Shown piece by piece: positions 1 to 64,000 of a stretch of 64,000 nucleotides of DNA. The position numbers and the translations under genes were made by a program. Every line of letters starts with the position of its first letter. Within the stretch, counting starts at the first letter, position 1. Below the pieces are notes generated by a model. The model did no database searches. It saw only the letters and a program-made list of their open reading frames with translations, and was not told the origin of the DNA. The DNA lies in contig NZ_OY780933.1 of NCBI RefSeq assembly GCF_963676065.1, positions 1,864,001-1,928,000 on the forward strand, given 5' to 3'. The DNA is from Maridesulfovibrio sp. (GTDB lineage: Bacteria > Desulfobacterota > Desulfovibrionia > Desulfovibrionales > Desulfovibrionaceae).

Positions 1-287
1 GTTTTGGGGTCATCAAGAGCAGTCGTCATGATAACCTTGCAGTGCCCGATTTTTCCTTTTTCTTTTTCATATTCTCTTATCTCCTTCAAGGCGGATAAGC
101 CATCCTGTATGGGCATCATAATATCCATAAGGATCAATCTGTAAGGGTTGCCTTCTTCATATGCAAGTTTGAAGGCATCAACCGCTTCCTGTCCGTTTAC
201 CGCTACATCAATCACGAAAAGCGGTGAAAGGAAGGTTGAGAGCAGTTTTCGACCAACAAATTCATCTTCGGCAATGAGTGCTCGCAT
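1..287 (-). CDS. Response regulator receiver domain (3' end outside window)
   Basis: The visible 95 residues form the front of a CheY-like receiver domain. The acidic pair is in MRALIAEDEF (E7, D8), the phosphoacceptor is D55 in LILMDIMMP, and the switch threonine lies in IMTTALDD. The protein is therefore phosphorylated by a histidine kinase, but the output domain (or its absence) is beyond the window edge. The start is the ATG at 285-287, which has a clear GGAGGA ribosome site just upstream. The gene is divergent from trmH, with about 155 bp between them. Confidence 0.85.
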   Translation of the reverse strand, partial: MRALIAEDEFVGRKLLSTFLSPLFVIDVAVNGQEAVDAFKLAYEEGNPYRLILMDIMMPIQDGLSALKEIREYEKEKGKIGHCKVIMTTALDDPK

Positions 288-442
288 TAATTCCTCCATA
301 AGAATAAAGATCAAATTTAATGATTACATATCATTTTTTTTTAATCAATGAAATGTCCTTATTTATAAAGGGACATAGCCGGCAAGTGCTGAAGTGAATG
401 ATACTCTTGCCAACTTGCCAAAGGTTGAGTACGCAGTACGCC

Positions 443-1033
443 ATGGAAAGACAGAGAACACCCCAAAGAGAGTTAAGGGTCAGGGAAGTACTGGCAAAGC
501 GCCAGAAGGATTTCACCCTCATCATTGATAATGTCTGGGACCCGCACAATGTTTCAGCCATTCTCAGGAGCTGTGATGCTTTCGGCATTTATGGTATTCA
601 CCTTTACTATACTGTATCACAATGGCCTGAATTGGCGAAGAAGTCTTCTGCATCCGGCAAGAAGTGGGTTGAACGCACCAAGCATAGCGATCCCGTCAAA
701 ATGGTCAATGGATTGCGTGAGCAGGGGCATCAGGTTTTGAGAACCGGTTTTTCCGAGACCGCAAAACCGTTGATGGATTTTGACCTCAGCAAACCTTCGG
801 CTGTAATCCTTAGTAATGAGCACAGCGGAACTGCTCCCGAACTGGCAGAGCTGGTGCCCGATGAAGTATACATACCCATGCAGGGCATGATCCAGAGCTT
901 CAACGTTTCCGTTGCCGCCGCGCTGATTCTTTATCACGGATTTTCTCAGCGTTTTGCCAAAGGAATGTACGACAGTCCTTCTTTTTCTCCCGAAGAAATG
1001 GAAAAGCTTACTGCGGAATGGCTGGCTAGATAG
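443..1033 (+). CDS. trmH: TrmH/SpoU-family RNA 2'-O-methyltransferase
   Basis: This 196-residue SPOUT methyltransferase most likely makes 2'-O-methylguanosine in the tRNA D-loop. All three SpoU motifs are visible: NVSAILRSCDAFG (motif 1, with the Asn and catalytic Arg), AVILSNEHSG (motif 2) and IPMQGMIQSFNVSVAAALIL (motif 3, the knot that binds AdoMet). The pattern fits TrmH better than RlmB because there is no long N-terminal domain. The frame is open from 398, but MERQRTPQRELRVREVL at 443 is the family-like start. Neither start has a strong ribosome site. The 3' end overlaps the convergent glycosyltransferase by 8 bp. Confidence 0.85.
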   Translation: MERQRTPQRELRVREVLAKRQKDFTLIIDNVWDPHNVSAILRSCDAFGIYGIHLYYTVSQWPELAKKSSASGKKWVERTKHSDPVKMVNGLREQGHQVLRTGFSETAKPLMDFDLSKPSAVILSNEHSGTAPELAELVPDEVYIPMQGMIQSFNVSVAAALILYHGFSQRFAKGMYDSPSFSPEEMEKLTAEWLAR

Positions 1034-2690
1034 TTTCAGCCAGTTCTTTCCATTTACGTTCAACATCCTGCCAGAGCATGGTCAGATCCTTCCCGAAGAG
1101 GGTATGCAGATCATGCTCGCTGTACTTGCTCTCAAGTTTTATCTTGTTGCCGAAAACCTGAGCCATGGAACGCACGTTGGATGCCTTGGCAAGGCTTGAA
1201 TGTTGAATGTGCCCGATGCGTAACTGGCCGGCGTAGATATGATCAAAGCCTCCGAGTGAGGCTCTCAGGTCACGCTCAAGGTCATCGAACTGGGTAGGAT
1301 TGAAGCGTACGTCGAAGTCGCCGCATTCATGGACCGCTTTCATGTTCAGCATGTGGCAGCATCCTGAAACATGTATGGCAGGTCGGGTGTATGAAAATTG
1401 TCCGTAGTCAAGCCCGTTGCGGCAGCTGTCAAAAATTTTGATCCATTCGGTCAGTCCTTCTATCTGCGAGACGCCATCTCCGGGCGGAAAAAGATGGTAA
1501 TCCGCGGACTGCAATGAGCGCGGAGTGGCGGTGGAAGTTATCCGGCAGCCCACGGCGCCGGGATTATTGTATTTTTGCGCCGTAGCCAGCAGCTCTTCCA
1601 GCCAGTTTGCTTCCAGCTCCACGTCATCATCAAGAAAAACAGCCCATTTGCCTTTTCGAACTTCCGGTTTTGCGAGCAGCCAGTTTCTTGCCGCCGGGGC
1701 GCCTACGTTTACCGGTAGGTGTGTTCCATCATAACAGCCCTGCCTGAAAAGACCTTTCGCCTCATTTATAACTTGTCCCGTGCTGTCGTCAGAACCGTTG
1801 TTCAAGGCAAAAATCCGTGCGTTCCCGATATTGGAGTCAGCCACGTTTTTCAGGGTGTTTTTAATGAGTTCCCCGTTATTCCAAGAGTAGAGCAGGATCG
1901 CTACCTGATCTGACTCATCAAGTGCTCGTTCGGTGCTGATGGGATTCAGCAGGCTGTGCAGCTTTTGTCCCCAGTTCAGGTTCCAGATATTTTCTTTCCA
2001 TAATCCGGCCAGTTTTTGCGTTCCTTCTTCGGTCCTGCCGGAACGCAGCAGAAGCTCCGCTTCCATGTAATCCATCCACAGGGACCAGATGTCATAATCA
2101 AGTTTGTGAAGCTCGTGCATAGCCTCATCGATGGAGCCGTATAAAAAATTGTACTGGACCTTAAGACGCTGCTGTAACTGGTAAAAATCGTCATCCCAGT
2201 TGATCAGGTCCAAAGCTGTGCGCGGTAGCTCCGCATTGCCCATGCGTAGCAGGGTCTCCCAAGAATGAGTCAGCCAGCTTAGCCCGTCCTGTCCCCGCAG
2301 CAGGGGGAAAAGGTGACGCACCACGAGTGCCTGATCGCCGGCCTGAAGCAGTTCGTCGAGGTCCTCAAGCGGTATATCCGGTACCGTGCGCGAGGTCAGG
2401 CTGTGCAGTATCCGGCTAAGTGCTTCCGGGCATGCGGATGCATTGAGCTGCATGCATTTCTCCGCCGCGCTCCGGTTTAGGGGATTCTGCTGCCAGACCA
2501 GCATGGACAGGCCGGCACTGATTTCAGCAAACGGTGCTGTTGCCGATGAAAGCTGCTTAAAAACATTAATTAAACCATTCTGGTGAGAAATTTCTTCTGT
2601 TCCCAGCGCCCAGAGAGGGACTGAGTTTTTTACTGCCGAAAGGAAAGAATCAATTTTTTTGATGCTCAGATTATTAGTAGCGGCAATCAT
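1026..2690 (-). CDS. Family 2 glycosyltransferase with helical N-terminal half
   Basis: The C-terminal half (roughly residues 260-500) is a GT-A type family 2 glycosyltransferase. It starts with a strand and helix (SWNNGELIKNTLKNV), has the nucleotide-sugar region FALNNGSDDSTGQVI, and the metal-binding acidic motif AVFLDDDVELEANW. The N-terminal 250 residues are helical and may be TPR-like, which suggests a protein-binding platform. There is no transmembrane segment, so it is probably cytoplasmic. It could modify a surface polysaccharide, or flagellin as some related fusions do; the acceptor cannot be read from the sequence. The start at 2690 follows a GGAGA site. Confidence 0.75.
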   Translation of the reverse strand: MIAATNNLSIKKIDSFLSAVKNSVPLWALGTEEISHQNGLINVFKQLSSATAPFAEISAGLSMLVWQQNPLNRSAAEKCMQLNASACPEALSRILHSLTSRTVPDIPLEDLDELLQAGDQALVVRHLFPLLRGQDGLSWLTHSWETLLRMGNAELPRTALDLINWDDDFYQLQQRLKVQYNFLYGSIDEAMHELHKLDYDIWSLWMDYMEAELLLRSGRTEEGTQKLAGLWKENIWNLNWGQKLHSLLNPISTERALDESDQVAILLYSWNNGELIKNTLKNVADSNIGNARIFALNNGSDDSTGQVINEAKGLFRQGCYDGTHLPVNVGAPAARNWLLAKPEVRKGKWAVFLDDDVELEANWLEELLATAQKYNNPGAVGCRITSTATPRSLQSADYHLFPPGDGVSQIEGLTEWIKIFDSCRNGLDYGQFSYTRPAIHVSGCCHMLNMKAVHECGDFDVRFNPTQFDDLERDLRASLGGFDHIYAGQLRIGHIQHSSLAKASNVRSMAQVFGNKIKLESKYSEHDLHTLFGKDLTMLWQDVERKWKELAETI

Positions 2691-2889
2691 CTATTGTCTC
2701 CATGTGTTCAGATGCTTATCGTGTTGTTTATTATGCTAAACGAAAGATAAAGTCATGCTGCTTATCCCCGGTGAGATGTAGCTATTCAGCCACTACATTT
2801 CGGATATAGCAAAAGATGCTGGACATAAAGTATAAAGCTGGTATTAATAGTCGCTCCGTATGCGGATGTTCGTTTTTGGGAGTTTAATT

Positions 2890-3498
2890 ATGAGTGAGCA
2901 GGAAGCTGTAAATATAATCAAGACCGGAGGAGTTCTGGTCTACCCCACGGAAACGCTTTTCGCCATAGGCGCTGACGCCATGGATGAAAAAGCGGCCAAC
3001 CGTGTCGCGCGCATCAAAGGGCGTCCAATCTTTAAGCCTTTGCCATTGATTGTCGGCAGTATTGAGCAACTTGATCTGGTCACTGACAAAATTTCCCCTG
3101 AAATTTTAGAGCTTACCCGTAAATTCTGGCCTGGACCGCTTTCCATTCTGGTCAAGGCCCGTCCTGAACTACCTTCCGCAGTGAAGGACTCCAGAGGCTA
3201 TACCTCCGTGCGTTGGACTGAACATCCATTAGCCGCGAGTCTGTGTTTAAAAGCCCGCACTCCGCTGATAGCCACCAGTGCCAACATGAGCGGAAAACCG
3301 CCAACCGGCCTTGCTTCTGAACTGGATGAAGAACTCACCGTGATGGTAGAGGGTGTTTTTGATGAAAAACCCGGGCCTAGGGGCGGTGAACCATCCACAG
3401 TGGTTGAACCGCTTAAAGGAAAACGTATTAAAGTATACCGGGCCGGGGTAATAACTCGTGAAGAGATTGTCCGTGCCGGATTCACTCTCGTGGATTAG
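2890..3498 (+). CDS. L-threonylcarbamoyladenylate synthase (Sua5/YrdC family)
   Basis: This 202-residue single-domain protein makes threonylcarbamoyl-AMP from Thr, bicarbonate and ATP, the first step of t6A37 formation in ANN-decoding tRNAs. The family signature is present: YPTETLFAIGADA near the N-terminus, the phosphate-binding IKGRPIFKPLPLIV with its K-x-R, IATSANMSG, and the closing PSTVVEPL...VYRAGVI. It lacks the extra C-terminal Sua5 domain, so it is the short TsaC-like form. The start at 2890 is preferred over 2860 because GGGAG precedes it. It is followed by its own terminator. Confidence 0.87.
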   Translation: MSEQEAVNIIKTGGVLVYPTETLFAIGADAMDEKAANRVARIKGRPIFKPLPLIVGSIEQLDLVTDKISPEILELTRKFWPGPLSILVKARPELPSAVKDSRGYTSVRWTEHPLAASLCLKARTPLIATSANMSGKPPTGLASELDEELTVMVEGVFDEKPGPRGGEPSTVVEPLKGKRIKVYRAGVITREEIVRAGFTLVD

Positions 3499-3520
3499 CC
3501 TTTTTTTGAAAAAGTTTTTC

Positions 3521-3553
3521 AGACCTGCCTTCATGCGAGGGCAGGTCTTTTTG
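3521..3553 (+). terminator. Intrinsic terminator after the TsaC-like gene
   Basis: A perfect 9-bp stem (AGACCTGCC / GGCAGGTCT) with a 10-nt loop is followed by a T-run. It separates the upstream gene from the small-RNA units. Confidence 0.85.
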
Positions 3554-3557
3554 TTTG

Positions 3558-3625
3558 GTATAAAAAATTTTACCTCCGATCCCTTAATACGGAGGTCTTT
3601 CCAAGGCTGGTAAAATTTTTTGTAC
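3558..3625 (+). promoter_or_regulatory. Upstream activator site pair of small-RNA unit 1
   Basis: Two inverted copies of one 17-bp element face each other: GTATAAAAAATTTTACC at 3558-3574 and GGTAAAATTTTTTGTAC at 3609-3625, a 16/17 match when inverted. They lie 51 bp apart start to start, and the inner end of the second is 92 bp from the -24 GG of the sigma-54 promoter. Between them is a further hairpin-capable CCTCCG/CGGAGG. The position is typical of enhancers bound by an NtrC-family activator. That role is inferred. Confidence 0.55.
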
Positions 3626-3716
3626 TTAATTGCATACAGTCCGGCGAAAATTTCTTTATGATAAGATGTAATTATATTAGTGGTTTATGCGACTATATGT
3701 AGTCGTTTGTGTTTTT

Positions 3717-3731
3717 GGCACAGCCATTGCT
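3717..3731 (+). promoter_or_regulatory. Sigma-54 (-24/-12) promoter of small-RNA 1
   Basis: TGGCACAGCCATTGCT (from 3716) has GG at 3717-3718 and GC at 3729-3730 with the obligatory 10-nt gap. It matches the RpoN consensus TGGCACG-N4-TTGCW at nearly every position. The predicted transcription start is about 3742. Confidence 0.8.
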
Positions 3732-3741
3732 AGATAGATAT

Positions 3742-3811
3742 TACCTTCAAACTTTTGCTGATAAAAATGCTGAAACGGGCCTCGTCGGGATCAACCGACG
3801 AGGCCTTTTTC
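3742..3811 (+). ncRNA. Small RNA copy 1, sigma-54 dependent, about 70 nt
   Basis: The RNA is predicted to start near 3742 and end in a textbook terminator: a perfect 11-bp stem GGCCTCGTCGG / CCGACGAGGCC (3778-3788 with 3795-3805), a 6-nt loop GATCAA, then TTTTT. The 36-nt 5' part (begins UUACCUUCAAACUUUUGCUG) has little internal pairing and could be the target-pairing region. It carries a CCUU stretch that could pair with Shine-Dalgarno-like sequence. No conserved open reading frame spans both copies. It is a trans-acting sRNA candidate; targets and any Hfq dependence are unknown. Confidence 0.65.
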
Positions 3812-3938
3812 ATTTTGCGGTTCTTTTCAGTCGGGAATTTTTTCCTGACTAATTCAGAACAATTTTATTTTGTGATCTGCTTACTGGATCGGGAAAAATC
3901 TGTCTGTGTCATAGAAGTGATCTGGACAACCGAAAAGT

Positions 3939-4007
3939 GGTAAAAATTTTTTTACCCTGAATCCCGTGTTAGAGGGTCATTTCCTTAACGGGTAAAATTT
4001 ATTGTAC
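3939..4007 (+). promoter_or_regulatory. Upstream activator site pair of small-RNA unit 2
   Basis: GGTAAAAATTTTTTTACC at 3939-3956 (itself nearly palindromic) and GGTAAAATTTATTGTAC at 3991-4007 repeat the arrangement seen in unit 1. The second element ends exactly 92 bp before the -24 GG, the same distance as in unit 1, although the sequence between element and promoter is unrelated in the two units. This preserved spacing argues for function. Confidence 0.55.
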
Positions 4008-4098
4008 TGATCTCTGAGGTTGAACAGTAAAACTCTTTTGATATTTTATTCATTTAAATTAGTATGTTGTATGGTAAATCGACCTGCATGTTGAATTT

Positions 4099-4113
4099 GG
4101 CACGGCCATTGCT
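4099..4113 (+). promoter_or_regulatory. Sigma-54 (-24/-12) promoter of small-RNA 2
   Basis: TTGGCACGGCCATTGCT (4097-4113) is a full match to the RpoN consensus TGGCACG-N4-TTGCW, with GG at 4099-4100 and GC at 4111-4112. The predicted start is about 4124. Confidence 0.82.
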
Positions 4114-4123
4114 AGATAGATAT

Positions 4124-4193
4124 TACCTTCAAACTTTTGCTGATAAAAATGCTGAAACGGGCCTCGTCGGGATCAACCGACGAGGCCTTTTTC
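4124..4193 (+). ncRNA. Small RNA copy 2, identical to copy 1
   Basis: The transcribed part is identical to copy 1, including the 11-bp terminator stem (4160-4170 with 4177-4187) and T-run. Promoter-proximal DNA upstream of the -24 box has diverged. This keeps the same RNA product while allowing different promoter strength, as in the multi-copy sigma-54-dependent Qrr RNAs of Vibrio. The RNA itself does not resemble Qrr. Confidence 0.65.
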
Positions 4194-4473
4194 ATTTTGT
4201 GCCCCTTAAAGCTGCTCCAAAGGGTGAATGCATGCTGAACAATTTCTGATGAAACCCTTTTTGAATGGCGTTTTCCCTCGTTTTGCCTGCCTCCGGGACT
4301 AGTGGTAAAAAAAATTGAACTAGAATGAATTATGTAGATATTGTGGACTTTGAGAAAAAGGTTCGGATTCTCTTGTAATGAAATTTTATTCGAGTTATTT
4401 GTAGAAAATAGATGCTAGTTGTTCAGGATGTATAGCTATTAATTTATTGTCTTAATATATAAGGTTGTTTCTT

Positions 4474-4953
4474 ATGCTCGTTTCCAAGCCCTGTCCGCAC
4501 TGTGGGGGAGATGTGGTTATGTACCGTAATCCTGTCCCTACTGTGGATGTTGTTATTTATGATCCCGCCCTCGGAGTTGTTTTGATTGAGCGCAACAATC
4601 CGCCTTTTGGCTGGGCCTTGCCCGGAGGTTTTGTGGATTACGGAGAAACCCTTGAGCATGCCGCTGTGCGGGAAGCAAAAGAAGAGACCGGGCTTGATGT
4701 AGTGTTGACCGGACTGGTAGGAGTTTACTCCATGCCGACCCGTGATGACCGCCAGCACACCATAAGCATCACATACAGCGCAGTCGCGCGTGATACCAGT
4801 CTCCTGCAGGCCGGTGACGATGCTGGAACGGCTTCTTTTTTTCAATTGCATAGCCTTCCTGATCTGGTTTTTGATCATCGGGATATTCTGGGTGATTTTT
4901 CTTCAAAAATACTTCGACTGCATGAACATGCCGCTGTGGGTAGCAGCGGTTAA
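4474..4953 (+). CDS. NUDIX hydrolase
   Basis: The 159-residue protein has a complete NUDIX box G-x5-E-x7-REAKEETGL that coordinates the metal for hydrolysis of a nucleoside diphosphate linked to X. A CPHCGG half zinc knuckle sits at the N-terminus. The ATG at 4474 with AAGG nine bases upstream is chosen over a TTG at 4465. glgA begins 27 bp downstream, so an ADP-sugar (ADP-ribose or ADP-glucose) substrate is plausible, but nothing in the sequence proves it. Confidence 0.83.
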
Positions 4954-4980
4954 CAAGCGATAAAAAAGGGAGTCCTGCCA

Positions 4981-6429
4981 GTGCACGACGTTCTTTATGT
5001 TACTTCGGAAATGTATCCTTTTTCCAAGACGGGAGGTCTTGGTGATGTGATGGGGGCATTGCCTCCTGCTGTCCACGCCAAAGGAGTGCGGACTGCTGTG
5101 ATCACACCTTTTTACGGTCGGATGAATCTAGCCGGTCACAAGTTGCGTCTGGTCTATTCCGATTTGCACGTGGGATACCCATGGCCCTCCACAACAGCGG
5201 AAATATATCAGACTGATTATGATGGAATTTCCGTATATTTTGTCTCCCGTGGTGAATATTTTGATCGTCGCCACTATTACAATACCCACAACGGCGATTA
5301 TTTCGATAATTGTGAACGGTTCATCTTTTTTTGCAAGGCAGTGCTCAAGTGGGCCCGCCTGCTGCCATCTGCGCCGACGGTGATTCATTCTCATGACTGG
5401 CAGTCCTCGCTTGTGCCGCCATATCTTTATTTTGACCGGGAGCATGATTCCTTCTGGAAAAATACCAGAACAGTCACCACCATCCACAACCTCGCCTTTC
5501 AGGGACGTTTTTCGGAAAGATTGTTCCATGAATCCGGGCTGCCCGCCGAGGCGTGGTCCATGCACGGAGCTGAATTTTATGGTGATTTGAATATGCTTAA
5601 GGCCAGCATTGCCTACAGCGACGCCGTGACGACAGTCAGTCCCTCATATGCACAAGAGATTCTGGGACCTGAGTTCGGTTGCGGGCTGGAAGGGTTTCTG
5701 AACGCTCAGACCCACAAATTGTATGGCATTCTAAACGGCGCTGATTATGCTGTCTGGGATCCTTCTGAAGATAAATTTCTGCCTTGCTGCTACAGCGCTG
5801 ATAATGTGCAGGGAAAACAGGAATGCAAAAAAAGCATGCTTAGCGATTTTTACATGTCCGAGCAGTTGGTTGATAAACCTGTACTTGGTTTTATAGGCCG
5901 TTTGCGGGATCAGAAGGGCATTGACCTGCTCATTGACATCCTGCCGAGGCTGATGGAGAAGGAAGTAGGTGTAATCGTTCTGGGAGAGGGTGACCTCGGC
6001 TACGAGGCCCGCTTGCTGGAGTTTATGGAGGAGTATCCCGGTCGTTTTTGTGTTCAGGTGGGCTATACTGAAGATCTGGCCCATGGAATTCAGGCCGGGG
6101 CAGATATTTTCCTCATGCCGTCCCGCTACGAGCCGTGCGGGCTGACCCAGATTTACGCGTTGCGGTTCGGCACTCCGCCTGTCGCAACGGCTGTGGGCGG
6201 ATTGCGTGATACCATCACCCCTTATCCGGATGAAGGTGCCACCGGCTTTACTTTTGCCGAGCCGGACGGGGATTTATTCTATGATGCCGTGATTCAGGCT
6301 GTTGACCTGTGGCATGATCGACCGGAATGGGAAAAAATGGTTAAGCGGGCCATGCTTAAAGAATTTACATGGAACCGCTCCGCAGGTGAATATATTAAAT
6401 TATATCAGTCCCTTGGTGCTAGGGTGTAG
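4981..6429 (+). CDS. glgA: Glycogen synthase
   Basis: GlgA (GT5) transfers glucose from ADP-glucose to a growing alpha-1,4-glucan. The ADP-glucose-binding motif KTGGLGDV is at residues 17-24 and the C-terminal GT-B motif [18 protein letters not shown] is near residues 380-397, followed by AVGGLRDTI. Length (482) is normal. It starts with GTG, with GGGAG eight bases upstream. It sits between the NUDIX gene and glgB, 87 bp before the latter, as one glycogen operon. Confidence 0.95.
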
Positions 6430-6516
6430 TGAAAGCATGAGTCTGACGGAAGTTGTTTTAAATTTACAAGCTGTCGAATGTATGGATGTTCCAGCAAGCA
6501 AGAGGATTAAGCCCTG

Positions 6517-8421
6517 ATGCCAGAAACTTTACCTGTTTATATCGCCCCGTTTGACCTTTTCCTCTTCGGCAAGGGTGAGCATTGGGATTTATACCGGATT
6601 TTAGGTGCTCATTTTGACCTGCAGGAAGAGCAGGAGGGGTACCGTTTTGCGGTCTGGGCCCCCAATGCCCGTGAAGTTTTTGTAACCGGGGATTTTAACG
6701 GCTGGAATAACCGGGCCAATAAACTCATGCCTGTGGGGGTATCCGGTATCTGGGCGGGATTCATTCCCGGTGTGGAAGCCGGGCAGATGTATAAATTTCA
6801 TGTGGTCCAGAGTGACGGTCATGAGGTCACTAAAACTGATCCCTTCGCTTTCCGTACTGAAATGCGTCCCGGCCATGCAGCTGTTACATGGGGGCTTGAT
6901 CAATATGAATGGCGGGACAAGGATTGGATGACCGCACGGCGCGATGGAGGTCTGCCGCTTGATAAGCCGATTTCCGTCTACGAAGTCCACCTGGGTTCGT
7001 GGCGCAGGGAAGGCTGGGACTACCGGTCCTACCGTGAGCTTGTGGACGAACTGATTCCTTACGCTAAGGATATGGGATTCACTCACATTGAGCTGATGCC
7101 GATTGCCGAGCATCCCCTTGATGAATCGTGGGGCTACCAGACCACGCATTATTATTCCCCTACATCCCGCCACGGTAATCCTGACGATCTGCGTTATTTC
7201 ATCGACATGTGCCATAAAGCCGGGCTCGGGGTTATTCTCGATTGGGTTCCGGGCCATTTCCCAAAAGATGATTGGGGGCTGGGCCGTTTTGACGGAAGCG
7301 CACTTTATGAGCACGCTGATGCCCGAAAGGGTGAGCATCCGGATTGGGGAACTTATATTTTTAATTTCGGTCGTCATGAAGTCTGTAACTTCCTGCTTGC
7401 CAATGCCCTCTACTGGCTAAAGGAATTTCATATTGACGGACTGCGTATAGATGCCGTGGCTTCCATGCTTTACCTTGATTATTCGCGTCGAGAGGGAGAG
7501 TGGATTCCCAACGAGCATGGTGGAAACGAGAATATCGAGGCTATTGAACTGCTTAAAAAATTGAACACCGTGGTTCATGAGCAATTTCCCGGTGCAATAA
7601 TGATTGCGGAGGAATCCACATCATGGCCCGGTGTCTCCCGTCCGGTCTACGCTGGCGGACTTGGATTCACTTTCAAGTGGAATATGGGCTGGATGAACGA
7701 CACCCTTGATTATATGGAAAAAAGTCCTATCCACAGGTCGTATCATCATAATAATTTAACTTTTTCCATGATCTACGCCTTTAGCGAGAACTTTTTCCTG
7801 CCGATTTCCCACGATGAGGTTGTGCACGGTAAAGGAGCCCTGCTGTCCAAAATGCCCGGAGATATGTGGCAGCAGATGGCGAATCTGCGTTTGCTGTTCA
7901 GCTATCAGTGGGCTCATCCGGGCAAAAATCTGCTCTTTATGGGCTGCGAGTTCGGGCAGTGGAATGAATGGAATTGCCGCAAGGAACTGGATTGGACTCT
8001 GCTCGGTTTTCCCTCGCATCAGGGGCTGCGTAATACTGTGATCGACCTTAACCGGGTTATGCATGAAAATCCGGCTATGTACCGGCACGATACGGATTGG
8101 TCTGGTTTTGAATGGGTAGGGTTTAACGATTACAAATCCTCCACCATAAGTTTTCTGCGCAAGAGCGAAGGGGAGAGACCCGTGCTTTGGGTCTTTAATT
8201 TTACCCCGGTTGTCCGCACCAACTACTGCCTCGGTTGCCCGCAGGATGGCTACTGGGAGGAAATTTTCAATTCGGATTCCGAAATGTACGGCGGGTCCAA
8301 TGTCGGCAACGTTGGCAAGGTCGAGGCCCGTAAGGCTGGGGATCTGGGCGCGTTTCCTTATTATCTGGAATTGACCCTGCCTCCCCTCGGAGCTATTGCA
8401 CTTCGCCCCGGGCGGGAGTAG
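6517..8421 (+). CDS. glgB: 1,4-alpha-glucan branching enzyme
   Basis: GlgB cuts alpha-1,4 chains and reattaches them as alpha-1,6 branches. The order is an N-terminal CBM48 beta-sandwich (FAVWAPNAREVFVTGDFNGW), the GH13 barrel, and a C-terminal beta domain. Catalytic residues are visible: DGLRIDAVAS (nucleophile Asp near 311), IAEESTSWPG (acid/base Glu near 365) and SHDEVVHG (Asp near 433). Length 634 fits the short form without the extra N1 module. An AGAGGA site lies upstream. A terminator follows. Confidence 0.95.
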   Translation: MPETLPVYIAPFDLFLFGKGEHWDLYRILGAHFDLQEEQEGYRFAVWAPNAREVFVTGDFNGWNNRANKLMPVGVSGIWAGFIPGVEAGQMYKFHVVQSDGHEVTKTDPFAFRTEMRPGHAAVTWGLDQYEWRDKDWMTARRDGGLPLDKPISVYEVHLGSWRREGWDYRSYRELVDELIPYAKDMGFTHIELMPIAEHPLDESWGYQTTHYYSPTSRHGNPDDLRYFIDMCHKAGLGVILDWVPGHFPKDDWGLGRFDGSALYEHADARKGEHPDWGTYIFNFGRHEVCNFLLANALYWLKEFHIDGLRIDAVASMLYLDYSRREGEWIPNEHGGNENIEAIELLKKLNTVVHEQFPGAIMIAEESTSWPGVSRPVYAGGLGFTFKWNMGWMNDTLDYMEKSPIHRSYHHNNLTFSMIYAFSENFFLPISHDEVVHGKGALLSKMPGDMWQQMANLRLLFSYQWAHPGKNLLFMGCEFGQWNEWNCRKELDWTLLGFPSHQGLRNTVIDLNRVMHENPAMYRHDTDWSGFEWVGFNDYKSSTISFLRKSEGERPVLWVFNFTPVVRTNYCLGCPQDGYWEEIFNSDSEMYGGSNVGNVGKVEARKAGDLGAFPYYLELTLPPLGAIALRPGRE

Positions 8422-8454
8422 AAGAAAGTCTGCTGTTTTAATTTATTAAATATC

Positions 8455-8488
8455 GGGAGGTCGTGTGTTCGGCCTCCTCTTTTATTTT
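8455..8488 (+). terminator. Terminator between glgB and pdxA
   Basis: GGAGGTCG pairs with CGGCCTCC (one G-T wobble) around a 6-nt loop, followed by TCTTTTATTTT. It closes the glycogen operon only 13 bp before the pdxA start, so pdxA would depend on readthrough or a promoter inside this short gap. Confidence 0.65.
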
Positions 8489-8500
8489 CAGGAAGTAAAT

Positions 8501-9484
8501 ATGAAAAAAAATATTTGTATTACTCTTGGCGATCCTAATGGTCTTGGACCTGAATTGGTCTGTCGTCTGCTGTCTGAGCGCAAAACGGACCGTGCTTATT
8601 TGATGATTGGTCCAGAGAATGGTCTGCTCTATCACCTTGATAAGCTGGGGCTGGAAAAATTTTATACCGTGCTTGATGATCCGGAGCAGATTGTTGATGC
8701 GGAGCCGGGATACTATCTTTATTCCCCGGCAGTGCTGAATGATTTTGAATTGCAGGTCGGCAAGGCAGAGCCCGAGGGCGGACGCTGTGCCGGTGAAGCC
8801 ATGGAAACGGCAATGGATCTTCTGAACCGGAAAGTTCTGGCCGGGCTGGTTACCTGTCCTTTGAATAAAGCCATGCTGCAACTGGCTGGATTTGATTTTC
8901 CGGGACATACTGAATTTCTGGCGACCCGTTCCGGCGTAGGGCGCGAGAATGTCTGCATGCATCTGGGCGGGCCCAAGCTTAAGGTCAGTCTCGTTACCAC
9001 CCATCCGAGATTCACTGATATTCCGGGACTGGTTACAGAAGAGCGTATCTTGCGCTGCATTGAGTTGACTGACGGACTGGTAAAATCTCTGGGGCTTGAT
9101 AAGCCCATTGCTGTTTGCGGACTGAATCCCCATGCCGGTGAGTCCGGACGTATCGGTGATGAGGAGATCAATGTTATTGAACCTGCCATTGCGCAGGCTC
9201 GGGCCAAAGGCTTTGATGTCGAAGGCCCTTTTCCGGGTGATACTGTTTTTTATTTTGCGGCTCAGGGCGAATTCAGCGCAGTTCTGGCCATGTATCACGA
9301 TCAGGGACTGGCTCCCCTAAAGCTGCTCCATTTCAGCGAAGCGGTGAATATCACTCTCGGCCTGCCTTTTCCGCGCACTTCCCCTGATCACGGAACCGGC
9401 TACGATATTACCGGAACCGGCAAAGCCTCCCTGAAAAGTTTTAAAGTCGCCATGGATTGCGCCGAAATGATGGTTGATGCATAG
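8501..9484 (+). CDS. pdxA: 4-hydroxythreonine-4-phosphate dehydrogenase
   Basis: PdxA oxidises 4-phospho-hydroxy-L-threonine in the DXP-dependent route to pyridoxal phosphate. Family marks are ITLGDPNGLGPEL at the N-terminus, PGHTEFLA, NPHAGESGRIGDEE, the metal-binding YHDQGLAPLK and RTSPDHGTGYDI near the C-terminus. The 327-residue length is typical. ATG 8501 follows AGGA and is preferred over an upstream in-frame GTG at 8465 that lies inside the terminator hairpin. Confidence 0.93.
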   Translation: MKKNICITLGDPNGLGPELVCRLLSERKTDRAYLMIGPENGLLYHLDKLGLEKFYTVLDDPEQIVDAEPGYYLYSPAVLNDFELQVGKAEPEGGRCAGEAMETAMDLLNRKVLAGLVTCPLNKAMLQLAGFDFPGHTEFLATRSGVGRENVCMHLGGPKLKVSLVTTHPRFTDIPGLVTEERILRCIELTDGLVKSLGLDKPIAVCGLNPHAGESGRIGDEEINVIEPAIAQARAKGFDVEGPFPGDTVFYFAAQGEFSAVLAMYHDQGLAPLKLLHFSEAVNITLGLPFPRTSPDHGTGYDITGTGKASLKSFKVAMDCAEMMVDA

Positions 9485-9508
9485 CGTAAAATCTAATTAG
9501 TTCTTTTT

Positions 9509-9541
9509 GCCCGTAAGTAATTATGCTTACGGGCTTTTTGT
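9509..9541 (+). terminator. Terminator after pdxA
   Basis: A 9-bp stem GCCCGTAAG / CTTACGGGC with an 8-nt loop is followed by TTTTTG. Confidence 0.88.
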
Positions 9542-9694
9542 TTTTTGCGAATCATCCGTAAGATTGGCGGCATTGGAAAGTGGAGATCTTTTTTATGTTG
9601 GACGTAAATTTTAAGTTGGGTTATCTTTAGGGTAATTATTCTGTGTCTTATAGCGAGTAAGCACTTTTCTTATTTCTACCCGGAGAGCGATTAC

Positions 9695-11566
9695 ATGAGT
9701 TGGGTATCTAGAAGTTTGTCGCGAGTGATTCTATTGCCGATAATAATATCTATTTTAGTAGGTATAGGGGGACTGGTCATTTACGTTCAGGATTCTTCCT
9801 ATAAAATTGTTCTTGAGAACTCGATGGAATCAGCTGCGAGCCAGACCTCAATTATTGCTTCGTCCCTCAATCTTTTTATCACTGATACCGTGGCGGTGGT
9901 TAAAAGCCTCTCCAGGCTTGATGCAGTAGATGATATTTTTAAAGGAAAAACTGCGTCAGCCAGAAATCTATTTAAAGAAACCATGCTTAATAATGATGTT
10001 ATCTGGGCAGTTCTGGCTTTCGACCGTAACGGTATGATCTTATCGGGGTTAACGAATCAGGGTACGGATCTGGAGGGGGTGGATATAAGCTCACGTGATT
10101 ATGTAAAAGCGGTGCTGCAAGGCCAGGATACATACATTACGAAGTCGGTTTTCAGGTCCAAGACTGACAAAAGTCTGCTTTTCGGAGCAAGTGCCGCAGT
10201 TAAGGATGAGCGTGGAAACGTATTAGGCGGAGTAGCGGTTTTCGGTGATTGGATGAAATTCGCCAACCTTTTTGTCAAACCTGTTGTTGTCGGGACTGAA
10301 GGGTACGGAGTCGTCACGGATTCTTCCGGGGTGGTTCTTTATCATCCGTCAGAAAAATTGATTCTGGAAGATTTAAGTTCTTATAATTTTATGAAAAAAG
10401 CGCTTGCCGCAGGTAATGGAAAAGAATTTTACGATTGGCATGGCCGTAATAAAGCTATGATTTTTAAAACTGATCCCAAGACCGGCTGGGTGGTAATGCT
10501 TACCGCTTACGAGAGTGATATGGCCTCGGCTGCCGTGATGCAGCGTAATGTCCTGATAGTTGTAGGTCTTCTGATTGTTTTGGTTGTTTTTGGTATTGTT
10601 TATTTTTCTGTTCGTAAGCTGGTTGTCGTTCCTGTGGGTGAAGGGATGCGGGTGGCCGGAAAAATGGCAGACGGAGATCTTACTGAATCGGTTGCAAGTA
10701 ATTCACCTAATGAGATAGGTCGGCTGATGCGTTCATTAGGAAGTATGATCTCCTCCCTGCGTGATGTTGTTGTCGGGGTAAAGTCTGCCGCTGAGCAGGT
10801 TGCTGCCGGAAGCGAGGAAGTCTCCGCCTCCGCCCAGCATCTTTCGGCTGGGGCAACTGAACAGGCGGCGTCGGTTGAGCAGGTCGCCGCTTCCATCAAT
10901 CAGATGACCGGAAATATTTCCAAAAATACCGAGCTCGCCGAAGAAACCCGCGGGATAGCGATTAAAACAGCCCGTGAGGCGGAAGAAGGCGGAGCAGCGG
11001 TTTCCCGAACCGTGAATGCCATGCAGGAAATAGCGGAAAAGACTTCCATCATTGAAGAGATCGCGCGCCAGACCAACCTGCTGGCCCTAAATGCAGCGAT
11101 TGAGGCCGCCAGAGCAGGGGAGCACGGTAAGGGATTTGCCGTAGTCGCTTCCGAAGTGCGTAAACTCGCGGAAAGGAGCGGAGGAGCAGCCGGGGAAATC
11201 CGGGAGCTTACCGGATCAAGTCTGGAGGTTGCCGAAAAAGCAAAGCTGGTGCTTGATAAGATGATTCAGGATATCAACCGTAACGAGGAAATGGTAGCTG
11301 AAGTGGCGGCGGGTAACCGCGAGCAATATGAAGGCGGGAAACAGATATCAAAGGCCATAACCCAGCTTGATGAAGTGGTACAACGTAATGCCGCCTTTGC
11401 GGAAGAACTCTCTTCCACTTCAGAAGAACTCTCCGCTCAGGCCGTTAAATTACAGGATACGATGGATTTTTTCACTGTTCGGGAATACGGTTCCCGGAGA
11501 ACTGATTCCATTGGTACAGAGTCGGAAAAGATGCCCGCGTTGAAGAGGGGATATGAAAAATTTTAG
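9695..11566 (+). CDS. Methyl-accepting chemotaxis protein, Cache-type sensor
   Basis: This membrane chemoreceptor has TM1 at about residues 12-30, a periplasmic double-Cache-like domain to about 280 (contains [18 protein letters not shown] and the [12 protein letters not shown] ending), TM2 at about 285-307, HAMP to about 360, then the signalling hairpin. The tip, [19 protein letters not shown], is canonical and contacts CheA/CheW. The C-terminus (KRGYEKF) has no obvious CheR-binding pentapeptide. The start at 9695 has GGAG upstream. Ligand unknown; Cache receptors usually bind small organic acids or amino acids. Confidence 0.92.
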
Positions 11567-11577
11567 CTATGCCGAAG

Positions 11578-11605
11578 CTGACAAATCGTAAATGAGACTT
11601 ATTTT
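11578..11605 (+). promoter_or_regulatory. Candidate sigma-70 promoter of the structured RNA
   Basis: CTGACA at 11578-11583 and TATTTT at 11600-11605 are separated by 16 bp, just downstream of the chemoreceptor stop codon. The predicted start is about 11612. Confidence 0.4.
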
Positions 11606-11611
11606 ATAAGT

Positions 11612-11934
11612 AAGGAACAGCTAACCTGGAGGAGATGTCGAGGGCATCATTTTTTGATGTCCGTATAGCCGCGATCCCGTATTCCTGATTACAGTATGTG
11701 GTTGCCCGGTCCGGACAGGATGGCAACTTTTTACGTCAGGTTGTTCAATCTGTTTGAGGTTCACTGGAACATTGAGACAGCTGTGTATAGCCGGAAAATA
11801 CCGGCAGGAACAGAGGTCGGTTCTGGACTTCTTTCGTGAAGCGCAAGAGCGGTGTGAGATCTCCTCCTGTTTACATAAATCATGGTTTTGTTTGGATTGA
11901 AATGCGGAGCAACTTGTTGTTCCGCATTTCTTTT
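11612..11934 (+). ncRNA. Unidentified structured RNA candidate
   Basis: This 430-bp gap has no credible coding frame but strong RNA structure. GGAGGAGAT (11628-11636) pairs perfectly with ATCTCCTCC (11859-11867), closing a domain of about 240 nt. Inside are an 8-bp hairpin GGGCATCA/TGATGTCC (11642-11662), a GTTGCC/GGCAAC stem (11701-11727), and GCCGG/CCGGC. The 9-mer GTATAGCCG occurs twice, in equivalent-looking places. A terminator closes the transcript. I tried to fit 6S RNA, SRP RNA, RNase P RNA, tmRNA and cobalamin or c-di-GMP riboswitches and saw no diagnostic motif. It could be a leader of the downstream binding-protein gene or a free RNA. Confidence 0.45.
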
Positions 11935-11935
11935 C
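11900..11935 (+). terminator. Terminator of the structured RNA candidate
   Basis: AAATGCGGA pairs with TCCGCATTT, and the inner GCAAC/GTTGT extends the stem to about 14 bp. CTTTTC follows. It lies between the structured region and the binding-protein gene. Confidence 0.75.
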
Positions 11936-12002
11936 GGGCTTAAATCTTGCCCTCTGCTATTAATAAGTACATAATACAGAGAACTAAAACCGGAGTTTAT
12001 GA

Positions 12003-12773
12003 ATGAATCTCAGGAGTTTTAAAATATGCGTAGTGATCTCTTTTTTATTGCTGGGACTCAATGCAGGTAACCTGCACGCAGATAACATTGTCTACCTGAC
12101 TTCACTTGAATGGCCTCCTTATGTGGGACAACTTCTTCCAGGCAAGGGGACAAGTGCTGTGACCGTCCGTAAAGCTTTTGCCGCCATGGGTTATGATCTT
12201 AGGATTTTATTTCTTCCATGGAAAAGAACCATGCACAAGGTTGATACGGATTCTAAGGTAATTGGCTATTTCCCGGAATATTACTCTAGAGATAGGGCTG
12301 AAAAGTATATTTTTTCAAACAGTTATGGATGTAGCCCTATCGGCCTGCTGGAGCGGAAGAAAAACCCGGCGGCTTGGGAGACAGTTGACGATCTTGCAGG
12401 ACTTCGGGTCGGCTTCGTGAGCGGTTATGTCAATACCCGGGAGCTGGATGACGCCATTGCCAACGGAACAATCAAAGCTGATTTTACCTCCACGGATAAG
12501 AGCAATATAATGAAGCTCATAAAAGGCAGAATTGATTACGCTGTAGTTGATCCGATGGTTTACAGATATATGGCTGAGACTGATCCCGAAGTAAAAAAAT
12601 ATAATAATCTTGTCCAGATTAAGCCTCGGAATTTCGGGGTGAATGAGCTCTTTGTCGCCTTCAGAAAAGATAGGCAGGGCCGCTTTTATGCTCGTATTTT
12701 TAACGAAGGCCTTAAGAAAATCGGCATCGGCAATTCATGCGAAAATGATGATAAAACCATAAGTTCCCAGTAA
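12003..12773 (+). CDS. Periplasmic substrate-binding protein (family 3)
   Basis: The 256-residue protein has a signal peptide (hydrophobic CVVISFLLLGLNAG, cleavage near LHA-DN). The mature part resembles amino-acid-type solute-binding proteins: YLTSLEWPPYVG at the N-terminus, the VDDLAGLRVGFVSGYV segment, and DYAVVDPMVY in the hinge region. No permease or ATPase is beside it, so it may be an orphan receptor that feeds a sensor rather than a transporter. Nearby chemoreceptor and GGDEF genes fit that idea. GGAG precedes the ATG. Confidence 0.75.
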   Translation: MNLRSFKICVVISFLLLGLNAGNLHADNIVYLTSLEWPPYVGQLLPGKGTSAVTVRKAFAAMGYDLRILFLPWKRTMHKVDTDSKVIGYFPEYYSRDRAEKYIFSNSYGCSPIGLLERKKNPAAWETVDDLAGLRVGFVSGYVNTRELDDAIANGTIKADFTSTDKSNIMKLIKGRIDYAVVDPMVYRYMAETDPEVKKYNNLVQIKPRNFGVNELFVAFRKDRQGRFYARIFNEGLKKIGIGNSCENDDKTISSQ

Positions 12774-12800
12774 TAGCCCCGTGTTGCAGGAGATAGTTGA

Positions 12801-13424
12801 ATGTCCATTAATGAAATTTCATACTCCAGCTTTGAAAATCCAGCCCTTTACCTGATCTCCCTGCTTCTTAATCCGAAAGAATTATCGCAGGATACACCTA
12901 TTCCATCCGATTTAGGTCTCCTGTATTTTAATGAAATTGATCTTTTGCAGGAACGGGGGCGCGTTCCGCAACTGATGCTTGATTTTACCCTTGAAAAAGG
13001 AGTCTTCCGCGCGGTTTATTTCGGGTATGTCTCTCCTTTCAAGCTGCACTACACGGAATTGAAAATGGATGATTTACCTGCTTCAACGTCTGTTTTTTCT
13101 AAAGGAAATGAATTGTTTATACCCATGGAAGCCGCACGCCCCGTGAAAGGTTGCCCGCAGGAACCTGATTGGAACATACTGGCTGGAAGCCTGTCTTTAT
13201 GGCGCGCCTGTATCGCTCTTCCAACAGTTTGTGATGAATCGCTCGGAAAGTATTTTTCTAAAATGAAATCTGTTTCCCGCTATCAGTGGAGTAATGATAG
13301 TTATGAAAAACATGGTGATAGCATTTTTGAAACATGGTCTTCATGTATTCCCTGCGGCGAATCGGCTGATACAGATATTTCAATTTCTCTTGTTAACGGA
13401 TTGCTCGCCGAGGTGAAAATCTGA
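12801..13424 (+). CDS. Uncharacterised 207-residue protein
   Basis: I do not recognise this protein. It starts 27 bp after the binding-protein gene with a good AGGAG site, so they are probably co-transcribed. It has no signal peptide or transmembrane segment, and a mixed alpha/beta composition. The C-terminal part holds a CIPCGES pair of cysteines and a CDESLGKYFSKMK segment. Confidence 0.6.
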   Translation: MSINEISYSSFENPALYLISLLLNPKELSQDTPIPSDLGLLYFNEIDLLQERGRVPQLMLDFTLEKGVFRAVYFGYVSPFKLHYTELKMDDLPASTSVFSKGNELFIPMEAARPVKGCPQEPDWNILAGSLSLWRACIALPTVCDESLGKYFSKMKSVSRYQWSNDSYEKHGDSIFETWSSCIPCGESADTDISISLVNGLLAEVKI

Positions 13425-13545
13425 ATTACTTTCTGTGTTACTCTTCGCTTTTTCTGCAATGTACAGCTACTTGCCGTAATGCTTCAAACTTGACTTAAGT
13501 TACCCGGCTGGATAAGTCTTGCCCTCGTTTATTTCTGGGGGGAAT

Positions 13546-14700
13546 GTGGTTAAATTTAATTTTTGGGGAGAATTCTGCGATTCCGATTTAGAGGAATCTT
13601 TTCAGAATAAACAGTGGCCTTCTGTCCGCTTCAGGCTCCTTTTTTTATACGTTATTACTATTGCAACCTGTGTGGCAGGGGTATACAGCGATTTTTACGA
13701 CCTCGGTTTAGGGTCAGGGTTTCATACTGTTTTAGTAGGAAGAGCGTGGGCATGTTTTTTCGGGATGTTCGCTTTTGTCTTTCTTCTGGTGGATAAAGTC
13801 AGACCAGGTTTGCAGTATAGCGCTATGGCCCTGTGCATGTTTTCTTTTTTACTTATGGAATCTCTTGAGCTGTTGGTAAAAGCCAGCGCCATAGGTTCTT
13901 TAAGTGTACCGAGCACTGTTTTTGTTGTAATGGCTTACTATATCCTGCTTCCTCCGCGTTTGCTCCCCTCCATTACAGCAGCGTTTGCCGGTTCTATTAT
14001 GTATCTGTATGCGCTTTCCACAGTAGTTCCAATTCAGTCTGGAACATTCATAAATTCAAGTAGTTATTTTTTTATTGTAAATAGTTTCGGGCTGTTTTTC
14101 CTGTCTACATTCGGTAGATCCCTGCGCCGGGAGTATGCTGCTATCAAAGATTTGAAACGGTTAGTGGAATTTGACGAACTTACCGGGGTCTACAGCAGAC
14201 GCAAGGTTCTTGAGGCCGGAGGAGATCTGTTTAAATCCGCCCTTCGTTTTGATCATAAGCTGGCGGTTCTGCTTATGGACATTGATCATTTCAAGAAAGT
14301 AAACGATGACCACGGTCACCATGCCGGAGATGCGGTTCTCAAAGAGACAACCAGACGCTGTTCTGAACTTCTGCGGGAAGTGGATTATTTCGGTCGTCTG
14401 GGTGGGGAGGAGTTTGTAATTATCCTGCCTCATTCCAGCTTGTTTGATGGAGTCAAAGTAGCCGAACGGTTACGCCGCTGCATCCGGGAGAGGATGTTTC
14501 AAGTTGATGAATCATACCTGCCGGCTTCGATCAGTGTCGGAGTGGCGGAGCTTGATGAGCATGAAAATTTTGCCGCTTTATTGCAGGATGCCGACGAACA
14601 GTTATACCGGGCAAAGAATAGTGGAAGAAATCAGGTCTGCCCGGCTATGTTGAGGGTAATCAAACCGCCCCTCAAACCAGTCGAAATTTGTGTTGAATAA
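13546..14700 (+). CDS. Membrane diguanylate cyclase (GGDEF)
   Basis: The protein makes c-di-GMP from two GTP. The N-terminal half has about six hydrophobic helices (for example LLFLYVITIATCVAGV and FFGMFAFVFLLV) in a MASE-like layout, followed by a GGDEF domain. The catalytic loop is RLGGEEFVIIL. The product-inhibition site RxxD is present as REVD exactly five residues before GGEEF. MDIDHFKKVNDDHGH carries the metal and GTP contacts, so it should be active and feedback-inhibited. The start is uncertain: GTG 13546 with GGGGGG very close, or TTG 13519. Confidence 0.88.
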   Translation: MVKFNFWGEFCDSDLEESFQNKQWPSVRFRLLFLYVITIATCVAGVYSDFYDLGLGSGFHTVLVGRAWACFFGMFAFVFLLVDKVRPGLQYSAMALCMFSFLLMESLELLVKASAIGSLSVPSTVFVVMAYYILLPPRLLPSITAAFAGSIMYLYALSTVVPIQSGTFINSSSYFFIVNSFGLFFLSTFGRSLRREYAAIKDLKRLVEFDELTGVYSRRKVLEAGGDLFKSALRFDHKLAVLLMDIDHFKKVNDDHGHHAGDAVLKETTRRCSELLREVDYFGRLGGEEFVIILPHSSLFDGVKVAERLRRCIRERMFQVDESYLPASISVGVAELDEHENFAALLQDADEQLYRAKNSGRNQVCPAMLRVIKPPLKPVEICVE

Positions 14701-14705
14701 ATGAG

Positions 14706-14744
14706 AAAGGGAAGAAAGCACAGGCTTTCTTCCCTTTGTTTTTT
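14706..14744 (+). terminator. Terminator between convergent GGDEF gene and ettA
   Basis: A perfect 14-bp stem AAAGGGAAGAAAGC / GCTTTCTTCCCTTT with a 4-nt loop is followed by GTTTTTT. It overlaps the end of the opposing ettA gene by a few bases. Confidence 0.85.
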
Positions 14745-16425
14745 ATCTTGTGAGTTTTCTGTATTTGATGCGATGTGGCTGGTCCGCGTCTTTTCCCAGT
14801 CTTTTTTTGCGGTCTTCTTCGTATTCTGAATATGAACCTTCAAACCAGAATACGGAAGAGTCTCCCTCAAATGCAAGAATATGAGTAGCTATGCGGTCAA
14901 GGAACCAGCGGTCATGAGATATAACCATTACGCAGCCGCCGAAGTTGTTCAAGCCTTCCTCCAGCGCACGCATGGTGTTGACGTCAAGGTCGTTGGTCGG
15001 TTCGTCAAGCAGCAGTACGTTGCCGCCTTCCTGCAGCATGAGTGCAAGGTGAACCCTGTTGCGTTCACCACCGGAAAGGACCTTGCATTTTTTCTGCTGC
15101 TCGGAGCCGGTCAGGTTGAACTTGCCGACATAAGCGCGGGCATTGATTTCACGATCACCCAGTTTAACGAATTCGTTTCCGCCGGAAATTACATCGTACA
15201 CTGATTTTTCGGGATCAAGTGCGTCGCGATGCTGGTCAACGTGAGTCACCTGAACTGTTTCACCGACGATGACTTCACCCTGATCAGGCTGTTCCTGCCC
15301 TGCGATCATTTTGAACATGGTGGTCTTACCGGCACCGTTGGGACCGATAATCCCTACAATGGCTCCGGCAGGAATCATGAAGCTGGTATCTTCGAGAAGC
15401 AGCTTGTCGCCAGCCTGTTTGTGTACGCCTTTCAGTTCAATAACCTGTTTTCCGAGGCGCGGTCCCGGTGGGATGTAGAGTTCCAGTTCGCGTGAGTATT
15501 CATCGGACTGCTGGTTGGCAAGTGATTCGTAGGCGCTGATGCGAGCTTTGCTTTTTGAACGTCTTCCCTTGGGTGACATGCGGATCCACTCCAGCTCGCG
15601 GGCAAGAGTTTTCCGGCGTTTTTCATCAGACTTTGCCTCATTGGAGAGGCGTTTTTCCTTCTGTTCAAGCCATGAAGAATAATTACCTTTCCAGGGAATG
15701 CCCCGGCCACGGTCCAGCTCCAGAATCCATCCGGCTACATTATCAAGGAAGTAGCGGTCATGAGTAACGGCGATGATGGTACCGGCGTAGTTCTGGAGGT
15801 GTCTTTCCAGCCACGAAACAGATTCGGCGTCAAGGTGGTTGGTAGGTTCGTCAAGCAACAGGATATCAGGTTCCTGCAGAAGCAGACGGCAGAGCGCTAC
15901 ACGGCGTTTTTCACCACCGGATATTACTGATACCGGAGTATCCCCGGGAGGGCAGCGCAGTGCGTCCATAGCCATCTCAAGGCGGGAATCGAGATCCCAT
16001 GCCCCGCAGTTGTCCATTTCTTCCTGCACCTTGGCCTGACGTTCCAGCAGAGCGTCCATCTCATCCGGCTCCATAGGTTCGGCAAACTTGGCGTTGATAT
16101 CGTTGAACTCATTTACGAGAGCCACAACATCCGCCGCGCCTTCTTCGACCACTTCACGGACTGTGCGTGTTTCATCTACCAGCGGCTCCTGTTCAAGGTA
16201 CCCGATGGTGAAGCCGGGAGAGATGTGGGTTTCCCCTTCAAAATTCTCATCAACTCCGGCCAGAATTTTGAGAAGCGAACTTTTACCGGAACCGTTCAGG
16301 CCCAGTACGCCTATTTTCGCTCCATAGAAATATGAAAGGGAGATATCTTTAAGAATGGGTTTCTTGTCGTAATACTTACTAACCCGGACCATGGAATATA
16401 TGATCTTATCAGGTTCGTTGCTCAT
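14743..16425 (-). CDS. ettA: ABC-F translation factor EttA
   Basis: This soluble protein has two ABC ATPase domains and no membrane part. It binds the ribosomal E site and gates entry into elongation according to ATP/ADP level. Walker A motifs are GLNGSGKS (about residue 42) and GPNGAGKT (about 358), with signatures VISGGEKRR and LSGGERNRVHLA. The arm and linker region (ELEWIRMSPKGRRSKSKARI) is characteristic of EttA among ABC-F proteins. Length 560 matches the family. GAGGTAA precedes the ATG. Confidence 0.92.
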   Translation of the reverse strand: MSNEPDKIIYSMVRVSKYYDKKPILKDISLSYFYGAKIGVLGLNGSGKSSLLKILAGVDENFEGETHISPGFTIGYLEQEPLVDETRTVREVVEEGAADVVALVNEFNDINAKFAEPMEPDEMDALLERQAKVQEEMDNCGAWDLDSRLEMAMDALRCPPGDTPVSVISGGEKRRVALCRLLLQEPDILLLDEPTNHLDAESVSWLERHLQNYAGTIIAVTHDRYFLDNVAGWILELDRGRGIPWKGNYSSWLEQKEKRLSNEAKSDEKRRKTLARELEWIRMSPKGRRSKSKARISAYESLANQQSDEYSRELELYIPPGPRLGKQVIELKGVHKQAGDKLLLEDTSFMIPAGAIVGIIGPNGAGKTTMFKMIAGQEQPDQGEVIVGETVQVTHVDQHRDALDPEKSVYDVISGGNEFVKLGDREINARAYVGKFNLTGSEQQKKCKVLSGGERNRVHLALMLQEGGNVLLLDEPTNDLDVNTMRALEEGLNNFGGCVMVISHDRWFLDRIATHILAFEGDSSVFWFEGSYSEYEEDRKKRLGKDADQPHRIKYRKLTR

Positions 16426-16653
16426 CTTTATTACCTCATTTGGTTGCTATTTAGTTTTTACCACTTGTGGCAGAAAAATCAGTCTCAGGCAATGTTTGAA
16501 TTTTGCAGCCCAATTTGTGCTAACGTGTCAATTTTATGAGATATGCTGGAAAAGTGATGTTATTTGATTGTTTTATGCAGCAATAATATGCTAGGGGTTG
16601 AGATGAACTTTAGAATGAGAGATGATCCATTAATTTAAAAGTAAAAGGGATAA

Positions 16654-18981
16654 ATGCTTATGCGAATCAAGAGTATTAACTCTGTTGTTGCCGTTATTAT
16701 TTTTGTTTTGATCTCTTTGACTATTTCGATAGGAGTTTGGTGGGTAGCAGACAGTACATACCATGCAATATTTAAAGAGCAGAAAAATGCCATGCAGAGC
16801 ATGGTTGATCAGTCTGAAAAGGCTCTTGAGCTTTATATGGGACAGACCTCTGATGTTGTAAAACTGATTGCTAAAGGGGATCCTGTTCGTGAGGCCCTTA
16901 TCCGTGGTAATATAGGGCCTGCAGCGATGCAGTTGAAGGGCTTAATGGAGTCCTCCAGTGATTATTGGGCAGCTTTTGTCTTTGACGATAAAGGAAAAGT
17001 TGTCGCCGGTTTCAATGCCAAGGGCAAGGATATGGCCGGGGCGGATCGTTCTTCCCGAGGCTATGTAAAAAAAGTTCTTTCCGGTACAGATTTTTATATT
17101 CAGGACGATGTCCTTATTTCTAAGAGTGGCGGCGGCATAATGATCTACGCTATTGCCCACGCTGTGCGCGATGCTTCCGGCAAGATCGTCGGTGGTCTCG
17201 GTATTTTTCCCAAGTGGGAAAGATACACCAAAAGCTTTATAGATCCTTTCCATATAGGTAAAGACGGCTACTGTTTCATGGTGGACAGCAAGGGACGCAT
17301 AATTGCCCATGCCACCAACAAGAAGTTGTATTTAAAAGATGTATCAAAGTATGATTTTGCCAAGACTATTCTTTCCGAGAAAAACGGTGCTGCAGCTTAT
17401 GAATGGGAAGGGCGCGAAAAGTACATGGTTTTTAAGACCATGCCTGATACCGGGTGGGCCATTGTAGTTTCGGCTTATGAGAATGATCTTACCGCCGCGG
17501 CTACCCACCAGCGTAATATCCTGCTCATCGGCGGGGCTGTTGTTGTACTGATTCTGAGCTTAGTGATGGTTATTATGCTTAGAAGGCTTGTGCTGCAGCC
17601 GGTGGAGAACATCCTTGAATTTTCAACTGAGATTGCCGAAGGAAACCTCAAGGCTGAATTACAGGGTAACTATCAGTATGAATTTGAAAACCTAGCGAAT
17701 AAAATTAATACGATGGTTACGGAGCTTAAAGTCAAGCTCGGTTTTTCCGAGGGTGTGCTTAACGGACTGACCATTCCGTGCGGTGTTGTTGATCCGGACG
17801 GTAAGATGATCTGGTGTAACCAGCTTGTCTGTGATTTGCTTGAAACCGACCATACTCCTGAAACCGCAGTAGGGCTTCCCGCCGGTGAGTTTTATTACGG
17901 TGATTCCCAAAAAGAAAACGCATTCCAAAAAGCGCTGAAGCAAAAGGAAGCCATAGAGCTGGATATGGATTACACCGGCTTTAAGGGCAGTGTTAGGAAT
18001 ATACATATTTCTACAACCCCGTTTTACGATATGGATGGCAACATGCTCGGTTCCCTGTCCGCCTGGGTCGATATGACTGAGATTAAGCAGCAGGCCCGTG
18101 CTATCGAAAAACAGAATGAACGTATAACCGTTGCCGCCGCAGAGGCGGAGCATATTTCGCAATCCCTTTCCAGTGCGGCTGATGAGCTTTCCGCCCAGAT
18201 TGAACAATCCAACCGGGGTGCTCAGGAGCAGCGGGACCGAGTTGCTGAAACTTCCACTGCCATGGAAGAAATGAATGCCACTGTTTTGGAGGTGGCCCAG
18301 AATGCCGGAGCAGCGGCTGAAGATGCCAATTCCGCCCGTGACAAGGCTGAAAACGGTTCGCAACTGGCGCAGCAGATGATTGAATCGGCAGACGGTGTGC
18401 GTTCTCAAGCTGAAGCGCTTAGAGAATCCATGGAGCAGCTTGGAGTAGAAGCAAGCGCAATAGGTAATGTTCTTAGCGTGATCAGTGACATTGCCGATCA
18501 GACCAATCTGTTGGCCCTTAACGCCGCTATTGAGGCCGCACGGGCCGGTGATGCCGGACGCGGTTTCGCGGTTGTTGCCGATGAGGTTCGCAAGCTGGCA
18601 GAGAATACCATGTCTGCCACCGGTGAAGTAGGTGAAGCCATAACTAAAATTCAGAATATGACTAAGCAGAATGTTTCTGCCACTGAAGTTGCCGCTGAAT
18701 CCGCTCAAAACAGCAGTGAACTGGCTCACGAGTCCGGACGTAATCTTTCGGAAATACTGACATTGGTCGGCAATGCATCGGATCAGATTCGGGCGATTGC
18801 GACGGCTGCTGAAGAACAGTCCGCCACCAGTGAGGAAATCAATAGGGCGACTGAAGATATCAGTAGAATTTCTCTTGAAACCTCACAGGGTATGAGCGAA
18901 TCTGCAAATGCCGTTCAGGATGTAGCCGGAATGGCCTCAAAGCTGAATAGTGTAATTGAGGATATCCAGCCGGATAAATAA
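16654..18981 (+). CDS. Methyl-accepting chemotaxis protein, Cache plus PAS
   Basis: The receptor has TM1 at about residues 9-31, a periplasmic Cache-like domain to about 285 ([32 protein letters not shown]), TM2 near 289-310, HAMP to about 360, a cytoplasmic PAS domain at about 370-480 ([20 protein letters not shown]), then the signalling domain. The tip [20 protein letters not shown] is canonical. The added PAS domain suggests a second, internal cue such as redox or ligand state. AAGGG precedes the ATG. No CheR-tether pentapeptide is visible at the end (IQPDK). Confidence 0.92.
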
Positions 18982-19003
18982 ACAGTTCAAAGTAAGCTTA
19001 CAG

Positions 19004-19046
19004 CCCCCTTTGTTCTTTCTGAAGAGCAAAGGGGGTTTTGTTTTTG
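19004..19046 (+). terminator. Terminator after the PAS chemoreceptor
   Basis: CCCCCTTTG pairs with CAAAGGGGG and is followed by a T-rich tail (TTTTGTTTTTG). Confidence 0.85.
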
Positions 19047-19106
19047 CGATTCATCTTGCCAGCGCAACTTCCGCCGGGTAATATCTGTAATTTAATGGAG
19101 ATGGTT

Positions 19107-19454
19107 ATGAATGATAAACAAAAAGAAGAACTTAAAAATAAAATTGCAGTTGAAATTGAAAACCTGACAAAGCAGGTCGAGAACCTTAAGGAAACGGTGA
19201 ATCCGGTCAAACCGGACGCGGCGATAGGAAGGCTTTCCCGGTTGGATACTATGCTGAATCAGGGCATCAACAAAAGTTCCATAGCCCAGTCCCGCCAGCG
19301 AATTCTTAATCTGGAAGATGCCCTGAACCGTCTGGAAAATGATCCTTTTTTCGGGGAATGTGAGGAGTGCGGTGAAGATATTCCCCATGTACGGCTGCTG
19401 GCTCTTCCTGAGAGCCGTTTTTGCGTGCACTGTGCAGAGCACTTCAAGGAGTAG
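19107..19454 (+). CDS. DksA/TraR-family zinc-finger protein
   Basis: The 115-residue protein has an N-terminal coiled coil ([20 protein letters not shown]) and a C-terminal C4 zinc finger (CEECGED...RFCVHC) of the TraR/DksA type. Family members enter the RNA polymerase secondary channel and modulate initiation. The finger has four cysteines, as in classical DksA, but the coiled-coil tip lacks an obvious DksA-type DxxDxA, so it may be a divergent paralog. ATG 19107 has GGAG upstream. Its stop is two bases from the antiporter start, indicating translational coupling. Confidence 0.75.
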
Positions 19455-19456
19455 TT

Positions 19457-21442
19457 TTGGGAATTGCATCTGATCTTGTAATACTCATTGTTGCCGGTAT
19501 GCTGGGCGGTTTTGTGGCCCGGATGCTTAGACAGCCGCTTTTGCTGGGCTATATTGTTGCCGGAGTGCTGGTTGGCCCGCACACTGGGGGAATTACAGTT
19601 TCCGGAGTGCATGAGATTGAGCTGCTGGCTGAAATCGGGGTGGCTCTGCTGCTCTTCACTCTTGGCATCGAATTTTCAATAAAAGAACTCAAACCCGTGC
19701 GCTATGTGGCCTTGATCGGTACCCCGTTGCAGATTATTCTGACAATGGCTTTCGGCTGGGGAACCGGGCAGCTTATGGGCTGGGATTCGCATCTCTCTAT
19801 CTGGTTCGGGGCCTTCGTTTCTTTGTCCAGTACCATGGTTGTGCTGAAAACCTTAGAAAGCAAAGGGCTGGTCGGTACTCTCTCCAGTCGGGTCATGCTC
19901 GGTATGCTGGTGGTGCAGGATATTGCCATCGTGCCGATGCTGATCATCATGCCTCAGCTTGGTTCGGATTCCTTCGGGCTGGCGCAGTTGGGCATGGCCG
20001 GAATCAAAACAGTGCTTTTTCTCTTATCCATGTTTGTTCTGGGGTCACGAGTCATACCGCGATTTATGAGAATCGTAGCCGGATGGAATTCACGGGAGAT
20101 GTTTATGCTTTCGTGCAGTGCTATCGGATTGGGAATCGGTTATGCCACACATTCCCTCGGCCTTTCATTCGCCTTCGGAGCTTTTGTTGCCGGTATGGTG
20201 CTCAGTGAATCCCGCTATGCCTATCAGGCCCTGAGTGATATACTGCCCCTGCGCGATATATTCAGTCTTATCTTCTTCGCTTCGGTCGGTATGCTCATTG
20301 ATCCGGTTTATGTATGGGAGCACATCTGGTCCATACTGATCCTAGCCTCTGCTATCCTTGTGTTCAAAGGTTTGATCTTCGGCTCTGTGGCCCGTCTTTT
20401 CCGCTATCGCAACGTGATACCGCTGGCCTTGGGGCTGGGGATGTTTCAGGTGGGTGAGCTCTCCTTCCTGCTTCTTCAGCAGGGTGCGGAGTCCGGTTCA
20501 TTCCCTAAAGAGTATTTCCCGCTTTTCATGGGCACAGGGATTGTCACTATGCTGATAACTCCTATCGTGGCTTCCTGTACCGGTCCCTTGTATTCGCGTA
20601 TACAAAAGCATCGCAAGTCCGATCCCTTTGAAAGTATGAATCTTCCAGAGCACGAATTGGACGGGCACGTGGTGATTTTGGGCTACGGTAGGTTCGGTTC
20701 TTATGTTGCCGAATCCCTGCGTGAGATTGATATCCCCCACGTGGTTGTTGAGATTCATGCCGGAAAGGTCGATCAGGCCGTGGAAGACGGGCGTGCTGTT
20801 ATCTATGGTGACGCAGGGCAGGAAATTGTTCTTGAAGCCGCACGGGTTTCACATGCCCGTATGGTTCTTATGACCATCCCTTCGGTCCGGGGATCAGCAG
20901 CCATACTTGAACGGGTGGAATATCTTTCTCCGCAATGTCCGGTTGTTGCTCTTTCCCGCAATCCGGAACATCTGGAAGTCCTTAATGAACTTGGTGTGGA
21001 TCATATAATCATGCCTGAATTTGAAACCGGTCTGGAGATGATCCGCCAGACATTGTTTAATTTCTGCCTGTCCCCGGTGGAAATTCAAAATGTAATGGAT
21101 TCCATGCGCCGGCAAAGGTATACACCTGATCTGGAACTTAATTATCCCAAGACAGCCCTGCTCGCCCGCTTGAGCAAAGCCGCAGAGTCCGTCAACCTGA
21201 ACTGGGTTGAGGTGGAAGAAAATGCAGATATTGTGGGCAGTTCTCTGGCCGGAAGTAAAATTCGGACCGTGACAGGGGTTTCCGTGGCCGGGGTTTTACG
21301 TGATGATCGTTTTATACAGAATCCAGACAGTTCCTTCCGCTTTATGATCGGTGATATTGTGGGAGTGCTCGGTGGACGTAAAAATATTGAAAGGTTCAGG
21401 TGCCTTGCTACTGTTCCTAAATGTGATCTTAAAGAGGTTTAA
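19457..21442 (+). CDS. Kef-type CPA2 monovalent cation:proton antiporter
   Basis: The 661-residue protein has about 12 membrane helices of the CPA2 fold (residues 1-390, including [18 protein letters not shown], the first helix pair of KefB-like antiporters). A Rossmann RCK/TrkA-N domain (about 404-520, [18 protein letters not shown]) and a C-terminal TrkA-C domain follow. It probably exchanges K+ or Na+ for H+ under nucleotide control. The start is TTG 19457, five bases after AAGGAG and overlapping the end of the DksA-like gene. Pairing with a transcription factor-like gene is unusual for Kef systems. Confidence 0.87.
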
Positions 21443-21443
21443 G

Positions 21444-22241
21444 ATGTTCAGAAGAATTATTTATACTATTTTTTGGCTTTTGTTTGCAGCTCTGGCCTGC
21501 GGATGTGCGAATCCACACATTCCAGACCCTAGGGGATTGGGACCGGCTCCTAAAACTTGTTCAAGGCCGGTGGATATACTCAACTATTTTGAAACAATTC
21601 CTTATCGTGATGATGCGGCTGTCAGTAGCGAGGGGGATTTTACTTTTTTCGCAGAGCAGGGTGTTTTTCTTAAAAAACCGGGACTTAATTGCAGTGGCTT
21701 TACCGTGTCCGCCTCCCGTTACTACTTTAATCGAAACTTTAATCTCACGGATACGACCATTGACCGTCTTGCGGACAGCGGTCCGGATTCCCCTTACGGT
21801 GAAGATTGGGATTTCGGTTATGATCTGATCTTGAACATTACCGAGGGATTACCGCGAAAAGTAGTTCTGCCATACGGCCAGAATGCTGTGATTGAAGACG
21901 GTAACGGCATGACTTTGCGCGGCTTTAAACTCAGCGACCGCACAGCGTGGGCGGATGTGGTTAAACAGATGACACCCGGACATGTTTACCTTTTTTCCAT
22001 GAGTAAAAATATCAACTATAAAAAGTACAGGGTGCTTCATTATCATGTCGGGCTGATTCTTCCTGATGGCAAAGGCCATGTCTGGCTTTGTCATGCTACG
22101 CGGAACAGCGGGGTCAACAAGGTGGATATTTCAAATCTGGAAAATCTTGAACCTATCATCAAGGCCAATCCTGATTCAGGTCTGGGACCGCGCGAAATCT
22201 TGATTATCGAAGCCCCGCTCCTTTGCGGCAGTGTTTTTTAA
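21444..22241 (+). CDS. Predicted lipoprotein with NlpC/P60-like motifs
   Basis: A signal sequence (IIYTIFWLLFAALACGC) suggests an exported lipoprotein, although the lipobox is not perfect. In the mature part, LNCSGFTVSASRYYF resembles the catalytic Cys segment (D/N-C-S-G-F) of NlpC/P60 peptidases. HYHVGLIL, about 120 residues later, resembles their catalytic-His strand. The spacing is longer than in the classic domain, so hydrolase function on peptidoglycan is a hypothesis. It starts one base after the antiporter stop and probably belongs to the same operon. Confidence 0.55.
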   Translation: MFRRIIYTIFWLLFAALACGCANPHIPDPRGLGPAPKTCSRPVDILNYFETIPYRDDAAVSSEGDFTFFAEQGVFLKKPGLNCSGFTVSASRYYFNRNFNLTDTTIDRLADSGPDSPYGEDWDFGYDLILNITEGLPRKVVLPYGQNAVIEDGNGMTLRGFKLSDRTAWADVVKQMTPGHVYLFSMSKNINYKKYRVLHYHVGLILPDGKGHVWLCHATRNSGVNKVDISNLENLEPIIKANPDSGLGPREILIIEAPLLCGSVF

Positions 22242-22373
22242 GAGATAGTGGGTAATGTTAAGCGATAATGTTTTATTCGCTTTTGGATTAACTGCTTTTT
22301 CTATAAATTCAGGTGGCATTTGAATAACATTTGTGGAATTGTTATCCTGCTTATTTTTTACACAGGAGCTAAA

Positions 22374-22934
22374 ATGGCTAAGAAAAATATAGGTATACAG
22401 GGGTTTACTCTGCCCATGCCTCAGACGATTCTGGGATCTCGGCACGAGGGAAGAAATAATTTTATGGCGTTGGCCTGGGTTTCACGTGTTAATTACAATC
22501 CTGCGCTGCTGATGATTTCTGTTGGCAAGCGGCATTTTTCGAATACGGCAATTCAGGCCAGCGGTGAGTTCTGCGTAAATATTCCTTCCGTAGATATGGT
22601 TGAAGTTACGGATTTTGTCGGTCTCGTTTCCGGTAATAAACTGGATAAATCAGAACTGTTCGAGGTCGAGCCGCGAATATTACAGAACGCACCGATTATC
22701 AGCAAATGTCCTGTCGCTATCCAGTGTAAGGTATATGATTCCATGGAATTGCCCAACGATACCCTTTTTGTAGGTGAAGTTGTAGCCACATGGTGTGACG
22801 AAGATGTGCTTACCGATGACATACCAGACATCAAAAAGGTCAACCCCGTAACCCTGACCATGCCTGACAACCGCTACTGGTCAGTCGGAGATTGTGTCGG
22901 GCGGGCTTGGCATGATGGAAAGAAGCTGAAGTAG
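22374..22934 (+). CDS. Flavin reductase family protein (FMN-binding)
   Basis: The 186-residue protein has the split-barrel flavin reductase layout: ALAWVSRVNYNPALLMISV, then ASGEFCVNIPSVDMVEVTDF, which in the family wraps the FMN phosphate. Members reduce flavin, transfer electrons, or act as flavoredoxin in sulfate reducers. The FMN-binding SRVNYNP region is well kept. ATG 22374 follows AGGAG. A strong hairpin after it separates it from the convergent gene. Confidence 0.85.
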   Translation: MAKKNIGIQGFTLPMPQTILGSRHEGRNNFMALAWVSRVNYNPALLMISVGKRHFSNTAIQASGEFCVNIPSVDMVEVTDFVGLVSGNKLDKSELFEVEPRILQNAPIISKCPVAIQCKVYDSMELPNDTLFVGEVVATWCDEDVLTDDIPDIKKVNPVTLTMPDNRYWSVGDCVGRAWHDGKKLK

Positions 22935-22955
22935 ATTCTACTTGTTATACTAAAA

Positions 22956-22994
22956 AAGATCGCAATATTTCTAAAAATATTGCGATCTTTTTTT
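22956..22994 (+). terminator. Bidirectional terminator
   Basis: GATCGCAATATT pairs perfectly with AATATTGCGATC around a 6-nt loop, with A-run before and T-run after. It can stop transcription from both the flavin reductase gene and the convergent unknown gene. Confidence 0.88.
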
Positions 22995-23012
22995 GCGTTA
23001 ATTTTATGATTC

Positions 23013-24857
23013 CTATTTCATATAATGCTTGTAACAGGCGATGGCATTCATGGCGAAGAGCGAAGTTGTGACCTCGCTGCCGACGATAATCCTTGTGGGG
23101 TGCCTGACCATGGTCCATTCGTAGGCTTTGTAAGGATGTTTGCAAAAACCTTCGCCGAGATGATCATGTAAAACTTTTATGCCCCGTTCGATAAGACCAT
23201 CCCCTTTGTTGGGGTAGCGCAGCAGGCAGAGGGTAGCTACCGCCAATGAAGCATCAAAGGGGTTGAGAGTCGCGCCGAGCATATCGTACTTGCAGTAATC
23301 CATTGCCGCGGCCCGGATCTGTTCCACCTTACCTTCCGGGTCTATTAGTTTCCGTTCGGTTTCAGGAATAGTCAGCCATGTATCGTAAAGACGTCCTGCA
23401 TAACTGACATATATTTCAGGCAGGTAAAATCGTACCGCACTATCATGTTTAAAATTTCCGCTCATGAATGCGTTATGGTGGAAAGTCAGAAATCGTTGCA
23501 GGGTTGCAAGATTTTCCCCCTCAAGTGCTTTCCATTGTTCGCGGTTAGCGAGGATAGCCTCAAAAATATCCATATTATGGCCGGGGCATATCTCATTGCC
23601 CAGAGTTTCGCGTATTATGCGTCCGTCTTCATTGTCCTTCTTAAACGGTTTGTCGAACCATAGCGGTACGGAACCGAAATAATCCAGCGGACGGGTCATG
23701 GTGATCGTCGGAGGATTGGTCCTGTTGCCCCCGCCTATCTGATATTCGTTGATTATCTCGACCCACGGAAAATCCAGAAACATTTCGGCTGCGCGCAAAA
23801 GCTCATGGTTTGTCTTAAGATTTTTTCCCTCAGTAAGGTCCAGCCATTTGCGGGACATCGCAAGGGCGAGAAAAGTGGTGTCCACATCTGGAACATAGTC
23901 ATCGAAGCCAAGTTCTTTTTTGGCTTTCCAGTCTCGTGGTTTAAGGTTGCATAGCGGCAGACCGTTGCCGTCCTTGGGCAGGCAGGTAATGGCAGGGTGC
24001 CTGATGCCTGAACTCGGAGCCTTCAGCCACTCCATGCTGGTCACGATCAGGAAATGGAGAATGGATTCCATCATTTCCTGAAGTTTATTCTGCTCTGCCT
24101 GAGGCAGCTCTTCCAATATATAAAGGTTGTATATCTGTTCCCAGAAAATATCGTCATAAAATCCGGTCCGATGTGTTATCCATGAAACGCGCATGGAAAG
24201 CGGCTCCGCTATACCTTTCCAAGGACGGCGAAAAATTTTCAGAGCCAACGGATTGGCATGCAGGAAACAACGCATCAGCCCGAAAAGCAGGTTGATATTC
24301 TGGAATTCGTATGAACCCAGCCCGGTCATGATGTTCATGAAATTTTCACCGTCGCAGATGGAATCTCCGGGCATTACCACCTGTGCGGAAACCGGGAAAT
24401 AAGGGTCATCCGGGTTTTTATCCCAAACGCGGATAATATCAGTCAGGACCGCGTTTAAAACTTCATTTACTTCCTTTTCGTGCATGCGTGGAGGTCTGGT
24501 GTCAGTTTTTTCGCGGATTCTCCACTCAGGGTCCTTAATTCGGTCGAGCAGTTTCGCCAGCGGAGCGAAGGTCTTTTCGATCCATTCCTTATCCTGCCAG
24601 TTATCATAATCGGCCTGCATGGCCGCACTCATCATTTCTTGATACGGCCCGACCTGACTTCTAAAAATAGCAGGATGTGAACACCAGCGAAGGATGAAAT
24701 GTTTGAAAAGCGGATTACCAAAAAGTTTTTTGTAGAGCTTTTTCAGATTCTTTCCCGGTTCACTCGGATTCTTGCACTCAAGAATAGGTTCATCACAAAT
24801 GTCATATATCGTAGCGTTTCTCACTTGCACTCCATTTTGCGTTGCCTTTGACAACAT
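23013..24857 (-). CDS. Uncharacterised 614-residue protein, possible alpha-toroid
   Basis: I do not recognise a named family. The protein is soluble, helix-rich and aromatic-rich, without signal or membrane segments. A DVDTT motif sits at residues 324-328 in YVPDVDTTFLALAMSRKW. It resembles, with changes, the DxDD(T)-plus-helix pattern of terpene cyclase-type alpha/alpha toroids. The C-terminal repeats (LAVATLCLLRYPNKGDG) would also suit that fold. This is weak evidence; a cyclase activity is not claimed. The start is uncertain: ATG 24857 has a poor ribosome site, GTG 24824 a better one (GGAG). Confidence 0.55.
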   Translation of the reverse strand: MLSKATQNGVQVRNATIYDICDEPILECKNPSEPGKNLKKLYKKLFGNPLFKHFILRWCSHPAIFRSQVGPYQEMMSAAMQADYDNWQDKEWIEKTFAPLAKLLDRIKDPEWRIREKTDTRPPRMHEKEVNEVLNAVLTDIIRVWDKNPDDPYFPVSAQVVMPGDSICDGENFMNIMTGLGSYEFQNINLLFGLMRCFLHANPLALKIFRRPWKGIAEPLSMRVSWITHRTGFYDDIFWEQIYNLYILEELPQAEQNKLQEMMESILHFLIVTSMEWLKAPSSGIRHPAITCLPKDGNGLPLCNLKPRDWKAKKELGFDDYVPDVDTTFLALAMSRKWLDLTEGKNLKTNHELLRAAEMFLDFPWVEIINEYQIGGGNRTNPPTITMTRPLDYFGSVPLWFDKPFKKDNEDGRIIRETLGNEICPGHNMDIFEAILANREQWKALEGENLATLQRFLTFHHNAFMSGNFKHDSAVRFYLPEIYVSYAGRLYDTWLTIPETERKLIDPEGKVEQIRAAAMDYCKYDMLGATLNPFDASLAVATLCLLRYPNKGDGLIERGIKVLHDHLGEGFCKHPYKAYEWTMVRHPTRIIVGSEVTTSLFAMNAIACYKHYMK

Positions 24858-25062
24858 TCTTTTTTTTTATGTTAAAACTTGACTATCAAAGTGGGGGGCG
24901 CCTTGCAATCCATTCGCCCTGCATGTACTGTCCCGGTTAAGACCTGAAAGGGTTGTGATGATTAGATGATGATGTGATAAAGTTCAAGCATGACAATATG
25001 TTGTGCTCCTTTGGTAGATAAGTTGATCAATAAATGATCATGACGGGGAATAACGGTAGACC

Positions 25063-28000
25063 ATGGAAAGATTTATAGCCGACCTGCACATCCATTCCAG
25101 ATTTTCACGTGCCACCAGTAAAGCCTTGGACCCGCGCCTTCTGGCCGCATGGGCAAGGGTTAAGGGCATTGATATCATCGGTACCGGTGATTTTACCCAT
25201 CCAGAATGGCTGGCCGAGATTGAAGATCAACTTGTGGAGGATGGTTCCGGGCTGTTTTCCCTGCGGGAACCCAAGGGGCTGGAGGAATCCATCGACTGGG
25301 TGGATGGGCCCTTTGCCGGTCAGACCCGCTTCATGCTCCAGACAGAAATCAGTTCCATTTATAAAAAATACGGCAAAACCCGCAAAGTTCACAACCTCGT
25401 TTACATGCCCGATATTGAGTCGGTAAAAAAATTCAACGCCAAGCTTGATGCTATCGGCAACCTTAATTCCGACGGCAGACCTATCCTCGGTCTGGACAGC
25501 AAAGACCTGCTCGAAATCGTACTTGAAACCAGCGATACCGCCTTTCTCATCCCCGCTCATATCTGGACCCCGTGGTTCTCGCTTTTCGGTGCCAAGTCCG
25601 GCTTTGATTCTGTTGAGGAATGTTACGGTGATCTGGCTTCTGAAATCTTTGCCATGGAAACCGGCCTTTCCTCAGACCCGGAAATGAATTCGTACATTTC
25701 AGCACTTGATAAATTTCGTATGGTTTCCAATTCTGATGCCCATTCAGGGGAGAATCTTGGACGAGAGGCCAATGTCTTCAGCGGAAATATGTCCTATGAA
25801 GGAATTTACCGTGCTTTGCGCGGTGAAGGTCTGGGGCATAAATTCATGGGCACAATCGAATTTTTTCCCGAAGAGGGTAAATATCACATGGACGGGCACC
25901 GCAAGTGCGGAATTATGCTCGATCCCCATGAATCTAAAATGCGTGGCGGCATCTGCCCTGTCTGCGGCAAGCCTTTGACCATGGGCGTTTACTCCCGCGT
26001 GATGGAACTGGCCGACCGTGAGGAACCGCAGCAGCCCAAGGGGCAGCCCGGATTTGATTCTCTGGTTCCGCTTAAGGAAATTATTTCAGAAGTAGTGGGC
26101 ACCGGCCCAAAGACCAAAAAAGTTCTCGGTGTCTATGCTCCACTAATCAAGGAATTCGGATCTGAATTTACTATCCTGCAGCAGGTTCCGGTTGAGGACC
26201 TTAAACGGCATAATGCGCATCTTGCCGAAGGCATCCGGCGCATGCGTGAGGGACAGGTTATCCGCAATCCCGGTTTTGACGGGCAGTACGGAACCATTTC
26301 CGTTTTTTCCGCGCAGGAGCGAGATGAAATTGTCAACGGCGTGAAGCTGGTGGTTGTCCGCAAGCCCAAGGGGGATCTCGATGATGCCAGACCTGAAGCA
26401 ACGATTCGTAAGTCCAATGAACCGCAGGAAGAAGATAGCGGAGTGGTGCGATTTAACGAGGCTCAGAAAAAAGCGATCGAAGCCGGTCCTGAGCCTGTAC
26501 TGGTTATAGCCGGTCCGGGAACCGGTAAAACCCAGACCCTGATGGGACGCATTAAATATTTACTTGAACGGGGAACCCGTGCCCGCCGGATTCTTTCTCT
26601 GACTTTTACCCGCAAGGCCGCTGAGGAAATGAACGAACGCATGCGTAACATGCTCGGCGAGGAAGAAGTCCTGCCCCGTGCGGATACGCTCCATGCCTTG
26701 GCTCTCGAATACTGGGCCTGCGCTTTTGATATTGATCCGATAATCCTGAATGAAGAGACGGCTCGCCGGGTATTCGCACGTGCCAACCCGGACCTTAACG
26801 GCGCAAAACTAAGATCTGCATGGGATTCTATCAACCTGTCCCGTGAAACTATGGAACCGTTGAGTGATGGAGCCGCGGAGATTCTGGCTAATTATACCCG
26901 GCAGAAAGATCAGTTTAATCTGGTTGATTACACCGACCTGCTTGAATTCTGGCTCTCGGAACTCCGGTCGGACAAATACGTGCGTACCTTCACCAATGTG
27001 CTTGTTGATGAGGTGCAGGATCTTTCTCCCCTACAGCTTGCAATTGTGCACCGTTTGGTTGGCGATGACGGGGAAGGGCTTTTTGCTATTGGCGATCCCG
27101 ATCAGTCCATATATGGATTTCGCGGTGCAGCCGGCGATGTGTCCGATAGATTTCATTCCTTCTGGGAAAATCTGATCTGTATAACATTGGAAGATAATTA
27201 CCGCTCGGCGCAGGCTATTCTCGATGCCTCGGCGTCGGTGTTTGACGATCCGGTCCGGTTGAAAGCGCATAAAAAATTTGAAGCTGAAATCCAGCTTTTT
27301 TCCGCTCCTGACAGCACTCGTGAGGCTTCATGGATCGGAGAGCGCATAAAAAAACTCATCGGGGCCACCAGTCACAGTCTTGTCGATGCGGGAGAGGTCG
27401 GTTCTCTCAGCCCTGGAGATATTGCGGTGCTGATCCGTTTCAAGGCTTTGATCGGTCCTATTGAGAGTATGCTCAACCGGCAGGGCATACCGTGCAGCGT
27501 GCCGGAGGCGGAGACTTTCTGGCATGATCCACGTGTAGAGGTCCTGTTGGCTGCAGCCCGGCGGATGCTTGGCTTTGCCGAAGACTTTGATGATGAAGCA
27601 CCGGAAGTTCCGGAAAAGATTATTGCTCAAGGGCCCCTGGGGCTTTCCGCCTATCTTACCGATATGCCTCCGTTTGACCAGCTGTTCTGGGAAAGCAGGC
27701 CTTTTCGAGATATGGTCAAAGGCTATAAGGAACACGGAGGCTGGTCCGGACTGCTGAACTGGATTCACATGCAGAATGATCTTGATCAGGTGCGCGGTAA
27801 GGCTGAAAAAGTGCGCATCATGTCGATGCACGCTGCCAAGGGTCTGGAATTCGAGGCGGTATTTTTGGCCGGACTCGATGACGGCATTGTGCCTTTTGCC
27901 GGGCCGGATATCCTGACCGGAAAGATTTCTAAAGACGGTTTGTCGGTCCGGGAGGATGCGGAAGAGGAGCGCAGGCTCCTTTACGTAGGCATGACCAGAG

Positions 28001-28170
28001 CCAGAAAAAAACTTTTTATGTCTCATGCGGACAAGCGCCCTCTATACGGGAGGACGCTAATGCTGCCTGTATCACGTTTTTTGAAAAATCTTCCTGATGC
28101 GGTTAAAAAGTCTGCGATGGTTGCACGGAAAGTTCAGAAGGAGAAGAAAATCAGCCTGCTGGATATGTAG
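25063..28170 (+). CDS. EndoQ-like PHP nuclease fused to UvrD/Rep helicase
   Basis: The first 420 residues match endonuclease Q: the PHP metal site (DLHIHSRFSRATS, GTGDFTHP, PAHIWTPWFSLFG, SNSDAHS), a cysteine zinc site (C283, C298, C301 and neighbours) and the closing LAEGIRRMREGQVI segment. EndoQ nicks DNA 5' of deaminated bases. The rest is a complete superfamily 1A helicase: Walker A GPGTGKT (about 484-490), VDEVQDLS (about 648), GDPDQSIYGFRGA, SMHAAKGLEFEAVF and RRLLYVGMTRARKK. The fusion implies nicking of damaged DNA followed by 3'-5' unwinding in one protein. All motifs look intact. Confidence 0.88.
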   Translation: MERFIADLHIHSRFSRATSKALDPRLLAAWARVKGIDIIGTGDFTHPEWLAEIEDQLVEDGSGLFSLREPKGLEESIDWVDGPFAGQTRFMLQTEISSIYKKYGKTRKVHNLVYMPDIESVKKFNAKLDAIGNLNSDGRPILGLDSKDLLEIVLETSDTAFLIPAHIWTPWFSLFGAKSGFDSVEECYGDLASEIFAMETGLSSDPEMNSYISALDKFRMVSNSDAHSGENLGREANVFSGNMSYEGIYRALRGEGLGHKFMGTIEFFPEEGKYHMDGHRKCGIMLDPHESKMRGGICPVCGKPLTMGVYSRVMELADREEPQQPKGQPGFDSLVPLKEIISEVVGTGPKTKKVLGVYAPLIKEFGSEFTILQQVPVEDLKRHNAHLAEGIRRMREGQVIRNPGFDGQYGTISVFSAQERDEIVNGVKLVVVRKPKGDLDDARPEATIRKSNEPQEEDSGVVRFNEAQKKAIEAGPEPVLVIAGPGTGKTQTLMGRIKYLLERGTRARRILSLTFTRKAAEEMNERMRNMLGEEEVLPRADTLHALALEYWACAFDIDPIILNEETARRVFARANPDLNGAKLRSAWDSINLSRETMEPLSDGAAEILANYTRQKDQFNLVDYTDLLEFWLSELRSDKYVRTFTNVLVDEVQDLSPLQLAIVHRLVGDDGEGLFAIGDPDQSIYGFRGAAGDVSDRFHSFWENLICITLEDNYRSAQAILDASASVFDDPVRLKAHKKFEAEIQLFSAPDSTREASWIGERIKKLIGATSHSLVDAGEVGSLSPGDIAVLIRFKALIGPIESMLNRQGIPCSVPEAETFWHDPRVEVLLAAARRMLGFAEDFDDEAPEVPEKIIAQGPLGLSAYLTDMPPFDQLFWESRPFRDMVKGYKEHGGWSGLLNWIHMQNDLDQVRGKAEKVRIMSMHAAKGLEFEAVFLAGLDDGIVPFAGPDILTGKISKDGLSVREDAEEERRLLYVGMTRARKKLFMSHADKRPLYGRTLMLPVSRFLKNLPDAVKKSAMVARKVQKEKKISLLDM

Positions 28171-28219
28171 GTGTATTTTTCGGTCGTATGTATGAAGAAG
28201 GGTGGTTAATGTTTTTTGA

Positions 28220-28366
28220 TTACAACATAAAAACCTTGTAGACCACTTTTTCATAAACCATTGACATTCTTCTTGCGACTATAGAACTTAAGCCTACGCC
28301 CCTGAGCCTGCAGAAGATGTGCAATGGGTTTAAGTGGTGTTGGAAAAAGTTTCTAACCCGTTTCAT
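28220..28366 (-). CDS. Small basic protein, 48 residues
   Basis: A short frame opposite to its neighbours begins MKRVRNFFQHHLNPLHIFCR and ends VYEKVVYKVFML. A clear GGGAG sits seven bases before the ATG. It is strongly basic with one cysteine and amphipathic helical character. I know no function. It lies alone in the gap between the helicase fusion and cbiR. The good ribosome site and protein-like composition support a real gene despite its size. Confidence 0.55.
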   Translation of the reverse strand: MKRVRNFFQHHLNPLHIFCRLRGVGLSSIVARRMSMVYEKVVYKVFML

Positions 28367-28502
28367 TTTATTTCTCCCGACATAGTTGAATATACTTATT
28401 TTGAGCAATAATTATGCCGTATATAAAAAGCCCTTGCTCTTTGGCCTGTTGTCTGAATGCGTGCGCATAGATTATAGATTTTATTGATTCAGGGCGGCAA
28501 AA

Positions 28503-29264
28503 ATGTCCAATTTTTTGAATAGTATTGATTCCCGTTTTCAAGTGGCCGCGCCCTCGTGGGTGATTCCCGGAACCATTGTTGAAAATTGTCGTTTTCTTGC
28601 TGGAAAGGTCGACGAAATAGCGCTTCTTTTCTTTGAGGCAAAATCCTGTCTGGCCTATACGAAAGCTGATCTGCCACAGGAATTGGCAGAAATAGGGCTT
28701 TCCTTTCATATCCACCACCCTCTTGATCTTCCGTGGCATGAAGGCGGAGCAGCGGTCGCACAAACCGTCATCGCATTGAATGAAAAGGCCGCCCATTTAA
28801 ATCCAGCTGCCCATGTAATTCATCCGCCTGCCGCCGGGCGAAGTGCCGCCGGTCTGATTTATGATTTTGCTGAAGTAATTTCCCGCAGTGATATAAAACC
28901 CGGAACCGTACTCTTTGAAAATATTAAGGAGAATTCTTTGCTGGGTATTGGCGGGGTTATAGCTGACTGCGATATGAAAATATGCCTTGATCTAGGGCAT
29001 ATACTGGCTTACGCACAGGATGATTTGTTATATGATGAAAGCATTGACGGATTGGTCTCCATGCTGCACCTTAACGCGCCGGGACCTGGAGGTCGTCACC
29101 TCGGACTCGATACACTTGATGTTGCCGGGCTTGAAATAATGAGTATTTTGCTTAAAATGGTTGCAAATGACGGCACGCTGACTGTTGAAGTGTTTGAAGA
29201 AGGACCTTTTTTTAAATCGCTGCAATTATTGAATGAAAATTGTATAATAAGAAATGGCAAGTAA
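28503..29264 (+). CDS. cbiR: Cobamide remodelling phosphodiesterase CbiR
   Basis: The 253-residue protein looks like a TIM barrel of the AP-endonuclease 2 superfamily, with metal-ligand-like segments SFHIHHPLDLPW, VLFENIKENS, KICLDLGHILAY and SMLHLNAPGPGGRH. Known CbiR enzymes cut the phosphodiester of intact cobamides so the lower base can be exchanged, returning a cobinamide-level intermediate. cobU follows 100 bp downstream, which handles exactly such intermediates. I assign CbiR from the motif order plus this context; a generic sugar-phosphate isomerase-like barrel is the alternative. Confidence 0.72.
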   Translation: MSNFLNSIDSRFQVAAPSWVIPGTIVENCRFLAGKVDEIALLFFEAKSCLAYTKADLPQELAEIGLSFHIHHPLDLPWHEGGAAVAQTVIALNEKAAHLNPAAHVIHPPAAGRSAAGLIYDFAEVISRSDIKPGTVLFENIKENSLLGIGGVIADCDMKICLDLGHILAYAQDDLLYDESIDGLVSMLHLNAPGPGGRHLGLDTLDVAGLEIMSILLKMVANDGTLTVEVFEEGPFFKSLQLLNENCIIRNGK

Positions 29265-29364
29265 TGCCTTGTGAAATTTTTATTGTGGTTGCAGTCCTTG
29301 TCGGAAATAGAGTACGTAAAGATAGCTTTTCCATTTTTTTGTACTCATGTACCCGGGGGAGACC

Positions 29365-29871
29365 TTGATTACATTTGTGCTGGGGGGCAATAAGTCGGGA
29401 AAATCAGATTACGCCCTTGATCTGTTTGCAGAATATTCTGGTCGGAAATGTTTTATAGCAACCGGAAAGGCTCGAGATATGTCTTTTCGGCAGCAGATTA
29501 TGACTCATCGGAATGAGCGGGACCCATCCATTCCGGTTTTGGAAGCCGGGGCGGACTTGCATCAGGTGCTGCTAAAGGCTAGAGAAGGGTACGACCACCT
29601 ACTGGTGGACAGTCTGGATTTTTGGTTGTTCTCCTGTTCCGAGGTCTCGGACGGGGAGCATCATATCGGGGAGGTTGTCCGGCTTTTATCTGAGTGGAAA
29701 GGGCCGGATGTTGTTTTGGTGTCTTGTGAAGTGGGTCTCGGTCCGCTGGCAATGACACGTGAAGTCCGAAGTTTTGTACGAAGCTTGGGATCACTCAACC
29801 GAACAATGGCTGCAATCGCAGATGAAGTTTATCTTGTGGCCGCAGGGTTGTCCCTTACCCTGAAGAAGTAA
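29365..29871 (+). CDS. cobU: Adenosylcobinamide kinase / guanylyltransferase
   Basis: CobU phosphorylates adenosylcobinamide and then adds GMP to form AdoCbi-GDP in nucleotide-loop assembly. Visible are the P-loop GGNKSGKS near the start, the HRNERDPS segment with the guanylylated-His motif, LLVDSLDFWL and VLVSCEVGLGPLAM. The 168-residue length is normal. The frame opens at ATG 29347, but TTG 29365 with GGGGGAG just before it is the likelier start because the ATG has no ribosome site. It is two bases from the next gene. Confidence 0.88.
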   Translation: MITFVLGGNKSGKSDYALDLFAEYSGRKCFIATGKARDMSFRQQIMTHRNERDPSIPVLEAGADLHQVLLKAREGYDHLLVDSLDFWLFSCSEVSDGEHHIGEVVRLLSEWKGPDVVLVSCEVGLGPLAMTREVRSFVRSLGSLNRTMAAIADEVYLVAAGLSLTLKK

Positions 29872-29873
29872 CT

Positions 29874-30866
29874 ATGGCTTATTTTAAACAGCTTGAAGAT
29901 CAGCTTCAGGATTTGCTCGCTCTTTGCAATAAAGACGAGCGCTGGCTGGTAGTGGTCAACGCCGACCCGGATTCTCTTGGATCGGCAATGGCATTTAAAC
30001 GCATAATCGGCCGCAGGGTTGCAGAAGTGGGAATTGCCCACATCAATGAGGTCAAGCGCCTCGACAACCTTGCCATGATGCATTACCTGCGCATCCCGGC
30101 CCAGCGGATGATACCTACCCTTGTGGCTCAGTACGACAAATTTGCAATTCTTGACTCCCAGCCTCATCACCATCCTGATTTTGAGGATGTGAAATTTTCC
30201 GTGATAATCGATCATCATCCGAAGCCGGAGGAACCTTATCCATACGCTGAGTATGTGGATATACGTCCCAGTTATGCGGCCAACAGCACCATGATGACCG
30301 AATATCTCTACAACCTGAATATCCGTCCGGCCAAACTGCTGGCCACAGCGCTACTCTACGGCATTAAAACCGATACCCAGAGCTTTGAGCGCCCTTTTAT
30401 TGATGACGATGTCAAGGCTTTTAGATACTTGACTAAATATGCGGATATGGACCTCATTAAACGTATTACACGCAGTGAGATCCATCCTGACTGGCTGCGC
30501 TATTTCTCCCGCGCCTTCTATAATCTGCGTCGCATCGGCCTAGGACTTTTTACTCACATCGGTAAGGTCGAAAACCCTGATACACTGGTCATTCTTGCGG
30601 ACTTCCTAATGCGTGTTCACGGCGTTTCATGGGATGTTGTTTCCGGGGTTTACGAGGATACTCTTGTTGTTATTTTCCGTGGTGACGGAATGCGCAAGGA
30701 TATGGGAAAAATGGCGGCCAAGCTTTTTGATGAAATAGGTTCTGCCGGTGGACATAAGGCTGCCGCACGGGCTGAGATTAAGCTTGAAGCCCTTGAAGAA
30801 GCCGATCCTGAATCTTTCGTTCTCAAGAAATTGACCAAAGGTAAAAAGACGGTCAAACGTATCTGA
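29874..30866 (+). CDS. DHH-family phosphoesterase
   Basis: The 330-residue protein has the DHH/DHHA1 arrangement: NADPDSLGSAMA (metal motif), ILDSQPHHH, VIIDHHPKPE (the DHH signature) and, near the end, GSAGGHKAAARAEI (the DHHA1 GGH motif). Such proteins degrade very short RNAs, pAp or cyclic dinucleotides in the cytoplasm. The sequence reads closest to the NrnA/bifunctional oligoribonuclease-pAp phosphatase side, but not decisively. It is translationally coupled to cobU and lies 46 bp before polA. Confidence 0.83.
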   Translation: MAYFKQLEDQLQDLLALCNKDERWLVVVNADPDSLGSAMAFKRIIGRRVAEVGIAHINEVKRLDNLAMMHYLRIPAQRMIPTLVAQYDKFAILDSQPHHHPDFEDVKFSVIIDHHPKPEEPYPYAEYVDIRPSYAANSTMMTEYLYNLNIRPAKLLATALLYGIKTDTQSFERPFIDDDVKAFRYLTKYADMDLIKRITRSEIHPDWLRYFSRAFYNLRRIGLGLFTHIGKVENPDTLVILADFLMRVHGVSWDVVSGVYEDTLVVIFRGDGMRKDMGKMAAKLFDEIGSAGGHKAAARAEIKLEALEEADPESFVLKKLTKGKKTVKRI

Positions 30867-30912
30867 TCTTACCCAATTACATAATTGCAGGGTTTGAACC
30901 CTAAGGCATATC

Positions 30913-33564
30913 ATGGCACTCAGAGATAAATTGAATTTTGACGGCGAGCCTCTCTTCCTGATTGACGGCTCAGCATTTTTCTATCGCGGATTTCACGCTT
31001 ACCCGGATCTCAAACGTTCGGACGGTGTACCCACTAACGCCTTGTTTTTTGTGTTGCGGGTTCTGCTCAAGATCATCAAAGAAGAAAAACCCAAATATCT
31101 GGTTTTCATGCTCGATGGGAAGGGTAAGAATTTCCGTCATGAACTATATGATCAGTACAAAGCCCAGCGTCCCCCCATGCCCGAAGACCTGCGTGCCCAG
31201 ATAGAGCCGCTTAAGGAAGGATTGGAGGTTTTAGGCGTGCCGCTCATCGTATCCAACGGGGACGAAGCTGATGATTGCATCGCTTCTCTGGCTGCGCGCT
31301 ATAAATCCGAACGGCCGGTGGTAATCCTCGGCGCGGATAAAGACCTTAAGCAGTGCCTTGATGAAAATGTTTTCATGTGGGATCCGGCCGGGCGTAAAGA
31401 AAAAATTACCTCCCTTGATGATTTTCGCGAAGATACTAAAATGGAGCCCGATCAGTGGGCTGATTTTCAGGCGCTTGTGGGTGATTCCGCTGATAATATC
31501 CCCGGCGTGCCGGGAGTGGGCAAAGTTACCGCTACCAAAATAATGCTCGAGTATCCTACCCTTGAGGATATCCGCGATAATTTTGACAACTTGAAGCCCG
31601 CCATCCAGAAAAAGATGAAGGATGAGCTGGAAAATATTTTTGTCTACCGCGAGCTTACCCGCATGCGACTGGATAGTTGTCCCGATTGTGATCTCAAAAA
31701 ATGCGAGATCCGTTCCGCTGATCCGGAAAAGGCTGCGCAGTTTATGACCAGCTATGAATTCCGCTCACTGGTGCGCGATGTAAAATCTTTATTTCCCTCA
31801 ACCACGGCATCCGGAACTGAATCTGTACCGGCCGCTAAATCTTCAAAAAATAAATCCGGGCAGCTTTCATTATTCGGAGAAGATGTGCCCGTTCCCGCAG
31901 GACCTGAAAATCGACTTGAACTGAAAAAAGCGGATTCCGCCGCTGAACTTCCCGATCTTTCCGGCAAAGAAGTCGGGCTGGTCCGCGAGGGCAAGGTTTT
32001 CTTTCTCGGGCTGGATGGCGACGAGTGGATGTGCAGAGTCTCTGCGGCAGAACTGGTCAAGGAACTATGCTCTGCGAAGACCGTTGTTGTGGCTGATGTG
32101 AAATCCTTTTTGCGTTCTGATGAGGTCTGGTCTGAAATTCAGCTTTCCCGCTGGTTTGATTTAGGCCTTGCCGCGTATCTGCTTAACCCTGAAGAACGTA
32201 ATTATGCCTGGGATCGTTTGCGGGCAATGCTTTTTGCCGGGGATGAGCTTCCTGATGCAGTGGATGAGGTTCATCCTGACGCTCAGGGACTGGCAGCGCT
32301 GGCGCTTAAACATGTGCTGGGGCCGCGCATTAAATCCGCCGGACTTGAAGAACTTATAGACAATTTGGAAATTCCCTTGATTCCAGTTCTAGCCGGCATG
32401 GAAGAGGCAGGGATCACTATTGATCTCTCCGCTTTCGCTGATTTTCTTTCTGAAGTAAACGAGCGCATCAACGAGCTGACCAGAATCATTCATGATCATG
32501 CCGGGGAGCCCTTTAATATCCGCTCCAGTCAGCAGATGAGCACAGTTCTTTTTGATTCCCTCGGCCTTAAACCCGGCGGAAAGACTCCGAAAGGCGCGCT
32601 TTCTACCGCCAACTCTGTGCTTGAAAAACTAGTCGGTCAGCATGAGATCATTACCGACATACTTGAGTACCGGAAGATGGAAAAGTTGCGGTCCACCTAC
32701 CTTGAGCCCATGCCCAAGCTGGTGAATTCGGATGGGCGCATTCATACCAATTTCAATCAGTTGGCTACCGCTACGGGCCGCCTGTCCAGTTCCGGTCCCA
32801 ATCTGCAGAATATCCCCATCCGCGGGGATCAGGGCAAGCGTATGCGGGCCTGCTTCACTGCCGGAAAGGGATTACGTCTGGCCGCGGCTGATTATTCTCA
32901 GGTAGAACTGCGTGTCTTGGCGCATTTTTCCGCTGATCCGGCTCTTGTTTCAGCTTTTGAGCATGATGAGGATATTCACTCCCGCACCGCGGCTTTGCTT
33001 TTTGATTGTGCCCCTGACGATGTCAGCTCTGATCAAAGGCGTAATGCCAAGACCATCAACTTCGGTCTGATTTACGGCATGGGACCGCAGAAACTTTCCC
33101 GTGAACTGGGCATCAATATTAATGAAGCCAAGGAATTTATCGCCAAGTATTTCGAGAAACTGGATGTGCTCAAGGGGTTTTATGATTCAGTGGTGGAAAA
33201 GGGCAGGGATAAGGGATATGTGACAACTCTTTCCGGGCGCCGCAGACTTTTGCCTGAATTGCATTCCAACAGTCCGCAGGTGCTCTCGCAGGCCCGCAGG
33301 CAGGCCATCAATACCGTCATTCAGGGCAGCGCCGCGGATATTATCAAGATGGCCATGATCAAAGTTGCGGATAATGCCGAAATCAAGCATCTCGGCGGCA
33401 GGTTGATCCTGCAGATTCATGATGAACTTTTAGTCGAAGGTCCTGAAGAAAGTATCGAAGAAATCGGCAGGCTCCTGCAGCAGGATATGCAGACGGTGGC
33501 AACCCTGGCAGTGCCGCTTAAGGTCGATTTAGGCTTGGGCCGGAACTGGGCGCAGGCGCATTAA
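30913..33564 (+). CDS. polA: DNA polymerase I
   Basis: The 883-residue protein fills gaps and removes RNA primers. The 5' nuclease domain (1-300) keeps LIDGSAFFYRGFHA, DEADDCIA, GADKDLKQ and GDSADNIPGVPGVG. The polymerase domain has motif A AADYSQVELRVLAHF (about 658), motif B RRNAKTINFGLIYGMG (about 709) and motif C QIHDELLVEG (about 834). The middle 3'-5' exonuclease domain lacks the DxE ExoI motif at its expected place (VGLVREGKVFFLGLDG), keeping only the WFDLGLAAYLLNPEE helix. Proofreading is therefore probably lost. Confidence 0.95.
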   Translation: MALRDKLNFDGEPLFLIDGSAFFYRGFHAYPDLKRSDGVPTNALFFVLRVLLKIIKEEKPKYLVFMLDGKGKNFRHELYDQYKAQRPPMPEDLRAQIEPLKEGLEVLGVPLIVSNGDEADDCIASLAARYKSERPVVILGADKDLKQCLDENVFMWDPAGRKEKITSLDDFREDTKMEPDQWADFQALVGDSADNIPGVPGVGKVTATKIMLEYPTLEDIRDNFDNLKPAIQKKMKDELENIFVYRELTRMRLDSCPDCDLKKCEIRSADPEKAAQFMTSYEFRSLVRDVKSLFPSTTASGTESVPAAKSSKNKSGQLSLFGEDVPVPAGPENRLELKKADSAAELPDLSGKEVGLVREGKVFFLGLDGDEWMCRVSAAELVKELCSAKTVVVADVKSFLRSDEVWSEIQLSRWFDLGLAAYLLNPEERNYAWDRLRAMLFAGDELPDAVDEVHPDAQGLAALALKHVLGPRIKSAGLEELIDNLEIPLIPVLAGMEEAGITIDLSAFADFLSEVNERINELTRIIHDHAGEPFNIRSSQQMSTVLFDSLGLKPGGKTPKGALSTANSVLEKLVGQHEIITDILEYRKMEKLRSTYLEPMPKLVNSDGRIHTNFNQLATATGRLSSSGPNLQNIPIRGDQGKRMRACFTAGKGLRLAAADYSQVELRVLAHFSADPALVSAFEHDEDIHSRTAALLFDCAPDDVSSDQRRNAKTINFGLIYGMGPQKLSRELGININEAKEFIAKYFEKLDVLKGFYDSVVEKGRDKGYVTTLSGRRRLLPELHSNSPQVLSQARRQAINTVIQGSAADIIKMAMIKVADNAEIKHLGGRLILQIHDELLVEGPEESIEEIGRLLQQDMQTVATLAVPLKVDLGLGRNWAQAH

Positions 33565-33590
33565 TCTTTTCGGTGGCCGGGAAGCTGGAG

Positions 33591-33609
33591 GTCCTTAACA
33601 GGACTTTTT
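33591..33609 (+). terminator. Weak terminator after polA
   Basis: A short GTCC/GGAC hairpin followed by TTTTT sits 27 bp after the polA stop, inside the 3' end of the convergent channel gene. Confidence 0.4.
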
Positions 33610-34263
33610 GCTGTCCCGGCTTCCTATACGTACAAATTCACCCGGAGGGCCGAGCCGGATATCAAATATTATGGCTGCTCCGCGTATAATTAAAGTTGCC
33701 ATAAAACCAGCGGCCATGGCGATTTCAGGTTGCACGTCAAGTTTCATCATGCCCACGTTGACAAATGCTCCGGCCAGTGCGGCAACCGCGTAAAGTTCCC
33801 CGCATAAAATCATTGGCCGGTTTCCGGTCAGCACATCACGGATTACCCCGCCTCCAGCTGCGGTCATAACGCCCATGAACACTGCAATGGTCCATGGAAC
33901 TTCACACTGCAGAGCCACCGTGCTTCCGGTAATCGCGAAAGCGCTCAGGCCGAGAGCATCAAACCATGAGGTGGCCTTGTAGCGGTCCTGAATTTCAAGA
34001 CGGCAGAAATACGTAAACAGGGTGGCGATAATGCAGAGGTAGAGCTCTACAGGTTCTCGGGTCCACCATACCGGTCGGTCAAGAAGTACATCGCGAAGGG
34101 AGCCTCCTCCGAGACCGGTAATGGTTCCGATCAGAACATAGCCGACTATATCCATCCTGCGTTTTCCGGCAGCCAGAGCGCCGCTGACCGAAAAAACTAT
34201 ATCGCCGAAATACATGAATCCGTGGATGGCGGAATGGACCACCTCACCATTCAAGACACTCAT
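33595..34263 (-). CDS. TRIC-type trimeric cation channel family (YicG/UPF0126)
   Basis: The 222-residue inner-membrane protein has about seven helices in two inverted repeats. Each repeat carries the family's glycine-rich kink: SGALAAGKRRMDIVGYVLIG, then GLGGGSLRDVLLDR, and AAGGGVIRDVLTGNRP in the second repeat. Bacterial TRIC proteins conduct K+ and related cations; the physiological role is not known. ATG 34263 with GGTGGAT is chosen over a GTG six bases upstream. Confidence 0.85.
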   Translation of the reverse strand: MSVLNGEVVHSAIHGFMYFGDIVFSVSGALAAGKRRMDIVGYVLIGTITGLGGGSLRDVLLDRPVWWTREPVELYLCIIATLFTYFCRLEIQDRYKATSWFDALGLSAFAITGSTVALQCEVPWTIAVFMGVMTAAGGGVIRDVLTGNRPMILCGELYAVAALAGAFVNVGMMKLDVQPEIAMAAGFMATLIIRGAAIIFDIRLGPPGEFVRIGSRDSKKSC

Positions 34264-34527
34264 ATCCACCCCCGATAAAGCGATTCTGGTTTATTGATTT
34301 AAATATTTTTGTGTTTGTGTATTCAAAATTTGAGCCTGCAATAATTTTTGTTTGGTTAATTGTAAAGGATGTTTTTTTGATGATTGCGTTTTTTTGGACG
34401 ATTTTTTTAAGGAATGAGCCTGTTCCCGCCTAGCGCATGCGACTTATGCCGCTTGCCTGCTGTTGATTGAGCTGGTAAAAGGACTCCCCTTTTTGGAAAT
34501 AATTTTTATTTTTTATCGAGATAAGCA

Positions 34528-35397
34528 ATGACATCATCAAGAGAATCGACTGCATATTTGACAGTAACCTGTAAGGACAGACCCGGAATAGTTTCCGCAG
34601 TTTCCGGCTTTCTGTATTCACAAAATGCCAATATTATCCATTCTGACCAGCATTCAAGCGATCCTGTGGGCGGGCGCTTTTTTCTCAGGATGAAATTTCA
34701 TATGAATGGCCTTGAAAGCGGTCTTGAAAAATTCAGGAAGGAATTTTCTGAAAAAGTTGCCGCTGAATTTGATATGGATTGGAGCATTAATCCGGCATGG
34801 ATCAAAAAGAAAACAGCCATTCTTGTTTCAAAGTTTGATCATGCCCTCATGGATCTGCTCTGGCGGGCCAAGCGCGATGAACTGCATTCCGAAATCACCA
34901 TGGTTATAAGCAACCATGATGATCTACGTGAAGCTGTGGAATCTTTCGGGGTTACTTTTCATCACGTTCCGGTAGAAAAAGGCAAGAAAGAGGAATCCGA
35001 GGATAAAATTCTGGAACTTCTGGAAGGGCAGGCCGATCTGGTCATCCTTGCCCGTTACATGCAGATTCTGAGTCCCAAACTTATTGATGCCTACCCCAAC
35101 CGGATTATCAATATTCACCACTCTTTTCTCCCTGCATTTGTAGGGGCGGACCCCTACCGCAGAGCCGGGGAGCGCGGTGTAAAGCTGATCGGAGCTACGG
35201 CCCATTATGTGACCGAGGAACTGGATCAGGGGCCGATTATCGAGCAGGATGTTATCCGTGTCTCCCATCGTCATGACTATGAGGAACTCAAGGTACTGGG
35301 ACGCGACATCGAACGACAGGTACTCAGCCGGGCCGTAAAATGGCACCTCACCGAAAGGGTGCTGGTGGATGGTAATAAGACTGTTGTATTCATCTGA
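34528..35397 (+). CDS. purU: Formyltetrahydrofolate deformylase
   Basis: PurU hydrolyses 10-formyl-THF to THF and formate, balancing one-carbon pools and supplying formate. The N-terminal ACT domain (VTCKDRPGIVSAVSGFL) is followed by a formyltransferase domain with LARYMQILSP, NIHHSFLPAFVGADPY (catalytic Asn-His) and the DQGPIIEQD aspartate. Length 289 fits. It is monocistronic, with a terminator after it. Confidence 0.94.
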   Translation: MTSSRESTAYLTVTCKDRPGIVSAVSGFLYSQNANIIHSDQHSSDPVGGRFFLRMKFHMNGLESGLEKFRKEFSEKVAAEFDMDWSINPAWIKKKTAILVSKFDHALMDLLWRAKRDELHSEITMVISNHDDLREAVESFGVTFHHVPVEKGKKEESEDKILELLEGQADLVILARYMQILSPKLIDAYPNRIINIHHSFLPAFVGADPYRRAGERGVKLIGATAHYVTEELDQGPIIEQDVIRVSHRHDYEELKVLGRDIERQVLSRAVKWHLTERVLVDGNKTVVFI

Positions 35398-35420
35398 TCT
35401 TTATTGATTTCAAGTAAAAA

Positions 35421-35457
35421 ACGCTCTCCTGAAAATATTTGGGAGAGCGTTTTTTTT
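35421..35457 (+). terminator. Terminator after purU
   Basis: CGCTCTCC pairs with GGAGAGCG and is flanked by A-run and T-run (TTTTTTTT), so it can also act on the convergent gene. Confidence 0.85.
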
Positions 35458-35523
35458 GCAGAACTGAAAAAGATGTAAAAATTCTGGTAATGGAGCGTAA
35501 AACCGAATTCGGTTTAAGTTATT

Positions 35524-37107
35524 CTATCTTCCGGATCCTGATAACTTTTTGGCGATCTGCTCGTCGCTTTGATTGCCTATGCCGAAGCGCATGAAAAGAT
35601 CGTTAAGCTTGCCGCGGATATCTTTGGTTGCTTTGGCTACGGCTTGCAGGCTGATGAATATCAGAAATTCAACCTTGAAATCACCTTTTTCAAATAATTT
35701 CAGTATGGCGGTGGCAAGCTCTTTTTCAAGAACCAGCAACTGCATCTCGCTGATCAGCTCTTTGGCAGTATTTTGCTTGAATATCAGCCAGTTTTCATTG
35801 GTGGAATCCTTCAGCCACAATCTTGACATGCGAATCCGGGTCATGCCGATTTCGTGAAGAGCCTGCACCTGCTTTGCCGGAGCACGTCTGCGCTTCAGCA
35901 CCCGCAACTGCATCTTGCTCTCTTCTCCCTGCATTTTTTGCTTCAGCAGTGAAGAAAATTTTACCTCGGTAAGGTAAATGAATAATTCATCAAGGGCATC
36001 CACCCCGAATTTATGAAGATATGTTGAGAGAACTTTTTCATCGCGCTGGGTATACGTTTTCAGTCCGAGAAGAAATTCACGGGCCACAATATCAAGAGTC
36101 AAACTGACCCCGATGGCGCAGGCTCCGATCTGGTCTTGCGCGAATTGCATCCGGCGAGCCAATTCCGCTTCTTGTTCCGCGCTTTCGGCTGAATACGCCG
36201 TTTCGCGCATGGCCGCCATGGCGTTGTCAAAATCTTCCTTGAATTTGGATGTGGCAGGATCAATGCAGACTATTCGCGCAATTCGCTCAACAATCATATT
36301 GTTTATCGGTTCGTCACCATGAATCAGAACTCCGCTTTCATGCAGGGAGTTGTAAGTCATTTTTAAAACTTCAGCAGATTTTTCATCCTCACCGATCTGC
36401 TCAAAGGCGGTCTGAATGCGGGTTTTATCAATGGCGGGAATATCTGTTTTGAACCGTTTGCTTACATCATCAAAGGGAAAGCGCAGGATTAAATAGCTTT
36501 TGTCACGGGTAAGGGAATAACGCTCGTCGGTAATAATTTCCGTAAGAGAAGACTCCACTTCCTGTGTGATGAACTGATCTATAAGGGCCTGCCAGAAATT
36601 TTTGTCCAGTTCGTATTGTTCCAGTAGAGCGTTGTATTTTTTGAGGGCAGACTCTCCATGATGGCGCAGAGTAACTTCTTCAAAATTGTCGGAAATAAGG
36701 CAGGAGGCGTATACAACACCCTGTACGGTCTTTATAAGAAGGGTCTCGGCATTGATTATACGGGAACGGATATTGTCCAGTGCATCCTTGTCCTTGCCGT
36801 CTTGAAGTTTACTGAAACGGCCGATCATGAGGATGAATTCACTTAAGATTTTCTTGATAAACTCATGGGCCGGCAGGTCGGTGGACCGATGGCACAGCAG
36901 GGCGATAATCCCACTCTGCTGTTTTTCCAGCAGGGGAAATTCGTTGATGCGATTATTGTTATACTTGATAAATTCAAAGAAAACCTCGCGCTCAAGGACT
37001 TCACGCAGGGTGCTGCGTTCCTTGAGTCGGACCAGAACTTTCAAGTAAAAATCAATTCGCTGGTTTTTGTCAGGACCTTGTGCGCCGTCAGTGGACACTT
37101 CACTCAT
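35524..37107 (-). CDS. Uncharacterised 527-residue helical protein
   Basis: I recognise no family. The protein is soluble, mostly alpha-helical, rich in Glu, Lys and Leu, with no signal or membrane segment. A basic stretch (LRVLKRRRAPAKQV) occurs near residue 410. The first helix region FYLKVLVRLKERSTLREVLE could be a dimerisation segment. It stands alone, between purU and the zinc-ribbon gene. The ATG at 37107 has GGAG five bases upstream; a further ATG at 37122 is weaker. Confidence 0.6.
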   Translation of the reverse strand: MSEVSTDGAQGPDKNQRIDFYLKVLVRLKERSTLREVLEREVFFEFIKYNNNRINEFPLLEKQQSGIIALLCHRSTDLPAHEFIKKILSEFILMIGRFSKLQDGKDKDALDNIRSRIINAETLLIKTVQGVVYASCLISDNFEEVTLRHHGESALKKYNALLEQYELDKNFWQALIDQFITQEVESSLTEIITDERYSLTRDKSYLILRFPFDDVSKRFKTDIPAIDKTRIQTAFEQIGEDEKSAEVLKMTYNSLHESGVLIHGDEPINNMIVERIARIVCIDPATSKFKEDFDNAMAAMRETAYSAESAEQEAELARRMQFAQDQIGACAIGVSLTLDIVAREFLLGLKTYTQRDEKVLSTYLHKFGVDALDELFIYLTEVKFSSLLKQKMQGEESKMQLRVLKRRRAPAKQVQALHEIGMTRIRMSRLWLKDSTNENWLIFKQNTAKELISEMQLLVLEKELATAILKLFEKGDFKVEFLIFISLQAVAKATKDIRGKLNDLFMRFGIGNQSDEQIAKKLSGSGR

Positions 37108-37394
37108 GAATTCTCCATCCATAATTTCTTAATTATTGGCATAAAATGTCTCAATTTAGCAACAATAGTCAAGGGATTATAAAATTATAAGCTGTAATAG
37201 AGCCGGTTGATGTCGGGCACGGCTTCCGCAGACCGCAAACTCAGGATATTAATTGCTGAATATATCCAAAATAATGGTACTTTTCTTGCTTGAATCAGAT
37301 AGCATAATAAAATATTGACACTGTCTGATTTATGGATTTTTACATTAATAGTTTAAGGCTCAACTCCGGACGCCAACAAGGAGCCATTCAATAT

Positions 37395-37697
37395 ATGATC
37401 ACCTGCAACAAATGTGGCCGAAAAAACAACGATGCGGATAAGTTCTGCTCCAAATGCGGATATAAGCTGCAATCCGGTCGTAAAAGATTGAAAAAAGATT
37501 CAACCTTACAAGGCCGCCGCGACATGTTTCATTTGAAACTTGAGAAGGAGCAGCGGTTCACAAAAGATGGTGAGGCATGGGTTTACGCCCTGTTTCTGCT
37601 TGGGGCTGTTGTCTTTTTTACTTACAATAAAATTTACTGGCCTCTTTATGCCCTTACCCCCGCTATTGCTCTTCTTGCTTGGTTTCGGAAGATTTAG
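37395..37697 (+). CDS. Zinc-ribbon membrane protein, 100 residues
   Basis: The N-terminus is a zinc ribbon MITCNKCGRKNNDADKFCSK (CxxC-x12-CxxC pattern) of the type common in bacterial membrane proteins. A basic linker and two hydrophobic helices (ALFLLGAVVFFTY, PLYALTPAIALLAW) follow, so the ribbon should face the cytoplasm. Function unknown. ATG 37395 follows AAGGAG at 11 bases. Its 3' end overlaps the convergent secreted-protein gene by 35 bp. Confidence 0.65.
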   Translation: MITCNKCGRKNNDADKFCSKCGYKLQSGRKRLKKDSTLQGRRDMFHLKLEKEQRFTKDGEAWVYALFLLGAVVFFTYNKIYWPLYALTPAIALLAWFRKI

Positions 37698-38187
37698 ACG
37701 TCCTGTTCTGTAATTCCTCAATAGCCTTTTGCTGATCTTCCCGCAGCAGGTCCGGTATTGAGCGCTGCCAGAATTCAGCTTCTTTATCGGCTTCCAATTC
37801 CTTTTTCGATTTAGGAAAACAGCATTTTATGACCGAGCGTTTGCTGCATGAAGCCGGATAATCTTCAATAATTCCGCATTCATTTTCATCTATATAATAT
37901 TTAACGGTTCTCCTGAATTTTTTCTTACGGGAAAGTATGGTTATCTCCCCGTCTTCTATTTTACAGAAGAAATCCGTGTTCTTGGCACCGTAAAAGCCTG
38001 TAAAGATGTGAATGTTGCCTCGCTTGGTACCCATGTAGCTGAACTCATGGGGATCTTTGCACTGAGCCCGGGCGAGGGCGTTTCTGGTCAGGCACATGGC
38101 TCGTTCTTCCTCCATGCTTCGGGCATGGGCAGGAGAAGGGAGCTGGCAGAGAATAAACAATATGGTGATGATCGCAAACCTTCGCAT
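37663..38187 (-). CDS. Secreted protein of unknown function, 174 residues
   Basis: A clear signal peptide (MRRFAIITILFILCQLPSPA, cleavage after AHA) precedes a mature protein with seven cysteines, so disulfides in the periplasm are likely. The middle part has a beta-rich look (GNIHIFTGFYGAKNTDFF), and the tail is helical and charged (LLREDQQKAIEELQNRT). No family recognised. GAGG precedes the ATG. Confidence 0.6.
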   Translation of the reverse strand: MRRFAIITILFILCQLPSPAHARSMEEERAMCLTRNALARAQCKDPHEFSYMGTKRGNIHIFTGFYGAKNTDFFCKIEDGEITILSRKKKFRRTVKYYIDENECGIIEDYPASCSKRSVIKCCFPKSKKELEADKEAEFWQRSIPDLLREDQQKAIEELQNRTSKSSETKQEEQ

Positions 38188-38696
38188 AAAACCTCACACA
38201 GAAGGTGACTTGTAGGATATAAAACTTTTCGGCCGAAAGACCGATCCTCTTTAGCTTGTAAAAGTTCCCGAGTAACTGATGCTCTTTTTGAGCAGGAAAT
38301 ATCTTTCCAAACAGATGACGCTATGCTAAAAGATCAGACTACTTTGTGCAACCGCACGGTCTTTCTCCTATTTTTCCCACATCATGTCAAAAGTCGCTTT
38401 TCGGGGCCTGAAACAATTTTTTTTCTAAACTTTGTTTAGAAAAAGTTCTGTTTTTTCGACGTCTTTTAATGTTGTGAACTTGTGGAAAACTTTTTGTTTT
38501 TTTGTTTAATTGCTATTAAATGTGTATATTCGTAATATATGGCTATGTTACAAGAATATTTCAATCACCCCCCTGTACAAAACTTATTCCCTGAGTTAAT
38601 ATTCTTTCCGTAGTTGAGGCAGCCCCTTGTTTCTGGGGTTTAAGACGGAATTGAAGAAAAAATTATCTGTATAAATATATAATTCAGCAAAAAATT
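38188..38696. other. Long intergenic region before nrdG
   Basis: This 509-bp AT-rich gap between divergent genes contains no convincing coding frame. It holds a perfect operator-like palindrome (see 38421-38443), a smaller TATATT-CGT-AATATA repeat at 38525-38539, a TGTGGAAAA at 38481-38489 that matches a DnaA-box consensus on the reverse strand, and an AGCCCC/GGGGTT hairpin at 38621-38640 in the probable nrdG leader. It is most likely the control region of the anaerobic reductase operon. Confidence 0.5.
38421..38443. promoter_or_regulatory. Perfect palindrome, candidate operator
   Basis: TTTTCTAAAC and GTTTAGAAAA form a perfect 10-bp inverted repeat with a 3-bp spacer, about 250 bp upstream of nrdG. 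It does not match NrdR, Rex or FNR consensus sites as I know them. No T-run suited to termination directly follows. Confidence 0.4.
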
Positions 38697-39377
38697 ATGA
38701 ACGAACTATCTTCTGGATGGAATCATCTTCGCGGTATCGAGCCGCTCAGTCTGTGTGACTGGCCCGGGCGGTCCAGCTGTGTCTTTTTTCTCGGCGGTTG
38801 TAATCTCAATTGTCCGACCTGCCATAATTTTGACATGGCGTGGAATATGGAACGCCTGCCGCTTCTGTCCAGAAATGATATGCGATCTTTCCTAAGGAAC
38901 CGAGCAAAATGGCTTGACGGGGTCACAATTACTGGTGGCGAGCCTACAACGGTACCTAACCTCGGAGAAATTCTATATGAAATCCGGCAAGTTTCTAAAC
39001 TGCCCATAAAAATGGACAGCAATGGAATGCTTCCTGATGTTTTGGAAGATATTCTCCAGCAGGGTTTGGCGGACATGTTCGCCGTTGACGTTAAAGGACC
39101 GTACGAAAAGTATCCTGCCCTGACCGGGCAGGCCGTGACCGCTGAAGCGGCGCAAAAGAATCTTGAAAGGATTTTTGAGCTTGCAGAAGCTAACCCAAAA
39201 GCTTTCTATTTTCGTCTGACTAAGGTGCCTATCCTTACAGATGAAGATGTTGAAACCGCCAAAGGATACCTTCCGGATGGTTTTGAATTAACCATCCAGA
39301 ACTACATTCCTCCAAGGAGAGATCATGCCCACGCAGATAATGAAGCGGGACGGCCGGTTGGAGACCTGGTCGACTGA
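38697..39377 (+). CDS. nrdG: Anaerobic ribonucleotide reductase activating enzyme
   Basis: This radical-SAM protein installs the glycyl radical on NrdD. The [4Fe-4S] motif is C35-x3-C39-x2-C42 in GGCNLNCPTCHNFD, followed by the SAM-binding TITGGEPT and KMDSNGM. At 226 residues it is a NrdG2-type activase, longer than the E. coli form. Its 3' end overlaps nrdD by 53 bp in another frame, so the two are tightly coupled. Confidence 0.92.
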   Translation: MNELSSGWNHLRGIEPLSLCDWPGRSSCVFFLGGCNLNCPTCHNFDMAWNMERLPLLSRNDMRSFLRNRAKWLDGVTITGGEPTTVPNLGEILYEIRQVSKLPIKMDSNGMLPDVLEDILQQGLADMFAVDVKGPYEKYPALTGQAVTAEAAQKNLERIFELAEANPKAFYFRLTKVPILTDEDVETAKGYLPDGFELTIQNYIPPRRDHAHADNEAGRPVGDLVD

Positions 39378-41376
39378 GCGAATTGCACAGGCCATTTTCA
39401 AAGCACTAGGCGCCAGCGGAATTAAAGACCCACTCATGGCCAAACGTATGGCCAGAAAAGTGGAAAATAAGCTCGAAGGAGTCGATATCCCTGAACAGGA
39501 ACATGTTCAGAATATGGTTGAAGAAGTGCTTATGGATTCCCGTCTGCACTCCGTAGCCAAGAAATTTATCCTCTACCGCGACAGCCGCCGCAGACTTAGA
39601 AATCAGAAAGACGCTTATCTGGACATCAAGGAAACTATTGATGAATACCTCGAGAAAAGCGACTGGCGTGTGGCTGAAAATGCCAATATGACTCACTCCT
39701 TCCAGGGGTTGATGCTTCATCTCTCCGGAACAATTCAGGCCCGCTACGCTCTTGAAAAATATCCTGAAGAAATCAGACAGGCCCACGAGCACGGCTACTT
39801 TCACATTCATGATCTTTCTTATGGACTGGCCGGTTATTGTGCCGGATGGTCCCTGCGGGACCTGCTGCTGGAAGGTTTCAACCTTGATGGCCGGTCCTGC
39901 GCCGGCCCGGCCCGGCATTTTGACGCAGCCCTTGGCCAGATGGTCAATTTTCTCGGTACATTGCAAAATGAATGGGCGGGTGCACAGGCTTTTAATAATG
40001 TAGATACCTATCTTGCTCCGTTCATCCGTCACGACGGTCTTTCCTATGAAGAAGTGCGTCAGGCCATGCAGAAATTTGTGTTCAATCTGAACACCACCTC
40101 CAGATGGGGAGGGCAGAGCCCGTTTACCAATCTTTCATTCGACCTCGTGCCACCCAAGCATATCGCCAAAGAAGCGGTCATCATAGCCGGAGAGCTTCAG
40201 GATACTACCTACGGTGAATATGCCGAGGAAATGGAGATGATTAACCGCTCTTTCCTTGAAGTAATGGTCAACGGTGATCAGCATAACCGGATCTTCTCTT
40301 TCCCCATCCCAACTTATAATGTTACCGAAGATTTTCCGTGGGATTCCAGAATCGGCAGGATTCTGCTGGATCTTACAGCCAAATACGGTGTTCCCTACTT
40401 CCAGAATTTTATCAATTCCGACCTGAATCCTGAAGATGTGCGCTCCATGTGCTGCCGCTTGCAGATGGATCTGCGTGAACTGCGTAATAAGGTAGGCGGC
40501 TTGTTCGGAGCAGGGGATTTGACCGGGTCCATAGGTGTAGTCACTCTCAACCTGCCTAAGCTGGCTTATCTGGCACAAGGTGAAGAGGATTTTCTGGATC
40601 TTATAGAAGAGTACGCAATACAGGCCAAGAATTCACTTGAATTCAAGCGTAAATTGATCCAGACAAATCTTGATAACGGCATGTTTCCTTGGTCCCGCCG
40701 TTACCTTAAGAACGGTTATAAAGGACATTTCTCAACCATCGGTCTGCTGGGTGGACATGAAGCCTGCTTGAATCTGCTCGGCAAAGGAATTGAGACTCCT
40801 TCCGGGGTAAGACTCATGACTCGGGTACTCAACCATCTCCGTGATTTGACTTCGCAATTTCAGGAAGAAACAGGCAGTCTGTATAATCTTGAAGCCACCC
40901 CTGCGGAAGGCACCAGCTATCGTCTGGCTAAGATTGACAAGTCCCTTTATGCGGATATTCAGACATCCGGAAACGGCACACCTTACTATACCAACTCCAC
41001 CACGCTTCCTGTGGGCGTTTCCGAAGATGTTATTCTGGCTCTTTCACACCAGAATAAACTGCAGCCCCTGTATACCGGAGGTTCCGTTTTTCACACCTTT
41101 CTCGGGGAATCAACAACTGATCTTGATGCGCTGAAAAGTTTTATCATCAAAGCTTTCCGCAACACAAAAATACCGTACCTTTCGATCACCCCGACTTTCT
41201 CTATTTGTAAGGAACATGGTTACATCCGCGGTGAACATCACACCTGTCCTGACTGCGGTGCCGACTCTGAGGTCTATACTCGTATTGTCGGGTATTATCG
41301 TCCTGTCAAGCAGTGGAATGCCGGTAAAAAGGCTGAATACAAAGATAGATTGGAATATAATACTTTCTGCTCTTAA
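39325..41376 (+). CDS. nrdD: Anaerobic ribonucleoside-triphosphate reductase
   Basis: The class III reductase makes dNTPs under anoxia using formate or a thiol as electron donor. The N-terminal ATP-cone (residues 1-95) gives allosteric control. The core is intact, and the C-terminal zinc site (CKEHG...CPDCG) precedes the glycyl-radical loop RIVGYYRPVKQWN, with G656 as the radical site. AAGGAG lies before the ATG, inside nrdG. Length 683 is normal. Confidence 0.95.
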   Translation: MPTQIMKRDGRLETWSTERIAQAIFKALGASGIKDPLMAKRMARKVENKLEGVDIPEQEHVQNMVEEVLMDSRLHSVAKKFILYRDSRRRLRNQKDAYLDIKETIDEYLEKSDWRVAENANMTHSFQGLMLHLSGTIQARYALEKYPEEIRQAHEHGYFHIHDLSYGLAGYCAGWSLRDLLLEGFNLDGRSCAGPARHFDAALGQMVNFLGTLQNEWAGAQAFNNVDTYLAPFIRHDGLSYEEVRQAMQKFVFNLNTTSRWGGQSPFTNLSFDLVPPKHIAKEAVIIAGELQDTTYGEYAEEMEMINRSFLEVMVNGDQHNRIFSFPIPTYNVTEDFPWDSRIGRILLDLTAKYGVPYFQNFINSDLNPEDVRSMCCRLQMDLRELRNKVGGLFGAGDLTGSIGVVTLNLPKLAYLAQGEEDFLDLIEEYAIQAKNSLEFKRKLIQTNLDNGMFPWSRRYLKNGYKGHFSTIGLLGGHEACLNLLGKGIETPSGVRLMTRVLNHLRDLTSQFQEETGSLYNLEATPAEGTSYRLAKIDKSLYADIQTSGNGTPYYTNSTTLPVGVSEDVILALSHQNKLQPLYTGGSVFHTFLGESTTDLDALKSFIIKAFRNTKIPYLSITPTFSICKEHGYIRGEHHTCPDCGADSEVYTRIVGYYRPVKQWNAGKKAEYKDRLEYNTFCS

Positions 41377-41400
41377 AATCCTGCAACATAATAAATTAGA

Positions 41401-41434
41401 AAAGGGAAGTCTTTATCCGGCTTTCCTTTTTTTA
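41401..41434 (+). terminator. Terminator after nrdD
   Basis: AAAGGGAAG pairs with CTTTCCTTT (one mismatch), followed by a run of seven T. Confidence 0.65.
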
Positions 41435-41580
41435 TTGTAACATCGACTCGTCTTCGCACTCATTTTCATTGCTAATAAAAATGCATTGGATTATACTTGA
41501 AAGTACGAATGAGACGAGTTCTAAATTTAAATTTTATTTAGTTCTCATGCTCAAATTAAGCACGATGATATGGAGAATAT

Positions 41581-41957
41581 ATGCGAATTCTGGTTGTAGA
41601 TGATGAGCAGATGGTCAGGGAAAACCTTGTGGACTACCTTGAGGATGAAGGTCTGGATGTAATCTCGGTAGGAAGCGCGGAAGAAGCTTTGACCTTGATG
41701 AAAACAGAAAAAGCCGACATCGCTATTGTAGACATGCGTCTTCCTGTCATGCACGGCAACGACCTCATCATTAATCTCAAAGAACTGCATCCTGATATGG
41801 ACTTTATTATCCATACCGGTTCGGTTGATTACGCAGTTCCGCGGATGTTCGGACTTATGGGATATCATCCGATAATGTGCTTCTTAAGCCCGTTGCCGAT
41901 ATGGATATGTTTTTGCAGAAGATAAGGTCTTTGTTCGGTACAAAGTACGATATTTAG
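41581..41957 (+). pseudogene. Single-domain response regulator with a frameshift
   Basis: The reading frame opens as a good CheY-like receiver: acidic pair in VVDDEQ, phosphoacceptor D51 in IAIVDMRLP, and the IHTGS switch. After about 41865 it degenerates into a Cys/Trp-rich tail ending at 41925. The -1 frame continues the receiver fold exactly (YGISSDNVLLKPVADMDMF, then LQKIRSLF) to a stop at 41957, and includes the conserved Lys of LLKP that the truncated form lacks. One missing base near CTTATGGG restores the gene. It may be a sequencing error, a real mutation or, less likely, programmed frameshifting. Confidence 0.75.
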
Positions 41958-42022
41958 CGCGTAATTCTTAATACAGGGCTGTCATCCTATATACTACTGG
42001 AATAATCCGGCTTCTTTTACCA

Positions 42023-42874
42023 TTATTTTTTGTGGTAAAGGAGGACTCCTTTCGTATGCTTTGTTTCGAAAAGATCAGTATTACCGCCTAGCGTTTCTGT
42101 GGAACCCAGCATCAGGAAGCTGTTGTCCTCCAGTGTACTGTGGATGCGCTTAATTATATTGGCTTTTGTGGTTTCGTCAAAATAGATAAGGACATTTCGG
42201 CACATAATAAAATCGAATTTGCCTAATGGACTAAAAGAGTTGAGTAGGTTAAATTTTTTGAAGGAAACTAGTGATTTAACTGAAGGGCATATGTGCCATT
42301 TATTTCCTTGTTTTTGGAAATATTTTTCATATTCGGAGGGTAATCCTCTTGTTTTTTCCAAATTAGTATAAATTCCTTTTTGAGCTTGTTCGATAACGGC
42401 TCCGGAAATATCTGTTCCAAGGATTGAAAAATTATCCGGGCTGATTCCTGATCCCATAACGGTCCGGGAACATTCATGAATAAGCATAGAAAGGGAATAG
42501 GGTTCCTGTCCGGTGGATGAAGCCGCACACCATATTTTTATTTTTCCCCCAAATTTGCGTTTTTTAAGAATTGCAGGAAGGATTTGGTTCTTGACTGTTG
42601 TAAAAGGATGACTGTCCCGAAAAAAACTGGTTTCGTGAGTACTTATGGCCGAGACTGCATCTTCCTTGAATTGATCATCGCCGGAAACCAGCAGTTGGTA
42701 AAAATCATGCCATGAGCGGCAGTTCCGGGAGTTATACAGATCTTTGAAACGATGCTGGATTAAATATTCCTTGTTATCGGAGATGGTTAACCCACACATG
42801 CGATAAATCTGCTTGCGTAAAAGATCAAAATCCTTTTTATACAGTGCCTTGTATTCACTATTTATAGTGGTCAT
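42023..42874 (-). CDS. cheR: Chemotaxis protein methyltransferase CheR
   Basis: CheR methylates receptor glutamates with AdoMet. The N-terminal helical domain (FDLLRKQIYRMCGLTISDNK) precedes the Rossmann methyltransferase with THETSFFRD, IWCAASSTGQEPYSL (AdoMet loop), ILGTDISGAVI and FDFIMCRNVLIYFD. Length 283 is standard. It starts three bases after the EAL/HDOD gene and is co-transcribed with it. No other che genes are nearby. Confidence 0.92.
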   Translation of the reverse strand: MTTINSEYKALYKKDFDLLRKQIYRMCGLTISDNKEYLIQHRFKDLYNSRNCRSWHDFYQLLVSGDDQFKEDAVSAISTHETSFFRDSHPFTTVKNQILPAILKKRKFGGKIKIWCAASSTGQEPYSLSMLIHECSRTVMGSGISPDNFSILGTDISGAVIEQAQKGIYTNLEKTRGLPSEYEKYFQKQGNKWHICPSVKSLVSFKKFNLLNSFSPLGKFDFIMCRNVLIYFDETTKANIIKRIHSTLEDNSFLMLGSTETLGGNTDLFETKHTKGVLLYHKK

Positions 42875-42877
42875 CTA

Positions 42878-44149
42878 TTAATTCGCAGAGTTGTCAGTGG
42901 TCTTGTTCATTAAAAGAATTTCATTAGCCCACTGCATGGCTGCCAGATGGTTTTGGGCGATGGAAAGGGGTAAAAGGCCGGTTTTCGCTATCAAGTTGTT
43001 AAGGTTCTTCCAGTCCGCCAGTTCTAATGATTTGACTATTTCAAGGAAAACCGCAGCTTCACTGGTTTTATCAGTCAGGGCCTGCACAAGTTCTTTTTTA
43101 ACCGGTAATTCGGCCATGAGATCTTCCATGGGTCTGTTCAGAAAGACGTCAAGCAAAGAAAAAAGACCTAGCATGAACATTGATTCCGAGCGCAGCGGGC
43201 ACTGCTTAAAATCCAGACAAGTCAGTTCCAGGAATTTGGCCCGTTTTATGGACAGAAAGGCGAGTTCATCACCAGCAGGGCCTGCACTGATGTCCGAAAG
43301 TAAAATCATCCGCAGCCAGCCGGCTAATTTTTTGTAGCCGATTAGGGCTATGGCCTGCTGGATGGAATTTATCTTGTTGGGCAGACCGAAGGTTGGAGAA
43401 TTCATGAATTTAAGCAGGCGATAGCTGACAGATACATCAGAGTTGATGGCATTAGTCATATCCTCTACATCAAAATTCTCGCTGCTGATTGAGCCCAGCA
43501 AACGCATGCGGTTAAGATTGCTGGTGGATATTTTTTTACCGGGAATGATTTCCGGGCGGCTGAAAAAGAAACCCTGAAAAAGTTCAAATCCCAACTCAAG
43601 GCACAGGTTGAACATCTCATTGGTTTCAACCTTTTCAGCAAGCATCTGTACACCGATCTGTTTGAGAACTTTTGCTATATTTTTAAGCTCTTCCAGTTCA
43701 AGATCAAGACAGTCCACTTTGACAATGTCTGCCAATTCTACAAAAGGCTCAAAGCCTTCCTGTCCGATGTAATCATCAAGTGCTAAAGTATATCCTCTGT
43801 CTTTGAGATCCTGCAAAACCTCTAGAATTTCCGGTTCGGGTTGCACGTTTTCCAGAATTTCGACCACGCATGTTTCGGGCGGAAGAAACTCTGCCGCATT
43901 TCCCAGCAGCATATTACGGGGGAAATTGACCAGTAAGCGTTGATTTTCTTCTATGTCCTGCTGAATAAGACCGAAGCCATCAGCGATAACCTGAGAAGTG
44001 GCTGCATCTTCATTGCCGATTTCAGCAATATTATCAGCAGTTGAATTACGGAACAAAAGTTCGTATCCCCAAACTCCTTTTCCGGCATCAAAAACCGGTT
44101 GTCTGGCTACATAAAAAGAGTCCAGAAATAAATCACTATTACTGCTCAT
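42878..44149 (-). CDS. Degenerate EAL plus HDOD signalling protein (YuxH type)
   Basis: The first 200 residues are an EAL-like domain whose key motif is changed: YELLFR replaces EAL-LLR, and VEILENV, LALDDY, IVKVDCLD and AEKVET remain in outline. c-di-GMP hydrolysis is unlikely; binding or a protein-interaction role is more probable. The rest is an HDOD domain (LLGSISSENFDVEDMTNAI, QAIALIGYKKLAGWLRMILL). Such proteins link second-messenger signals to chemotaxis or twitching outputs. The cheR gene follows at once. Confidence 0.87.
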   Translation of the reverse strand: MSSNSDLFLDSFYVARQPVFDAGKGVWGYELLFRNSTADNIAEIGNEDAATSQVIADGFGLIQQDIEENQRLLVNFPRNMLLGNAAEFLPPETCVVEILENVQPEPEILEVLQDLKDRGYTLALDDYIGQEGFEPFVELADIVKVDCLDLELEELKNIAKVLKQIGVQMLAEKVETNEMFNLCLELGFELFQGFFFSRPEIIPGKKISTSNLNRMRLLGSISSENFDVEDMTNAINSDVSVSYRLLKFMNSPTFGLPNKINSIQQAIALIGYKKLAGWLRMILLSDISAGPAGDELAFLSIKRAKFLELTCLDFKQCPLRSESMFMLGLFSLLDVFLNRPMEDLMAELPVKKELVQALTDKTSEAAVFLEIVKSLELADWKNLNNLIAKTGLLPLSIAQNHLAAMQWANEILLMNKTTDNSAN

Positions 44150-44252
44150 AAAACCCCATACCCAGAATAAATGTCAGATTTAAGTACTCTACATAACAAC
44201 ACATCTTTAGTGAGAAAATAGCATTAAATTAGAGCCAGGGATAAAGTCAGCG

Positions 44253-45305
44253 CTATGGCATCATCGGTGCGAGGCAAAGGCCTCTGGTTTCTTCTAATCC
44301 GAGCATGAGGTTGGCATTGGCCACTGCTTGTCCCGAGGCTCCGCGGCAGAGGTTGTCGATGGCGGCAAGAATGATCAGCCGTCCGGTGCGTTCATCAGGT
44401 ACAACCGCTACGTCACAGAACATGGTTCCGCGTACCCAACGGGTTTCCGGAAGCTGTCCTTCAGGCAGGAAACGGATCATTTTCTCATTGTCATAAGCTT
44501 TGGCATAGGCGGCGCGCACGTCAGCCGCTGTTACGCTCGGTTTCAGCTTGGTGTAGATGGTGGAGAGAATGCCACGGTCAATGGGTAGCAGGTGGGTATT
44601 AAAGGAAATGGTCATATCGCTGCCGGATGCGACAGCAAGTTCCTGTTCTATTTCCGGGGTGTGACGGTGGGTTGTTAGGCTGTAGGCCCTGAAAGAATCT
44701 GCCACTTCGCAGAAAAGTGATCCTACATTGGCCTTACGTCCAGCTCCGCTGGTTCCAGATTTGGAATCAACCACAATGTCGGAAATTTCGACCAGTCCTT
44801 CACGTAAGGCCGGAGTCAGTCCGACGATGACGGAAGTGGGGTAACAGCCGGGATTGGCCACCAGCTTGGCATCTTTTACCTGATCACGATAAAATTCAGG
44901 CAGGCCGTAGACCGCTTCAGGCAGAAGGTCCGCACGGGTATGATCAACCTTGTACCATTCTTCATAGGTTTCGCGATCACGGATTCTGAAATCGGCACTC
45001 AGGTCGACTACTTTGATATTTCTATCATAGAGTTCTCCGCCGATGTTCATGGCTGTCTTGTGCGGTACGGCGAGGAAAACCAGTTCGCAGGCATCAGCGA
45101 GATCTTCAATATCCGGCGTGGTGATTTCCAGTCCGCTCAGTTCCATACCGTTCAGGAAGGGATAGATATCAGCCAGTTTTTTCCCGGCCTCGGCGCGGGA
45201 GGTCACCCGGACAAGCTTCATTCCGTCATGATTGCTTAATATACGGGTAAGCTCCATTCCAGTGTATCCGGTTACTCCTACAAGTCCGACAGCTACAGCA
45301 CTCAT
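44253..45305 (-). CDS. argC: N-acetyl-gamma-glutamyl-phosphate reductase
   Basis: ArgC reduces N-acetylglutamyl phosphate in arginine synthesis. The NADP-binding start GVTGYTGMELTRIL, the catalytic C154 in VANPGCYPTSV, VVDSKSGTSGAGRK and the late SVTAADVRAAYAKAY segment are all in place. At 350 residues it is the standard type. AAGGACGGA precedes the ATG. It stands apart from the other arg genes. Confidence 0.95.
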   Translation of the reverse strand: MSAVAVGLVGVTGYTGMELTRILSNHDGMKLVRVTSRAEAGKKLADIYPFLNGMELSGLEITTPDIEDLADACELVFLAVPHKTAMNIGGELYDRNIKVVDLSADFRIRDRETYEEWYKVDHTRADLLPEAVYGLPEFYRDQVKDAKLVANPGCYPTSVIVGLTPALREGLVEISDIVVDSKSGTSGAGRKANVGSLFCEVADSFRAYSLTTHRHTPEIEQELAVASGSDMTISFNTHLLPIDRGILSTIYTKLKPSVTAADVRAAYAKAYDNEKMIRFLPEGQLPETRWVRGTMFCDVAVVPDERTGRLIILAAIDNLCRGASGQAVANANLMLGLEETRGLCLAPMMP

Positions 45306-45414
45306 AATTATCCGTCCTTAAAAGTAATATTGAATCAGCAGGGGTACGCCAGCACACCTGACAAAATAGTTAAAATGGTTCCCGACCGGGAAAAGAATAT
45401 TTTGAAAAAGATTT

Positions 45415-45714
45415 TTATTTGGTTTTCTTCACATACTTCATGCGCAGATTGTATAGCAGGTCGCAAAGGAGCTTTTCTTCTTCTTTAGTCATACCATTTT
45501 TAATTTTATCTTCAATCACGGCGAGTACATCGATTGACTGCTTGGCAAGTACCGGTGAAAATTCAACTCTTCCAGTTGAAGGGTCAGGTATTTCACCAAG
45601 CTGTACCAGCGCGGAAGAACTCATAGACATGATAAAAGTGGAAAAATTAACCTCGGGGATGGGCATATCCTTGGCATATTCACTGCCGCAACCGCATTTT
45701 TTATCATCAGACAT
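45415..45714 (-). CDS. DUF1844 protein
   Basis: The 99-residue protein matches the DUF1844 pattern: a disordered start with CGCG, then FSTFIMSMSSSALVQLGEIP and a helical second half KQSIDVLAVIEDKIKNGMT. The biochemical role is unknown; the family is widespread in anaerobes. The ATG at 45714 has AAGGAG; an upstream in-frame ATG at 45762 is not needed. Confidence 0.8.
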   Translation of the reverse strand: MSDDKKCGCGSEYAKDMPIPEVNFSTFIMSMSSSALVQLGEIPDPSTGRVEFSPVLAKQSIDVLAVIEDKIKNGMTKEEEKLLCDLLYNLRMKYVKKTK

Positions 45715-45841
45715 AATTAATCTCCTTAAATAATCTGCGTACTCTAAAAATATTAGCCGCAAGATTCAAGTATTTTAAAAAATTGATCAGCCATCATGCT
45801 TTTGGTAGGTAAAGATAAGTTGGACAACCTAAGGAGAGATT

Positions 45842-46309
45842 ATGTTTCGAGCTATCCAGAATACCAAGAAAATATTGCCGGAAGGATCTGTAGAGGAAAT
45901 TCTGCAGAGTGGAGAAGAGGGCGTTCTGTCCACCTGCGGGGCGGATGGATATCCCTACGCAACTCCGCTCAATTACGTATACCATAACGGAGCGATTTAT
46001 TTTCACAGCGCGTTGACCGGGCATAAATTGGATAATATTGCATTTAATCCCAAAGTTTCTTTTTGTGTATACACCGATACAGAGTTGCTGCCATCAAAAT
46101 TCAGTATCCTGTTCCGTTCCGTTATTGTATTCGGAAAGGCGGAAGAAGTTACCGGAGCTGAAAAGGAAGAGGCTCTTTTCGCTATCGTAGAACGGCTTTC
46201 TCCAGATCATGTCTCCGCCGGAACAAAATATATCAAAAATGATAAGGATAAAACCCGTGTCATCAAAATAAATATTGAACATGCCACGGCAAAAGGGAAA
46301 ACCAGCTGA
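45842..46309 (+). CDS. Pyridoxamine 5'-phosphate oxidase-like flavoprotein (NimA-like)
   Basis: The 155-residue split barrel has the FMN-binding features of the NimA/PPOX-like family: GVLSTCGADGYPYATPLNYV, IYFHSALTGHKLDNI and FNPKVSFCVY. Members bind FMN or heme and reduce nitro groups or unknown substrates. AAGGAGAG lies eight bases before the ATG. The gene is isolated, closed by a strong hairpin. Confidence 0.83.
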   Translation: MFRAIQNTKKILPEGSVEEILQSGEEGVLSTCGADGYPYATPLNYVYHNGAIYFHSALTGHKLDNIAFNPKVSFCVYTDTELLPSKFSILFRSVIVFGKAEEVTGAEKEEALFAIVERLSPDHVSAGTKYIKNDKDKTRVIKINIEHATAKGKTS

Positions 46310-46339
46310 TTTTTGCCGCAAATAATGACCACAGATGTA

Positions 46340-46379
46340 AACGGCTGATTTGACATAATGTCAAATCAGCCGTTCTTTA
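46340..46379 (+). terminator. Strong bidirectional terminator
   Basis: A perfect 16-bp stem (AACGGCTGATTTGACA and its complement) has a 3-nt loop and TTCTTTATTT tail. It sits between the NimA-like gene and the convergent liv operon. Confidence 0.85.
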
Positions 46380-46440
46380 TTTCGGAAAGGGCATATCCTT
46401 TTGTGTTTAAGATATAACGCCGGTATAAAACATATCTCGA

Positions 46441-47175
46441 TTAACCGCCCAGATATGCCTTCTTGACTTCCGGGTCATCCATCAGTTCTGAGGATGCTCC
46501 CTGAGCTACGATTTCCCCGGTATCTAGCACGTATCCGCGATGAGCGAATTTTAATGCCAGATGCGCGTTCTGTTCGATAAGCAGAATAGTAAGCCCCTGT
46601 TCGTTCAGTTGCTTAAGGGTTCGGAACATATCATACATGAGCAGTGGTGCGAGTCCCATTGAAGGCTCATCAAGCATGATGAAATTACATTTGGACATAA
46701 GCGCGCGTCCAACTGCCAACATCTGCTGCTCACCTCCCGAGAGGGATTCACTGCGCTGTTTGCGGCGTTCTGCCAGACGTGGAAAGAGCGAGAATACGCG
46801 ATCGTAATCCCCGTGAACATCCTTAATGGAATCCTTACGGGCGTATGTTGCCAGCTTCAAATTTTCTTCCACTGTAAGGTTGCCGAAAATGTGCCTGCCT
46901 TCTGGGACAAGTGCCAGATGAAGGTCTGAAATAACCTTATGTGGCGGCATGTCGAGTATAGATTCTCCTTTCCAGCAGATGTCACCTGAGACGACTTTAG
47001 GTGCTTCTGGCGGTGGAAGACGGCTGATCGAGAACAGGGTTGTGGTCTTACCGGCTCCGTTCGCTCCGATGAGAGTGACGATTTCGCCCTCGTTAACATT
47101 AAACGAAATGCCGTGCAGGGCTTCAATATTACCGTATTTGACGCGGAGATCTTTGATTTCAAGTAGAGTAGTCAT
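46441..47175 (-). CDS. livF: Branched-chain amino acid ABC transporter ATPase
   Basis: LivF is one of the two ATPases driving uptake through LivHM. It carries Walker A GANGAGKTTTLFS, signature LSGGEQQMLAVGRALM, Walker B CNFIMLDEPSMGLAP and the switch His. It is 244 residues. The ATG overlaps the TGA of livG (TGATG), indicating coupling. It is the last gene of the operon. Confidence 0.94.
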   Translation of the reverse strand: MTTLLEIKDLRVKYGNIEALHGISFNVNEGEIVTLIGANGAGKTTTLFSISRLPPPEAPKVVSGDICWKGESILDMPPHKVISDLHLALVPEGRHIFGNLTVEENLKLATYARKDSIKDVHGDYDRVFSLFPRLAERRKQRSESLSGGEQQMLAVGRALMSKCNFIMLDEPSMGLAPLLMYDMFRTLKQLNEQGLTILLIEQNAHLALKFAHRGYVLDTGEIVAQGASSELMDDPEVKKAYLGG

Positions 47176-47942
47176 CAGATTGAATCATCTCCCAGATAAG
47201 CTTTGATAACAGTCTCGCTGGACTGAATATCTTCTGGTGTTCCTTCGGCGATGGTGGCACCGAAATCAATACATTTTATCCATTTGCAGAGAGTCATAAC
47301 CACTTTCATCTGGTGCTCAATCATGAGGATGGTGATATCGAATTCATCATGAATCCATTTGATGAGCTTAATGAGTCCTTCAACATCAGAGGAATTTAGT
47401 CCCGCTGCGGGTTCGTCAAGAAGCAGCAGCTTTGGCTGAATGGACATTGCCCGGGCGATTTCAACACGGCGCTGTAGCCCGTAGGGCAGGTTGGTGGGCA
47501 ACTCTTTCGCATATTGTTTAAGGTCCATGAATTCAAGCAGCTCTGTGGATATCCGCTCAATTTCTTTTTCCCGTAAATAGTAGTTCTTCGAGCGCATAAC
47601 AGCATCGAAAAAGCCGTATCCCAGACGGTAGTGCTGGGCGATACGTATGTTGTCCATTACGGTCATATCGTGCCAGAGTCTGATATTCTGGAATGTGCGG
47701 GCAACTCCCAGCGCGGTCACCTGATGCGGTTTAAGTCCGCGTGTAGGCGTGTTCGCAAGGGTTATGGACCCTTCTGTCGGCTGATAAAAGCCGGATATAA
47801 GGTTGAAGATGGTTGTTTTACCAGCACCGTTTGGTCCGATAAGGCCGGTAAGGGAGCCTTCCTCAAGTTTAATATTGAAATCGGATACGGCCTGAAGGCC
47901 ACCGAATCTTTGTGTAAGTCCGTCTATGCTTAAAAGTGACAT
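47175..47942 (-). CDS. livG: Branched-chain amino acid ABC transporter ATPase
   Basis: LivG pairs with LivF. It has Walker A GPNGAGKTTIFNLISG, the longer helical insert typical of LivG (FFDAVMRSKNYYLREKEIER), signature NLPYGLQRRVEIARAM and Walker B LLLLDEPAAGLN. It is 255 residues. It lies 26 bp downstream of livM. Confidence 0.94.
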   Translation of the reverse strand: MSLLSIDGLTQRFGGLQAVSDFNIKLEEGSLTGLIGPNGAGKTTIFNLISGFYQPTEGSITLANTPTRGLKPHQVTALGVARTFQNIRLWHDMTVMDNIRIAQHYRLGYGFFDAVMRSKNYYLREKEIERISTELLEFMDLKQYAKELPTNLPYGLQRRVEIARAMSIQPKLLLLDEPAAGLNSSDVEGLIKLIKWIHDEFDITILMIEHQMKVVMTLCKWIKCIDFGATIAEGTPEDIQSSETVIKAYLGDDSI

Positions 47943-47968
47943 TTTTTCTCCTTTTCTCGCGGTCTCGC

Positions 47969-49045
47969 CTACTTGAATTTGTAGAATTTTTTAAGCCGCG
48001 GGAACAGGTCGGGCAGTTCTTTGTTACCCATAATTCCTTCGGGCCTGAACTGCATGAGCAGAATCAGGGTCAGCGGAATGAGCACCCATTTCCAGACCTG
48101 ACTTAAATGATAAGTGGCCGGGAGCAGGTTGATGAAGTGCAGTCCGGTATCAATTGCCGGGATAATGAACCTCAGCATTTCAAGCATCAGAGTGAAGAAA
48201 ATGGCTGAAAGAACAGATCCGCCCAGCGATCCCATGCCGCCGAGATAGACCATTACCAGACATTCCGTTGATTTCATGATGTTGAAGGACTGAGGGTTAA
48301 CGTAACCAAGCACATGAGCGAAGAGAGCACCACCCACTCCGGCAAGACCGGAAGAGAGCATGAAAGCTGCCATCTTCATTTTGTTGGTGTTAACACTCAT
48401 TATTTCAGCGGCGACTTCATCCTGACTGATGGACATAATCCCTTTACCGTATGTGGAAGTCACAAAACGGCGGATCATCCAGATTGAGGCATAAGTACCG
48501 ATAATTACCCAGATCATCATCCACGGAATATCGATTACGTCACTCATGGAGTTCAGTACGCGTTTCATACCCATGAATCCGCGTGGCCCACCGATGATGT
48601 CCATGTTCTCGATCGCCGAGATAACCATATAGTTGGCGGCGATAGTGATAATTGCCAGATAGTCGCCTCTTGTTTTGAAAGAAGGGATGGCCACAATGAG
48701 TCCGGCTACGGCAGACACCAGGCCTGAGATGATGAGAATTACGGGAAATCCCAGCGGAGCCATCTCCGGGGGAAGGATGGGAGCGCCGAAAATTTTGTCT
48801 TGAGCAAAGAACATTACGCTCAATACAGATGATACGTAAGCCCCTATACACATGAATCCGGCATGTCCGCAGGAAAATTCACCCATATATCCGTTAACAA
48901 CATTCAAGCTGGAAGAGAGAATGATGTTGATCCCCATGAACATGATCACCGACTGGATGTAGAGATCCAGCGCGCCGAACTGGGAGAGGGCCACAACAAT
49001 GGCGGCCATGGCCCAGATTCCGATATTAAAACTGTATTTCTGCAT
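47969..49045 (-). CDS. livM: Branched-chain amino acid ABC transporter permease
   Basis: LivM is one half of the membrane pore. About nine helices are visible and the family motif GYMGEFSCGHAGFMCIGAYV lies near residue 55. The conserved FKTRGDYLAIITIAANYM coupling segment follows. Length 358 is typical. It is 15 bp downstream of livH. Confidence 0.93.
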   Translation of the reverse strand: MQKYSFNIGIWAMAAIVVALSQFGALDLYIQSVIMFMGINIILSSSLNVVNGYMGEFSCGHAGFMCIGAYVSSVLSVMFFAQDKIFGAPILPPEMAPLGFPVILIISGLVSAVAGLIVAIPSFKTRGDYLAIITIAANYMVISAIENMDIIGGPRGFMGMKRVLNSMSDVIDIPWMMIWVIIGTYASIWMIRRFVTSTYGKGIMSISQDEVAAEIMSVNTNKMKMAAFMLSSGLAGVGGALFAHVLGYVNPQSFNIMKSTECLVMVYLGGMGSLGGSVLSAIFFTLMLEMLRFIIPAIDTGLHFINLLPATYHLSQVWKWVLIPLTLILLMQFRPEGIMGNKELPDLFPRLKKFYKFK

Positions 49046-49060
49046 TCTGTTGATTCCGCC

Positions 49061-49969
49061 TTAGATCTTGGTTGTCTTTGCGACGCCGAATATCCCGGTT
49101 GGTTTAATCCACAGGATGACCAGCAGGATTGAAAAGGCGAACAGGTCTCTGAAAGTAGAGGGAAATATTGCGACGACGCCGACTTCGATGAATCCCAGCA
49201 GGAAACCACCGAGAAAGGCTCCTCGAATATCTCCGATACCGCCTACAACCGCAGCAATGAATGCTTTCCATCCGATGAGCGCACCCATGTACGGCTCAAG
49301 GATAGGGTAGGACATGGCAAAGAGCATCCCGGCCAGACCGGCCATGCCGGATCCAAGCACGAAGGTGAAGACAATTACGTTGTCAATGGGAATACCCATC
49401 AGCGGAATAGCGAATTTGTCGTAAGAAATTCCGCGCATGGCCATGCCGATTTTTGTTTTGGTAACAATAAATTGCAGGAGCAGAAAGACGGCTATAGCTG
49501 CAAATATAACGATTATTTTGAGGTTGGTAACCGAGATGTTGCCGAAGGTATAAACCACCTTATCAAGCAGCTCGGGAAATTTTTTGCGGCTTGCACCCAG
49601 CAAAGCGAGGTTGCCGTTTTCGAGGATTAATCCGCACATGAGAGCGGTGATAACCACGTAAAGCCTGTGAGCCCCTTTTCTACGCAAGGGGCGGTAAGCG
49701 ATGCGTTCAAGGGTTACCCCGACTCCTGCAGTGAGAATCATGGTCAGCGGCACGGTAAGAGCCAGCACTATCCACGGGCTGAAGTCTAGAAAGCCTAACA
49801 GGGCGGTGGCCACGAAAAATGCAATGTAAGCCCCGACCATGAAGATATCACCGTGGGCGAAGTTGATCAGGAGCAGTACACCGTAAACAAGTGTGTAGCC
49901 CAGTGCAATGAGAGCGTAGAAGCTGCCCCATTGCAGGGCATTAAGCAGGTTCTGGATGAGGATATCCAC
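49061..49969 (-). CDS. livH: Branched-chain amino acid ABC transporter permease
   Basis: LivH is the second pore subunit, about eight helices, starting QNLLNALQWGSFYALIALGY with the family's NFAHGDIFMVGAYIAFF. The late GWKAFIAAVVGGIGDIRGAF segment is the conserved ATPase-coupling region. Length 302. A terminator hairpin separates it from livK, so it is probably made in lower amount than the binding protein. Confidence 0.93.
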   Translation of the reverse strand: MDILIQNLLNALQWGSFYALIALGYTLVYGVLLLINFAHGDIFMVGAYIAFFVATALLGFLDFSPWIVLALTVPLTMILTAGVGVTLERIAYRPLRRKGAHRLYVVITALMCGLILENGNLALLGASRKKFPELLDKVVYTFGNISVTNLKIIVIFAAIAVFLLLQFIVTKTKIGMAMRGISYDKFAIPLMGIPIDNVIVFTFVLGSGMAGLAGMLFAMSYPILEPYMGALIGWKAFIAAVVGGIGDIRGAFLGGFLLGFIEVGVVAIFPSTFRDLFAFSILLVILWIKPTGIFGVAKTTKI

Positions 49970-50036
49970 TTTCGGTCTTTCCTCTGTGTCTTTGGATTAA
50001 TGTCGAGCCCTTCAAAATCAATGAGTGGCGGTGTCA

Positions 50037-50079
50037 GTTAAAAATATCAGGCGGCGGACGAAAGTGCGCCGCCTGATAT
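50037..50079 (-). terminator. Intercistronic terminator between livK and livH
   Basis: On the minus strand ATATCAGGCGGCG pairs perfectly with CGCCGCCTGATAT around a 10-nt loop, then TTTTTAAC follows. It lies 13 bp past the livK stop, inside the operon, and should allow only partial readthrough. Confidence 0.85.
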
Positions 50080-50091
50080 GTAATAGATGGA

Positions 50092-51273
50092 TTAGGGGCA
50101 AACGGATTCGGCGAATACGAATTTGCCGTTTTCGTCAATGCGTACAACAACAGCGCATTTGATGGGGTCACCCTGGCTGTCAAATTTCATGGAGCCGGTA
50201 ATGCCTGCGAATTCCTTGATGTTGCTCAGGGAATCACGGATAGCTTTACGTTCGTCTTTCAGATTTGAATTGTAAGAGCCTGCATCCTGAATTGCCTGCA
50301 GTACGAGGCGGGCTGCGTCCCATGTGAGAGCTGCAACATCGTCAGGTGTTTCGCCGTATTTTGCTTCGTAACGGTCGATGAATTCTTTGGTTGCGCCTTT
50401 AGCACCGGCAGCAGCATAGTGAGTGGAGAAGAACTGGCCTTTGCAGTCGTCGCCGCAAAGCTTCATCAGTTCAGCAGAACCCCATGCATCGGAACCCATG
50501 AAGGGGCCTTTGTAACCGAGGTCGCGAGCCTGTTTAACAATAAGTGCAACCTGGTTGTAGTTATCGGGAACGAAAATAAAGTCAGGCTTGGAGTTGATGA
50601 TCTTGGTCAACTGAGCTGAAAAGTCCTGGTCTTTTGTTCCGTGGGATTCAAAGGCTACGACAGTATCCGCACCGTTTTTCTTTTCAAATACATCCTTGAA
50701 GATTTCTGCAAGGCCTTTTGAATAGTCGTTGGAAATGTCAAAAAGTACTGCGGATGTTTTAGCTTCAAACTGCTTGGAAGCGAAGTTAACTGCCACAGGA
50801 CCCTGGAAAGGATCGAGGAAAGCTGCGCGGAAAACCCAAGGGCGGTTTTTGGTAGTGTCCGGGTTGGTGGACCAAGGGGAAACCATGGGAGTGCGGTTGT
50901 CGTTACAGGTTCCGCCGGCAGGAACAGCCTGCTTTGAGGAGTTAGGTCCGACAATAGCTACTACGCCGTCCTGCTCAATGAGTTTGAGAGCAACGTTAAC
51001 AGCTGATTCAGCTTTGGATTCATTATCTTCATAGAAGAATTCAAGAGGTATTTTTTTGTCTCCGACTTTGAGTCCGCCCTGTGCATTGATGTCTGCAAGG
51101 AGCATTTCCGCTGCATTCTTAGAGGCTTCCCCTACCTTTGGAATGTCACCGGTGAGCGGGATGTTAAACCCGATTTTGATTTTTTCCTCTTTCTTGGAGC
51201 AGCCGCTGACAACAACAAGGGCGAGTCCGAGTACCATTAGGGCTAGCAGTGATCTGATAATCATTTTCTTCAT
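50092..51273 (-). CDS. livK: Branched-chain amino acid binding lipoprotein
   Basis: This is the periplasmic binding component, a type I fold. The signal peptide ends in a lipobox VVSGC, so it is membrane-anchored as in many sulfate reducers. The fold marks are IKIGFNIPLTGDIPKVGEAS, VAIVGPNSSKQAVPAGG and AVLFDISNDYSKGLAEIF. At 393 residues it is normal. AGGAGG lies seven bases before the ATG. Leu, Ile or Val is the expected ligand, but broader amino-acid specificity is common. Confidence 0.92.
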   Translation of the reverse strand: MKKMIIRSLLALMVLGLALVVVSGCSKKEEKIKIGFNIPLTGDIPKVGEASKNAAEMLLADINAQGGLKVGDKKIPLEFFYEDNESKAESAVNVALKLIEQDGVVAIVGPNSSKQAVPAGGTCNDNRTPMVSPWSTNPDTTKNRPWVFRAAFLDPFQGPVAVNFASKQFEAKTSAVLFDISNDYSKGLAEIFKDVFEKKNGADTVVAFESHGTKDQDFSAQLTKIINSKPDFIFVPDNYNQVALIVKQARDLGYKGPFMGSDAWGSAELMKLCGDDCKGQFFSTHYAAAGAKGATKEFIDRYEAKYGETPDDVAALTWDAARLVLQAIQDAGSYNSNLKDERKAIRDSLSNIKEFAGITGSMKFDSQGDPIKCAVVVRIDENGKFVFAESVCP

Positions 51274-51887
51274 TCTTTTCCTCCTGAGATTTTCATTGAA
51301 AATTCTGAATCGATTGTTGAAGGCTAGAAAAATATCGCAAAACGGAGTTTTTAAAAAGACATTTTTGCAAAAAAGAGTAATTTTTCGAGAATATTATTAT
51401 ATTCTGGTAAGTTGTACTTATGAAATTATTTGTGGTATGTTTTACGGTTTATATGAAGAATAATGATATTTTGGCAGGTTTCTTTAAAATATACTTAAAA
51501 ATTAGTATCTTATGATTTTAATGTTTTTTTTGAACTCTGGGGTTTGTTTTGCGTTTTTGAGTTTTTGGCTATCGTTTAGTATAAAATTGTAAATTAGCTA
51601 ATATTTAGCAGGATATATGCTTTTAAATGAAAAAAGTCGGGTGTAAATTTTGTAAAATGCAAGATGAATGATTCTGTGGCCCGTATTTGCTCTTTTATAA
51701 AGTGTCTCAGAAGAATGAATTGATTGCTGTTTATATTTGTGGAGTGGGGATTTTGTCATTAGAAACAGCTGGTTGGGAGGATCAAGTAAGACTTTACATT
51801 TTGGATAAGGTTATTCTGGGGTTTTGCTAAAAAATAAGGCCCCTGAATGTACCAACATTCAGGGGCCTTATCTTGTATGTCGTTTTT
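51274..51887. other. AT-rich intergenic region upstream of livK
   Basis: A 614-bp gap holding the liv promoter region and, at its right end, the terminator of the third chemoreceptor. I see no convincing gene in it. The DNA is very AT-rich and has several T and A tracts, but no clear repeat that I could define. Confidence 0.5.
51836..51869 (-). terminator. Terminator of the third chemoreceptor gene
   Basis: A 13-bp perfect stem AAGGCCCCTGAAT / ATTCAGGGGCCTT (extended by one G-C) has a 6-nt loop. On the minus strand it is followed by ATTTTTTAG. Confidence 0.88.
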
Positions 51888-53954
51888 TTAGAGTTTGAAC
51901 CTTTCCATCATATCCTTGAGTGAACGGGCCTGCTGGTCCAGATCCTTAACTGCAGCTTCAAGCTGACGGGAGCTTTCAAGATTTTGTTCACCTGCCTGTT
52001 TGATAGAGCCAAGAGCTATGGCTACCTGATCAAGTCCGGCAAGCTGTTCCTGGCTTGAAGCGGCTATCTGGGCCGAAGATTGGGCAGACTGGTTGATGAC
52101 CGTGCTCAGATTGAGAATTGATTCTCCGGTCTGTGAAGAGAGATCCGCTCCGGTTTCAACAGCCTTTCCGCCCTGCTCGGTGATCATAACCGCCGAACTG
52201 GTCGCTTTCTGGATGTCGGCGAGGATGGACTGGATCTGGGCTACGGACTGTTTTGACTGATCAGAAAGATTTCTGATCTCACGAGCCACGACTGTGAATC
52301 CCTTGCCTTCTTCACCTGCCTTGGATGCTTCAATGGAAGCGTTTACGGCTAGAATGTTGGATTGGTCGGCCAGATCGTTCACTACATAAATAATGTCCCC
52401 GATGTGCTGGGATTGTTCTGATAGTTTGACAATGGACTGGGCGATTGTGTCCATCTGGGTACGGATTTCCTTCATTCCTGACGAAGCATCTTCGGCTGCT
52501 TTTTTACCCTTTTGAGAGGTCGAGACGGCTTTACGTGCGACCTCTGCCACCTGTCGTGATTTTTCATTTGAAAGGTGAGCGGTCTGCTTCACTTCTTCAA
52601 CAGTAGCATTTGTTTCAGCTACGGCGCTGGCAGTTTCAGCTGCGCTGGATGTCAATTCTGCCGATGCGGCGGAAATCTGACTTAGTGAAGAAGATAGCGT
52701 GCGAACTGTTTCGTGGATTCTGAGGTTATCATCTTTAAGATTATGAACCATGGTCGCAAGGGCTTTCCCTATAGTGTCATTTTCAGAACGCGGTTCTACG
52801 GTCACGGTGAGGTCTGAATCTGCCACCCGTTCCATAGCTTCGGCCATTCGGTTTAGGGAATTATTCATTTTGTTAAATGCTCTTGCCAGCGATCCCAGCT
52901 CATCCTTGCGGTCTATGCCTTTGATCTCCTGACTCATATCACCTTCGGCAATTCTGTAAGCAGCTTCGACTACCTTGCGCAGAGGCCGGGTTATGTTTCG
53001 TCCCACAATAAGCACAGCAACAACTCCGAGTACGAAAGCCAAAAATCCGAAAATGTAAGTATTGCGGATGGCGCGGGCGTTACGGGCCTGCATTGTTGGG
53101 CCGAGTCGTTGCTGATCTGAAATTACGGATGATTTTGCTCGCTCAATCAGGTTGCTCATTGCCGGGCCCAGAGTATCCAGTTCCGTATTTATAAGTTTAT
53201 CGCGATTCTCGGTCCAAGTAATAAGTTGATCCAATCCTTGAAGATAAATTTCTCTGGCATCTTTAATCTCTGTAAGCAGTTCTGCGTTCTTATCCTTTAA
53301 AATAGAGCCTAATTCGAGCAGTTCAGTATTGATTTTGTCCATTTCAGCCATGGCTTTTGCCTTGTGGGATTCCATGCTTTTATCAATATACTTTGTGGTG
53401 TACATCCTGCTTAGGACCAGATGGCGAACTCCTTTTGCGCAGTGGTAAAGAGCGGCGGAATTGCTATTCAATTTACCGAGATTATTGATGATGCGTTTGA
53501 AATTTTGCTCCATCATGGCTCCGGCGGGTATCATGATGGAGTTAATCTGTTTATCTCGTTCCTGCTGGGCGTTGGCCACTTGGGTAAAACTTGTATTGTA
53601 CTCTTTAAGTAAGTTCCTAACTTCTTTAATTATCTCAACGCGGTTTTGCGAAACCAGTTCTTTTTCAGCTTTATCGATCAGGGGGAATATTGTTTTTGCG
53701 TTTGCAGAGTAGCGGAGGCTGTATTTGTTGTCTCCGGTAATAATATAATCTTTTACTTCGGTGCGTCCTTGAAGGATTCCAGTTTGAATTTTACCAATCA
53801 GGTTGGCGTCTTTAGCGAAGTTCCGGTAGTCGGTAAATCCGGACGAAGATTTTTGTAGCGCCATAAGAGATTCTATGCTCACAATTCCATAGAGACCGAA
53901 AACAATAATAAAGCTGCAAAATATTTTTTGTCCAACAGTTAGCCGTTTAAGCAT
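51888..53954 (-). CDS. Methyl-accepting chemotaxis protein, helical sensor
   Basis: The receptor has TM1 at about residues 10-30 and a long all-helical periplasmic sensor (about 35-285), as in helical bimodular (HBM) receptors that bind organic acids. TM2 is near 298-318, then HAMP with a second HAMP-like repeat (MNNSLNRMAEAMERVADSDL), then the signalling hairpin. The tip LADQSNILAVNASIEASKAG departs from the canonical [19 protein letters not shown] but keeps its outline. No C-terminal pentapeptide is visible (MERFKL). Confidence 0.9.
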   Translation of the reverse strand: MLKRLTVGQKIFCSFIIVFGLYGIVSIESLMALQKSSSGFTDYRNFAKDANLIGKIQTGILQGRTEVKDYIITGDNKYSLRYSANAKTIFPLIDKAEKELVSQNRVEIIKEVRNLLKEYNTSFTQVANAQQERDKQINSIMIPAGAMMEQNFKRIINNLGKLNSNSAALYHCAKGVRHLVLSRMYTTKYIDKSMESHKAKAMAEMDKINTELLELGSILKDKNAELLTEIKDAREIYLQGLDQLITWTENRDKLINTELDTLGPAMSNLIERAKSSVISDQQRLGPTMQARNARAIRNTYIFGFLAFVLGVVAVLIVGRNITRPLRKVVEAAYRIAEGDMSQEIKGIDRKDELGSLARAFNKMNNSLNRMAEAMERVADSDLTVTVEPRSENDTIGKALATMVHNLKDDNLRIHETVRTLSSSLSQISAASAELTSSAAETASAVAETNATVEEVKQTAHLSNEKSRQVAEVARKAVSTSQKGKKAAEDASSGMKEIRTQMDTIAQSIVKLSEQSQHIGDIIYVVNDLADQSNILAVNASIEASKAGEEGKGFTVVAREIRNLSDQSKQSVAQIQSILADIQKATSSAVMITEQGGKAVETGADLSSQTGESILNLSTVINQSAQSSAQIAASSQEQLAGLDQVAIALGSIKQAGEQNLESSRQLEAAVKDLDQQARSLKDMMERFKL

Positions 53955-53992
53955 GGCGCGAAAATCCTTTAATAAATTTAGTGGTAATCAGG

Positions 53993-54022
53993 GGCAGTGC
54001 TTTCAGTAAGCGAAGCACTGCC
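53993..54022. other. Stem-loop between receptor and lipoprotein genes
   Basis: GGCAGTGCTT pairs with AAGCACTGCC around a 10-nt loop. There is no good T-run on the minus strand, so it may be an mRNA-end stabiliser for the small lipoprotein transcript rather than a full terminator. Confidence 0.4.
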
Positions 54023-54086
54023 TGTATTTTGATCAGTTGTTACGTCAGAGAGTTTTTACTTGCAAGATCCGGGAGGGAGAGCCGTA

Positions 54087-54407
54087 TTAATCTGCGTAAT
54101 TTGAATCGCAGAATTCGTTACATTTTGCTTCTACACTCTGTAGCAGTTGCAGGCAATCCTGCTGTTGCATGTTGCTGTCCCTTTTCATGAGCACATTCTC
54201 GCAGGACATGCGGCATTCCTTTGCGGATTTGTATGGCGCGATCATAATCTCAGAATATTCGGCGCACACATTGTCCTGATTCTCGCAGAATTCCTCGGTG
54301 GAAAGGGAGCGGCAGAACGAGCTGACGTCTTGCATTGTGGTAGGGTGGCTTGAGCATCCGGCCAGCGAAAGCAGAATAAACAGGGTAAAAAATATTTTTT
54401 TCATCAT
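54087..54407 (-). CDS. Small cysteine-rich lipoprotein
   Basis: This 106-residue predicted lipoprotein starts MMKKIFFTLFILLSLAGC with a good lipobox LAGC. The mature part has eight further cysteines (FCRS, FCEN, VCAE, ECRM, SCEN, DCLQ, KCNE, FCDS), so four disulfides are possible. No family recognised. The start codon follows GGAGG; it lies 15 bp downstream of the fusion protein gene and is probably co-transcribed. Confidence 0.65.
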   Translation of the reverse strand: MMKKIFFTLFILLSLAGCSSHPTTMQDVSSFCRSLSTEEFCENQDNVCAEYSEIMIAPYKSAKECRMSCENVLMKRDSNMQQQDCLQLLQSVEAKCNEFCDSNYAD

Positions 54408-54422
54408 TAAATCCTCCACTGG

Positions 54423-56054
54423 TTATAAAATGTTTTTCATGGCCGCAAGAAATGTACGGTTGCGGGAGTTGTTGCCGATGGAGACCGTGAGAAGGTCCGG
54501 AAGTCCGAATCTATCCAGCCGGCGCAGTTTAAATCCGTGCTCCAGCATTTTTCCATACAGCTCGCTTGCCGGGATCGGCGCGCTGAACATGATGAAATTA
54601 CTCTGGCTGGGGTAAACAGTGCAGCCCAGTTCTTCCAGCCCCTTGTGCACACGTTCCCTGCCTCTTATGATCAAGGCTATGGTGGAATAGTAAAATTCGT
54701 TATGATTGATCGCCGCCAGTCCAGCTTCTACATTCAGCGGGCTGATGGGGGCCGGAAGTCTTGATTCTTCGAATTGTTCTGCACGCTGGCTGTTCAGCAG
54801 CGCGTATCCAAGCCGTACCCCTTTCAGGCCGAATGACCACGAAAAGCTGCGCAGGATGACAAGATTCGGAGCCTTATCAAGGAAGTTGACCATGGAGTAA
54901 TCATCTTCCGGCCATGCGAATTCAACCGACCTTTCATCTACTATGAGCAGTGTCCGTTCCGGCAGGAGGTTGGCCATGGTCGCAAGCTCCTCTGCGGGAA
55001 GTCCGAATCCGGAAGGAACATCAGGGTTGGTAATAATTACCGCAGCAGTATTCTGGTTGGAGTTTTTTACCAACTGGTCCAGAGGGGGAGAGAAGTTACG
55101 GCCTCTTGGCAGCCGCAGCAGCTCCACTCCGCATAGTGCGGCCACTCTGCTGTATTCCGGTCTGCCGTGTTCGTAGCTAAGCACATGGTCAACACCCGGA
55201 ATGGCGGACAACCGCAGAGTAAGATCTAAAAGTTCAATAGTCCCGCCTGCTGTAAGTACACATTCTTCGGGTAGGTCATGCCGTTTCGCCAATCCGAACT
55301 TCAGGCTGTCGGTGGAATCGTTTTCTGATGAAGAGCAGTTGTTTGCCATATTGGTGATGGCATTTGAAACCGCCTTTGAGGTGCCTAAGGGGTTCGAATT
55401 ACTGGCAAGGTCTATCTCTCTTTTTATACCGTATCTTTTACGGAATGTGGCCGGTTTGAGTCTTTTCCCGTTCTTACTGCTGGCAACCTGAGCTTGGACT
55501 TCTTCCGTTTCAATTACAGGTTCCTGTTTTGGCTCAGGCTTGGGGGCCGGTTTAAATTCAGATTCCGATTCTTCTTTCTGCTTTGTTTCCGGTACAACAT
55601 CCGGTTCAACCTGCGCTGTAAGGGGCTCCTCCTCATGCTTTTCTTGCTCAGCCGCCGCAGCCGTACCTGGTTTGGAGTACATTTCAAGCGGCAGAGTTAT
55701 GATTCGTATGTCATAATCATTGCTCAGGGTGGCGTTGCTCACCATTTCGTTGAGTTTGTCAAACGAGTCTATAATGATGTTCAACAGGTCGTTACTGAGT
55801 TCAATTTCATTTTTATATACCTGATCGAGTACCTTGCCTATTTTATCAGCAATAAGGCTTATGTTGGTCAGCTCAAGCAGAGAGGCGCTTTCCTTTAAGG
55901 AAAACAGTACTCCGTATACCTGTGCAACTGAGGCTGCAGAGGGAGCGTTGCTTTTTTCCATCTGTATAAGCAGGGTTTCAATCTGGTTCAGCTTATCCAG
56001 CGATTGCTCAACAAAGTGTTGCAGGGCTATGTCTTCTTGTAAGTCCGAGGTCAT
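54423..56054 (-). CDS. Degenerate HPT domain fused to HisC-like pseudo-aminotransferase
   Basis: Residues 1-125 look like an HPT domain, but the phospho-His is replaced: FSLKESA (F51) instead of HTLKGSA. A Pro/Glu-rich linker (about 130-200) follows. Residues 205-543 follow the HisC fold: ASNSNPLG, ITNPDVPSGFGLP, LIVDERSVEF, RSFSWSFGLKGVRLGY, SNFIMF. In the last but two the PLP lysine of SK(A/S)FGLAG is Trp (W406), the DEAY tyrosine is Ser, and the LRVTVG arginine is Thr. It should be catalytically dead and may act as a regulatory or scaffold protein. The ATG follows AAGGGG. Confidence 0.75.
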   Translation of the reverse strand: MTSDLQEDIALQHFVEQSLDKLNQIETLLIQMEKSNAPSAASVAQVYGVLFSLKESASLLELTNISLIADKIGKVLDQVYKNEIELSNDLLNIIIDSFDKLNEMVSNATLSNDYDIRIITLPLEMYSKPGTAAAAEQEKHEEEPLTAQVEPDVVPETKQKEESESEFKPAPKPEPKQEPVIETEEVQAQVASSKNGKRLKPATFRKRYGIKREIDLASNSNPLGTSKAVSNAITNMANNCSSSENDSTDSLKFGLAKRHDLPEECVLTAGGTIELLDLTLRLSAIPGVDHVLSYEHGRPEYSRVAALCGVELLRLPRGRNFSPPLDQLVKNSNQNTAAVIITNPDVPSGFGLPAEELATMANLLPERTLLIVDERSVEFAWPEDDYSMVNFLDKAPNLVILRSFSWSFGLKGVRLGYALLNSQRAEQFEESRLPAPISPLNVEAGLAAINHNEFYYSTIALIIRGRERVHKGLEELGCTVYPSQSNFIMFSAPIPASELYGKMLEHGFKLRRLDRFGLPDLLTVSIGNNSRNRTFLAAMKNIL

Positions 56055-56373
56055 ATCTATCCCCTTTGGTGGATTTATGAACAGAACATATTGTCTGGTT
56101 TCAGTTGATTTTATGAGTCTGTTCTTCGGCTTGTGTTATATTCTATCTTTGCATTTTTTTAAGGGCTAAAGCTATTATCTTTTTATATTCTTGAATTGTA
56201 AAAATGGCAAAGGGTCTTCCTAAAAAATATGAGCTATTGCGGTTGCGCTTTTGGCAACTCTGGTTAATATTAGAATTAATGACCATCTGTTTGCAGATAT
56301 TTTACTGATTTGTCCAAGATAAATCTGATAAAAATGATTTCCTGAAGACTTTTTTAATTAATGAGGTGTACAA
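56055..56373. other. Intergenic region between divergent genes
   Basis: A 319-bp AT-rich gap between the fusion-protein gene and the ferritin-like gene. It must hold both promoters. I see no repeat, RNA structure or clear sigma-54 or sigma-28 site. Confidence 0.4.
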
Positions 56374-56847
56374 ATGGTTACTTTTTTCAGTGCCAACGAA
56401 GTGGCTGAACTCGCAATGCGTATTGAGCAGAAAGGACAGGCTTTTTACCTGTTGGCTGCTGACGAGGCCAAAGATCCGGCAGCGAAGGAATTTTTCGAGT
56501 TCTTTGCTGAGGAAGAATCAAGACACGAGCTTTTCTTCCGGGATATGCGTGATCGTATCGGGTCCATCGAGATTCCTCCGGGAAGTGATTATGAAGAATA
56601 TACACAGTATGTAATGGCACTTGTGGACTCACATGATGTTTTCAACTTTGATTACACCCAAGCTTTCAAGGATGAGGATTTCAATTTTGAGCAGGCCGTG
56701 CGTGCGGCCATGCGTTTTGAAAAGGATACCATCCTGCTTTTTACTGAGCTGAAAAGAATGGTTCCTGATAGTGAGCGCAAATTTGTTGAAGAGTGTATTG
56801 ACGAAGAACGTAAGCATCTGCGTATGCTGGCTGAAAAACTCAGCTAG
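56374..56847 (+). CDS. Ferritin-like/rubrerythrin-type diiron protein
   Basis: The 157-residue four-helix bundle carries diiron ligands in two ExxH-type motifs: AEEESRHELFF and IDEERKHLRML, with further Glu in MRIEQKGQAFYLL and MRFEKDTILLF. It lacks the C-terminal rubredoxin domain of classic rubrerythrin. Such proteins detoxify peroxide or handle iron in anaerobes. GAGG lies upstream of the ATG. It is monocistronic, with a strong terminator. Confidence 0.87.
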   Translation: MVTFFSANEVAELAMRIEQKGQAFYLLAADEAKDPAAKEFFEFFAEEESRHELFFRDMRDRIGSIEIPPGSDYEEYTQYVMALVDSHDVFNFDYTQAFKDEDFNFEQAVRAAMRFEKDTILLFTELKRMVPDSERKFVEECIDEERKHLRMLAEKLS

Positions 56848-56869
56848 TTTCCGAATACTGAGAAAGTTA

Positions 56870-56908
56870 AAAGGCCCTCTCCGATTGCAGCGGAGAGGGC
56901 CTTTCTTC
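56870..56908 (+). terminator. Terminator between ferritin-like gene and flgE
   Basis: A perfect 14-bp stem AAAGGCCCTCTCCG / CGGAGAGGGCCTTT with a 7-nt loop and T-rich tail serves the convergent pair. Confidence 0.88.
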
Positions 56909-56924
56909 TTGTTTAATTTGCGGA

Positions 56925-58511
56925 TTATTTCTTGATTCCAAGGGCGGTGTTGATCAGTTGGTCCGAGGTGGTGATGCCTTTGGAGTTAGCTTGAAAACCT
57001 CGCTGGGTCAGAATCATGGTGGCGAACTCTTCCGCCATATCCACGTTGGAGGTTTCGAGGCTGCTGCCTACAACCGAGCCCAGTCCTTGCTTGTGTGCTA
57101 CGCCTTGGATAGCATCGCCGGACTCTGTTGTCGCGCTGAAATAGTTCGATCCCTCTCTACGCAGTCCGAATTCATTCGTGAAATTATACAGGTTGGCCTG
57201 ATAAAGTTCCTGAGACATTCCGTTGGAAAACAGGGCACTCAAAATTCCGTCCGAGTTGAAACTTACATTCTGCAGGTAGCCTTCGCCGAATCCGTCTTGT
57301 GACTGACTTATTGTCGAGGATGAACCGTAGTAATCAGTACTGGCGAGTGCGTTGATCTTTCCATCCTCCATACCCGGCAGAGCAGAGGCGTTGCTGCCGA
57401 TATCAGCCGCAGTCACACCTGTAGTATTCCATGAGTCTGTACCGGAGGTGATGCCCATGTCCAGTGATATGGTCTGGGGCCCCGATGTTCCTTTTTCCCC
57501 GGAAAGGGTTGTGCTGAAAATAGGCCGTCCGTTGCTGTTCAGTGCTGCCTGTTCCCAGTTATTGAGATCTTTTGCGTCCGCTGATCCGCTCGCGAGGGTG
57601 AAAGCACTCTGGTTAAGCAGGGTGCCGTCGCCGGAGAAGGTAAGTGTTCCGGCCATGAGCAGCCCAGCCCCTGATGTGCCTGCCAGTGACCCAGCATCCT
57701 CGCCAGGCGGTACGGTTACCACGTATTCCCAATGGCGTTGATCTGACGGGTCTCCGTCATTTACGACTTTGTCATAATAGACAACTAAGTTGTGAACATT
57801 GCCTTTGTCGTCGTAAATTTGAATAGAATTGTTGTACTCATACTTGTCAGCTGAGAGTGGTATTTCCTTAGTTCCGTCCCATTCCTGAAGCAGAGAAAAG
57901 AAAGGAGATCCCTCGACTTCACTATTATCCGCAGCTCCTGAGTCAAGGTTTGTACGCATGCTGACAGCATCCGTTTTCTTGGGGTCGGATTTTACTACCT
58001 TGATGGTCTTTCCGGTAGAGTCGGTTTCATCTTTCATGGGCAGGACAATATCCTGTGAGGTAGTGCCGATATTACCGTATTGATCTATTGCGTATCCTTG
58101 GAGCCTGTTCTTGTGTGCATCAACAAGATTTCCGTTCTTATCGAAATGAAAATTACCTGCGCGTGTGTAGTAGCTGGTGCTGGAAACGGGGTCTGCTACC
58201 CGGAAAAATCCCTGACCGCCTATAGCGATATCAGTACTGGAGGATGTGTTCTCAAAAGAACCCTCTTTGAAATTTATCCTGGTGGCCGCAACTCTGGAGC
58301 CCAGTCCGATCTGTCCGGCAGTGTGCCCCCCTCCGGCTACTATTCCGGAATTGGCTTTGCCTGAATTCGCGCTGGCGAGTGTTTCCAGAAATGTGTCACC
58401 GCTTTTATAAGCAAGGGTATTGACGTTGGCGAGGTTGGCACCAATCTGCTGCAGAAGCATCCCGTGTGACTTCACGCCTGTTGCGGCTGTATACATTGAG
58501 CTGAAACCCAT
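56925..58511 (-). CDS. flgE: Flagellar hook protein FlgE
   Basis: FlgE polymerises into the flagellar hook after export by the flagellar type III system. The N-terminal rod-like segment (GFSSMYTAATGVKSHGMLL then NLANVNTLAYKSGDTF) and C-terminal SNVDMAEEFATMILTQRGFQ with NTALGIKK are diagnostic. The middle D1/D2 part (about 90-440) is variable. At 528 residues it is longer than the enterobacterial hook. The ATG at 58511 has AAGGAG; a sigma-54 promoter lies about 85 bp upstream. Confidence 0.93.
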   Translation of the reverse strand: MGFSSMYTAATGVKSHGMLLQQIGANLANVNTLAYKSGDTFLETLASANSGKANSGIVAGGGHTAGQIGLGSRVAATRINFKEGSFENTSSSTDIAIGGQGFFRVADPVSSTSYYTRAGNFHFDKNGNLVDAHKNRLQGYAIDQYGNIGTTSQDIVLPMKDETDSTGKTIKVVKSDPKKTDAVSMRTNLDSGAADNSEVEGSPFFSLLQEWDGTKEIPLSADKYEYNNSIQIYDDKGNVHNLVVYYDKVVNDGDPSDQRHWEYVVTVPPGEDAGSLAGTSGAGLLMAGTLTFSGDGTLLNQSAFTLASGSADAKDLNNWEQAALNSNGRPIFSTTLSGEKGTSGPQTISLDMGITSGTDSWNTTGVTAADIGSNASALPGMEDGKINALASTDYYGSSSTISQSQDGFGEGYLQNVSFNSDGILSALFSNGMSQELYQANLYNFTNEFGLRREGSNYFSATTESGDAIQGVAHKQGLGSVVGSSLETSNVDMAEEFATMILTQRGFQANSKGITTSDQLINTALGIKK

Positions 58512-58604
58512 TCGTAAACTCCTTGATCGGTGCGGCATTTACGCTGACTCCGCCTGCACCTGTTTTACCTTTGGACCGGAATAAAAGTCCGGTACCGGTA
58601 TTTA

Positions 58605-58620
58605 AGCAAAGAGCATGCCT
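58605..58620 (-). promoter_or_regulatory. Sigma-54 promoter of flgE
   Basis: Read on the minus strand, AGGCATGCTCTTTGCT has GG at 58619-58618 and GC at 58607-58606 with the required 10-nt gap, resembling TGGCACG-N4-TTGCW. The start would be near 58594, giving an 80-nt leader with a small ACCGGA/TCCGGT hairpin. Class-II flagellar genes are commonly RpoN dependent. Confidence 0.65.
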
Positions 58621-58740
58621 AAAGATTAGGTTTAATTATATCAATAAGTTAGTTGCGTATGGCTAGGCGTAAGGCGGAAAAAAAGTCCTTCTTAAATCAT
58701 ATATTAAGCAAGGACTTCAGATTTCAGCGGGAGTGAAGGA

Positions 58741-59487
58741 TTAAACGTGTAGTTTTTTCTTAATGTATTTTTTAAGTTTTAAAGCCGGTGTTGATTCTGG
58801 GTTTATTTCGAGACATTTTTTTATGTATTTCGCGGCTTTTTTTTTGTTGCCGTCTTCATACATGCAGCGGGCCATATTGAAATATAAGTTTTCGTCACAA
58901 TCGCTTAAGCCCAGAGCTCTTGAATAAAATTTAACGGCCTCGTCGAACATTTTGTTTTTGCGCAGGGAGATGCCGAAATCATTGAAGAGATGTTTGTGCT
59001 CTTTATCAAATGCTGCGTTCAGTTCTATAAGCCTGTTGAATACATCCGTTGCTTTTTCCGCTTCATTACGTTCTAGATAGCAAAGGCCGATTCCGAAGTT
59101 GGCGCGGATGTTATCTTCATCGATATTAAGCGCGTTGAAGTATTCCATTTCAGCAGTGAAGGTGTTGCCCATCTGGCGCTGGCGGTCGGCTTTGGCAAGA
59201 GTCTTATTCAGCTGTTGTAGTGCAGGGAAAACAGTAGAAGTATAGAGCTCAACTTCCGGAGTAAATGATTCGAGCAGTTCTTCTTTGCTTATTGTCTGCT
59301 CTTCTCCTGAGGGAATGCTGTTTTCATTAAGCACGCGCAGGCCAATTTCGCCATTGTCCTTTTCTTCCGCATAGTACAGAAACGACTGAATAACCTTTCT
59401 TTTGGTCGTTCCAGTCCCGATTTCCTGTATTAATTTGGTGGAAAAGGTGCCTTTTATTTTAGGCATGGTTGGGCTTTTTATTGTCAT
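58741..59487 (-). CDS. Tetratricopeptide-repeat protein
   Basis: The 248-residue soluble protein has an N-terminal beta-containing region (PKIKGTFSTKLIQEIGTGTT) and three to four TPR repeats from about residue 95 (for example ANFGIGLCYLERNEAEKATD, LYFNMARCMYEDGNKKKAAK). TPRs bind partner proteins; the partner is unknown. The start may be at 59487 or at MPKIKGTF (59466). Next to flgE it might be motility-related, but nothing else says so. Confidence 0.7.
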   Translation of the reverse strand: MTIKSPTMPKIKGTFSTKLIQEIGTGTTKRKVIQSFLYYAEEKDNGEIGLRVLNENSIPSGEEQTISKEELLESFTPEVELYTSTVFPALQQLNKTLAKADRQRQMGNTFTAEMEYFNALNIDEDNIRANFGIGLCYLERNEAEKATDVFNRLIELNAAFDKEHKHLFNDFGISLRKNKMFDEAVKFYSRALGLSDCDENLYFNMARCMYEDGNKKKAAKYIKKCLEINPESTPALKLKKYIKKKLHV

Positions 59488-59593
59488 ATGGCCTGTTTAT
59501 TATGCCGCTAAATTTATCTACTAATGATGTCGGTTGCTATTTGCAAACCGTATATCACACATCTGTATTATCCTCAATTTGGAATGATACACC

Positions 59594-59630
59594 AAAAAAA
59601 AGCCGGGTAATATTACAATTGCCCGGCTTT
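59594..59630 (-). terminator. Terminator after hslU
   Basis: AAAGCCGGG pairs with CCCGGCTTT, with a 14-nt loop and a run of seven T on the minus strand. Confidence 0.75.
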
Positions 59631-59660
59631 ATTGTTAAATTGCATTTTGGGGAATGCTTA

Positions 59661-61034
59661 TTACAGAATATAACGGGAGAGATCCCTGTCTTCATTTACA
59701 TCCTGCAGTTTTTCCTGAACATATTCCTTATCAATAATGACAGAATCTCCGGAGCGGTCCGGGGCTTCAAAGGAAAGGTCAGAAAGGATCTTTTCCATAA
59801 TGGTGTAAAGTCTTCTGGCTCCGATATTTTCGGTTTCCTCGTTAAACTTCTGGGCGTTAAAAGCGACCTCTTCGAGAGCTTCCCGGCTGAAATCTATAGT
59901 CAGCTTTTCGGTTTCCAGCAGGGCTTTGTACTGTACGGTCAGGGCATTCTGAGGTTCAGTAAGGATTCGGTAAAAGTCATCCTTATCAAGTGAGGTCAGC
60001 TCCACCCGCAGGGGGAAACGTCCCTGCAGTTCGGGGATCAGGTCTGAGGGTTTGGCATAGCTGAATGCCCCTGCGGAAATGAACAGGATGTGGTCAGTCT
60101 TGACCATACCGTATTTGGTATTGACCACGCATCCTTCCACGACAGGGAGCAGATCGCGCTGTACGCCTTCGCGGGAAACATTTGCAGAACCGCCACCTTC
60201 CTGATTGCCGGCTATTTTGTCGATTTCATCGAGGAAAAGGATACCACCCTGTTCAACACGTTCACGGGCCAGCTCGGCTACGTTGTCCATATCGATGAGT
60301 TTATCTGATTCCTGCTGAATGAGAATTTCGTAAGCTTCGCGGATGTTGACCTTACGCATTTTCTTTTTACCGGGAAACATTTTGCCGATCATGTCATTGA
60401 CCTGCATACCCATATCTTCCATGCCGGGCATGGACATTATTTCAACTCCGCCACCCTGAACGGTGACTTCTACTTCCACTTCACGTTCGTCCAGTTTGCC
60501 TTCGCGCCACATTTTACGGAATTTTTCGCGAGTGGAGGACTGGTCGGCAGCGGGCTGTTCTTCCAGTTCTTCAGGGGTGCCCTGATTAAAGAATCCCATA
60601 CCGGCCTGTTTGGGCTTGGATGAGGGCAGGAGCAGATCGAGCAGGGCGTCTTCAGCGTGTTTTTCAGCTTTGACTTTGACCTTATCCATCTCTTCCTTGC
60701 GGACAAGGTTAATGCCTATTTCCATCAGGTCGCGGACCATGGATTCAACATCACGGCCAACGTAACCTACTTCGGTGAATTTAGTGGCTTCGACCTTGAA
60801 GAAGGGGCATCCTGCAAGCTTGGCCAGACGGCGGGCAATTTCAGTTTTACCAACCCCGGTGGGGCCCATCATGATAATGTTTTTGGGTGCTATCTCATCG
60901 CGCAGTTCAGGAGGAAGCTGCTGACGGCGCCAGCGGTTGCGCATAGCGATGGCGACCATCCTTTTTGCATCAGACTGTCCGATGATGAAATTATCCAGTT
61001 CGGAAACGATTTCTCTAGGTGTAAGATTACTCAT
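59661..61034 (-). CDS. hslU: ATPase subunit of HslUV protease
   Basis: HslU is an AAA+ unfoldase that feeds HslV. Walker A is [15 protein letters not shown], Walker B is [13 protein letters not shown], and the family-specific I domain spans about residues 110-240, including [15 protein letters not shown]. The C-terminal ISRYIL-like tail, which docks into HslV, is present as DLSRYIL. It is 457 residues and starts 18 bp after hslV. Confidence 0.95.
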
Positions 61035-61052
61035 TTTCAGGCTCGTGGGATT

Positions 61053-61592
61053 TTATTTTTCAAGGGTTTTGAGGACAAAGTGGTCGTTGGTGTAAACGCA
61101 GATTTCACTTGCGATTTCCATGGATTTCTGGGCGATTTCTGCTGCGGGCATCTCTGTATTACGCATGAGAGCACGGGCGGCGGAAAGGGCGTAGGAACCG
61201 CCGGAACCGATAGCTGCAACACCGTCGTCCGGTTCGATAACATCGCCGTTACCGCTGATAATGAGGATATGTTCGGCGTCTGCGACCATGATCATGGCTT
61301 CAAGTTTACGCAGGAATTTATCGGTGCGCCAGTCGGTAGCCATTTCAACAGCGGAGCGCACAAGGTTGCCGGAGTATGTTTTCAGCTTTTTTTCAAACCG
61401 CTCGAAAAGGGTGAAGGCATCCGCTGTAGCCCCTGCGAATCCGGCCATAACCTCATCGTTGTACAGGGTACGGACCTTCACCGCGGAATGTTTCATCACC
61501 ACCGCCTGCCCCATGGTGACCTGACCGTCACCGATCATGGCGGTGCCTTTATCGTCTTTAACGGCCAGAATGGTTGTTCCTCTCATTTCCAT
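61053..61592 (-). CDS. hslV: Peptidase subunit of HslUV protease
   Basis: HslV is the proteasome-like Ntn hydrolase of the complex. The mature protein should begin at a Thr in [14 protein letters not shown], cut just before TTI. Other marks are [25 protein letters not shown] and the sodium-binding [10 protein letters not shown] region. The frame is open further upstream, but ATG 61592 with CAGGAG six bases before it gives the normal 179-residue length. It forms an operon with hslU. Confidence 0.94.
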
Positions 61593-61750
61593 ATTCATCT
61601 CCTGATTCATCTTATTCAATATGATGCGTAGCCGGTTATTGTGCTGCGCGCTTTGGATCAATTCGATTTCGTCTCCGGCGGCCAAATGAGCTTAGCCCCT
61701 TTGGAATCCCTTGGTTGGGGATAAGTGCTTGATTGGAGAGGTGAAATTTT

Positions 61751-61822
61751 ATGTTACCAGAACATAATACTTGTGAGTGTGATGGCAAGGGGGGATGTAA
61801 AATTCTTCTCGTTTACCCCTAA
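61751..61822 (+). CDS. Possible 23-residue cysteine-containing peptide
   Basis: A very short frame MLPEHNTCECDGKGGCKILL then VYP lies between hslV and the first tandem paralog. A GGAGAGG stretch is upstream, though spaced rather far. The CxC...C composition is peptide-like, but its end overlaps the sigma-28-like promoter. It may be chance. Confidence 0.25.
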   Translation: MLPEHNTCECDGKGGCKILLVYP

Positions 61823-61846
61823 AGAAATATTTATTTATGCCGAAAA
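61820..61846 (+). promoter_or_regulatory. Sigma-28 (FliA) type promoter, paralog A
   Basis: TAAAGAAA (61820-61827), an 11-bp spacer, then GCCGAAAA (61839-61846) closely match the FliA consensus TAAAGTTT-N11-GCCGATAA. The start would be near 61853, leaving a leader of about 50 nt. Confidence 0.7.
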
Positions 61847-61904
61847 TAATAATGATGCGCGATTTTATGTCTAAACATTATATATAAGAAGTGGAGGGGC
61901 AGCT

Positions 61905-62684
61905 ATGAGAATAAATGAATCTACGGGCTTTAATTTCAATATTTTCAATCTGAAGAAAACTAATGAGGAAGCTGAGGAAGATGCCGGCTCAACTCATCTA
62001 CAGGTTGCTGTTCAAGAACCACAGGGGCACACTTCGTCTACCCGCAATATGATGTCGGGAAACTTTTTCCAGCAGGACCATGAGGAATCTCGGTATATCA
62101 CTGGGCTCATGACCTCTTATGCTGTCGAGAATGAATTCCAGACTCGTATGCAAAACGTCGTTGATTTTTATAAAGGAGCAGCAGCTGCGACTGATAGTTA
62201 TGCTGAAAAGGTTGCTGCGGGTATGAAGGCGGAGAAAGCCGTTGAGGATGAGGCTGAGGCCTACACCGGTGAAAAAGTCGGCGAAAAGATGGAGCAGGAC
62301 CGCAAGGAAGAAGAAAAAGAGCAGGAAGCAAAAGTCGAGGAAAAGATCGAAGAAAAGCTGATGCCGGATATGGCCAAGCAAATTGTTGATGCCGATCCCA
62401 GTCCCGACGAGCTGAGCGAAGAAATATCGGATAAAGCCGAAGAAATTGTTGAAACTGAGAGCGAGAAGATCTTAAAGGGTAACGAAGCGGGGGAAGGTCA
62501 GACAGTCTCAGGAAATGTTCAGGCTGCTGAGCAGGTAGGTACAGTTACCGCTGCCAGTGCGGCCCCGCCGGACAGAGATAAGAGTGTTGAGCTTACCGGC
62601 GAATCTACCCAGACCGTAAAAGGTAGCAGTAGTTCTGCCAATACGGTGCCGCCACCGGGAACTTACGTAGATGAAGTTGTTTAA
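61905..62684 (+). CDS. Tandem paralog A, acidic protein of the late flagellar class (unknown)
   Basis: This 259-residue protein is not recognised. It begins MRINESTGFNFNIFNLKKTN, has a helical acid-rich middle (KEEEKEQEAKVEEKIEEKL), and ends with a low-complexity Ser/Thr/Ala tail closing in PPPGTYVDEVV. No signal peptide or membrane segment is seen. A sigma-28-like promoter indicates expression with late flagellar genes. It may be exported by the flagellar apparatus or act as a motility accessory; this is inference. GGAGGGG lies before the ATG. Confidence 0.65.
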   Translation: MRINESTGFNFNIFNLKKTNEEAEEDAGSTHLQVAVQEPQGHTSSTRNMMSGNFFQQDHEESRYITGLMTSYAVENEFQTRMQNVVDFYKGAAAATDSYAEKVAAGMKAEKAVEDEAEAYTGEKVGEKMEQDRKEEEKEQEAKVEEKIEEKLMPDMAKQIVDADPSPDELSEEISDKAEEIVETESEKILKGNEAGEGQTVSGNVQAAEQVGTVTAASAAPPDRDKSVELTGESTQTVKGSSSSANTVPPPGTYVDEVV

Positions 62685-62707
62685 AATTAAAGTTTGTTAA
62701 ATAAAAG

Positions 62708-62740
62708 CTCCCTCCTGCAAAAGCAGGAGGGAGTTTTTTT
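62708..62740 (+). terminator. Terminator of paralog A
   Basis: CTCCCTCCTGC pairs with GCAGGAGGGAG around AAAA, followed by TTTTTTT. Confidence 0.9.
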
Positions 62741-62848
62741 CTTATATGACGAATTAATTTTTTTACCCGGGTAATTTCAAATATAAATATTTGGAATTCT
62801 AAACCTTGAATTTGAACTGGACCCCGGAAAAATATTTTAGTTTACCCC

Positions 62849-62875
62849 TAAAGAAATATTAATTTATGCCGAAAA
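62849..62875 (+). promoter_or_regulatory. Sigma-28 (FliA) type promoter, paralog B
   Basis: TAAAGAAA (62849-62856), an 11-bp spacer, then GCCGAAAA (62868-62875). Both boxes are identical to those of paralog A, with one change in the spacer. Confidence 0.7.
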
Positions 62876-62932
62876 TAACAATGACGCGCGATTTTGTGTC
62901 TAAATATTATATGTAATAGGTAGAGGGCAGCT

Positions 62933-63712
62933 ATGAGAATAGGTGAATCTTCGGGCTTTAATCTCAATGTTTTCAATATGAAGAAAACCGATGAGGAAGA
63001 TAAGGAAGAGGTTGGTTCAACTAATCCACAGGTAGCTGTTCAAGAACCACAGGGGCACACTTCTTCTATCCGCGATATGATGTCGGGAAATTTTTTCCAG
63101 CATGACCGCAAGCAATCTCGGTACATCATTGGGATGATGACCTCTTTCAAAGTCGAGAATGAATTCAAAAACCGGATACAAAGTGTCGTCGATTTTTATC
63201 AAGCTTGTGCTGCTGCGGCTGATAACGAAGGTGAAAAGGTTGCTGCGCTTATGAAGGGGGTAGAAGCCGTTGAGGACGAGGCTGAGGCTTATGCCCGCGA
63301 AAAGGTTTCTGAAAGGATAGATCATGATCAAGAGGAAGAGGAAAAAGAGCAGGAAGAAAAAGCTGAGAAAAAGATCGAAGAAAAGCTGATGCCGGATAGT
63401 GCCAAGAAGATTCTTGATGCCGATCCCAGCCCTGACGAGCTGAGCGAGGAAATCGAGGAGAAGGTTGAAGATATAATTGAGACTGAAGGCGAGAAGATCT
63501 TAAAGGGTAACGATGCTGATGAAGATCAGACTGTCTCAGGAAATGTTCAGGCTGCTGAGCAGGTTAGTACAGTTACCGCAGCCAGTGCCGCCCCGCAGGA
63601 CAAGGATAAGAACGTTGAGCTTACCGGAGAATCTACCCAGCCTGTAAAAGGTAGCAGTAGTGCTGCCAATACGATGCCGCCACCGGGAACTTACGTAGAT
63701 GAAGTTGTTTAA
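62933..63712 (+). CDS. Tandem paralog B, acidic protein of the late flagellar class (unknown)
   Basis: It has the same length (259) and layout as paralog A: MRIGESSGFNLNVFNMKKTD start, acidic helical middle (EEEEKEQEEKAEKKIEEKLM), Ser/Thr-rich tail and the identical PPPGTYVDEVV end. Differences concentrate in the middle (for example FYQACAAAADNEGEKVAA versus FYKGAAAATDSYAEKVAA), while the two ends are nearly fixed, suggesting end-directed constraint. The ribosome site is AGAGGG. It carries its own promoter and terminator. Confidence 0.65.
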   Translation: MRIGESSGFNLNVFNMKKTDEEDKEEVGSTNPQVAVQEPQGHTSSIRDMMSGNFFQHDRKQSRYIIGMMTSFKVENEFKNRIQSVVDFYQACAAAADNEGEKVAALMKGVEAVEDEAEAYAREKVSERIDHDQEEEEKEQEEKAEKKIEEKLMPDSAKKILDADPSPDELSEEIEEKVEDIIETEGEKILKGNDADEDQTVSGNVQAAEQVSTVTAASAAPQDKDKNVELTGESTQPVKGSSSAANTMPPPGTYVDEVV

Positions 63713-63734
63713 GAATTTAAGTCTGTTAAATGAA

Positions 63735-63769
63735 AGCTCCCTCCTGCAAAAGCAGGAGGGAGCTTTTTT
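63735..63769 (+). terminator. Terminator of paralog B
   Basis: AGCTCCCTCCTGC pairs with GCAGGAGGGAGCT around AAAA, followed by a T-run. It is almost the same hairpin as after paralog A. Confidence 0.9.
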
Positions 63770-63880
63770 CTTATGTGACGAATTATCTTTTTAGCCGGAT
63801 AAGTCCAAATATAACTATCGGTAATTTTGGACCTTTTTCAATAGGATTTTATCCTGCGGAAAGCAGGCAGGGCTTAATAA

Positions 63881-64000
63881 TCAAATCTCGGCAGCTTCCC
63901 GTAGCTCCTTAACGGATAAAGCATATGCGCGGAAAACATTTTCCCTGTTAAGTATACCGATAATCCTGTTGGGGTCATCCTCGCTGACTACCGGAATCTG
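63881..64000 (-). CDS. CBS-domain protein, C-terminal end only
   Basis: The last 39 residues of a protein entering from the right edge read IPVVSEDDPNRIIGILNREN, then a helix ending in LREAAEI. This is the closing strand-helix of a CBS domain, which senses adenine nucleotides in transporters and enzymes. The main body (for example a ClC channel or a stand-alone CBS protein) is outside the window. Confidence 0.7.
   Translation of the reverse strand, partial: QIPVVSEDDPNRIIGILNRENVFRAYALSVKELREAAEI

Follow-up and report, generated by a model that had tools for sequence, protein, structure and literature searches.

In the 64-kb stretch of DNA analysed here (the window), the spacer between sua5/yrdC and a Nudix hydrolase gene holds two units in tandem, each with the order palindrome pair, promoter, RNA, terminator. 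Their cores are 104-nt repeats at 3714-3817 and 4096-4199 that are 99% identical to each other; the single mismatch within the repeat lies in the promoter spacer, and the predicted transcripts are identical. The features of the locus, all on the plus strand, are given below together with the source of each assignment.

2890-3498, plus strand: sua5/yrdC (PF01300), conserved neighbour on the upstream side, from synteny
3557-3574, plus strand: distal enhancer palindrome of unit 1, GGTATAAAAAATTTTACC, from sequence, with the same kind of element in relatives
3609-3626, plus strand: proximal enhancer palindrome of unit 1, 52 bp downstream of the distal one, from the pattern search
3716-3731, plus strand: predicted sigma-54 promoter of unit 1, TGGCAC-N5-TTGCT, TGGCACAGCCATTGCT, from the promoter scan and, in relatives, a constant distance of 11 nt to the RNA 5' motif
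3742-3810, plus strand: predicted sRNA of unit 1, about 69 nt, from sequence, fold and a 24-row alignment
3743-3758, plus strand: conserved segment near the 5' end, ACCTTCAAACTTTTGC, largely single-stranded by fold prediction, from fold, alignment and patterns
3777-3810, plus strand: predicted intrinsic terminator of unit 1, from fold and covariation
3939-3956, plus strand: distal enhancer palindrome of unit 2, GGTAAAAATTTTTTTACC, from the pattern search
3991-4008, plus strand: proximal enhancer palindrome of unit 2, 52 bp downstream of the distal one, from the pattern search
4098-4113, plus strand: predicted sigma-54 promoter of unit 2, TGGCAC-N5-TTGCT, TGGCACGGCCATTGCT, from the promoter scan
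4124-4192, plus strand: predicted sRNA of unit 2, equal to that of unit 1, from sequence
4159-4192, plus strand: predicted intrinsic terminator of unit 2, from sequence
4304-4321, plus strand: lone enhancer-like palindrome after copy 2, GGTAAAAAAAATTGAACT, without promoter or RNA, from the pattern search
4474-4953 (start at about 4474), plus strand: Nudix hydrolase gene (PF00293), conserved neighbour on the downstream side, from synteny

The start of the sRNA was set 12 nt past the C of the -12 element, following the usual rule, and its end was put in the T-run. Between the end of sua5 and the start of the Nudix gene, the units are crossed by two ORFs on the forward strand (62 and 61 aa), which we judge not to be genes. 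Compared with each other across about 275 bp, with gaps counted as differences, the two units are 68% alike; the RNAs are nonetheless identical. An earlier note on this DNA had described two tandem units with perfect promoters and identical predicted transcripts of about 70 nt, and all of this was borne out at the positions it gave. Note that its starting point, 3558, falls inside the first enhancer palindrome, and that the palindromes go unmentioned there. The same note had claimed a terminator with a perfect 11-bp stem. The hairpin is strong, with a predicted fold of -31.3 kcal/mol (z = -7.24) that none of 200 shuffles equalled, and the stem comprises 12 pairs, 11 of them Watson-Crick and one G-U.

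In an alignment of 24 units (21 distinct), pairing of this stem is retained in 100% of the cells, and relatives carry changes on both sides at 4 of the 12 pairs. This number is reached by 22 of 500 shuffles and the covariation score by none of 500, in shuffles that ignore the kinship among the 24 units. Across 113 units, 71% have a hairpin with z below -2, a figure that is not independent for the units of L199-L275 because these were pre-filtered at a fold of -12 kcal/mol. Terminators can be wholly different between units while the promoter and the 5' motif persist, as in L199 versus L200; within L199 (G105) itself, three copies have the same promoter and 5' motif and two unrelated terminators. 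Loops of the form GG(A/G)(U/C)GG..CC recur among otherwise different terminators in genera g5, g21 and g43, and could constitute a second conserved element. A function as a CsrA sponge was considered and dismissed, the GGA of the terminator loop not being conserved in the 24-row alignment when inspected by eye.

The core of a sigma-54 promoter has the consensus TGGCAC-N5-TTGCW. It is present in the units of the window and in their relatives, where the search pattern itself required most of it. Within the 64 kb, perfect matches to TGGCACNNNNNTTGCW occur at the two unit promoters and nowhere else (n = 2). If one mismatch is allowed, four matches are obtained against a shuffle mean of 2.23, and 17 of 100 shuffles reach four; the promoter call consequently rests on conservation and not on the window by itself.

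Upstream of most units lies a pair of AT-rich palindromes of 18 bp. In both units of the window the members of the pair are 52 bp apart and thus in helical phase, the layout expected if two dimers of an NtrC-family activator bind one face of the DNA. Among 114 units, the spacing is exactly 52 bp in 58 and between 46 and 58 bp in 79 (69%), compared to 12% in controls obtained by first-order resampling; 12 further units have a spacing of 40 bp, or about four turns. The two best palindromes per unit reach a score of 24.5 versus 19.1 (sd 1.4) in resampled sequence, for a consensus that was picked after the sequences had been viewed and a score that leaves the spacing out. Note that the 114 units are kin to one another, with 39 of them originating from a single genus, and that the pattern used to retrieve the units outside that genus did not include the palindrome pair. 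The form of the palindromes is similar across families. We infer that the pair may serve as a paired enhancer for one NtrC-family activator. In the genome of the window the enhancer pattern has 16 matches, seven at the array and nine at seven other sites. Viewed at one locus each, these seven sites showed nothing beyond loose sigma-54-like matches (L160, L164 and L165), which were not taken as linked promoters. The lone palindrome at 4304-4321 is possibly the remnant of a third unit. By eye, an IHF-like site at about -60 is visible in some units.

As evidenced by a covariance model combined with the promoter and 5' pattern, all 17 genomes of the genus carry homologues, with two to three copies each and 39 units in total. 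A blastn search with the 104-nt core in 199 genomes of the family retrieved nine other genomes at E < 1e-9, all in the genus, the rows at E 0.004-1 being short partial matches. The covariance model R1, run on 288 genomes, likewise gave strong scores in the genus only, because terminators differ between genera. Both sua5 and the Nudix gene are found at 16 of 16 loci of relatives in the genus, and the nine relatives fetched at the outset share the order spoU, glycosyltransferase gene, sua5, units, Nudix, glgA, glgB. The promoter, the paired palindromes, the hairpin, the copies and the synteny are established by sequence and conservation. For 23 of the 39 units the closest relative lies in the same genome, a pattern suggestive of unit-to-unit copying in some lineages. 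One genome, G186 (L118, G186:C2:248000-267000), has a divided array: its two parts are about 12 kb apart, and the one with spoU and sua5 is inverted with respect to the one with the Nudix gene, the arrangement that a block inversion by recombination between unit copies would leave behind.

Beyond the genus, units were sought with two patterns in which promoter and RNA 5' end stand at a fixed distance, with the reversed pattern as a control. The first matched in 70 of 288 family genomes and 14 of 44 genera (reversed control, 6). The second, made for pyrimidine-rich variants, found 131 of the order's 348 genomes, spread over 20 of 59 genera and five of six families, with a single control match. 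The patterns are complementary, since the second misses the window genome, in which the middle of the RNA reads CAAAC. Some of the matches with the most mismatches are probably due to chance, and L322 in G332 is doubtful, having two mismatches in the genome that is also the source of the sole control match of the second pattern. Conversely, L036, from a metagenome bin of the Desulfovibrionaceae, has at the sua5-Nudix place a variant with TGGCCC and one extra base that the pattern missed; the RNA is therefore spread more widely than the counts indicate.

The place in the chromosome is often retained as well. Among 40 family loci in other genera, chosen for carrying pattern matches, both sua5 and the Nudix gene are found at 17 (genera g43, g38, g21, g20, g13, g15 and g5); at the other 23 neither is present in the stretch fetched, and more such loci exist elsewhere. 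In other families, 22 short loci (L306-L327, about 1.5 kb on each side) include sua5 in 20, the Nudix gene in 12 and both in 11, and a 10-kb stretch from family f4 (L379) has sua5 and spoU and no Nudix gene. Copies away from this site are found in g21 (up to six matches in G096, one of them doubtful), g38, g40 and g5. More than one copy occurs in the genus of the window and in g21, g43 and g22, and not in every member of the RNA family. The predicted RNA family extends across many branches of this order of sulfate-reducing bacteria, often at one chromosomal spot. In g38, L331-L334 have a second sRNA-like unit distant from sua5-Nudix, and in L331, L332 and L334 a GGCGGTGT stretch stands immediately before the promoter.

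Across genera the RNA is best conserved in its 5' part, which is partly owed to the search pattern, as this demanded a 5' motif. In the window it consists of the blocks ACCUUC and CUUUUGC separated by three free bases; an example from family f6 reads ACCUUCCUCCUUUUGC. In predicted folds of 113 units the first 18 nt are unpaired with an average probability of 0.75, and exceed 0.8 in only 53%. We calculated the pairing of the 5' tails from five lineages with artificial sites, and obtained -8.7 to -11.6 kcal/mol for AAGGAGGU, -4.5 to -12.4 kcal/mol for a GAAGGU site, only -3.5 to -6.4 kcal/mol for a GGAGA site and -1.4 to 0.6 kcal/mol for a site without a Shine-Dalgarno sequence. Segment 3743-3758 is thus likely to be a seed of anti-Shine-Dalgarno-like character. 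Note that richness in C and U by itself yields pairing with Shine-Dalgarno sequences, and that pairing of the 5' end with GAAGG or GGAGG sites roughly equals or falls below that of the 16S rRNA tail.

Joint complements of both seed halves were sought in 17 genomes and, among the matches listed, were fewer than for the reversed control in most of them. The complement shared most widely among these matches, by seven genomes, lies opposite clpX at three loci viewed (clpX domains identified by Pfam in L390), and for a gapless complement of six genomes the two loci viewed showed no clear shared start region; no target emerged from these complements. A search for Hfq with PF17209 gave no match in the window genome, with 5 of 14 control genomes positive.

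The number of possible activators in the window genome is large: the sigma-54 activator domain has 31 matches there (28 strong), and none inside the window. Two genomes that carry the RNA are far poorer in strong matches, G035 with six and G262, a single contig of 1.41 Mb, with two. When their activators were compared with the set of the window genome by best hits, one regulator alone was common to both (67.4% identity in G035, 65.6% in G262):

G000:C1:888834-890204: candidate response regulator with receiver, sigma-54 and HTH_8 domains and the motif GSFTGA

A histidine kinase gene is located directly upstream of it, and we infer that this two-component regulator may be the activator, so that the units would probably be worked by one conserved sensor pair. 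At E <= 1e-100, which paralogues may reach too, 340 of 348 genomes gave a match, a few of the 340 at a level that a paralogue or fragment could give. With the regulator this close to universal, its co-occurrence with the RNA is uninformative, and its presence fits an RNA found throughout the order. G218, G236 and G030 have an RNA match and gave no match to the candidate, and no enhancer palindrome was found near the candidate's own gene. An activator encoded beside the RNA gene was also considered: in a BLAST search with 26 activators of the window genome, mostly within 5 kb on either side, an activator-like ORF lay near the RNA at 2 of 40 loci in other genera, which provided no lead.

Because of its universality and its GSFTGA motif, the candidate would appear to be of the DVU3220 type. 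According to the accessible text of Rajeev et al. (PMC3333781), DVU3220 is conserved in all Desulfovibrio examined, is without DAP-chip data, and has as its sole target by gel shift the ammonium transporter/PII operon DVU1231-1234; that of Kazakov et al. (PMC4641369) gives no binding motif for it. If the candidate is of this type, the published target points to roles besides, or other than, control of this RNA. A sigma-54 activator of about 860 aa was observed in L148, L351, L347 and L360; the one in L148, from the window genome, has a C-terminal end that by eye is unlike the usual Fis-type helix-turn-helix, and its relative is the second of the two strong activator matches in G262. The small genome G243 has two paralogues of the candidate (L290, L294).

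Taken together, we consider it probable that each unit is a stand-alone gene for a trans-acting sRNA of about 70 nt that is controlled by the candidate regulator and acts through its 5' end on Shine-Dalgarno regions. A phosphorylated response regulator of the NtrC family would occupy both palindromes, which face the same side of the helix at a distance of about five turns, and would loop to the RpoN-RNA polymerase at the -24/-12 promoter, after which the transcript would start and terminate at the hairpin some 70 nt on. Transcription of the sRNA is presumed. With less certainty, the CU-rich 5' end, ACCUUC...CUUUUGC, may then pair with Shine-Dalgarno regions and block translation of target mRNAs, apparently without Hfq, and extra copies would raise the dose of the sRNA. 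A trans-acting repressor of translation with a 5' seed is proposed because the 5' part is kept, is mostly unpaired and pairs with ribosome binding sites. A bolder version, which we regard as unlikely in this full form, would make the RNA an Hfq-free regulator throughout the order, whose 5' end mimics the anti-Shine-Dalgarno sequence of 16S rRNA, acts as a brake on the translation of mRNAs whose ribosome binding sites match, and constitutes the main output of the DVU3220-type regulator, which would be the NtrC-type two-component regulator most conserved in the order.

Several other explanations can account for parts of these data. The same sRNA gene might be served by a sigma-54 activator other than the candidate, or by one that varies with the lineage, given the 28 strong matches in the window genome, the three RNA-bearing genomes in which the chosen regulator finds no match, the near-universality that deprives correlation of its value as a test and the different target published for the DVU3220 type (accessible text of PMC3333781). 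As the intersection of two activator-poor genomes leaves the candidate alone, and as the similar form of the palindromes across families suggests one DNA-binding domain, we hold this to be rather unlikely. Doubtful, and still a plausible reading, is that the RNA uses both halves of its seed to act on a protein or a single specific mRNA, its anti-Shine-Dalgarno likeness being incidental; the retention of ACCUUC as well as CUUUUGC around a variable middle is indeed more than Shine-Dalgarno pairing requires, but among the matches listed, with few loci viewed, the genus yielded no joint complement recognisable as conserved.

The common position upstream of the Nudix gene and in the same orientation could also indicate a leader acting in cis, by attenuation of the Nudix-glg genes downstream of it. 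Such a leader sits poorly with a terminator of its own in each tandem unit, with the 23 of 40 family loci that have neither sua5 nor the Nudix gene, and with the wholesale replacement of terminators next to an unchanged promoter and 5' motif, and we regard it as very improbable. We give next to no credence to a chance pairing of a promoter-like and a terminator-like sequence that was subsequently duplicated: the promoter consensus alone is too common within one window to dismiss this, but conservation throughout the order against one control match in 348 genomes, the phased palindrome pairs and the covarying stem all argue against it. We thus return to a trans-acting sRNA, and conclude that the units belong to a real and widely conserved family of predicted sRNA genes, multi-copy in the genus and furnished with RpoN-type control signals.

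At the gathering level, Rfam gave no match in the window and none in ten loci, nine with the RNA and one, L277, an activator locus. Matches below that level look like chance. The best of them, RF02590 (minus strand, 3497-3670; 32.3 bits versus 208, E 4.9e-5), covers the end of sua5 and the first enhancers and not the RNA, and was set aside as an AT-rich chance match. Qrr was not among the 25 Rfam matches up to E = 10 at 3400-4500, in a copy of Rfam that may hold no Qrr model. A literature search that covered few subscription journals, with supplements outside its scope, found no report of the RNA family, which apparently is undescribed. It represents a conserved and probably regulatory RNA family of one bacterial order, lacking an Rfam match where tested, and it provides a response regulator retained throughout that order with a concrete target. 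With multi-copy RpoN-type sRNA genes in a genome in which no Hfq was found, the working of sRNAs there becomes directly testable.

The D. vulgaris Hildenborough RpoN-dependent ncRNAs are targets of DVU0653, DVU0679/Dv_sRNA2, DVU1419 and DVU2359, according to the accessible text of two reports (PMC4641369, PMC3333781). They resemble the present RNA in their dependence on sigma-54 and NtrC-family activators and in belonging to the same order, but as far as that text goes three of the four adjoin an activator gene, whereas none of the activator-domain matches of the genome lies in the window and few of the loci in other genera have an activator-like ORF. Distinguished by position from three of these four, the RNA described here may overlap with one of them, in particular with the RNA upstream of DVU3282.

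A comparison with Qrr had been drawn in the earlier note, which proposed an RpoN-controlled sRNA locus with a Qrr-like arrangement and no Qrr sequence. The Qrr sRNAs of Vibrio form part of a LuxO/RpoN/Hfq system, and they resemble the present units in that several short sRNA copies, each with a sigma-54 promoter and a terminator, depend on an NtrC-family regulator; multiple copies with their own promoter and terminator are found in every one of the 17 genomes of the genus. An RpoN-type sRNA locus unlike Qrr is supported by computation, and the architecture of paired palindromes and promoter agrees with the proposed control by an NtrC-family activator. By its own refutation criterion, a core that is not conserved in related genomes, the note's reading survives: conservation extends even beyond the Desulfovibrionaceae. 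The parallel to Qrr does not reach further than the arrangement: no Hfq was found, not every member is multi-copy, the candidate regulator, the only one scanned, scores 400 bits against a LuxO cut-off of 800, and the enhancer sequence presumably differs from the LuxO site.

Multi-copy RpoN-dependent sRNAs, which that note had taken as a hallmark of Vibrio, are moreover not special to this group. CrcZ and CrcY of Pseudomonas and Azotobacter are reportedly CbrB/RpoN-dependent, and are a further case of more than one such sRNA under a single two-component system. CrcZ is a decoy for Hfq/Crc with A-rich repeats, whereas the RNA described here has a short CU-rich 5' end and no Hfq was found. The CcsR or cuckoo RNAs of alphaproteobacteria, anti-Shine-Dalgarno sRNAs that also occur in multi-copy clusters, share a CU-rich segment pairing with ribosome binding sites; they are under stress sigma factors other than RpoN and present the motif in loops, while here it begins at about +2. 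RpoN-dependent sRNAs are thus known as a kind, and what is new in this family is its sequence, the setting without detectable Hfq, its spread and the phased pair of enhancers.
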